From a virus: a stretch of 30,495 nucleotides of DNA. The stretch spans positions 1 to 30,495 of IMG/VR virus record IMGVR_UViG_3300021960_000332, one strand, 5' to 3'. The translations under genes were made by a program, and so were the position numbers. The first letter of the stretch is position 1; each line of letters starts with the position of its first letter. The notes under the pieces were generated by a model. The model was not told where the DNA came from and made no database searches. It saw nothing but the letters and a program-made list of their open reading frames with translations. Shown piece after piece: positions 1 through 30,495 of this stretch.

Positions 1-1489
1 GTTCCTTGTATGTATAGCTGAATAATTTGCATTATCTGATATCGTTTATCGCATTGTAAGCGTATGAAAGGTCAATGGTGTAATCTACTAACTTGTCATT
101 TACGCTTGTCTTGAATGTAAGGCTATTTGCATCAACTGTCATTGGCGTAACAACGCTATCAATCTCCATCCACACTTGCTCCGATTGTATAAGTTCCTGC
201 ATAGGTTCGTTATACTGTTCGCTTACATATCCAGTATTAATGGTTATCTTTTTAGACGATTTAACATTGTATGTTTTCTTCGGATGCACCAAAGGGTCGT
301 ATGAACCCTTAACGTCTATTACGGCTCGTTTATATTGTTCCTTTGAAGCGTTTAAAGTTTCAATTGACTTCTTGAAGAACCAAAGGTCTTGCAACGCACC
401 CCACTTATTTATAAAGCTAAGTTTGACTGGTGTAAATTTACATTCGTCTATCGTTATGACTTTGACAATTCTTAAACCGTCAGTAGTCGCAATATGTATT
501 TCGTCAACTGGGAATGTTTCGTTTTCATCTAAAAATTCAGATATGCAAACATTGTCCTCGTAAGTTCCACCATCTGTGGTAATCCTATCTTTAAAGCTGT
601 CGTAAGGTTCTTCTGAATCAGATATATCTGTAAAGACAAAACTCGCACTTGGCGTTACTATAAAAGATTTGGTTATTTGACCCTCGTATAAATAAGTGAC
701 ACTAGTAGTGTTGTTTCTGTCTACTTGAATACGAATGTCCGCATCAGCTAAACGATATATAACATCGTTACTTTGCATATACCCTCTTGTTGTTGTTGGA
801 TTGCTTCCATCCTCAAAATAACCATAGGCATCAATTCCGAAATGAGTAACAGTACCGCTTGACAACGAAGTCCCAGTTCCGTTCAAGCCATTATACCAAT
901 TCCAAATCAAACGAACAAAAACGTTTTGACTTTTTTCATTATTGTAATAAATGTCTAGGTAATCTCTTATAAGTTCTGAAATCTCAAACAAAGCATCTGC
1001 GCTTGTGTTTTTTATAAGGGTGTATCTTAATACCGTATCAATTTCAATTTCTAATTTTATAGATAATGCACCTACGGGATTAGTATTTTGATAAAAATAA
1101 AATGGACTTCTTAGAAATATGTTAGCCATTATCTTGTTGCTTTATTGTTAATCGTTGTTTTTAAAAAATTTTCCATATCTAGTCCGTATGCTTCTACAAT
1201 ATCGTCTGGTAAGTTCTTAAACGCTGCCTCAAATGGTTTGGTAAAAAACAAACTCGGTTTAATACCTTTTTTGAATATGCTTTTAGCAATAGCAAACTGC
1301 AATCCTTTTCTACTTACAAATCTACCCGAAGCGTCTCTAGTTCCTTTTAATCCTTTACGAACAACCCATTGACTGAACGCACTCGGTGGTGGCATTTTGT
1401 TAGTGTACTTGTATGGTGTATTATATTTAACTTCTGTTCCGCTTACCCCTTTATCTTGATACTCGCCATAGTTCTCCATTAGGAACGCC
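1..1489. repeat. Left copy of imperfect 1489-bp terminal direct repeat
   Basis: This segment aligns base for base with 29007-30495 at a constant offset of 29006. I counted about 90 substitutions and no indels. The first 127 bases and the last 99 are identical between copies. It carries one tail protein gene and the 3' part of the next gene upstream. True phage terminal repeats within one molecule are normally identical, so the divergence points to two strain haplotypes on a circular or permuted map of about 29,006 bp. Confidence 0.9.
32..1129 (-). CDS. Tail structural protein, haplotype A (365 aa)
   Basis: A 365-residue protein of unknown fold, encoded directly after the gp10-like tail completion gene, with which it shares a TAATG stop/start. 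On the circular map it sits just upstream of the 685-residue tail protein and the tape measure gene. That position suggests a tail or baseplate component. No signal peptide or membrane segment is visible. The N-terminus has aromatic residues (RSPFYFYQNTN), as is frequent in Bacteroidota phage tail proteins. A second copy at 29038-30135 differs at 21 of 365 residues, 9 of them within residues 157-186. Residues 187-241 and 290-365 are unchanged. The function is inferred from neighbours only. Confidence 0.75.
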   Translation of the reverse strand: MANIFLRSPFYFYQNTNPVGALSIKLEIEIDTVLRYTLIKNTSADALFEISELIRDYLDIYYNNEKSQNVFVRLIWNWYNGLNGTGTSLSSGTVTHFGIDAYGYFEDGSNPTTTRGYMQSNDVIYRLADADIRIQVDRNNTTSVTYLYEGQITKSFIVTPSASFVFTDISDSEEPYDSFKDRITTDGGTYEDNVCISEFLDENETFPVDEIHIATTDGLRIVKVITIDECKFTPVKLSFINKWGALQDLWFFKKSIETLNASKEQYKRAVIDVKGSYDPLVHPKKTYNVKSSKKITINTGYVSEQYNEPMQELIQSEQVWMEIDSVVTPMTVDANSLTFKTSVNDKLVDYTIDLSYAYNAINDIR

Positions 1490-1647
1490 ATACTGAACGA
1501 ATTGGGCATTACCTTTAATTCATACCCTAAACTCTCATAAAGTCGCTTAGAAGCGTTCTTATTGCTTTGTGTTAGTTTGCTTCGTGATTGTTGAACAACG
1601 TATTTCCCAAAAGCATTTAAAGCGTCTTGCGTGTCTTTTAGTTGCAT
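1129..1647 (-). CDS. HK97 gp10-like tail completion / neck protein (172 aa)
   Basis: Basic 172-residue protein. The central part contains GEYQDKGVSG, followed by a proline-rich PPPSAF segment and a basic C-terminal half (KGLQFAIAKSIFKKG, then PFEAAFKNL). This pattern resembles the HK97 gp10 / lambda gpZ tail-completion family, which caps or joins the tail to the head, and the length is typical of that family. The gene overlaps the 3' end of the preceding gene by 10 nt and ends in a TAATG junction with the next tail gene. The family assignment is by pattern and position; another minor neck role is possible. The same gene begins again, truncated, at the right window edge. Confidence 0.65.
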   Translation of the reverse strand: MQLKDTQDALNAFGKYVVQQSRSKLTQSNKNASKRLYESLGYELKVMPNSFSMAFLMENYGEYQDKGVSGTEVKYNTPYKYTNKMPPPSAFSQWVVRKGLKGTRDASGRFVSRKGLQFAIAKSIFKKGIKPSLFFTKPFEAAFKNLPDDIVEAYGLDMENFLKTTINNKATR

Positions 1648-2105
1648 ATGTCAATATCGTTTTTAACTGCCACATCGAAAGTACAAGCCCACCCAGCTAA
1701 AACATTTTCAAACCTTTCGTAAAACGGTTCGCAATTACCATCGCCCTCTAATTGATAGAGATTAGTATATAAGTCTCCTTTTCTTAAAACCATTACCAAG
1801 CGATTAAGCACAGCCAATTGAGTATTCAAAACATCTTGCTCGTTGTTGTTGCCTCTGAACAAATCGGTAGTTTCTTCTTTGCTTTGGTTTACTATATCCA
1901 TAGCCATTACCGTAATGTTAAACAACAAGACTTGTTCTTGTGACGTTACATTATTCACAATGATATGAGCCAAAGGGAATATGGTTTGCTTTGACAAATC
2001 TATTTCCGTAATATCGCCAGTCGTTACCGTGTTCGTGTTTACGTCATTCAATAACTGGTCTTTGATAGTTTCAGTCAATTGGTAAAATCCTCTAATCCCT
2101 TGCAT
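1638..2105 (-). CDS. Probable neck / tail terminator-type protein (155 aa)
   Basis: Start chosen at the ATG at 2105, which overlaps the TGA of the frameshifted chaperone reading frame (TGATG). The protein is 155 residues (MQGIRGFYQL...) and mostly alpha/beta in appearance, with a segment FPLAHIIVNNVTSQEQVLLF and a C-terminal cysteine-containing stretch near GWACTFDVAV. I cannot name the family with certainty. It lies between the tail assembly chaperone and the gp10-like gene, where many siphophages encode a tail terminator or neck protein, and its size fits. The role is inferred from context. Confidence 0.6.
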   Translation of the reverse strand: MQGIRGFYQLTETIKDQLLNDVNTNTVTTGDITEIDLSKQTIFPLAHIIVNNVTSQEQVLLFNITVMAMDIVNQSKEETTDLFRGNNNEQDVLNTQLAVLNRLVMVLRKGDLYTNLYQLEGDGNCEPFYERFENVLAGWACTFDVAVKNDIDICN

Positions 2106-2832
2106 CAAAATTTCTTTTTAATTTGTTTTGCTTCTAGTTCGTTTTTCTCTTTTTCAAATGTCAAGAATAACAGACATTCGTGCATTTTTAATTTAGTGAT
2201 ATGTTCAAATCGCCTAACATCCGATTGAGCGAGTGCATAGACGCTACTGTACCAACCCCATTTTCTTCCGAATTGAGATATCGCTGTAAGTTCGCCTCTT
2301 TCTTGTTCTGTGAATAAGTCAGAATAATTCTCGACAAGTCTTTCCCTAAACGATAAAAAAAAAGGATAGAACCTAGCACCGCATCCATTGGCATATCTTT
2401 CATAGGAGCAGCATCTTTAGCTTCGTAATCCTCAATAACATATTTCTCTCCGTACTTGCTTGTAACTGGTCTATAAAGAACTCCCATAGCTTTCTCCATA
2501 TTATCCCAATCGCCTATATAAGTGTCAAGGTCTATGTATTCTCCAAAAGACATTTCGTCCAAGCTAGGAATAAAACCGTACTCAACACCTTTCATTTTAA
2601 ACCTATGAATCAGCGATGGTGTATTCTCAAACATCGTAGCAATGACGTTTGCAATATCAGATATATCGGTAGCTTTTAACGCTCTAACTTGCTCCCTGTT
2701 TAATCCACAAAATATCTCAACCATTCTGATTGCCATTTCCATTTCGGGCAAATCAGCGACTTTCATATACTCTTGGTATTGACCGAGCGTGACCTCGTTC
2801 AAGTTATTCGGTACTATCAATTCAACTTTCAT
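2105..2832 (-). CDS. Tail assembly chaperone, -1 frameshift product (gpG-T-like, 242 aa)
   Basis: Predicted long form of the chaperone. Translation starts at 2832, reads the normal frame to Phe159 and slips back one base on a nine-T run (2355-2363). It then continues in a frame with no stop for 83 codons, ending in the TGA at 2107-2105. The extension contains FGRKWGWYSSVYALAQ and a charged, helical C-terminus (FEKEKNELEAKQIKKKF), which looks like real protein. The base count fits exactly: 725 nt for 242 codons with one base read twice. Long-tailed phages commonly make G and G-T chaperone forms this way to load the tape measure. The extended frame's stop overlaps the next gene's ATG by one base, as expected of a genuine gene end. 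Confidence 0.7.
2188..2832 (-). CDS. Tail assembly chaperone, zero-frame product (gpG-like, 214 aa)
   Basis: Unshifted product, 214 residues (MKVELIVPNN...). It is acidic and helical, with no catalytic motif. I read it as the short chaperone (gpG-like) that with the longer frameshifted form would coat the tape measure protein during tail assembly. The last 55 residues are encoded in a region that is also open in the -1 frame, so both frames are constrained there. It follows the large terminase gene after a 71-bp gap that holds the CTATATATAAGTATG element directly before the start codon. In many siphophages this gene is adjacent to the tape measure; here four genes intervene on the circular map. 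The identification rests mainly on the frameshift architecture. Confidence 0.7.
   Translation of the reverse strand: MKVELIVPNNLNEVTLGQYQEYMKVADLPEMEMAIRMVEIFCGLNREQVRALKATDISDIANVIATMFENTPSLIHRFKMKGVEYGFIPSLDEMSFGEYIDLDTYIGDWDNMEKAMGVLYRPVTSKYGEKYVIEDYEAKDAAPMKDMPMDAVLGSILFFYRLGKDLSRIILTYSQNKKEANLQRYLNSEENGVGTVASMHSLNRMLGDLNISLN
2355..2363 (-). other. Candidate -1 ribosomal frameshift site (T9)
   Basis: On the coding strand the chaperone reads ATC CTT TTT TTT TAT. The nine-T run allows both tRNAs to re-pair after a -1 slip, giving TTA TCG in place of TAT CGT. From there the -1 frame is open for 83 codons and ends exactly at the next gene. A sequencing homopolymer error is the main alternative, but both frames look protein-like and each ends cleanly near the gene junction. 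Confidence 0.65.
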
Positions 2833-2845
2833 ACTTATATATAGC
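2833..2845 (-). promoter_or_regulatory. CTATATATAA element before chaperone gene
   Basis: The minus strand reads GCTATATATAAGT immediately followed by the ATG at 2832. It is one of six copies of a phage-wide element (others near 4421, 12767, 20746, 22968 and 24872). It is a candidate phage promoter core or translation-start element; the sequence alone does not decide which. Confidence 0.5.
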
Positions 2846-2903
2846 TAAAACGAAAATATTTTTTAATGTTTTTTAATGCACTCTCATATCTAGTCCACCT
2901 TGA

Positions 2904-4058
2904 CTATTGGATTGCGTACCTGCCGAAGTTTGGTTTGCTCAACACCGAGTAAGTGGCGTATCGGGTCGCATCAATTAAGTGGTTGTTTTTATCTACTGGC
3001 TTATTCATCAGTTTACCGCTTTTGTCCTCTTGCCATTTATAGTTCCTAAACTCTTGGATTGCGTTATGGCTGTCTTTGTGAATATATATCTTAAATCTTT
3101 TTAATAAGTCAATACCAGCGTTAACCGAATCAGCACCCTTTATACTTGGTCGTACATTCCAACCCATACGCCTAAGTTCTTCTATTAATCTTGGCTCTGC
3201 GCTATCGAAATATATCGGCTCTCTTGTTATACCAATCTGCTTCCACTTGTTGTGAATGTCAACGGTGGTCATTTGCGTTTGATATAAATGCTCTTTGATA
3301 TAAAGGTTGTAATCCTTTTTGTAAACGCTTACAAGTGTAGTCGGGTCGTTGGTATATCCAGCATCAGCACCGTAACTGACAAACTCTGCATCTTCGGGAA
3401 TTACGTTTGTCTCTGTGAAATTAAATATCGTTGCCTTGCTAATCCCTTTTTGTCCTAAACCGTATATCTGCCAATACTGCTCATCTGTATCTTTAAGGCG
3501 TTCTATTTCTGCTTTAATGCTTGGTTCAAGGAAAGGATTATCCAAATAAGTAGTAATATAAAAATCAGCATCGTCTCGGTCTTTTACTTTGTCATAAATC
3601 CAATGGTATTCATCGGATGGATTGTAGTCTAATATTATTTTGTCCTCTGTTCTAAATACAAGCTGTTGCCAGTCTTCAAAGTCTAATTCATTTGCTTCAT
3701 TAATGAATAGCAAGTTCCTTTTGCGTCCCCTTACCTTTTGTGGTTGGTCAAGGCTTATAAACTCAACAAGGTTTCCGCTAAGTTCATATTCGGAGTTCGA
3801 CTTGTTATGTAGTTCTTCGTCATACTTGTCGTGCTGTTTAAGTATGTCTAGAAAGTCTCGCATTACGGAAGCTCTTAATGCTGGGAATGTCTTACGGCAA
3901 ATGGTTATAGTCTTACCTTTATTAACTTGGCAATAATGAAAAATTATGTATAAAAGTATGTTGTAGGTTTTCCCGCTTCTCGTACCGCCCTGTTCAATTA
4001 CTATTTTAGATTCGCTATCTAGTAAGTGTTCAAAAACTACATTGACATTGACATCCAC
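2904..4058 (-). CDS. terL: Terminase large subunit (TerL, 384 aa)
   Basis: ATP-driven DNA packaging motor with C-terminal nuclease. Walker A is GGTRSGKT at residues 24-31. Walker B is LLFINEAN at about 116-123, with Glu121 as the likely catalytic carboxylate. The nuclease domain begins around GADAGYTNDPTTL (first Asp near residue 232), and the C-terminal NHLIDATRYA segment supplies another acidic residue. The 384-residue length is compact but complete for phage terminases. It follows the small subunit gene with a one-base overlap. TerL would act at the portal vertex of the prohead, although the portal gene lies about 16 kb away on this map, in the permuted structural module. Confidence 0.95.
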   Translation of the reverse strand: MDVNVNVVFEHLLDSESKIVIEQGGTRSGKTYNILLYIIFHYCQVNKGKTITICRKTFPALRASVMRDFLDILKQHDKYDEELHNKSNSEYELSGNLVEFISLDQPQKVRGRKRNLLFINEANELDFEDWQQLVFRTEDKIILDYNPSDEYHWIYDKVKDRDDADFYITTYLDNPFLEPSIKAEIERLKDTDEQYWQIYGLGQKGISKATIFNFTETNVIPEDAEFVSYGADAGYTNDPTTLVSVYKKDYNLYIKEHLYQTQMTTVDIHNKWKQIGITREPIYFDSAEPRLIEELRRMGWNVRPSIKGADSVNAGIDLLKRFKIYIHKDSHNAIQEFRNYKWQEDKSGKLMNKPVDKNNHLIDATRYATYSVLSKPNFGRYAIQ

Positions 4059-4459
4059 TATCTATGGATTTTTATGTTTATCTCTTTGTCGGTTGTGTCG
4101 TGTTTTATTTCTCGCTTCGTACCGTTTAACCTATGCGCCTCATCGTCATCAGATATTAATTTCATCAACCCTATTTGAAGTGTAGCATTGTCTGACTCAT
4201 ACCATTTCTGTCTCATTGAAACTTTCATATCTACTCTGTTTTTTTCTAATGCCCTTTTTATCTCGTCCAATTGTTCTAATTGATGATTGTAAAAGGTAGC
4301 CTTTGAAAATGCAACATAAGCAAATAGGTCTGTAATAAAAAGCAAGTTATACTTCTTAATAGCTTCTAAAGATTGTTCAATCATTTCATTTGTTTCGTAA
4401 GCCATTGGTGTATTTTTATACCTATATATAGTTTTTTTGATATTTTTTTGTCTGGACAT
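4058..4459 (-). CDS. Probable terminase small subunit (133 aa, or 115 aa from 4405)
   Basis: Small helical protein encoded directly upstream of TerL. It contains a helix-turn-helix-like segment around LFAYVAFSKATFYNHQLEQL followed by a long charged helix (IKRALEKNRVDMK) and a C-terminal part LMKLISDDDEAHRL. This matches the expected role of recognising packaging DNA and recruiting TerL. There are two possible starts. The ATG at 4459 overlaps the upstream gene by 38 nt. The ATG at 4405 (MAYETNEM) lies just after the CTATATATAGG element. The SKATFY-type HTH and the genomic position support TerS, but I cannot confirm the family by search. Confidence 0.75.
   Translation of the reverse strand: MSRQKNIKKTIYRYKNTPMAYETNEMIEQSLEAIKKYNLLFITDLFAYVAFSKATFYNHQLEQLDEIKRALEKNRVDMKVSMRQKWYESDNATLQIGLMKLISDDDEAHRLNGTKREIKHDTTDKEINIKIHR
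4421..4432 (-). promoter_or_regulatory. CTATATATAGG element near terminase start
   Basis: The minus strand reads ACTATATATAGG and includes the TAG stop of the upstream gene. It lies 15 nt before the alternative TerS ATG at 4405. It resembles the CTATATATAA elements at other gene starts, but the spacing to the ATG differs, so it is the weakest member of the set. Confidence 0.35.
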
Positions 4460-4811
4460 ATTTCATAAGGTCGTTTAACTCCTTTTGGTTTAGGTCTTTT
4501 ACTTCTCTAATTAGGTCGGCTATTGAAGTTGTTGAGGTTGTGCTACTTAATAAAGTATTAAACATCTTCTCTAAGTCCTTATTGTATTTTTTATAGATGT
4601 CGTAGTTGTTTATACTGAAAATGATTGTAGCGTGATGGCTGTTCTTTCCATTGGATTGATACCACCTAACTATATCCATTAAGCTGTACCCAAGTATCTT
4701 GTTTAGAAATACGTTTGCTACTGCTCTATATTCTACTACTTCTTGCTTTCTCGTTTCTTGGAATATATCTACCCCAGTAATTTGTTTTATTAATCTTTCT
4801 ACGTTGTCCAT
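4422..4811 (-). CDS. DnaA domain IV-like DNA-binding protein (129 aa)
   Basis: Residues about 20-75 resemble the C-terminal DNA-binding domain of the replication initiator DnaA. The segment runs RKQEVVEYRAVANVFLNKIL, then GYSLMDIVRWYQ, then NSHHATIIFSI, which corresponds to the DnaA signature helix (DHSTVLHA-type). There is no AAA+ ATPase domain, so it cannot be a complete DnaA. The rest (residues 76-129) is a charged tail ending in KKYQKNYI. A DnaA-box-binding role in replication control, transcription regulation or packaging-site recognition is possible. The gene lies between the methyltransferase and the terminase small subunit, and its TAG stop falls inside a CTATATATA element. Confidence 0.6.
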   Translation of the reverse strand: MDNVERLIKQITGVDIFQETRKQEVVEYRAVANVFLNKILGYSLMDIVRWYQSNGKNSHHATIIFSINNYDIYKKYNKDLEKMFNTLLSSTTSTTSIADLIREVKDLNQKELNDLMKYVQTKKYQKNYI

Positions 4812-4812
4812 T

Positions 4813-5463
4813 TTAAAAAAGTCTTATTTGTTTTTCGTTTTGTTTTTTTGTTATTCCTAATGCAGTTTCTAGTATAGTTTTACCAGCTTCGTAGTCTACC
4901 AGGTTTCTTGCTATTTTTGTTTTATTTTGTTCGCCTTTATATTTACTGAAATCGTAATCGTGAAACTCGCAAAGGCTTTTAAATTCATTTTTTGTTTGAC
5001 TTATTTTAAATCTTCTGTCTTGCAAATCACTTGGCAAATTAAAGTTAGTCCAATATAAATGTCTGCCTCTTTTATATGCCTGTATTAAAGGCTCGTAATA
5101 AGGTATAACATTTTCTACCACATACTTTCCCTTATAGTAGTGTTGTAAAAAAAGTATCTCTTGGTAAAGTTTCATATCTGGGTATATTCCAGGAGTTTTT
5201 GTGTCGTAATTACTACTATTCCAATACCTTGCTCTACTATGGCTTGGACAAGGTGGACTACTCCATATAAAATCAAATTCTTTGTAATAGTCTAGTAAGT
5301 ATTGGTGGGCATCTGCTACTATTACTTTGTCATTAGGGAATCTTTCCTGGTAAAGTCTTGCTAGTTCCTCATCCCATTCAACAGCAGTAACCTCAACATC
5401 TGTAACCTCATCCCATTTGTACCTATTGCCACCCAAACAAGCGTATAAATTAAGTATCTTCAT
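4813..5463 (-). CDS. C5-cytosine DNA methyltransferase, short form (216 aa)
   Basis: SAM-dependent methylation of cytosine C5 in DNA. Visible motifs are motif I (LYACLGGN, residues 6-13), motif IV with the catalytic PPC (Cys72 in SSPPCPSHSRAR), motif VI (ENV, residues 117-119) and a motif VIII-like QDRRFKIS. At 216 residues it is much shorter than Dcm-type enzymes, and the target recognition domain and motifs IX-X are reduced or absent. No adjacent restriction enzyme is seen, so this looks like an orphan phage methyltransferase that would mask phage DNA from host nucleases. Its ATG at 5463 overlaps the stop of the gene upstream. Confidence 0.85.
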   Translation of the reverse strand: MKILNLYACLGGNRYKWDEVTDVEVTAVEWDEELARLYQERFPNDKVIVADAHQYLLDYYKEFDFIWSSPPCPSHSRARYWNSSNYDTKTPGIYPDMKLYQEILFLQHYYKGKYVVENVIPYYEPLIQAYKRGRHLYWTNFNLPSDLQDRRFKISQTKNEFKSLCEFHDYDFSKYKGEQNKTKIARNLVDYEAGKTILETALGITKKQNEKQIRLF

Positions 5464-5816
5464 TATTGCAGTCTTAAAAATTCAGCATCAGCGTGTTCTT
5501 TGAACCATTCCTTATTGTCGTGGTATTTGTCTATGACCGCATCAATCATAACCAGCTCATCTACATCAGAAGTTCTTAGCTTGTCTATAAGCGATTCTAG
5601 CTTGTTTAAGACGTTTGTGGCTATCTCTGCATCGTTACTATAAACTATATCGTAATCGTTCCTTAAATAGCCCTCTAATTGCTTTAAGAACCTTTGGCCG
5701 TTTAGTTTTAGGTTATGTTTGTATTTGCTTGTTCCGTTTAGTTCATCCATAGCCTCTAAGGTTAGCTGACCCAATAGCAATACTTTTAAGTAACTTAGTT
5801 GTGGCTCTCTACCCAT
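5463..5816 (-). CDS. Hypothetical helical phage protein (117 aa)
   Basis: A 117-residue, mostly helical, acidic protein that starts MGREPQLSYLKVLLLGQLTL and has leucine-rich central helices (VLNKLESLIDKL). No catalytic or metal-binding motif is visible and I do not recognise the family. It overlaps the DUF3310 gene by 22 nt at its start and touches the methyltransferase gene at its end, so it belongs to the same early operon. Confidence 0.65.
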   Translation of the reverse strand: MGREPQLSYLKVLLLGQLTLEAMDELNGTSKYKHNLKLNGQRFLKQLEGYLRNDYDIVYSNDAEIATNVLNKLESLIDKLRTSDVDELVMIDAVIDKYHDNKEWFKEHADAEFLRLQ

Positions 5817-6022
5817 TGTTTCTTTTGTTTTTCTATTGTTTCTATTTCTCTATTTATGTAATCTAAGGCTTTTCGTAGGTCGCTAAGTTCATCGCCTTTC
5901 TTACCAGCCCTTGCGACATATTTTATAATGTTGCCTCTGTTGAAGTTTAAACCGTAATCAGTAATGAAGTCTATAACGTCATAGCCTTTTCCGTTTTCGT
6001 AGTGTATTTGTGTCGCTCTCAT
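5795..6022 (-). CDS. DUF3310-family protein (75 aa)
   Basis: Small protein with the characteristic DUF3310 pattern: YDVIDFITDYGLNFNRGNIIKYVARAGKK split over residues 14-42, followed by DELSDLRKALDYINREIE. DUF3310 proteins are common in phages and sometimes occur fused to nucleotide-metabolism enzymes; their biochemical role is not settled. The predicted fold is helical. It starts 1 nt after the stop of the preceding 39-aa gene. Confidence 0.85.
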   Translation of the reverse strand: MRATQIHYENGKGYDVIDFITDYGLNFNRGNIIKYVARAGKKGDELSDLRKALDYINREIETIEKQKKQWVESHN

Positions 6023-6023
6023 T

Positions 6024-6143
6024 TTAATTGCTTTCTATTGGTTGTATGTCTTTTATTCCTGTTTCATCAAATGTAATTATTGCCTCGTTATATCCCTCTG
6101 CTAAATACATCGCTATTCTGTTGTCAAATTCCTTTAGTGTCAT
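6024..6143 (-). CDS. Small hypothetical protein (39 aa)
   Basis: ATG at 6143 overlaps the TGA of the upstream 38-aa gene (ATGA), and the TAA stop lies 1 nt before the DUF3310 start. The product begins MTLKEFDNRIAMYLAEGYNE and ends IQPIESN. No motif is recognised. The perfect packing between neighbours supports a real gene. Confidence 0.6.
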   Translation of the reverse strand: MTLKEFDNRIAMYLAEGYNEAIITFDETGIKDIQPIESN

Positions 6144-6256
6144 TCTTCCTCTTTATTTTCTTCCTGTGATTTGTTTGCTAAGTAATTAACTAACTGATAA
6201 ACTGTTTTCTCTAGTTTAGCAATCCGTTGTTCTTGTGTCAGCTTCTTTGTTCTCAT
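6140..6256 (-). CDS. Small charged coiled-coil-like protein (38 aa)
   Basis: Very charged short protein: basic N-terminus (MRTKKLTQEQ), a heptad-like helix (RIAKLEKTVYQLVNYL) and an acidic end (EENKEEE). Its ATG overlaps the exonuclease TGA (ATGA) and its own TGA overlaps the next ATG. Such short coiled-coil proteins often mediate oligomerisation, but no specific function can be assigned. Confidence 0.6.
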   Translation of the reverse strand: MRTKKLTQEQRIAKLEKTVYQLVNYLANKSQEENKEEE

Positions 6257-6963
6257 TCCGTTCTAAGTTTTAGTAAATTGTAGCATTCGATATACTTTTC
6301 CCTTGCCTTGCTTTTGTATTCTTGTTTAAATAGTTCAAATAGCTTCCTAGTATATTTGTATTTCGTGTCACATCCATTGTAATAATTCTCTGCAAACCTT
6401 TTGCCCTTACCTTTGAAGTAGTTTACATTGTCGGCTGTATCGCCAGTAATCATTTGCTCGTAAAAGTTATACAATGCTTCTTGCTCTGAAATATCCAGTA
6501 CCTCTTTATGCTTGTAATGGTAGTTATACATCAAACAAGGGAATTGCTTATAGTCTTTGTCGATTGATACTATCATAACTTCGTTTCTGCCAATTAGTTC
6601 GGTTAGTTCAAACCAATGCCTAGCCACTAAGTCATCTGTTTCTATTCCATAACCGTAATAGCTTGAATAAGTATCTTTGACATAATCGTGCATTTGATTC
6701 AATAACGGTGGCAATTCTGTTTTAATCCTGTTGGCTTTGTAGTTCTTTGTTATTTGCTTTCTGAAATTGCCCTTTGAACCATTAAATACCCTAACCTCAT
6801 CAATGGTGTAAATATCTTCAAGATGATTAATAATGCTCATAAATTGCTCGTCAAACTTTGCAACCGCATCGTCTATGTCTGTGTAGAATTTCTCACCATC
6901 ATCGCTTTTGCTTTTGTAGCAACTTGCGAATATCAAACTATCTGCGTCAACTAGTAGTATCAT
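6253..6963 (-). CDS. FEN-type 5'-3' exonuclease (236 aa)
   Basis: Structure-specific 5' nuclease of the T5 exonuclease / T4 RNase H / FEN superfamily, used to remove RNA primers or process recombination and replication flaps. Metal-binding acidic residues appear in order: LLVDADSL (Asp6, Asp8), the GIETDDLVARH segment, VSIDKDYKQFP, and the helix-hairpin type segment GDTADNVNYFKGKGKRFA. That set is the full signature of the family. The length is typical of small phage versions. It starts at an ATGA overlap with a 38-aa gene. Without a phage polymerase, it probably cooperates with host DNA polymerase I or III. Confidence 0.9.
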   Translation of the reverse strand: MILLVDADSLIFASCYKSKSDDGEKFYTDIDDAVAKFDEQFMSIINHLEDIYTIDEVRVFNGSKGNFRKQITKNYKANRIKTELPPLLNQMHDYVKDTYSSYYGYGIETDDLVARHWFELTELIGRNEVMIVSIDKDYKQFPCLMYNYHYKHKEVLDISEQEALYNFYEQMITGDTADNVNYFKGKGKRFAENYYNGCDTKYKYTRKLFELFKQEYKSKAREKYIECYNLLKLRTE

Positions 6964-7076
6964 CTTCCTCTATATCCGTTTAGTCTTTCGTTATACCCTC
7001 TCGGTAAATAGAATGGCTCATATCTGAAACCCAGTATCGGGTTGATTCCGTTGTTTAACCATTCTGTCAAGGTCAT
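6960..7076 (-). CDS. Small overlapping hypothetical protein (38 aa)
   Basis: ATG at 7076 (MTLTEWLNNG...) and TGA overlapping the exonuclease ATG. The first 59 nt lie inside the 3' end of the 98-aa gene in another frame. It is rich in Tyr, Arg and Gly (PFYLPRGYNERLNGYRGR at the C-terminus). The only support is the exact ATGA junction and a plausible composition; no homolog is recognised. Confidence 0.5.
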   Translation of the reverse strand: MTLTEWLNNGINPILGFRYEPFYLPRGYNERLNGYRGR

Positions 7077-7314
7077 TTTCTGAACGTCTTGCTCTTTCAA
7101 TTGCTCTTTCTTTTTCATTTTTAAATTTGCTTATTTCGTTGTCGTATGCTCTGCGCTCTAGTTCTAAGTAACTGACATATGCCGATACATCAATTAATTT
7201 ATCCACCAAGGTTTTAAGCGTTTCATCTGTTTTTGATTTCTCTAACACCACTTCAATCACATTTGTAATTGCAGCAAGGTATTCCATTTGTGCTAAGTCT
7301 CTGACTGGTCTCAT
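7018..7314 (-). CDS. Hypothetical coiled-coil protein (98 aa)
   Basis: Helical 98-residue protein. An N-terminal half (MEYLAAITNVIEVVLEKS) is followed by a strongly charged probable coiled coil (LELERRAYDNEISKFKNEKE, then RAIERARRSENDLDRM). It could oligomerise or act as a scaffold or regulator; there is no catalytic motif. Its ATG overlaps the TGA of the upstream 59-aa membrane protein gene (ATGA). Confidence 0.65.
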   Translation of the reverse strand: MRPVRDLAQMEYLAAITNVIEVVLEKSKTDETLKTLVDKLIDVSAYVSYLELERRAYDNEISKFKNEKERAIERARRSENDLDRMVKQRNQPDTGFQI

Positions 7315-7490
7315 AATGACGCTAATATATACATAAACATTAACACCAGCAAACTATATACACCTCCAAGTCCGAAGATTTTAATCATCATCTTCTTTTT
7401 GATTCCAAACCTTTTGCGGTTTATTATCATTAATATCAAAGCAATAGATGCAATGGCAAAAGTCAAAAATTCATAGTCGTTTGGTATCAT
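7311..7490 (-). CDS. Small two-helix membrane protein (59 aa)
   Basis: Two predicted membrane segments, FAIASIALILMII (about residues 11-23) and GVYSLLVLMFMYILASL (about 43-59), separated by a basic loop (NRKRFGIKKKMMIK). It sits in the chain of very small genes, with ATGA overlaps on both sides. Possible roles include host takeover at the membrane, superinfection exclusion or an accessory lysis factor; none is shown by the sequence. Confidence 0.6.
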   Translation of the reverse strand: MIPNDYEFLTFAIASIALILMIINRKRFGIKKKMMIKIFGLGGVYSLLVLMFMYILASL

Positions 7491-7567
7491 ATAAAAATCA
7501 TTAAAATTAGTATTAACAACATCGCAATGAAGCAGCAGAAAACCATTGTATATTCAAATTCTTTCAT
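7487..7567 (-). CDS. Very small single-pass membrane peptide (26 aa)
   Basis: MKEFEYTMVF then a hydrophobic stretch containing two cysteines (CCFIAMLLILILMIFI). It has ATGA overlaps with both neighbours. At 26 aa this may be a genuine micropeptide or only a coupling leader; the exact overlap on both sides favours translation. Confidence 0.45.
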   Translation of the reverse strand: MKEFEYTMVFCCFIAMLLILILMIFI

Positions 7568-7692
7568 AGCATCGAAGTTTCAAAACAAGTTCCGGAACAA
7601 ACTCCCTTAGTATCTGACGGTCTGCCACATTCGGGACATTCGTAGTCGTAATAGTCTCCTATTGAAATCAAATAATCGTCGTAAGTTCTCAT
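7564..7692 (-). CDS. Small zinc-ribbon-like protein (42 aa)
   Basis: Contains CPECG (residues about 19-23) and then a second cysteine pair spaced CSGTC (about 32-36), the usual four-cysteine layout of a zinc ribbon. The N-terminus is acidic and tyrosine-rich (MRTYDDYLISIGDYYDYE). Zinc ribbons of this size in phages often bind nucleic acids or host polymerase, but that is inference. ATGA overlaps occur at both ends. Confidence 0.55.
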   Translation of the reverse strand: MRTYDDYLISIGDYYDYECPECGRPSDTKGVCSGTCFETSML

Positions 7693-7856
7693 AGCTTAGT
7701 TTTTAAGTCAGCAATTAAATCTTCTACCATATAAACCTCTAGGCTTATAACGTCTGTATTTTCTGCATCTAGGCTGTTTTGTAAATAAGCCTTGTAAAGA
7801 TTGAGCGCATTTGAAATGGTTATCGCTCCTTTGTTTGTTGTTTTGATTGTTTTCAT
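7689..7856 (-). CDS. Small hypothetical protein (55 aa)
   Basis: Begins MKTIKTTNKGAITISNALNL and ends EDLIADLKTKL. No recognised motif. The C-terminal half is probably helical and acidic. The TGA overlaps the next ATG; the start lies 16 nt after the stop of the 53-aa gene upstream. Confidence 0.55.
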   Translation of the reverse strand: MKTIKTTNKGAITISNALNLYKAYLQNSLDAENTDVISLEVYMVEDLIADLKTKL

Positions 7857-7872
7857 TGTTTTAGTTATTATC

Positions 7873-8034
7873 TTATATTGATTTAATATTTTTTTTAAAC
7901 ATAGAGTCTTCCATTATTTGTTTAAAATCTTCCTTACTTATAGTTTTATTGTCGTAATAATTTAGATTACACAAAAAATCACCCCAAATTTCATATAAAT
8001 CAATTACCTTAAAATTAATACTAGATTGTTCCAT
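7873..8034 (-). CDS. Small hypothetical protein (53 aa)
   Basis: MEQSSINFKVIDLYEIWGDF at the start, then an Asn/Tyr-rich middle and a basic end (MFKKNIKSI). Its codon use is more A/T-rich than its neighbours. Support comes from an uninterrupted frame in a tightly packed same-strand cluster; no function is assigned. Confidence 0.5.
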   Translation of the reverse strand: MEQSSINFKVIDLYEIWGDFLCNLNYYDNKTISKEDFKQIMEDSMFKKNIKSI

Positions 8035-8040
8035 TTTTTT

Positions 8041-8139
8041 TCAGTTATCATCTTCTTCAAATTCAGCGTGTTCCCCACAGTCTGAACAAATGTCTGTTTC
8101 CCATAGCGGTAATGCACCGCAGCAATTAGATTCCAGCAT
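8041..8139 (-). CDS. Mini zinc-ribbon protein (32 aa)
   Basis: Compact protein with NCCGALPLWETDICSDCGEH. The CC pair and the later CSDC pair give a four-cysteine zinc-binding arrangement, followed by an acidic tail (EFEEDDN). Comparable tiny ribbon proteins are frequent in phage early regions. Its start overlaps the 3' end of the 35-aa gene by 14 nt in a different frame. Confidence 0.55.
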   Translation of the reverse strand: MLESNCCGALPLWETDICSDCGEHAEFEEDDN

Positions 8140-8233
8140 AACAGTATAATAAAATTCTATAAGTAAAGTAAGCTGGGAAAGCTACTAATGTAACTCTTTG
8201 TGCGTAGTAAAAAATTCTTCCTAGTGTTTTCAT
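8126..8233 (-). CDS. Small membrane-associated peptide (35 aa), first gene after promoter
   Basis: MKTLGRIFYYAQRVTLVAF followed by PAYFTYRILLYCYAGI. It is rich in aromatic and hydrophobic residues, with one likely amphipathic or membrane helix. Its ATG lies about 28 nt downstream of a good TAnnTTTG promoter box, so it would lead this early transcript. No function is recognised. Confidence 0.5.
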   Translation of the reverse strand: MKTLGRIFYYAQRVTLVAFPAYFTYRILLYCYAGI

Positions 8234-8260
8234 TGTTTTGTTTTTAATTGTTTAACAGTA

Positions 8261-8290
8261 CAAATATAAAAACTATTTTTTAATTACCAA
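8261..8290 (-). promoter_or_regulatory. Bacteroidota-type promoter (TTG-N19-TATATTTG)
   Basis: On the minus strand TATATTTG (8268-8261) matches the TAnnTTTG -7 consensus, and TTG at 8290-8288 lies 19 nt upstream as the -33 element. It reads toward the small-gene cluster starting at 8233. This is the best host-type promoter I see in the window. Confidence 0.7.
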
Positions 8291-8310
8291 CAAATGTTTT
8301 TAATTTTTTT

Positions 8311-8772
8311 TTATTTTTTTTCGCTATTCTTGAAGTATTCGCTCCAAACCCCTTTATCTGTAAGGTCTATGTCATTTGGATTTATTATCGTGGCTTCTTG
8401 TTCTGTAAGTAAATAACAAGGCTTTAAGAGTTTTTTTTTAGTCCATAGCGTGGTATCGGGACAATACATATCAGTCGGGTCTGACATCTTTAAATTGTTT
8501 AGCCAATACATATAATTTGCTTTTGGGTCATTCACGAAATAGATAGCTACCTTTCCAGTAGCCATTAGTTTATCGTATTTGAATTGCTCCAGCAGTTTAG
8601 TGTCGTAGTATTTATTTCTAAACTTCATCTCGATAACGCATTCGTGTCCTTTTGGTGTCAAGCCTTGTGCATCCCAACTATCGTACCCCTCGCCTGTCCA
8701 TTCTAATTTCCAACCATCTAGGTTGAGTAATTGAACCGTTAACTTTTCTAACTTGTGTGTTTTATCCACCAT
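8311..8772 (-). CDS. PD-(D/E)XK nuclease-like protein (153 aa)
   Basis: Shows the restriction-endonuclease-like core: a conserved acidic residue in the GEGYDSWDAQGL segment, then CVIEMKFRN with the E-x-K pair, and a basic YKYD/K region after it. This layout fits Holliday-junction resolvases, VRR-NUC-like or other phage nucleases of the PD-(D/E)XK superfamily. The substrate is unknown. It overlaps the preceding 69-aa gene by 11 nt. A second protein of the same general type lies nearby at 9093-9488. Confidence 0.55.
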   Translation of the reverse strand: MVDKTHKLEKLTVQLLNLDGWKLEWTGEGYDSWDAQGLTPKGHECVIEMKFRNKYYDTKLLEQFKYDKLMATGKVAIYFVNDPKANYMYWLNNLKMSDPTDMYCPDTTLWTKKKLLKPCYLLTEQEATIINPNDIDLTDKGVWSEYFKNSEKK

Positions 8773-8971
8773 AAATTCTATCTATATCAGCAATCCATAA
8801 CTTGTATGTCTTGCCATTGCAATTGCAAGGCTCTGTATAAGGATGCTCATAATAGGCAGCGTGCAGCTTACAAAGAATCTTTTTGTATTCATAGGGAAGT
8901 GTTTGAGATACGTTGGCTTTAAAATCCACCCAAATATCCTTATCCTCTTCTGTCATTACTTTCTTTACCAT
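8762..8971 (-). CDS. Small hypothetical protein with CNC motif (69 aa)
   Basis: MVKKVMTEEDKDIWVDFKAN at the start, then helix-rich sequence and PCNCNGKTYKLWIADIDRIY at the C-terminus. Only three cysteines are visible (CK, CNC), so zinc binding is uncertain. The start overlaps the TAA of the 43-aa gene (ATGGTAA). Confidence 0.6.
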   Translation of the reverse strand: MVKKVMTEEDKDIWVDFKANVSQTLPYEYKKILCKLHAAYYEHPYTEPCNCNGKTYKLWIADIDRIYGG

Positions 8972-9096
8972 AAGTCTATGTCATTATATTTGTCTCTGCG
9001 TTGGTCGCATCCACAATCGTTCCCCCATATTTTTTTGACAACCCATCGGATGCCTGTGTACTTTGTAAAGTAATAAATAAAATCTCCTAGTTTCAT
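8965..9096 (-). CDS. Small conserved-looking basic protein (43 aa)
   Basis: MKLGDFIYYFTKYTGIRWVV followed by KKIWGNDCGCDQRRDKYNDI. The ATG forms an ATGA overlap with the nuclease-like gene and the stop overlaps the next start. The pattern (amphipathic N-terminus, KYTGI.WVVKKIW, then CGCD.R) is familiar to me from flavobacterial phages as a small uncharacterised protein. No function is known to me. Confidence 0.65.
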   Translation of the reverse strand: MKLGDFIYYFTKYTGIRWVVKKIWGNDCGCDQRRDKYNDIDLW

Positions 9097-9488
9097 AAAT
9101 TTAATTTTTTAATATTCCATAATTTACTAAATCCTTTTAAACAATTCAAAAGTGTTATTGATTCTTTTGCTGGCTTCCAAGTTCCGTTCATATAAATAGA
9201 ATCAACATTGCATTGGTTTAAAGGTATATCTTTATCATCATTTTTAAAATCGTGAGTCACATATAAAACAACGCTTTTATCCGTATGCCAACTATTTGCA
9301 ATTCTTTCTAAAACTAGCTTTTGTCCTATTGGTATTTCATTATTCTTTCTTTTAACCTCCATTAATATCAAAACCTCATTATCAAACTCTAAAACAACAT
9401 CAATATCAGTAGGGTGTATTTTACCAGATTCAACTCCTGTAAAATCTATTGATTGCTTAACTTGTTTTGTGTTTCTTATTAAACTCAT
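9093..9488 (-). CDS. PD-(D/E)XK-type endonuclease, resolvase-like (131 aa)
   Basis: The core motif is clear: HPTDIDVVLEF (Asp in the first conserved strand) followed by VLILMEVKRKN with the E-x-K catalytic pair, then a helix GQKLVLERIAN. Such small proteins act as Holliday-junction resolvases, VRR-NUC-like nucleases or related DNA-trimming enzymes. Position between the sigma-like protein and small early genes suggests replication or recombination. Start chosen at the ATG overlapping the sigma-like gene's stop (ATGA). Confidence 0.65.
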   Translation of the reverse strand: MSLIRNTKQVKQSIDFTGVESGKIHPTDIDVVLEFDNEVLILMEVKRKNNEIPIGQKLVLERIANSWHTDKSVVLYVTHDFKNDDKDIPLNQCNVDSIYMNGTWKPAKESITLLNCLKGFSKLWNIKKLNL

Positions 9489-9982
9489 AAAAGTTTATTT
9501 TTAAGTTTGTTTTTTGTCGCTATAAAAGTATTTCTTAATGAATCGTAACTAATGTCTGTTCTTCTGCTTATTTCCGATATGTTATTGGTTATAGTAATGA
9601 GTTCAAAAATCTTTTTATCGTACCAATAAATATCCTCCATCGCAGCCTCATAAGCCTGTAAGTCCTTTTCAAAATTTTGCTCAAATTCAATGTAATCCTC
9701 ATCGTCTATTTCTAAATCAAATTCATCAATGTCTAACTTTGTAATCTTGTTTTCTCGTCTTAGATAAGCAACGTATAAGCCTCTAAGCATTTTAAACACA
9801 TACCAATGGTTTATCTCTTCATCGTTATACCATATATCTAAACCGTTTTGCTCATATCCTATAAGCATAATGTACATTTCCTGTACAATATCCTCAGCCA
9901 AGTATTCAGAACATCCAAACGACTTGACTATATTAATCCAGTCTTTGTGCTTTAAAGCCGCTGCATCAATTAGCTTTCCCAT
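9485..9982 (-). CDS. Sigma-factor-like (ECF-type) protein (165 aa)
   Basis: The layout matches a small sigma-70 family member. Residues about 10-80 resemble region 2 (SEYLAEDIVQEMYIMLIGYE, then WYVFKMLRGLYVAYLRREN). An acidic linker follows (DEFDLEIDDEDYIEFE). Residues about 134-162 form a region 4-like helix-turn-helix (NISEISRRTDISYDSLRNTF, then basic KNKLKNKLL). It would bind host RNA polymerase core and direct it to phage promoters, although many phage proteins of this kind are untested. It lies in the early operon next to the helicase, suitably placed to switch on late genes. Confidence 0.65.
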   Translation of the reverse strand: MGKLIDAAALKHKDWINIVKSFGCSEYLAEDIVQEMYIMLIGYEQNGLDIWYNDEEINHWYVFKMLRGLYVAYLRRENKITKLDIDEFDLEIDDEDYIEFEQNFEKDLQAYEAAMEDIYWYDKKIFELITITNNISEISRRTDISYDSLRNTFIATKNKLKNKLL

Positions 9983-10170
9983 TTAAACGTAATTATGACA
10001 CACAAAAGAGCGATTTGAAAGGTGTGGTCTGTCACATCTTCATCTTCATATTCTGCTTTGTCATATAAAAAACCGAGCATCAAGCTGTATGTTCCAGCTA
10101 TAATGACATCGGCTTCTTTCCAAACTGCAAACCCAAACAGGGCGGTAAATAATAAAACTGCTGTAATCAT
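9970..10170 (-). CDS. Small membrane protein (66 aa)
   Basis: N-terminal hydrophobic segment (MITAVLLFTALFGFAVW), a central weak hydrophobic stretch (IIAGTYSLMLGFLY), an acidic patch (KAEYEDEDVTDH) and a C-terminal hydrophobic segment (FQIALLCVIITFKW): two or three membrane passes. It overlaps the helicase stop by one base and the sigma-like gene by 13 nt. The function is unknown; being between helicase and sigma genes it may be an early host-membrane factor. Confidence 0.6.
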   Translation of the reverse strand: MITAVLLFTALFGFAVWKEADVIIAGTYSLMLGFLYDKAEYEDEDVTDHTFQIALLCVIITFKWES

Positions 10171-11069
10171 TAAAAAGGTATTTTTAGTGTTTCAATTAAA
10201 CTTTGACCGTTCATTTCAAATCCTACATTATTGGTCATTGACCTTAGCATTATAGGACTATCGATTGGAGTTGGTCTGCCTCCAGTATCAATGTCTTTTA
10301 CCTTACGAACTATTATATTACTTTGCATCCAATCTGTCGGGTGCTGGGTGTAGCGGTGAATCACTAAGAAATCATCGCATCGGTTGACGAATTTCGAACC
10401 ACCTTCAGCGTGGCTGCTCATAGGTGGCATAGGGTGTCCAGCGTATATATGCGTTTGTTCGTGCTTCATTCTTTGTGCCTCTGTGACCGAATGAGTATTA
10501 AGCCATACCGATATGCTGTTTTTTTTGCAAAACAATCTTATTTCGCTGGTAGCTTGGTAGTCGTATTCGTGTGCGCCAATACCCCTTAAAACTGTTTGGT
10601 CTTTTGTCAAGCTATTATAAGGGTCAATCATAAAACCGTGGTAGGTTTGGTGTTGATATAACTTTTCCGCATTGCCCAATAATTCTCTAAAAGTATAAAG
10701 CCTTTCTGTGTCCATAAACCTAAAATGGTCTTGAATCCATTTAATTCGCATTCTGAACGCATCAGCATCCACTTTGTTAATAGGTTTAGCTTCCAAAAAT
10801 TCAACCAGCTTTCTAATGATGCTATGTGGTTCGTTCTCGCTTGAGTAAACCAGCCATCTTAGTTTGTGCTTTAATGAATAAAGCAACATCATATAAAGTA
10901 TGACCGTAGTCTTACCCACATTACTATGACCTAGTATCACATTAAACGAACCGTATTTAAACCTCATAAATTCATCAATGCTTGGAACCCCTAGACCCAA
11001 ACCTTCTTTGATTTGTCCTGTTCTAACTTGGTTTAATTTGTTTATTTCGCTTTGGAAGTCTATTAACAT
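10170..11069 (-). CDS. DnaB-like replicative helicase / RecA-fold ATPase (299 aa)
   Basis: RecA-fold ATPase of the DnaB C-terminal type. Walker A is GHSNVGKT (residues 47-54), the H1a-like element is YSSENEP (75-81) and Walker B is GFMIDPYN (145-152). Further motifs are VWLNTHSVTEAQR and the GGSKFVNRCDDFLVIHR region with basic residues of the DNA-loop/arginine-finger kind. The N-terminal primase-interacting domain is missing, and there is no phage primase or polymerase, so it must rely on host DnaG and Pol III. It lies downstream of the SSB-like genes and their terminator. A weak promoter-like TATACCTTTAC lies just upstream of its start. Confidence 0.85.
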   Translation of the reverse strand: MLIDFQSEINKLNQVRTGQIKEGLGLGVPSIDEFMRFKYGSFNVILGHSNVGKTTVILYMMLLYSLKHKLRWLVYSSENEPHSIIRKLVEFLEAKPINKVDADAFRMRIKWIQDHFRFMDTERLYTFRELLGNAEKLYQHQTYHGFMIDPYNSLTKDQTVLRGIGAHEYDYQATSEIRLFCKKNSISVWLNTHSVTEAQRMKHEQTHIYAGHPMPPMSSHAEGGSKFVNRCDDFLVIHRYTQHPTDWMQSNIIVRKVKDIDTGGRPTPIDSPIMLRSMTNNVGFEMNGQSLIETLKIPF

Positions 11070-11102
11070 ATCTTATTTTGTTTTGTTGTTATTGTAAAGG
11101 TA

Positions 11103-11134
11103 TAAAAAAAAGGGAGTAAAAAACCCCCCTTTAA
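11103..11134 (-). terminator. Rho-independent terminator after SSB-like gene
   Basis: The minus strand reads AAAGGGGGG, a T-rich loop, CTCCCTTT, then more T. The stem tolerates two G.T pairs. It lies 3 nt past the 91-aa gene. Confidence 0.7.
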
Positions 11135-11136
11135 AA

Positions 11137-11412
11137 TTAAAATGGCAAATCTGCTGTTTCTCTATCGGGGGAGTGCTGTTTGGATGTTACTTGTTCGCTA
11201 GGTGTCCAAGTGTTTACCTCTGCATACATTCCCTTAGCGTTCTTCTTAACGTCAATAGATAGCCAACCGTTGTTAGCGTTTATCAGTTCTCCTTGTGAGT
11301 TCATAAAATCCACAAAGTCTGTTGCTTTGATTGTGATTTTAACTGGCAGCCAATCCTTGTCAGTTGGCTTTACGAATAATCCTTTTGCGAATACTTTTTC
11401 TGTGCTTTCCAT
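11137..11412 (-). CDS. SSB-like protein with DLPF tail (91 aa)
   Basis: Short protein with strand-rich body (WLPVKITIKATDFVDFMNSQ; GWLSIDVKKNAKGMYAEVNT) and a C-terminus ETADLPF, matching the acidic D-x-P-F tip through which bacterial SSB recruits partner enzymes. At 91 residues it is shorter than a normal SSB (about 110 aa core plus tail). I read it as a minimal or divergent single-stranded DNA binding protein. It is paired with a 126-aa OB-like protein immediately upstream and followed by a terminator. Confidence 0.6.
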   Translation of the reverse strand: MESTEKVFAKGLFVKPTDKDWLPVKITIKATDFVDFMNSQGELINANNGWLSIDVKKNAKGMYAEVNTWTPSEQVTSKQHSPDRETADLPF

Positions 11413-11416
11413 TTTT

Positions 11417-11797
11417 TTACTTGTTTAAAATTGAGTTAAATATATTTGTAAATTCTTCTACCTCGTCTAATTGGATAGTTCCTTTGGCTGCTAATTCAAT
11501 AGCACCTTTGAAAGCCACTTGTCGCAAAATAGATTCGTTTGTGCTTCTTGCTTGTGAAGCGTTATAGCTAGGTTTAGCTTGGTATGTTGGTTTCGGCGCT
11601 TCTAGTTTAGCAGTTTTAAATTCCTCGTTTGTTACCGTAAACTCGATTTCATCTCCCACCGATTTGTTAAACTCTCCCTTTGCTAAAAAGTTGTAGTAAC
11701 TTCCATCAGCTAAGTCGATTCTAAACTTGTTAAATTCTCCGTGTGAGTTTGACCATACCCCTTTTGGAGTAACGTACTTGATTTTTCCTGTTTTCAT
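11417..11797 (-). CDS. Putative OB-fold / ssDNA-binding accessory protein (126 aa)
   Basis: N-terminal half is strand-rich and basic (MKTGKIKYVTPKGVWSNSHG, then FNKFRIDLADGSYYNFLAKG, GDEIEFTVTNEEFKTAKL), resembling a small OB-like barrel. A linker with Pro/Lys/Ser/Gln follows, then a helical C-terminus (TNESILRQVAFKGAIELA, then LDEVEEFTNIFNSILNK). It could be the main ssDNA-binding or recombination-accessory protein acting with the adjacent DLPF-tailed protein. The family is not recognised with certainty. ATGA overlap with the 42-aa gene upstream. Confidence 0.5.
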   Translation of the reverse strand: MKTGKIKYVTPKGVWSNSHGEFNKFRIDLADGSYYNFLAKGEFNKSVGDEIEFTVTNEEFKTAKLEAPKPTYQAKPSYNASQARSTNESILRQVAFKGAIELAAKGTIQLDEVEEFTNIFNSILNK

Positions 11798-11922
11798 TTT
11801 ACTTGTGTTTTAATGTTTCGTGATTCTAAAATGTTTTCAATTTCCTTGTAGGTAGTCTCTAACATTCCCTCTTTGCCTTTCATTTCGATAAGGTCTTCTG
11901 TTGGATAATTGTGTAAATACAT
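11794..11922 (-). CDS. Small acidic/helical protein (42 aa)
   Basis: Start taken at the ATG at 11922 (MYLHNYPTEDLIEMKGKEGM), because sequence farther upstream is promoter and terminator DNA. The remainder is helical (TYKEIENILESRNIKTQVK). It is the first gene after the promoter box at 11947-11954 and overlaps the next gene by ATGA. Function unknown. Confidence 0.6.
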   Translation of the reverse strand: MYLHNYPTEDLIEMKGKEGMLETTYKEIENILESRNIKTQVK

Positions 11923-11946
11923 TGTTGATTGTTTAAAATTATGGCA

Positions 11947-11954
11947 CAAATATA
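11947..11954 (-). promoter_or_regulatory. Bacteroidota-type -7 box (TATATTTG)
   Basis: The minus strand reads TATATTTG 24 nt upstream of the ATG at 11922 and just past a terminator. No convincing TTG element is visible 19-21 nt upstream, so only the -7 box is claimed. It is identical to the box at 8261-8268. Confidence 0.55.
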
Positions 11955-11970
11955 AAAATAATTTTGAAAT

Positions 11971-12006
11971 AAAAAAAAAAGGCTGCAAAAAATTTTTTCT
12001 GCAACC
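11971..12006 (-). terminator. Rho-independent terminator after ninG-like gene
   Basis: On the minus strand GGTTGC, a 2-nt bulge and AAAAAA pair with TTTTTT and GCAGCC, followed by ten T. It separates the NinG unit from the replication operon. Confidence 0.75.
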
Positions 12007-12056
12007 CTTTCTTTTGAGTAATTAAAAACAATATCAACAAAACAGGACAAAAGTAA

Positions 12057-12461
12057 TTAGTCTTGCAACTCTTTCAAAATGTTTTCGTATTTAGTTATCA
12101 ACTCGCTAAGTTCGTAATTCGATATTTTGTCTATTTGCTTGGATTTTCTTAACAACGATTCAGCAGTACTGTATCCAATGTTTGTATCTAACCATAAACT
12201 AAAAAGATACTGTTCGCCATATCTAAACATATTACATCCAACACATTGTACTTGTACGTTTGTTTCATCCCAGCGAGTTGAATAGTTTTTACGGCTGATG
12301 AAGTGTCCGGCCTGTAATTTTTTCCAATGGTCTTTCTTGTTACACGTTACGCATTGAGCCAAACCGTTCTCGTCTGCATATCTTCGGCGTATATATTCGC
12401 TAAAAACTGCATCTAATTTTTTGACTAGCTTACTGCGTGTCGGCTTTTTAGTCGATGGCAT
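12057..12461 (-). CDS. ninG: NinG/Rap-like recombination protein (134 aa)
   Basis: Resembles lambda NinG (Rap), a DNA junction endonuclease/recombination protein. The cysteine-rich core is QCVTCNKKDHW, then LQAGHFISRKNYSTRW, then VQVQCVGCNMFRYGEQ, giving an HNH-like zinc finger with two CxxC pairs. A basic N-terminus (STKKPTRSKLVKKLD) precedes it. The length is shorter than lambda NinG. It overlaps a 48-aa gene at its start and is followed by a strong terminator, forming its own two-gene unit with the A/T-rich segment upstream. Confidence 0.8.
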   Translation of the reverse strand: MPSTKKPTRSKLVKKLDAVFSEYIRRRYADENGLAQCVTCNKKDHWKKLQAGHFISRKNYSTRWDETNVQVQCVGCNMFRYGEQYLFSLWLDTNIGYSTAESLLRKSKQIDKISNYELSELITKYENILKELQD

Positions 12462-12594
12462 TATCTAGCTTCTGTATTAAGTAGCGAAGTTCTTCTTTCG
12501 ATACGGTTGCTTTTACCCTTTCTTTGTAGGTTTTTAAGTTCAACTCATAACGGTCAGAATCTTGCAGCTTTTTTACGTTGCTTTTTATATTCAT
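12448..12594 (-). CDS. Small basic hypothetical protein (48 aa)
   Basis: MNIKSNVKKLQDSDRYELNL followed by KTYKERVKATVSKEELRYLI and QKLDNAID. Charged and helical. It starts just downstream of the A/T-rich inverted-repeat segment and overlaps the ninG-like gene by 14 nt. Possibly DNA-binding or regulatory; no homolog is recognised. Confidence 0.6.
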   Translation of the reverse strand: MNIKSNVKKLQDSDRYELNLKTYKERVKATVSKEELRYLIQKLDNAID

Positions 12595-12608
12595 TTTGCT
12601 ATAATTTG

Positions 12609-12763
12609 TTTAAACTAAAAATATTATTGTATTATAATGTTTTAATATTAAAATATTATTGTATTATAATATTATAGTATTATATTATTATTATATTATA
12701 GTATTATAGTATTAAAATATTATAGTATTATAATGTTATTATACTAAAATAATTTAGTTTAAA
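12609..12763. repeat. A/T-rich low-complexity segment bounded by 11-bp inverted repeats
   Basis: 155 bp with only 11 G/C by my count (about 93% A/T), made of reiterated TATTATAGTATTATA-type words. TTTAAACTAAA at 12609-12619 and its exact complement TTTAGTTTAAA at 12753-12763 bound it. The sequence next to each arm is also partly self-complementary, so a long cruciform is possible. No gene lies in the 225-bp interval 12595-12819. This is the best candidate for an origin/unwinding element or a structured leader. Confidence 0.75.
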
Positions 12764-12766
12764 TTA

Positions 12767-12778
12767 CTTATATATAGC
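12767..12778 (-). promoter_or_regulatory. CTATATATAAG element after lysis terminator
   Basis: The minus strand reads GCTATATATAAG, preceded by TAACTTTG (12785-12778), which itself fits TAnnTTTG. No start codon follows; the next gene start is at 12594. It lies just past a predicted terminator, consistent with a promoter for the 48-aa/ninG unit. Confidence 0.5.
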
Positions 12779-12796
12779 AAAGTTAGTGAATTTTTG

Positions 12797-12823
12797 TTAA
12801 AAAGTCAAGTTTTAGACCTTTAT
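12797..12823 (-). terminator. Possible terminator at end of lysis operon
   Basis: The minus strand reads AAAGGTC, an 8-nt loop, GACTTTTT. The stem is 6-7 bp with one wobble, followed by T5. It overlaps the very end of the holin-like gene. Weaker than the other terminators. Confidence 0.45.
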
Positions 12824-13281
12824 TGATTTTTTATTTTGGTAAACTTCTCAAAACCTCTGCTGCCAAAGTATGCAGCGTAAACCGTTACGAGTAGATATTT
12901 AAGCAAATCTATAAATTCATTTTTTACTGTGAAATCAACCTTGCTGCTGTCTAAGATAACAAACAAAGTCATCATTACGGTTAGGAATATAAGTGTCAAC
13001 GGTCTTGTATTTTTGCTCAACCACGAATCCGAAGTCATATCAGACTGCCACCTATCTGTTACCCCTTGCATCTCGTTTAAATCCATTTCGAGCAGTTTTA
13101 AGGCAGTTTCTTTGTCTTGTGGGGGCAAACTACCATCTTTATCTAAAAACGCCTTAAACACGCCTAAAACGCCTTTTTCGGGCAAGTTGCCTACAATTGA
13201 CTGAACGATATCAGATTTACCGATACTTCTTAAAAAGTCACCTACCCTTGTAGTTCCGTGTTCATCTTTGTATTTAGGCAT
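12820..13281 (-). CDS. Holin-like membrane protein (153 aa)
   Basis: Two hydrophobic segments near the C-terminus, PLTLIFLTVMMTLFVIL (about residues 93-109) and a second around LLKYLLVTVYAAYFGSRGFE (about 127-146), with an amphipathic N-terminal half and a basic C-terminus (KFTKIKNQ). The organisation resembles GTA-type 3TM holins, which permeabilise the membrane for the endolysin. It lies directly downstream of the amidase gene (8-nt overlap) at the end of the late transcript. Confidence 0.7.
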   Translation of the reverse strand: MPKYKDEHGTTRVGDFLRSIGKSDIVQSIVGNLPEKGVLGVFKAFLDKDGSLPPQDKETALKLLEMDLNEMQGVTDRWQSDMTSDSWLSKNTRPLTLIFLTVMMTLFVILDSSKVDFTVKNEFIDLLKYLLVTVYAAYFGSRGFEKFTKIKNQ

Positions 13282-13699
13282 AACAATCTATTATGTGTTT
13301 GTATTCTTTTTGTACGTCAAAACTAGGACAAGCCTTTGGCGCAAACTCGTTATGTCCGTGCAAGGTCGCACCGTTATAAGTACCCATTAATTCATTCAAC
13401 AAACAGTCCAACGCTTCTTTTTGTTCGGGTGTTCTAGTATCTTTGGCTTTTAGGTTATTTTTGCCTATTCCACCAACATAACAAACCCCTATGCTTCCAG
13501 TATTATGACCCTTTGTATGCGCTCCAACCAGTTCGATATTCCGACCATTATGTATAGAGCCATCCAAATAAACAACATAGTGATACCCTATATCATTAAA
13601 GCCTCTTTGCTTGTGCCAGTTTCTTATATCCTCAACGGTTGTGTGCCTACCATCGGGCGTAGCTGAACAATGCAGTATAATTTTATTTATTGCTCTCAT
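13274..13699 (-). CDS. Endolysin: N-acetylmuramoyl-L-alanine amidase (141 aa)
   Basis: Zinc amidase of the Amidase_2/PGRP family (T7 lysozyme-like) that cleaves the lactyl-amide bond between MurNAc and the peptide stem. Likely zinc ligands are His10 (IILHCSAT), a His in ATLHGHNEF (114 or 116) and Cys124 (ACPSF). The GYHYVVYLDGSI segment near residues 38-49 is a family landmark. The protein is a bare catalytic domain without a cell-wall-binding module, as is usual for phages of Gram-negative hosts. It lies between two small membrane protein genes, forming a lysis cassette. Confidence 0.92.
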   Translation of the reverse strand: MRAINKIILHCSATPDGRHTTVEDIRNWHKQRGFNDIGYHYVVYLDGSIHNGRNIELVGAHTKGHNTGSIGVCYVGGIGKNNLKAKDTRTPEQKEALDCLLNELMGTYNGATLHGHNEFAPKACPSFDVQKEYKHIIDCYA

Positions 13700-13847
13700 T
13701 CTTTTTTTTCATTTCTACTATCTTGAGAACAGTATAAACGATTGACGCAACCAATAGGATTATTTTCAACCATTGCTCGACATTGGTAAAGGTTATTAAA
13801 AACGTCAAACTATTAAATAAAGCAATTCTTGCGTCTTCAATATGCAT
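13683..13847 (-). CDS. Small membrane protein, lysis-associated (54 aa)
   Basis: Start set at the ATG at 13847 (MHIEDARIALFNSLTFLITF), 1 nt after the stop of the gene upstream; longer frames would overlap that gene. Two hydrophobic segments, LFNSLTFLITF and WLKIILLVASIVYTVLKIV, and a charged C-terminus (KKKNESNK). It overlaps the amidase gene by 17 nt. It could be a second holin, a holin regulator or a spanin-like accessory. Confidence 0.65.
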   Translation of the reverse strand: MHIEDARIALFNSLTFLITFTNVEQWLKIILLVASIVYTVLKIVEMKKKNESNK

Positions 13848-13848
13848 C

Positions 13849-14181
13849 TTATGAGATTTTGTAGTTTTCGTAATCCAATCCAAAGAAGCTATGCACTCCG
13901 TTACCGCTTAAATTAACAGCATAAGACTTCCAACCGTATGGGTGTCCCTCATCGTTTGACCATAAAGCGTCAACGTGCCATTTAGCAGACAATACTGGTG
14001 CTTTTGTTTCGTTACCCTCATTGTCATATTCGCCATTCTCTAAAACGATATTTCCTAAGTGAACAATCGTATGGTCGTGAGTAGGGTATTCGTTTCCGTT
14101 TTCGTCTGTATCTACTCCTAATGATACCACTTTTTTCATTGCTTCTTCTTGTGATGCAAATTCGTATTTTCCTATTTTCAT
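13849..14181 (-). CDS. Hypothetical protein of late region (110 aa)
   Basis: Acidic, soluble-looking protein: MKIGKYEFASQEEAMKKVVS, then HDHTIVHLGNIVLENGEYD, then WHVDALWSNDEGHPYGWKSY. His and Trp residues are numerous but no catalytic signature is evident. It stands between the GIY-YIG endonuclease and the lysis genes. A virion-associated role is possible but not shown. Its upstream 30 bp contain a short direct repeat of a TATAACCAA-like word. Confidence 0.6.
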   Translation of the reverse strand: MKIGKYEFASQEEAMKKVVSLGVDTDENGNEYPTHDHTIVHLGNIVLENGEYDNEGNETKAPVLSAKWHVDALWSNDEGHPYGWKSYAVNLSGNGVHSFFGLDYENYKIS

Positions 14182-14212
14182 TATATTAACTTTTGGTTAT
14201 AACTATTGGTTA

Positions 14213-14821
14213 TTATGTGTGTGTAATTGTTAATTTATATTTATTTACTTTATGCCCATTAATCATATTATTAATATGTGATACAGAAACACCTAAATCT
14301 AAAGATGCTTCTTTAACACTTTGATATGTTTTATTTTTTAATTCGCAAAACACTTTTCTTGACTTTGATTTAGACATTTTCAATCTTGAATTAATAGAGT
14401 GTTTCATTCCTTTTACATATCCTTGAGTTCCGTAGCAAGGGTGTAATTTCCCTTTTTTTGCTAAAGACAATTTTTGTCTATGTTCTTCACTGAAAAATGT
14501 ATTTCCTTTTTTAGATTTAGATATTTTTCTTTTACTTTCTTCAGATTGCATTGATACACCTCTCGCATTGTTTGTTAAATTATATGAATTAATATCATTC
14601 TTGCAATCTAACTCTTGCAGAATAAATTCCTCTAACTCAATATAATCTTTACCAATATAAAGTATTTCTCTTGAAAAGCATTCTTTTCTTTTTTTATATG
14701 CTTTTTTAAAATAAGAGCCACTACCAATGTAACCATCACTTATATCTCCACAATGAGAACCTATATAATGTTTTCCATTATAAGAATCGCTCCACCTATA
14801 AACAAATCCAATATTATTCAT
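14213..14821 (-). CDS. GIY-YIG homing endonuclease with NUMOD-type tail (202 aa)
   Basis: Free-standing homing endonuclease. The N-terminal GIY-YIG motif appears as GFVYRWSDSYNGKHYIGSH. Two NUMOD3-like basic repeats follow (SEESKRKISKSKKGN and SEEHRQKLSLAKKGK), then an IENR1-like C-terminal helix-turn-helix (YQSVKEASLDLGVSVSHIN). Codon use is more A/T-rich than the flanking genes, a usual sign of a mobile intruder. Its start overlaps the adhesin stop by one base (TAATG). It probably cleaves an allele of the neighbouring locus lacking the insertion and spreads by repair. Confidence 0.88.
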   Translation of the reverse strand: MNNIGFVYRWSDSYNGKHYIGSHCGDISDGYIGSGSYFKKAYKKRKECFSREILYIGKDYIELEEFILQELDCKNDINSYNLTNNARGVSMQSEESKRKISKSKKGNTFFSEEHRQKLSLAKKGKLHPCYGTQGYVKGMKHSINSRLKMSKSKSRKVFCELKNKTYQSVKEASLDLGVSVSHINNMINGHKVNKYKLTITHT

Positions 14822-16068
14822 TAGTTGCTTGTTAATGCTTGTAATTCGCTATCGCTTAATGCGGTGTTGTAAACTCTTACGTCTTTTGTGTTTCCGTAAA
14901 AATAATGAAGTCCACCAGCTCCTTGCTCAAATCTAATTGTTTTTAATACATTTTGTGCGAACGTGTTGCCAATAAGTTCGGTATCTACTTCAACACCATT
15001 AACCCATAGCGCATAATCATTTGTTTTGTATTTTAAAGCAATTTTATTATATGTACTAAAAGATGGAACAACATAACTTAATGATGAAGGCGAACCCCCT
15101 AAAGCAGTAACAATAACAGTTCCAATAAGATTTGTAGATACATTAAAATATAATGTTAATCTATTATTGTTTGTGAAATCAGATATAGAAATTCTTTTAG
15201 TGGCGGCATCATTAAAATCACTTTTCATTTCAACATACAAAACACCCTCTGTTGAATTTATTACTTGCTCATTACCTCCATTATTACAAACTTCCGCAAC
15301 CCTCGTTACTGCACTTCCAGATGTAGGAATATACGATGTAGCGTAACTGCCTTGTTCTAATTGTGCGCCCCATAAGTAAACACCACTTATTCCGTCTCCT
15401 GTATAAATTGTAGTACCATTATTTAAAATAATGATTACATTAAAGCTTGTTGAAACAGCTGTATCTGTAATTTGTACTTTCCACCAACCATTTCCATAAT
15501 CTTCTGAACTATAACTATCAACTGAACCAATACTAAAGAAAGTACCATTAGTTGTATTAAACGAAATAGCACCATTTGGACCAGCTATATAAAAAGATAA
15601 ATTTCTAGCTTGTCCTACATCTGATTTTTTTACAAAAACGGTATAAGTGTACTGTAAACCAGATACAACTGTTGTTACATTATGCCTAATATCGTGTGAA
15701 GCATTTAATGTATTTTCTTGTATAAAATCTCCACTTAAATTTCCGTCTGGAGATATAGTGCTATTAGGTATAACAGATGTATTAATTTTAGTCCAAGCAG
15801 CTTTACTGAAATCTTGCGAATAAGAATATAAATTACTCCTACTCGGCTCTAAAAGCAAAGCACCTTTGGTACTATCTTTATAATCTATTCTTGGCTTATT
15901 GTTTCTTAAAACCTCGATTAACCCTTGTTTGTTAACTCTTGTAGCACTTGTTGCTCTTGTAAAGTCAAAAGGCAGAGGCTTAAAGTTTCCATTCTCATCA
16001 TTGTATGCTAACGTTGAGCCTTCTTTTGTCGCCCAAAGTCCATTTCCAAATTTAAGTGTATTGCTCAT
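14821..16068 (-). CDS. Lectin-like (LamG/concanavalin) tail adhesin, paralog 2 (415 aa)
   Basis: Large extracellular-type structural protein. The N-terminal part has FDFTRATSATRVNKQGLIE (about residues 35-53) and LEPSRSNLYSYSQDF; the middle is strand-rich with SYATSYIPTSGSAVTRVAE; the C-terminal domain has LamG/concanavalin-like features (EGVLYVEM, LALKYKTNDYALWVNGV-type strands, DVRVYNTALSDSELQAL). These proteins usually bind host glycans at the tail tip or on decorations. It is clearly a paralog of the gene at 16070-17305, separated from it by 1 nt. Confidence 0.8.
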   Translation of the reverse strand: MSNTLKFGNGLWATKEGSTLAYNDENGNFKPLPFDFTRATSATRVNKQGLIEVLRNNKPRIDYKDSTKGALLLEPSRSNLYSYSQDFSKAAWTKINTSVIPNSTISPDGNLSGDFIQENTLNASHDIRHNVTTVVSGLQYTYTVFVKKSDVGQARNLSFYIAGPNGAISFNTTNGTFFSIGSVDSYSSEDYGNGWWKVQITDTAVSTSFNVIIILNNGTTIYTGDGISGVYLWGAQLEQGSYATSYIPTSGSAVTRVAEVCNNGGNEQVINSTEGVLYVEMKSDFNDAATKRISISDFTNNNRLTLYFNVSTNLIGTVIVTALGGSPSSLSYVVPSFSTYNKIALKYKTNDYALWVNGVEVDTELIGNTFAQNVLKTIRFEQGAGGLHYFYGNTKDVRVYNTALSDSELQALTSN

Positions 16069-16069
16069 A

Positions 16070-17305
16070 TTATTCTATCGTGTATAATTGTCCCTCTGCC
16101 ATATCTTGAAAAGATACCCAAGACGTTAATGTTTCTAAATCTGAATCGTTTAAAGCTGAATCGAAGTATTGAATTTGTTTTGTGTTTCCGTAGAAAGGTT
16201 CTGTTCCTGTTCCGTTATCAAAAGATAAATCTAACAACCCAACAGGCATTGATGCAAGTGTATCTGTTCCAACTTCAAAGCCATTAACCCATAAACCAAC
16301 ATCATTTAATTTATATTTTGCTGCAACCTTAACTAAATTTGTAGCATCTGTTAAGTTGTATGTTAGAATTGCTTGAGAAAATCCTAATGAAGATATAAAT
16401 AAAGCTATTTGATTTGATGTTGTACTAAAATAAATAATTATTCTATTAGCTGCTGTATCATTTGATATTCCTAAAACTCTGTTAGTACCATCATTAGCCA
16501 AAGCACTAATCTCTGCCATCAAAACACCCTCTGAATCATTAAACGTAGAAGCATCTCCAGCACCGTTTGCAGTTTCGGCTACACGAGTTACTGTTGAACC
16601 GCTAGTTGGTATGTATGATGTTGGGTAAGAACCCATTTGAAAATCAGCACCCCACAAATAAACATTTCCTAATCCTACGTTAACACCATCACTACTAACA
16701 AAAATTTGAGCCAAAGAATTTGTATTATTTCCTATAACAGAACATTTATACCAACCATTTCCATAGTTTTCTATTTTAGTACCTAAAACGCTTAATGTGC
16801 TTCCAACAATTCCGTTTTTAATATCAAAATATGCATAAGAACTAGTAGAGCGTAAACGGATAAATTGTGTATCTTTGTATTTTGCAAATACACTAAAAAC
16901 TCCATCTCCAGTATTACCTACATTGTCATATATATTACCACCAGAACTTGTGACTTGTAATTCATCTGCGTTTAAAGTTCCATCTGGAGATATTATACTA
17001 TTACTTATTATAGTTACGTTACTTTTTAACCAAGCAGCATTACTAAAATCTTGACTGTAAGGTAATGAATTAGTCCGAGCTGGTTCCAAAATGTGGCTTG
17101 GGCATCCCTTTACAACACCATCAATCAATGGGTAGTTTAATCGTGATTGACCACTTGCAACGGTTTCTATAAGTCCGTATTTGTTTATTCTTGTAGCAGC
17201 AGACGCTCTTGCAAAATCAAAATCCCCCACACCGTCAGACGGTAGTACGGAATAAAACTTTGAGCCTTGCGCTGCTGGAATTAATGCTAGTTTCGGTTTT
17301 GCCAT
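16070..17305 (-). CDS. Lectin-like (LamG/concanavalin) tail adhesin, paralog 1 (411 aa)
   Basis: Start set at the ATG at 17305 (MAKPKLALIPAAQGSKFYSV), 2 nt after the stop of the upstream 60-aa gene; an earlier in-frame ATG would overlap that gene. Same architecture as the neighbour: FDFARASAATRINKYGLIE, LEPARTNSLPYSQDFSNAAW, SYPTSYIPTSGSTVTRVAE, and a C-terminal LamG-like domain ending with QYFDSALNDSDLETL. Framework segments are conserved between the paralogs while the segments between them have diverged, as expected for receptor-binding proteins under selection. Confidence 0.8.
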   Translation of the reverse strand: MAKPKLALIPAAQGSKFYSVLPSDGVGDFDFARASAATRINKYGLIETVASGQSRLNYPLIDGVVKGCPSHILEPARTNSLPYSQDFSNAAWLKSNVTIISNSIISPDGTLNADELQVTSSGGNIYDNVGNTGDGVFSVFAKYKDTQFIRLRSTSSYAYFDIKNGIVGSTLSVLGTKIENYGNGWYKCSVIGNNTNSLAQIFVSSDGVNVGLGNVYLWGADFQMGSYPTSYIPTSGSTVTRVAETANGAGDASTFNDSEGVLMAEISALANDGTNRVLGISNDTAANRIIIYFSTTSNQIALFISSLGFSQAILTYNLTDATNLVKVAAKYKLNDVGLWVNGFEVGTDTLASMPVGLLDLSFDNGTGTEPFYGNTKQIQYFDSALNDSDLETLTSWVSFQDMAEGQLYTIE

Positions 17306-17307
17306 TT

Positions 17308-17490
17308 CTATTGTTTTAAATCTTGTAATCCAGTTATATGAGTCCAATCAGCGATGCACTTCTTGGCTTCAACTTCTTGTCTTTTGTTCATTTCAAATTG
17401 ACCGCTAAAAAATTCTGTCTTTGTTCCTATTGATGAAGCTGTCTCTAAAGCAACTCCCCACCAACTACTATCGTATATCTCGTTTGCCAT
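17308..17490 (-). CDS. Small hypothetical protein (60 aa)
   Basis: MANEIYDSSWWGVALETASS followed by a helical, charged C-terminus (KRQEVEAKKCIADWTHITGL). No motif is recognised. It lies just ahead of the adhesin pair, so a small virion or assembly protein is possible. Confidence 0.6.
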   Translation of the reverse strand: MANEIYDSSWWGVALETASSIGTKTEFFSGQFEMNKRQEVEAKKCIADWTHITGLQDLKQ

Positions 17491-17497
17491 TGTTTAT

Positions 17498-17683
17498 TTA
17501 TTTATCCATTCGTTGTAACATACCGCTATCGCTTGGTCTTTCGGAAACTCCTTTACCATAACTTCTACACATCTCGTCATAAAATCGTTTTGCGTCTCGC
17601 TCGGTGTTGGTTTTGGTATTGGCATTTAAGTATTTTTTAAGTCGTTTAACGTTTGTTTCTTTTGGTTTGTATGTTGTTTTCAT
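17498..17683 (-). CDS. Small basic hypothetical protein (61 aa)
   Basis: Lysine/arginine-rich (MKTTYKPKETNVKRLKKYLN, then RDAKRFYDEMCRSYGKGVSE). Its ATG overlaps the stop of the HNH endonuclease gene (ATGA). Function not recognisable; nucleic-acid binding would fit the charge. Confidence 0.55.
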   Translation of the reverse strand: MKTTYKPKETNVKRLKKYLNANTKTNTERDAKRFYDEMCRSYGKGVSERPSDSGMLQRMDK

Positions 17684-18078
17684 TTTTGATAATGCATTAG
17701 ATTATTATCTACTGCGTGTTTAAAATTCTCACCATTTGTAACCCATTCTAAATTATAAACATTATTATCTGTTTTTACACAATTTTTATGATTTACTTGT
17801 GGTTTATTATTTTCGTTAATTATAAACTCTTTAGCTACTAATTGATGAACTAAATGATTTTTTTTATTACCACCAATATTTAAACTACATCTACAATACC
17901 CTTTTTTGGTTATCCAAAAAGGAACTAATTTACCTTTATATGTAAATAGCCTTTTTTTTGTTATGTCTTTAGGGTCTGCCCTTTCTATTTTTCTTGTTAT
18001 ACTTCTTACCCTACCTAAATTACTTACTTCATAATAACCATTATATCCACTTACTGGTTTCCAAATTTCTGTTTGCAT
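17680..18078 (-). CDS. HNH homing endonuclease with NUMOD4 domain (132 aa)
   Basis: N-terminal NUMOD4 motif (WKPVSGYNGYYEVSNLGRVRS, split by residues 6-26) followed by an HNH_3-type core: HLVHQLVAKEFI and NKPQVNHKNCVKTDNNVYNL, then EWVTNGENFKHA. This is a free-standing homing endonuclease. It is more A/T-rich than the structural genes around it, indicating a later insertion between the connector gene and the 61-aa gene. Confidence 0.88.
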   Translation of the reverse strand: MQTEIWKPVSGYNGYYEVSNLGRVRSITRKIERADPKDITKKRLFTYKGKLVPFWITKKGYCRCSLNIGGNKKNHLVHQLVAKEFIINENNKPQVNHKNCVKTDNNVYNLEWVTNGENFKHAVDNNLMHYQK

Positions 18079-18101
18079 ACGCTTAAATTTATTTATTTAT
18101 T

Positions 18102-18632
18102 TTATATAAAAGTACCAATTAATAATGTTAAAGTCAAAACCCATCCATTAAATAAGTCGTTTGTATCGGGGTATATGTCGTCATTACTATTGCTAGTATA
18201 TTCGGGGAATAAAGTTTGGTTGAAAGCCATATAATCAATAAACCGCTTTGTGTAGTACTCTGCTGTATTTCTTGCTTTATTAACAAGATAATCAACTTCC
18301 TCTTTACTTACTGTTTCTGAATTTTCTGGTGTATGTTTATATACCCCTCCATTTTTTATTTGATACGCAGCATAAATAAAATATTCGGATTGAGCATACC
18401 AGATTAACATTGGCTGAATGTAGTCATTAACAAGTGTCAAATAATTTCCAGTCAAAGTATGAGCATCAATATCGTTGCTTATTCTGTTATACAAATCAGT
18501 ACCCAAATAATTTTGAACTTGTATTTGTTGTGAAATTTTAATAAACGGTATAAGCTTGTCTGTACTTATGTTACCATCTAAGATACTGTTTTTGACTAAG
18601 TCTGTTCTTGATATAAATAGTGCTGTTGCCAT
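18102..18632 (-). CDS. Head-tail connector-like protein (176 aa)
   Basis: Helical protein of connector-like length (MATALFISRTDLVKNSILDG..., IKISQQIQVQNYLGTDLYNR, later NKARNTAEYYTKRFIDYM). It begins with a one-base overlap at the portal stop. Position directly after the portal and the helical pattern fit a head-completion/connector (gp6-like) protein that sits under the portal. The family assignment is by position and look, not by a defined motif. Confidence 0.6.
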   Translation of the reverse strand: MATALFISRTDLVKNSILDGNISTDKLIPFIKISQQIQVQNYLGTDLYNRISNDIDAHTLTGNYLTLVNDYIQPMLIWYAQSEYFIYAAYQIKNGGVYKHTPENSETVSKEEVDYLVNKARNTAEYYTKRFIDYMAFNQTLFPEYTSNSNDDIYPDTNDLFNGWVLTLTLLIGTFI

Positions 18633-20404
18633 TATTTTCCGTAATTAGGATGGTGACCGTTATTGGGCATATCTTTTGGTGCTATTTTAGCTGTTTCGTA
18701 TTCCTCGCCTTTTGGAATATAACTTTGAGGAATGCTACTAACCTCATCACTACTAGACAACGCTTTGTCTTCTACAAATGTGCCGTCTGTTTTTTGTTTA
18801 AGTCTATAAAGTTGCTCCATCCAAAAATGACCACAGTTTACACCGCCTTTGTATTTAAAGAGCGAATAATTTTGACCTTGATGTCCGAATGAATTGTTAA
18901 CCCCTTGAAACGATGCTTGGTCAATATCCTCTTTTCTATATACAACACCGTTGGCAGTTCTTGCCATCATCGCAACACAAAACGCTCTTGACTTACCACT
19001 ACTGTATTTTTGGTCGTACTTGTATCGTATCTTATAATACGATTTGTCTAAGAAACTTTTTGCGCTAGGCTTTGACTTAATAAAGTCAGCTAACTTTTGT
19101 AACCCTGTCTTTTTTTCTTTGATTAAGCTATTCGCCCAATCCTCAACGCTTTCATTATCTTCTGAAAATTCTCTTTCATCTACTAACTCCCATTCGTCTT
19201 CAACGGTTTCCCATTGTAAATTGGCAAGTACTTCGTCAAATTCATCGTCTGTTAAATCAGCAGATAATTTTACCCCTGTTTCTTCTTCTCTAGTTTCAGC
19301 ATCCACTACGTTTGATAGGTCTGTAAATTCTAGCGGTTGAAGCGTTTTGAAGTATAAATTAAGCGATATATCATTGTAGGCTAGTATATCATCAAAGGCT
19401 TTAATTAAAAGCGTCTGAAACGGTCTAATGACGGTATTATCCATTAGCGTTGAAGCAGTCTGCAATTCTTCGGCATTGTTTCCTAATCCTGTTGAATCTT
19501 TAACCCCTAACAACATAGGACTAACAACCCTGTGAGCGACCATTATTTTGCGCATACTTTCGTCCGACAAAAACTGGTATTGTTCGTGAGCATCACTTAA
19601 TTGGATTGGCTCAATACTTGCAGCAGTTTCAGCATTATCGTTAAACGACAAAATGAACTTGCCACTATTAGAACTTCCGCTAAACTTTTGATAAATTCTG
19701 TTTTCTATCAATTGCCTTTGTTCGGGGTCTGGAGTTCCGTTATTAAAGTTAATTAACATACTTGGCGCAAGACCGTTCATAATGTTGTTGATATGGAAGT
19801 TTGATATTTCTTCCTCCATTTGACAATACTGCAAACCACCTTGATAATCAACAGGCGAATAGTATTTGAACCCAGCACGATAAGGTTTAACGTAGTAAAT
19901 TTGAATCGGTGCATTACCATATCCAAACGCTTCTATCCTTGTAAGTTTATCTGACTTCTTGTAATTTGCCCAATCGGGGTGCATATAGTACGCTTCAATT
20001 TCTCCCTTTTCATTGCACTTTTCGGCTCTTAAAGTTTCTACTGGAATATGCTCAACCCTTGCAACCTTTTTTCTGTCCTTTGAATAAATTACTTGGATAG
20101 CACATTGACCCATTAACTTCAAATCGTAAGCTAGTTTTCTAGTACAATCATCGTGAAACAAAGTAATCATTTGTGCGTATGCTTCAGGTTTTTTATTACT
20201 ATCCGTTGCATCTAACCCTTTTCCGAAAATCATTTCAGACATCGCATTGATAATAGCGTTGTTTGTAGGACTTCCGTTGTATCGGTCAATCAAATACTGG
20301 AAATAGTCGTTATCCTCGCCATAAGAAACGAAATTATCGTTCTTGGTTTCCATTACTTGCGGACTTGTGTAGGTCGATAAATTTACTACTCTTAAATCGT
20401 TCAT
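18632..20404 (-). CDS. Portal protein with extra C-terminal domain (590 aa)
   Basis: Dodecameric head-tail portal through which DNA is packaged. The N-terminus (YGEDNDYFQYLIDRYNGSPT, then NAIINAMSEMIFGKGL) is the usual Bacteroidota phage portal opening. Portal core helices follow, including SDESMRKIMVAHRVVSPMLL, LGNNAEELQTA and FQTLLIKAFDDIL. After residue about 410 an extra domain follows: a helical linker, then YYKIRYKYDQKYSSGKSRAF, MMARTANGVVYRKEDIDQ, and NYSLFKYKGGVNCGHFWMEQ. This part is not a standard portal domain. The gene overlaps the 114-aa gene by ATGA. Confidence 0.85.
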   Translation of the reverse strand: MNDLRVVNLSTYTSPQVMETKNDNFVSYGEDNDYFQYLIDRYNGSPTNNAIINAMSEMIFGKGLDATDSNKKPEAYAQMITLFHDDCTRKLAYDLKLMGQCAIQVIYSKDRKKVARVEHIPVETLRAEKCNEKGEIEAYYMHPDWANYKKSDKLTRIEAFGYGNAPIQIYYVKPYRAGFKYYSPVDYQGGLQYCQMEEEISNFHINNIMNGLAPSMLINFNNGTPDPEQRQLIENRIYQKFSGSSNSGKFILSFNDNAETAASIEPIQLSDAHEQYQFLSDESMRKIMVAHRVVSPMLLGVKDSTGLGNNAEELQTASTLMDNTVIRPFQTLLIKAFDDILAYNDISLNLYFKTLQPLEFTDLSNVVDAETREEETGVKLSADLTDDEFDEVLANLQWETVEDEWELVDEREFSEDNESVEDWANSLIKEKKTGLQKLADFIKSKPSAKSFLDKSYYKIRYKYDQKYSSGKSRAFCVAMMARTANGVVYRKEDIDQASFQGVNNSFGHQGQNYSLFKYKGGVNCGHFWMEQLYRLKQKTDGTFVEDKALSSSDEVSSIPQSYIPKGEEYETAKIAPKDMPNNGHHPNYGK

Positions 20405-20745
20405 AATATAATGTAATCGTTATTACTTGGTTCGCTTATATATTCGTTTTTGTTTATAGAATAATAATCGTTTGTATCTTGGTCAATTGTTTGGTCAGTA
20501 CAAAATATTTTATCCAAATAAATCACTTCTAAGCCATCCAAAATTGTTAAGTCATAAAACCTACCCTCTTTCAAAGAAAATGCGTGAGATACGCTTAAAT
20601 AGTCTCTGTCAGTCGTTGTGCTTACCGTTGCGGTAGTTACATCGTTAGTGCTATCGTCTCGCAGCTTTAATGTTACTGTTGCTGGATAGCTTCTAGGTAT
20701 AACCTTTATAACTTGTGCGCTTGTGCTTGTTGTTAAGACTTTCAT
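20401..20745 (-). CDS. Small conserved structural protein (114 aa)
   Basis: Start taken at the ATG at 20745 (MKVLTTSTSAQVIKVIPRSY), immediately after the CTATATATAAAT element; the reading frame extends upstream only to a TTG. Strand-rich protein with TATVSTTTDRDYLSVSHAFS and EGRFYDLTILDGLEVIYLDK. I recall this pattern in small virion-associated proteins of flavobacterial phages. It lies between the tail-tube candidate and the portal, with a terminator just upstream. Confidence 0.65.
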   Translation of the reverse strand: MKVLTTSTSAQVIKVIPRSYPATVTLKLRDDSTNDVTTATVSTTTDRDYLSVSHAFSLKEGRFYDLTILDGLEVIYLDKIFCTDQTIDQDTNDYYSINKNEYISEPSNNDYIIL

Positions 20746-20757
20746 ATTTATATATAG
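20746..20757 (-). promoter_or_regulatory. CTATATATAAAT element before 114-aa gene
   Basis: The minus strand reads CTATATATAAAT directly before the ATG at 20745, and lies about 40 nt past the terminator at 20797-20828. Transcription of the portal unit probably restarts here, which supports a promoter role. Confidence 0.55.
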
Positions 20758-20796
20758 CAAATAGTTTGAAATTTTGTATCTCTTTGGATTTATTTC

Positions 20797-20828
20797 AAAA
20801 AAAAAGGGCAGCTTTCGCCACCCCTTTA
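20797..20828 (-). terminator. Rho-independent terminator after tail-tube candidate
   Basis: Minus strand: AAAGGGGTGGC, GAAA loop, GCTGCCCTTT, then T run. A strong stem with a stable tetraloop. Confidence 0.8.
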
Positions 20829-20846
20829 AAAGTACTCACAATGTAA

Positions 20847-21374
20847 TTACGCAGTCGGGTCGATTTGAGTAGCCGAAGCGTCAGCAGTAATAACCGCAGG
20901 AGTAACGAAATAAGGTGGAGCAACCTCTTGTCCAACCACCGTTAAATTGTAACCGCTTAGGTCGCCCATAGCAGCACCAGTCGCAATAGAACCACCAGTA
21001 ACCTCTGCACCGTGTTCCAAACCAACTAAAAAGAAATTACCGTTGTAATCCTCAACAGCAACGTGTGGACGAGCGTGAGTGATTAGCTTCAATTCTTCTT
21101 GTGTAGCTTTATCTTGAAAAGTCAAAGCCATTGTCAAGGTTGATTCGTAGAAAGTCGTACCGTTTTCACGAGACGAGTTGATTGCGGTTTCAAGTGACGA
21201 ACTACCTTTTACGTCAAATTGATACCAAACAGGAGTACCAGCCAACGCTGTAATTTCTCCCGAAACTATTGTAGCTGCACCCAAAGTCCCGTAGTCAGCG
21301 AAATAGATGGTTTTAATGCCACCTACTGCCGATTTGCAAGGTACTTTACGCCCAGTTGTTAAAGAACAAGCCAT
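20847..21374 (-). CDS. Probable major tail tube protein (175 aa)
   Basis: Strand-rich protein: MACSLTTGRKVPCKSAVGGI, then IYFADYGTLGAATIVSGEIT, ESTLTMALTFQDKATQEEL, NGNFFLVGLEHGAEVTGGSI, and GAAMGDLSGYNLTVVGQEV. Size, composition and the beta-sandwich look suit a tail tube subunit, which in siphophages polymerises along the tape measure. It lies right after the major capsid gene and is bracketed by two terminators, as expected for a very highly expressed gene. A capsid decoration role is the alternative. Confidence 0.6.
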   Translation of the reverse strand: MACSLTTGRKVPCKSAVGGIKTIYFADYGTLGAATIVSGEITALAGTPVWYQFDVKGSSSLETAINSSRENGTTFYESTLTMALTFQDKATQEELKLITHARPHVAVEDYNGNFFLVGLEHGAEVTGGSIATGAAMGDLSGYNLTVVGQEVAPPYFVTPAVITADASATQIDPTA

Positions 21375-21397
21375 AGATTTATATTTTTTTAGTTATT

Positions 21398-21438
21398 AAA
21401 AAAGGGCAGGTGAGCTTTTCGGCTTACCCACCCCTTTT
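21398..21438 (-). terminator. Rho-independent terminator after major capsid gene
   Basis: Minus strand: AAAAGGGGTGGGTAAGC, CGAAAA loop, GCTCACCTGCCC then T6. It lies about 20 nt past the capsid stop and is similar in outline to the terminator at 20797-20828. Confidence 0.8.
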
Positions 21439-21457
21439 AAAATTGATTAGTGTTTAA

Positions 21458-22375
21458 TTAAGCTGTGTAAACAACAGTATCAGCAGCAACTCCAACTTGA
21501 GTTCCAGCAGAGTAACGCATAACGAAACGGACATTTTTGCTTCCATCAATGTTAGCCATATCTAGCAACTGAACAGTTTGGTGGTCAGCAAGCAAAGAAG
21601 TTCCAAAGAACAAGTTTGATTTTTCAGCCAATACCATACGGTTGTCAGCTAGACCGTTAGCAACAAAGATATTGATGCCATCGAAAGACAATTGTCCTCC
21701 GTTGTACCAAGTAGTTCCTTTGTTGTCAACACCGTTAGCACCGATAGTAGCAACGAATCCACCTAAGGCACGAACATAAGCACGAGCAACATTTTGAGAA
21801 ACGTAAAGTGTCAAATCTTCTTTTCCGTAAACGTTAGAATTCAAAGCATCAACTACTTTGCCCATTTCTTCGATTACGTTGGCAGAAGTGATAGCGATAG
21901 CAGTAACAGACGGAGCAGAAGCAGCAACCAATTGAGTCAAAAGACCGTCATAGCTGCCAGCACCAGCAGAACCCGACCAAAGAGCAGTTTCGTTAGCGTC
22001 AGCTACTTGAGCAGACAATTGAGCAATAAAGAAATCACTGAAGTTTTTAGGCAATTCATCAAAAGAAGAATATCCCATTGCAGCCGCCTCAAAATCTTGC
22101 TCAAATGGGGTCTTGCATAACTCAAGGTTTACTTGAAGTTCTTTTACTTGTAGGATTCTTTCAGTCAAAGCAACTGTACCAGCAGAGGTAAAGTCACAAG
22201 AACCATCAGCAATAATTCCAGCGGTATCAACTTTTTTGATAACTTCTTTGAATTTTACGTTTGGTTTTACTGTAATGGCTTCAGCAGCCAAAGTGTTACC
22301 ACTCAATAAAGCGGCGGCAATGTACTTACCGGCAAATTCGCCAGCGTAAGTAGTAGTAATTGTTGGTTGTGGCAT
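21458..22375 (-). CDS. Major capsid protein, HK97-like (305 aa)
   Basis: Main shell protein of the head. Begins MPQPTITTTYAGEFAGKYIA, with an N-terminal arm and then segments typical of the HK97 fold (CKTPFEQDFEAAAMGYSSFD, FFIAQLSAQVADANETALWS, LTLYVSQNVARAYVRALGGF, and a C-terminal KNVRFVMRYSAGTQVGVA strand). The length fits a small HK97-type subunit without a long delta domain; scaffolding is apparently supplied by the 190-aa acidic protein upstream. It follows the scaffold and is followed by a strong terminator, consistent with high expression. Confidence 0.85.
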   Translation of the reverse strand: MPQPTITTTYAGEFAGKYIAAALLSGNTLAAEAITVKPNVKFKEVIKKVDTAGIIADGSCDFTSAGTVALTERILQVKELQVNLELCKTPFEQDFEAAAMGYSSFDELPKNFSDFFIAQLSAQVADANETALWSGSAGAGSYDGLLTQLVAASAPSVTAIAITSANVIEEMGKVVDALNSNVYGKEDLTLYVSQNVARAYVRALGGFVATIGANGVDNKGTTWYNGGQLSFDGINIFVANGLADNRMVLAEKSNLFFGTSLLADHQTVQLLDMANIDGSKNVRFVMRYSAGTQVGVAADTVVYTA

Positions 22376-22394
22376 AATTTAAAAATTTATTTTT

Positions 22395-22967
22395 TTATTT
22401 GTTTAATCTTGCGAAAACTCTGTCAATGGTTGACAATTTTCTTTTAGCACCTAATTTGAAACCTTTGTTTTCTGTTTCAACTTCTGCACTTGTGTTAATA
22501 GGTTCAACCGCTGGGGCAGACAATTCATCTGACACCTCAACAGGGATTTCAGAAAGTTCAGTTTGACTAACTTCACTCATTTCTTCTTTAGGCTCTAACA
22601 TAGCTTTGATTTCTTCAATCATAGACTTGACTTCAGCTAGTTCCTCTTTGGTTGCATATTCAACAACAGGCTCATCAGCAGCTTCAACTTCGACCTCAAC
22701 TTCGGGAGCTTCTTCTACTTCTTCTTCCATAGATTTAACTTCCTTAATAAGGCCTTCTTCTTCAACGACAAGTTCACGACCATCTTCTAGTGTGTACTCA
22801 CCAATTGGTAAAGCTACTTTTTCATCTTCTGTAACGATAAAAACTTCGTTCCCAGCTTCAAACGCTTCTGCCTCTAAAACAGTACCGTTATCCAATTTCA
22901 TTTGCTCTAGTTTGATTTCCATACCGAGCAAGGTTTTTACTTCTTTTAGCATTTCACTTGGTTTCAT
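22395..22967 (-). CDS. Acidic scaffold-like protein (190 aa)
   Basis: Extremely acidic, helical middle (MEEEVEEAPEVEVEVEAADE, then EYATKEELAEVKSMIEEIKA) and a basic C-terminus (FKLGAKRKLSTIDRVFARLN). This charge layout, with an acidic coiled coil and a basic tail that docks on the capsid subunit, is characteristic of capsid scaffolding proteins. It sits between the fibre-like gene and the major capsid gene. The ATG is directly preceded by CTATATATTAAT. Confidence 0.75.
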   Translation of the reverse strand: MKPSEMLKEVKTLLGMEIKLEQMKLDNGTVLEAEAFEAGNEVFIVTEDEKVALPIGEYTLEDGRELVVEEEGLIKEVKSMEEEVEEAPEVEVEVEAADEPVVEYATKEELAEVKSMIEEIKAMLEPKEEMSEVSQTELSEIPVEVSDELSAPAVEPINTSAEVETENKGFKLGAKRKLSTIDRVFARLNK

Positions 22968-22980
22968 ATTAATATATAGT
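22968..22980 (-). promoter_or_regulatory. CTATATATTAAT element before scaffold gene
   Basis: The minus strand reads ACTATATATTAAT directly before the ATG at 22967. It differs by one base from the consensus CTATATATAARTATG. Confidence 0.5.
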
Positions 22981-23003
22981 ATTAAAAAAATTATTTTGTA
23001 TTT

Positions 23004-23582
23004 TTAAATGTAGCGTTGCGTTCTTTGTATAAAAAAGATAATATCCCATATTTCAGCAGTACCACCGTTGGCAACTATTTTAGGTGTAACTCCATTAGCC
23101 ACAAAATCAGCATCGGTGTAATATTGATAAACATCGTGAAAGTTTTGCTCAACTCCATTGCCTTTGTGGTATTGTAATGTTTTGCTAACTCTATTTATCT
23201 GTCCGCTACCCTCTAAAGCAAAATCCAAATGTGTGCTATTTGTGTTTGCAGCAGCAGAAGAAAAAACAACCGTAAGGATATAAACATCATTCACACTATC
23301 ACCTAGCAGCTTATTTGTAGCTGAATCATAAAAAGTATAGTCGCCATCTTTAACTATATTGCCCCCGTTGTTTGGCAAAGTAATTTGAACGCCATCAGAA
23401 AGCGAAAGTTTATTTGATGAGGTATAAACCGTATCGTCAATTCTATTCCAACCTAATTGATTGTAAGCTACCAAATCAGCAACCGTTATCTTTTTAGTTT
23501 CGCCTCCATTTACAATTGCAAGAACGTCATCGTTTGTAACCGTAATAACTGGATTTAATTCGCTTATCTTTAAATTCGCCAT
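23004..23582 (-). CDS. Probable head fibre / decoration protein (192 aa)
   Basis: Opens MANLKISELNPVITVTNDDV, a pattern common to small phage fibre-like proteins, followed by strand-rich sequence (IVKDGDYTFYDSATNKLLGD, LDFALEGSGQINRVSKTLQY) and ending WDIIFFIQRTQRYI. It is encoded among the head genes, just after the 73-aa gene with a one-base overlap, so a capsid-surface role is more likely than a tail role. The function is inferred. Confidence 0.6.
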   Translation of the reverse strand: MANLKISELNPVITVTNDDVLAIVNGGETKKITVADLVAYNQLGWNRIDDTVYTSSNKLSLSDGVQITLPNNGGNIVKDGDYTFYDSATNKLLGDSVNDVYILTVVFSSAAANTNSTHLDFALEGSGQINRVSKTLQYHKGNGVEQNFHDVYQYYTDADFVANGVTPKIVANGGTAEIWDIIFFIQRTQRYI

Positions 23583-23803
23583 TATTTTTTTATGTTATAA
23601 TTATTTTCTTGAAGTATTAAGTCTCCGTTTTCTTGTGCTAAGAAATTTTGAGGCTCTCCGCTTATTCTTCCTATCCCTTGTGCTTGTAAACTTCCGTCAC
23701 AACATTCAGACGAGTATGTTCTTTTGTCCTTACAGATGCACCCTCTGCGACCCCCTTTTGGGCTTGTGTAACTAGGTATAAAGTTCTTTAAATAGTTTCT
23801 CAT
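23582..23803 (-). CDS. Small cysteine-rich structural-region protein (73 aa)
   Basis: Contains KGGRRGCICKDKRTYSSECC, with two cysteine pairs (CIC and CC) that could bind metal, then GSLQAQGIGRI. I recall similar GCxCxxxxTYSxxCC proteins from flavobacterial phage head regions, without assigned function. Its start overlaps the 43-aa gene by ATGA. Confidence 0.65.
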   Translation of the reverse strand: MRNYLKNFIPSYTSPKGGRRGCICKDKRTYSSECCDGSLQAQGIGRISGEPQNFLAQENGDLILQENNYNIKK

Positions 23804-23931
23804 CTTCCTTGCCCTCTGTATTTCTTTTTATAATTTTTACTTGCTTTCAAAACGCTTGTATTGTTTTTACTATGCACATCGGGTCTTTTTATGCTTTTAG
23901 GTTTATAAACCGAAACAACAATTTTAGCCAT
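23800..23931 (-). CDS. Small basic protein (43 aa)
   Basis: MAKIVVSVYKPKSIKRPDVH followed by a Lys/Ser-rich stretch and KNYKKKYRGQGR. It is highly basic and has an ATGA overlap with the next gene and an 8-nt overlap with the protease gene. The VYKPKS..RPxVH...KNYKKxYRGQGR pattern resembles a small uncharacterised protein I associate with Bacteroidota phages. It may neutralise or bind packaged DNA, but that is a guess. Confidence 0.65.
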   Translation of the reverse strand: MAKIVVSVYKPKSIKRPDVHSKNNTSVLKASKNYKKKYRGQGR

Positions 23932-24871
23932 TTTGATTTATTTTAGATTCTGCCCAAGACTTTGCGGATTTACCGCCCCATAACAAATAAGATATAGTAC
24001 CACAGGCTTCCGTATCGCTTGGGTCGTAATATTCCTCTGCTCTTGACAAATAAGAATGCATACGCTTAATGGTTTCCATACTAATTGGCTTACCTTGCGC
24101 TAATTGTTGCGCTCTAACTTTGCCCACTTGTGTAGCGCATTTGTTGTTCACTTTCTCGTTTAACTCTAAGCCTCTTTTTGCGTTGTTCTTTACTGCATCG
24201 GGATAGTCGCTGAAACTTTCAAACTCCATTTTTTTACCCGATTTTGTACGCTTGTCGTTTTTGATAATAGCACGAACCTCTGCCAATAGATATTCCGCTT
24301 CTTCTTCTTCTATGCGTTCCATCTCTGCAAAATCATTAATCGTCTTGTCGTTTGGCGATTCCATTTTATCAGCGAAGTAACCCTCAATACTAAAGCCACG
24401 AACGATACCCGTTTTTACAAATTTCTCCCAAACGTCTGTATTGTTTACTTTGATAGCACCCATCCAAGTTCCGACTGGTACATTCATTCCGTATTTTCTG
24501 CTCTTGTCGTGCACCTCATCTTCTACTATCCAACTCTCAACAAGCGACAAACCGTTTATCTCGTATTGGTGTTCCATTGTGGCTTTGTTTTGATTGCCAT
24601 TCATTAGATACATTTGAGACGCTTTTAATACAGTATCTTTTGAGAAATATATATAATACTCATCATCGCCATTACGTCTGTAAATCGGCTTATTTGGAAT
24701 TAATAAAGCACCTAGTAAAAGTCTTTTTTCTTCGTCAACCTTTTGAAGTTCTACAATATCGCTATTTAATGCGATAAAATCTTCCTCAATGGCTGGATGT
24801 TCTACAACGCTAATCGCCTCAACCCCAAAGGTGGCATCCATTTCATCTAAAATAAGTTCTACTATTCTCAT
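23924..24871 (-). CDS. XkdF-like prohead protease with C-terminal extension (315 aa)
   Basis: N-terminal about 190 residues match the XkdF-type putative serine protease layout (AISVVEHPAIEEDFIALNSD, LGALLIPNKPIYRRNG, TMEHQYEINGLSLVESWIVE, PVGTWMGAIKVNNTDVWEKF, VRGFSIEGYF). The EHQY histidine and GFSIEG serine are candidates for the catalytic site. A C-terminal domain follows (SDYPDAVKNNAKRGLELNEK; AEEYYDPSDTEACGTISYLL). It would mature the capsid or scaffold. The gene has CTATATATAAAT directly before its ATG. Confidence 0.78.
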   Translation of the reverse strand: MRIVELILDEMDATFGVEAISVVEHPAIEEDFIALNSDIVELQKVDEEKRLLLGALLIPNKPIYRRNGDDEYYIYFSKDTVLKASQMYLMNGNQNKATMEHQYEINGLSLVESWIVEDEVHDKSRKYGMNVPVGTWMGAIKVNNTDVWEKFVKTGIVRGFSIEGYFADKMESPNDKTINDFAEMERIEEEEAEYLLAEVRAIIKNDKRTKSGKKMEFESFSDYPDAVKNNAKRGLELNEKVNNKCATQVGKVRAQQLAQGKPISMETIKRMHSYLSRAEEYYDPSDTEACGTISYLLWGGKSAKSWAESKINQNG

Positions 24872-24884
24872 ATTTATATATAGT
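24872..24884 (-). promoter_or_regulatory. CTATATATAAAT element before protease gene
   Basis: The minus strand reads ACTATATATAAAT directly before the ATG at 24871. It is in the 35-bp gap after the tape measure gene and would initiate the head gene unit. Confidence 0.55.
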
Positions 24885-24906
24885 TAAGTTTGTTTTATTT
24901 TGTTTT

Positions 24907-26850
24907 TTAACCCCCTATCCCAGCTTCGGACTGAATGTTGCGTTGTAAACTTTGTGCGCTTGTTACGTCATTAGCCACTACATACGCTTGGACTGGTTGT
25001 TGTGTTTGGTCTCCTATAACTTGTGCCAATTGGTTTGTTCCCCCTTGACCAACTACATTGAACGCTGGTGGTTGTGATATTGCGCCCCCACTTGGACTTG
25101 ACGCACCGCCTGTTCCCCCACCGCCTTTTGCGTTTGGTATTTTTACAGAAATAATCTTTTTAACATTGCGTAAGCCATTTGTAAGAATAGCAGCAGCATT
25201 AACAAACTTCAAAGCTGTTTCAAATGGTGTTACTGTCGTTGCAGCTAAAGCATCAGAAACCCCTCTGTAAGTGTTTAAAGTCGCACTAGCTACCGCAAAC
25301 CCTTTTCCAGCGACCGTTGATTCCCCAGCTATATTTGACAATTGATTTAATGCGTTTTCCGTATCGTCTAAAGTTTTTATTTTAGCTTCTAGCGTAGCAT
25401 CGTCAATAGCCTTTTGAGCGTCTGCCGTTTCTTTTTTCAACCTAGTTTCTTCGGCTGCCCTTGCAATAGCTGCATCAGCATCTTGTGCGTAAAACTCATT
25501 CTGTTGAGCATCGTACGCATTTTTTTGAGCCTCCCTTAAAGCTAAAACGGTTTCAGATTCTTGTCCGTAATATTCTTCGGCTAATCTTATTTGCTCATCG
25601 TAGCTTTCTTTTATCTTTCTAAGTTCTTCGTTTCGCCTTTCATCTTCGGTGTCTATTAACGCTTGACGAATACTTTCTAAAGCAGCAGCTTTGTCCTTTT
25701 CTCTTTGGATAGCTTCGGCAGCAGCCTTATCCTCTAAAGCCTTTATTTCTGTATTTCTTTTTTCCCTTTGTTGTGGGCTTAAACTACCTTTCTCTAATCC
25801 CTTTTGAAGTTCAGCAATTTTGGTTTGTAAATCAGTAGCACTCCCCTCTAATTGTTCTGCTGTTTTTATAGCATCTTGACCGTTCTTAACTGTTGTTACA
25901 CCTTGTTCTGTTGCAAACTTAGCAGCACCATTAATCCCACTAAAGGCAGCGACCGTTGCATTCTTAATAGTATCCCACCAACCTGGCTCTAAACTTTCAT
26001 CCCCAGCAATTACTTTCGCTCTTGCTTCTGCAGCCTTTGCGTAAAGAACCTCTGACTGTGCTTTTAACCTTGTTACCTCAATAACGGTAGCAGCATTCTT
26101 AACCAATAAAGATTCAGCTTGTTCTAAACTTTCAGCATAGCCAACCGATTCTCCTAAGGCTTTGTTGTATTGTTGTAATGCTTCTTCTTTTGAAATAGTG
26201 CCTTTTTTTGCCAATTCAATGGTATCACCCATTTTTGTAATTTCGGCTTGTACTTTTGATACAGCAGAAAGAATTTCGGCTTGTGCTTCTTTATAGGCTT
26301 TTGATTCAGCAGTTGCCCCACTTACAGCTTTTGAAAGTTTATCCCAATTTGCAATTAACAAGCCAACACCCACAACCAAAGCACCTATCCCAGTAGCCAA
26401 AATTGCTTTTTGTATTCCGCTCAATCCTCCAATAAAACCTCCAATCGCTTTTTTAGATTCGCCAAACCCTTTATAAAGTTTTACTATTTTGGTTGCGTAA
26501 CCATCTGTAACCTTGTCTAAGGCTGCTATAATTTTACTACTTTTTACGCTTTCTTCTCCGTAAGATTGTGTTTCAGAAATAGCTGTTCTTCTTTCAGAAT
26601 TTAATTCTCTAAGACCTAACTTTTCATTTTGTATTTCTGTTTTTAAAAATTCCGACCTTTCTTTTAATTGTTTTTGAGCTTGTAGGTCTGTCTTTGCTGT
26701 TTGCTTTCTTACTTCCTCAACTTTTAAAAGTTCTTTCTCTAAGTCAATTAATACTTGTCTTTGTATTTCAAGCTGCTCATTTAGGTCTTGTATGTTTTGT
26801 TTACTTTGACCTAGACTTGCATTTATTTCTATTGTTTTGACTATCGCCAT
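24907..26850 (-). CDS. Tape measure protein (647 aa)
   Basis: Long coiled-coil protein that sets tail length. The N-terminal coiled coil (QNIQDLNEQLEIQRQVLIDL...) is followed by a hydrophobic/glycine-rich segment GIQKAILATGIGALVVGVGL (about residues 145-165), as in other tape measures. Long charged helices follow, and the C-terminus is Gly/Gln-rich. At the usual about 0.15 nm per residue it would correspond to a tail of roughly 100 nm. A 46-aa gene overlaps its start by 10 nt. Downstream are the protease and capsid genes, not further tail genes. Confidence 0.88.
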   Translation of the reverse strand: MAIVKTIEINASLGQSKQNIQDLNEQLEIQRQVLIDLEKELLKVEEVRKQTAKTDLQAQKQLKERSEFLKTEIQNEKLGLRELNSERRTAISETQSYGEESVKSSKIIAALDKVTDGYATKIVKLYKGFGESKKAIGGFIGGLSGIQKAILATGIGALVVGVGLLIANWDKLSKAVSGATAESKAYKEAQAEILSAVSKVQAEITKMGDTIELAKKGTISKEEALQQYNKALGESVGYAESLEQAESLLVKNAATVIEVTRLKAQSEVLYAKAAEARAKVIAGDESLEPGWWDTIKNATVAAFSGINGAAKFATEQGVTTVKNGQDAIKTAEQLEGSATDLQTKIAELQKGLEKGSLSPQQREKRNTEIKALEDKAAAEAIQREKDKAAALESIRQALIDTEDERRNEELRKIKESYDEQIRLAEEYYGQESETVLALREAQKNAYDAQQNEFYAQDADAAIARAAEETRLKKETADAQKAIDDATLEAKIKTLDDTENALNQLSNIAGESTVAGKGFAVASATLNTYRGVSDALAATTVTPFETALKFVNAAAILTNGLRNVKKIISVKIPNAKGGGGTGGASSPSGGAISQPPAFNVVGQGGTNQLAQVIGDQTQQPVQAYVVANDVTSAQSLQRNIQSEAGIGG

Positions 26851-26981
26851 TTTATATTATTTTTAATTGTTTTGTAGCCATCTTTTAATGTCAAGGGTAG
26901 TTTGTATTTGCCCTGTGCAATTCTTATCGCTTCGGTTTCTCCGTTAACGTATTTCAGCAATTCTAAAATATTCTTAATCAT
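26841..26981 (-). CDS. Small hypothetical protein between tail gene and tape measure (46 aa)
   Basis: ATG at 26981 shares one base with the stop of the 685-aa gene (TAATG), and the TAG falls inside the tape measure start. MIKNILELLKYVNGETEAIR, then IAQGKYKLPLTLKDGYKTIK and a basic end (NNIKWR). The flush overlaps on both sides support a coupled gene. Function unknown; a tape-measure assembly factor is conceivable. Confidence 0.6.
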   Translation of the reverse strand: MIKNILELLKYVNGETEAIRIAQGKYKLPLTLKDGYKTIKNNIKWR

Positions 26982-29038
26982 TAAAACACATTTAATAGTT
27001 CGATGTCGCTTTTGCCAGTCAGTAGGTTTGTTTTAATACTGTTTATTTTATACTCAATATTATTAATCACAAACGTATCATTCAGTTTAAAATTAATCAA
27101 TATGCTTTGTGGCAGATATGCTGTTACCGTTGTCATTCTATTGCTTTGGTTAAATATAGAAGCAATGTAATTACGATGATAGTTTTGGAATAAACTTTGG
27201 TTGTTTACCGCTAAAGCATATTCATCTTGTTCAGCAAAGAAATTAATAGTTTGTGAAGTCGTATCGCCTAACCTACTATTAAGCGGTAAGAAATAATCGT
27301 TTATCGAAGTGACTGCTGTTGGCACTCCATTGCCATCTACTATATTCACATAGTTTATGTTCGTTCCGTTTGCATTATATCTCAAATAAAACAAATAAGG
27401 CGCACCGATATATGGTTGTTGGTTGTCATCTACCGAGTAACCCCATTGAACACTAATTGGTGCTGGTGTTGATAATCCAATGTCAAAAAGTCTTTCAAAT
27501 TTAAAATGCTCAAAAGGCGTCTCATAGTTAAAAATCTCACCCGAAAATCTTGTATTTGAATCGCCTCTGTATTCAATAGTTCCCCATTCCTTACCAATCA
27601 ATTGGGTGTGGACATTTGACAAATAAGATTTTGTGCCTTTATATCTATATATAACTTCCCTGTAAGGTAATGCGACATTAACCTCGCTTGAATCTACTTC
27701 AACGTATTTTGATATGTCGTAAGTGTTTCCAGTAGCGTAATAACTGTCTAAGGTCTTGCAAACGATTAAACCGTTCTCAATATAAGCTACTAAATTAAAC
27801 ATCTTAAACAACCCCGACACAAAGTCAATCACTTTCATTTCGGGTATCTGCTGTCTAATTAAAAACTGAACTGCACCAGTACTTGACAAAACTCCCGAAC
27901 TTATTGTAGTAATTGACGGAAAACCGTTTAATAATCCTTGAACATAAAAAGTTACATTCGTAAAAGTAATCGCTTGTGAAATATGTAAAACAACCGAATA
28001 AATATCATTCTGCGCAAAAACCCAAGTCGGTTGCTGTGTTCCAATAACATTAGAAGCAGTTATAAACTCAATACCATTTTTGAAAATAGTATATCCGTAA
28101 GGTATGGTTGAACTCCCAGCATCGGGCGCAAATGTTACTCTCGCACCATCGGGGGTGTATGGTTGTAGATTTGAACCAATTGTGATATTTGTTCCATCGC
28201 AAGAAACTTCGCCTGTTCTAACTGGGAATGTAACTTGCAAGTCTTGTGCTTCAATTTGTGCTGGTGCTTCTATGCTTCCTTTTTTTCTATGCAGCCACAT
28301 ATACAAATCGTAAAATTCGGGCGTAGAACCGCTAAAAAAATCTAGGCTAAAATTGATGCCATACTGTTCCTCAATTGCTCTAAGAATAATTGGTAAACGA
28401 ATAGCGTATTTTAATTCGTTGTATTTTACCCCTTGCAATCCCGAAGCATATAAATTTCCGTCAAGCTGACCACTCAAAGCACTATTGTAATAAAGCCTTT
28501 GACTGTGAGTAATCAATGGCACTTGTATTGGATTGTCATAAAAAACGCCTCCAACAGTTCTGTCAACCTCTGTTGTTAAATAAGTTTTTAAATCCGTATC
28601 GTTATAAGTCAAGAAACCCCCTGCATCTTTTTCGTTGAAATTATCTAGCCAAGTCAACGCACTTAGTTTATCCTCACCGAATAAGTTTTTAAGGCTTAAC
28701 GTGTTTCCGAAAAAAGTAATCTTATAGGTATGCGCTTTATTGTCTTTTAAATTTACACCCTCTAGTTTGATGTAGCCTTTTTGAAACGGTATGTAGTTCA
28801 GTTCAATTTCAGCTTCCACTCTTGCTCTTGCATCAAACCCTCCAACAATATCAAAATTGTAATAGTGTTTGAATATCTTGTTATTTGTCGGACTTGCTGG
28901 CAAATTGAAAGTTTGAGTAAACTCTGTAAAGACTTGACTAATATCTTTCGTGTTCTTAATGGTTTGCGTAATAGACACGCTTTCATCATTGAACATATCG
29001 ACTTGCGTTCCTTGTATGTATAGCTGAATAATTTGCAT
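26981..29038 (-). CDS. Large tail / baseplate protein (685 aa)
   Basis: Begins MQIIQLYIQGTQVDMFNDES and contains TEFTQTFNLPASPTNNKIFK, a pattern I associate with a large tail protein common in Bacteroidota siphophages. The remainder is strand-rich with many aromatic residues, e.g. YDLYMWLHRKKGSIEAPAQI and FNYETPFEHFKFERLFDIG. There is no membrane segment or catalytic motif. It shares a TAATG junction with the 365-aa tail gene upstream and with the 46-aa gene downstream. A distal-tail or baseplate hub function is likely from the position before the tape measure. Confidence 0.75.
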   Translation of the reverse strand: MQIIQLYIQGTQVDMFNDESVSITQTIKNTKDISQVFTEFTQTFNLPASPTNNKIFKHYYNFDIVGGFDARARVEAEIELNYIPFQKGYIKLEGVNLKDNKAHTYKITFFGNTLSLKNLFGEDKLSALTWLDNFNEKDAGGFLTYNDTDLKTYLTTEVDRTVGGVFYDNPIQVPLITHSQRLYYNSALSGQLDGNLYASGLQGVKYNELKYAIRLPIILRAIEEQYGINFSLDFFSGSTPEFYDLYMWLHRKKGSIEAPAQIEAQDLQVTFPVRTGEVSCDGTNITIGSNLQPYTPDGARVTFAPDAGSSTIPYGYTIFKNGIEFITASNVIGTQQPTWVFAQNDIYSVVLHISQAITFTNVTFYVQGLLNGFPSITTISSGVLSSTGAVQFLIRQQIPEMKVIDFVSGLFKMFNLVAYIENGLIVCKTLDSYYATGNTYDISKYVEVDSSEVNVALPYREVIYRYKGTKSYLSNVHTQLIGKEWGTIEYRGDSNTRFSGEIFNYETPFEHFKFERLFDIGLSTPAPISVQWGYSVDDNQQPYIGAPYLFYLRYNANGTNINYVNIVDGNGVPTAVTSINDYFLPLNSRLGDTTSQTINFFAEQDEYALAVNNQSLFQNYHRNYIASIFNQSNRMTTVTAYLPQSILINFKLNDTFVINNIEYKINSIKTNLLTGKSDIELLNVF

Positions 29039-30135
29039 TATCTGATATCGTTTATCGCATTGTAAGCGTATGAAAGGTCAATGGTGTAATCTACTAACTT
29101 GTCATTTACGCTTGTCTTGAATGTAAGGCTATTGGCATCAACTGTCATTGGTGTAACAACGCTGTCAATCTCCATCCACACTTGCTCCGATTGTATAAGT
29201 TCTTGCATTGGCTCGTTATACTGCTCACTTACATATCCAGTATTAATGGTTATCTTTTTAGACGATTTAATGTTATATGTTTTCTTCGGATGCACCAAAG
29301 TATTATATTCTCCTTTTCCATCAATTACAGCTCGTTTATATTGTTCTTTTGAAGCGTTTAAAGTTTCAATTGACTTCTTGAAGAACCAAAGGTCTTGCAA
29401 CGCACCCCATCTGTTTATGAAGCTAAGTTTGACTGGCGTAAATTTGCATTCGTCTATTGTTATTACTTTGACAATTCTCAAGCCATCAGTAGTCGCAATA
29501 TGTATTTCATCAACTGGGAATGTTTCGTTTTCATCTAAAAATTCAGATATACAAACATTGTCCTCATAGGTTCCACCAGCTGTGATAACCCTATCTTTGA
29601 AGCTGTCGTAAGGTTCTCCCGAATCAGATATTACTGTAAAAACACGAGTGACACTTGGCGTTACTGTAAAGGATTTGGTTATTTGACCTTCGTACAAATA
29701 AGCCACACTTGTAGTGTTGTTTCTATCTACTTGAATGCGAATGTCTGAATCAGCTAAACGATATATGACATCGTTGCTTTGCATATATCCTCTTGTTGTT
29801 GTTGGATTGCTTCCATCCTCAAAATAGCCATAGGCATCAATTCCGAAATGAGTGACAGTACCGCTTGACAACGAAGTCCCAGTTCCGTTCAAGCCATTAT
29901 ACCAATTCCAAATCAAACGAACATTAATGTTTTGACTTTTTTCATCATTGTAATAAATGTCTAGGTAATCTCTTATAAGTTCTGAAACCTCAAACAAAGC
30001 ATCTGCGCTTGTGTTTTTTATAAGTGTGTATCTTAATACCGTATCAATTTCAATTTCTAATTTTATAGATAATGCACCTACTGGATTAGTATTTTGATAA
30101 AAATAAAATGGACTTCTTAGAAATATGTTAGCCAT
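29038..30135 (-). CDS. Tail structural protein, haplotype B (365 aa)
   Basis: Second allele of the protein at 32-1129; 344 of 365 residues agree. The copy here is in its natural context, joined by TAATG to the 685-aa tail gene. Differences cluster at residues 64-71, 157-186 and 273-279, e.g. ASF (162-164) replaced by VTR and SYDP (276-279) by EYNT. The C-terminal 76 residues are identical. Both alleles are intact, which argues against degeneration and for allelic variation among co-occurring phages. Confidence 0.75.
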   Translation of the reverse strand: MANIFLRSPFYFYQNTNPVGALSIKLEIEIDTVLRYTLIKNTSADALFEVSELIRDYLDIYYNDEKSQNINVRLIWNWYNGLNGTGTSLSSGTVTHFGIDAYGYFEDGSNPTTTRGYMQSNDVIYRLADSDIRIQVDRNNTTSVAYLYEGQITKSFTVTPSVTRVFTVISDSGEPYDSFKDRVITAGGTYEDNVCISEFLDENETFPVDEIHIATTDGLRIVKVITIDECKFTPVKLSFINRWGALQDLWFFKKSIETLNASKEQYKRAVIDGKGEYNTLVHPKKTYNIKSSKKITINTGYVSEQYNEPMQELIQSEQVWMEIDSVVTPMTVDANSLTFKTSVNDKLVDYTIDLSYAYNAINDIR

Positions 30136-30495
30136 TATCTTGTTGCTTTATTGTTAATCGTTGTCTTTAAAAAATTTTCTACATCTAGTCCGTATGCTTC
30201 TACAATATCGTTTGGCAAATTCTTAAACGCTTCCTCAAACGGTTTGGTAAAAAACAAACTCGGTTTAATACCTTTTTTGAATATGCTTTTTGCAATAGCA
30301 AACTGTAATCCTTTTCTACTTACAAATCTACCCGAAGCATCTCTAGTTCCTTTTAACCCTTTACGAACAACCCATTGACTGAACGCACTCGGTGGCGGCA
30401 TTTTGTTAGTGTACTTGTATGGTGTATTATATTTAACTTCTGTTCCGCTTACCCCTTTATCTTGATACTCGCCATAGTTCTCCATTAGGAACGCC
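30135..30495 (-). CDS. gp10-like tail completion protein, haplotype B, truncated by window edge
   Basis: C-terminal part (about 120 residues) of a second allele of the protein at 1129-1647. The 5' end lies beyond the window. In the visible part it differs at three residues (A/E after PFE, D/N in LPxD, M/V in GLDxEN). The N-terminus must be read from the left copy. Confidence 0.7.
   Translation of the reverse strand, partial: AFLMENYGEYQDKGVSGTEVKYNTPYKYTNKMPPPSAFSQWVVRKGLKGTRDASGRFVSRKGLQFAIAKSIFKKGIKPSLFFTKPFEEAFKNLPNDIVEAYGLDVENFLKTTINNKATR

Follow-up and report, generated by a model that had tools for sequence, protein, structure and literature searches.

The synthesis of two tail assembly chaperones in phage tails is a textbook scheme, in which the change of reading frame is described as ribosomal. 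The slip sequence of phage lambda is G GGA AAG. In dnaX, the change is ribosomal in E. coli and transcriptional in Thermus. The lambda G and GT products have a common N-terminal part and are encoded in a virion-assembly gene cluster; a -1 change shortly before the first frame ends adds a C-terminal extension encoded in the overlap (PMC5009743).

Two protein lengths per gene are also obtained from A or T homopolymers within the coding regions of Shigella mxiE, spa13, spa33 and mxiA and of tssM (PMC5009743; PMC4256274). Slippage was measured at 15-55% in the Shigella genes and at about 20-25% in tssM1, and the authors of the tssM study likened it to lambda G/GT (PMC4256274). In many bacterial genomes, selection against A/T runs begins at a length of nine (Baranov et al. 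2005, PMC1088944). Ribosomally shifted chaperone pairs are known, as is transcriptional slippage in bacteria; a literature search of papers available without subscription found none on slippage in phage tail genes and none that joins the two.

The locus described here was found in a 30,495-nt viral sequence, referred to below as the window. Like lambda G/GT, it combines a common N-terminal part with a -1 extension. Unlike lambda, its slip sequence is not a mixed heptamer but a T run of nine or longer, its gene follows the terminase gene, the overlap is long (about 57 codons), and neither a Pfam match nor a conserved RNA structure was found. It resembles the Shigella and tssM genes in its homopolymer; those are bacterial secretion genes with measured slippage, whereas here a structural-module gene conserved in hundreds of phages is concerned and slippage is putative. 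The closest cultured counterparts are gp38/gp39 of Nonlabens phages P12024S and P12024L (JQ823122, JQ823123), which show about 31% identity and likewise follow the terminase gene.

Gene organization in the window

The features of the locus, all on the minus strand, are as follows.

1638-2105, minus: next gene, 155 aa; its ATG (2103-2105) has one base in common with the extension stop (TGATG)
2105-2356, minus: -1 frame extension, 83 aa, with an F..KWGWY motif; TGA at 2105-2107
2105-2832, minus: predicted long form, 242 aa, through a frame change at the T9 run; coding part 2108-2832 (725 nt)
2188-2832, minus: short form in frame 0, 214 aa; stop at 2188-2190; matches phrog_32199 (E 6e-18)
2191-2416, minus: zone open in both frames, 226 nt, of which 2191-2356 would be coded twice after the slip
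2355-2363, minus: T9 run at codons 157-160, which appears as A9 on the plus strand; the slip site reads C TTT TTT TTT A
2904-4058, minus: terminase large subunit, directly upstream; Pfam Terminase_3 and 3C
24907-26850, minus: putative tape measure protein, recognized by eye from a coiled coil and a hydrophobic stretch

Codons 157-160 read CTT TTT TTT TAT in frame 0, so that the nine Ts reach from the last two bases of codon 157 to the first base of codon 160. The two forms would share about 159 residues. The open stretch of the -1 frame starts at about 2416, and the extension (LSFRERL...FGRKWGWYSSVYALA...KKKF) carries the motif as FGRKWGWY. For the window's protein, the predicted junction peptides are DMPMDAVLGSILFFYR in the short form and DMPMDAVLGSILFFLSFR in the long form, the latter reading ...ILFFLSFR across the junction. 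An earlier note on this sequence had described the 214-aa frame with its T9 run, the 83-aa extension, a 242-aa product over 725 nt and a TGA overlapping the next ATG by one base; all of these are exact. It had also set the interval coded in two frames at 2188-2356, where the dual coding itself is borne out and the limits are to be replaced by those given above.

Some further properties of the window are recorded here. Its ends, 1-1489 and 29007-30495, are 94% identical along 1489 bases, with 90 mismatches and without gaps, so that genes are duplicated with amino-acid differences; perhaps a circular assembly brought together two strain variants at its ends. Plus-strand T9 runs at 8431-8439 and 8304-8312 are A9 on the coding strand and fall inside and at the end of a 153-aa ORF (8311-8772). 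The ORF at 9485-9982 looks by eye like a small sigma-like protein, and in the Nonlabens relative a gene annotated as Sigma-70 region 2 lies ahead of the terminase gene.

Relatives of the gene

Related loci were gathered by scanning viral contigs four times and genome contigs once, and phage P12024S was added. Because the peptide patterns searched for lie outside the T run, the run itself was not selected for. In total, 326 loci were gathered and 324 resolved; of these 324, 322 have the extension in the -1 frame, none in the +1 frame and two in frame. The frame-0 tail is about 54-68 codons long in most relatives, and in most contexts the nearest ATG is within a few bases of the extension's stop. 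A stop in the +1 frame 3-11 codons past the run (322/322 loci) was set aside as evidence; it is probably forced by the Phe-Arg and Leu-Gly dual coding. The profile phrog_32199 matches 51 of 52 family members; it has 175 positions, carries no functional label and does not include the -1 extension.

In the two exceptions, L011 (T11) and L167 (T10), the long form is encoded in one frame, while the short-form frame is open for 59 and 86 codons, respectively. The fused T11 run of L011 could be an assembly error. L167 lies in the same Dysgonomonas genome as a shifted T9 relative (L169), which offers a natural comparison for the mechanism. The gene occurs in 28 of 101 genomes of the bacterial family to which this genome belongs, and among cellular genomes (G001, G780-G809, G864) it is far commoner in that family than in samples of the order and class; these frequent copies may be widespread prophages or tail remnants. 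The 33 contexts from cellular genomes, a few of which repeat earlier loci, comprise 31 T9 and two T10 runs, mostly in the register N(C/G/A)T TTT TTT TT(G/A).

The two Nonlabens phages were the only cultured relatives found. In P12024S, the T9 run of gp38 and the -1 frame give one long product (JQ823122 23136-23830), which the annotation presents as two hypothetical proteins, gp38 and gp39; the frame-0 tail is shorter here (about 27 codons).

Length and register of the T run

The loci yielded 239 distinct sequence contexts around the run: 198 with T9, 37 with T10, two with T12, two with T8 and none with T7. The run thus reaches nine Ts or more in 237 of the 239 contexts, and all 239 have U UUU UUU as an in-register heptamer. 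The Ts outside the heptamer (before, after) occur as (1,1), (1,2), (0,2), (2,1) and (2,0), giving registers such as CTT TTT TTT TAT, GAT TTT TTT TTG, GTC TTT TTT TTT CTG and ATA TTT TTT TTT TGG. Fewer Ts on one flank go with more on the other. When flanks were shuffled among contexts, taken as independent with their relatedness ignored, a mean of 16 runs fell below nine and the minimum in 100,000 shuffles was 8, against the 2 observed. Mapped on a tree, the two flanks changed at least 14 and 17 times, and only two of these changes end below nine; the tree yields only three to five independent pairs, too few for a sign test and of no significance by itself.

A length rule picked out 1120 further ORFs in these loci, 874 kb in all, and none of them contains a T run of nine or more. 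In-frame T TTT TTT occurs there in 54 runs of length 7 and four of length 8, and A runs of at least nine do occur (18). At the site, TTT is used for both Phe codons in 239/239 contexts; in the upstream part of the gene, TTC makes up 26% of Phe codons. No conserved RNA structure was detected beside the site, with a mean fold z of about 0 on both sides (downstream 0.10 over 70 nt and -0.02 over 120 nt; 142 and 141 sequences).

Dual coding

Column entropy was compared over 40 unique sequences that share one geometry. Its values for positions 1/2/3 of frame-0 codons were 0.48/0.33/1.00 upstream of the run, 0.41/0.62/0.57 in the dual zone and 0.20/0.61/0.34 past the frame-0 stop, where frame-0 position 2 is position 3 of the -1 frame. 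These values indicate that the extension evolves as protein and that the dual zone is constrained in both frames. When synonymous codons were resampled with the -1 protein fixed, frame 0 remained as open as observed with a mean probability of 0.097 over 141 representatives; about 0.5 is expected without selection. In predicted structures, for which the short form and the extension were folded separately, the prediction is confident for the shared domain and for the extension's second half, and the frame-0 tail is mostly below pLDDT 60. The comparison of relatives that the earlier note had proposed found the T run conserved and the doubly coded zone under constraint. The contrary outcomes it had named (homologues without the run or with stops in the -1 frame, or a run length making a single frame) did not occur, with the exception of the two T10/T11 relatives that fuse the frames.

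Putative function of the gene pair

In our judgement, the gene pair probably encodes tail assembly chaperones, since this best accounts for the G/GT-like architecture, the gene neighbourhood and a few weak fold matches. Of the 279 loci with a match, 277 have the terminase large subunit upstream on the same strand. The gene is followed by a conserved series of genes, which we read from their place as morphogenesis genes. Lambda-type chaperone genes lie between those for the major tail protein and the tape measure. In the window, the gene stands directly after TerL, the putative tape measure gene is several genes downstream, the identity of the tail tube gene is not certain, and the classical arrangement with the tape measure gene coming next was not seen. 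The gene at 1638-2105 is perhaps a tail terminator, judging by position. The putative tape measure protein matches only phrog_32985, to which no function is assigned.

Pfam gave no match above cut-off for the window's protein, and Pfam and PDB fold searches with the short form and the extension returned nothing significant. A viral fold search gave weak matches to Tail assembly chaperone ctCpR1 (E 0.01, prob 0.99, TM 0.35) and to a tail assembly protein of Paenibacillus phage Wanderer (E 0.14), and the fold comparison matched many unnamed phage proteins. A weak match to phrog_166 ('tail protein') was dropped, as it covers residues 12-69 only and is also obtained with E. coli and Synechococcus controls. 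The chaperone label of the earlier note is plausible but putative, given the missing Pfam and PDB matches, the weakness of the fold matches and a position after the terminase gene instead of next to the tape measure gene.

Mechanism of the frame change

Homopolymers are prone to error, and the arrangement might be a chance overlap or an assembly error in which a single gene was broken or fused. Against this, many metagenomes, cellular genomes and the two cultured phages supply 322 loci with one and the same architecture, which bears the signature of dual coding; the relatives already refute this explanation, whose probability we consider negligible. A sequencing slip at the T9 run itself is unlikely because eight near-identical contigs (L002-L009), from eight differently numbered metagenomes, all carry T9 in a 69-nt context without mismatch. 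Replicative phase variation, in which the genomic T tract would gain or lose bases and toggle the long form, could draw on the T10 and T11 relatives with fused frames. It is very improbable, given that 322 of 324 loci share one unfused phase, that the nine near-identical contigs (window included) are all T9 and that both frames are constrained. Separate translation of the extension through re-initiation, without fusion, might use the ATG, GTG or TTG codons found ahead of the motif in the open -1 frame in 97 of 230 contexts. ATG is missing there in 213 of the 230, though, the window has none of the three codons, and the T run would be left without a role, which makes this route exceedingly improbable. 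With no start codon ahead of the motif in the window and ATG lacking there in most contexts, the extension is hardly reachable other than through a change of frame.

The earlier note had proposed a programmed -1 frameshift. A conserved frame change with two C-terminal variants is upheld by the 322 loci; the ribosomal route is less supported, because what is constrained is a T run of nine or longer, beyond the heptamer, and no conserved stimulatory 3' structure, a common though not obligatory companion of -1 ribosomal sites, accompanies it. A purely ribosomal shift, by tandem tRNA-Phe slippage on U UUU UUU as in lambda G/GT, has in its favour a heptamer of the X XXY YYZ type in register in every context and the documented -1 ribosomal route for tail assembly chaperones (PMC5009743). 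As such a shift needs only the in-register heptamer, it leaves unexplained why the run exceeds the heptamer, which elsewhere in these loci occurs in runs of 7-8, and accounts neither for the compensation between flanks nor for the absence of TTC. We regard it as rather unlikely. Transcriptional slippage is favoured because the run of about nine or more is conserved in 237 of the 239 contexts and nine is the threshold published for many bacteria (PMC1088944). The open short-form frames of L011 and L167 make sense if any such run gives transcripts of mixed length, and little sense for a one-way ribosomal shift. Counterpoints to a polymerase mechanism are the heptamer at every -1 site, the two T8 contexts and the relatedness of the sites; U UUU UUG/A is a further option in the register of the Dysgonomonas group, and part of the flanking Ts could be held by hydrophobic residues wanted in both frames.

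Taken together, the change of frame is probably programmed through slippage of RNA polymerase on the T run, with a possible ribosomal contribution. On the run, RNA polymerase would let the U-tract realign, which would leave some mRNAs with one U more or two fewer; ribosomes translating these in the usual way would pass into the -1 frame and produce the long form. Messages lacking one U would run into a stop a few codons further on, so that only the shared domain is made. The ribosome may contribute to the long form by slipping -1 on U UUU UUU. The 242-aa product would thereby acquire a helical, Trp-rich C-terminal domain, following the G/GT logic of phage lambda.

Implications for the phage lineage

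The long form is missed by annotations in the family, and the cultured phage P12024S carries it as two unlinked hypothetical proteins. On balance, we lean towards the view that polymerase slippage on runs of nine or more Ts determines, throughout a widespread lineage of Bacteroidota phages, in what ratio the two tail-assembly chaperones are made, and that it replaces the ribosomal frameshift on which other tailed phages rely. If this is true, the chaperone ratio would depend on the polymerase that transcribes the gene, and selection on homopolymer length in this family would represent a second, transcription-level solution to the same ratio problem, in parallel with dnaX.
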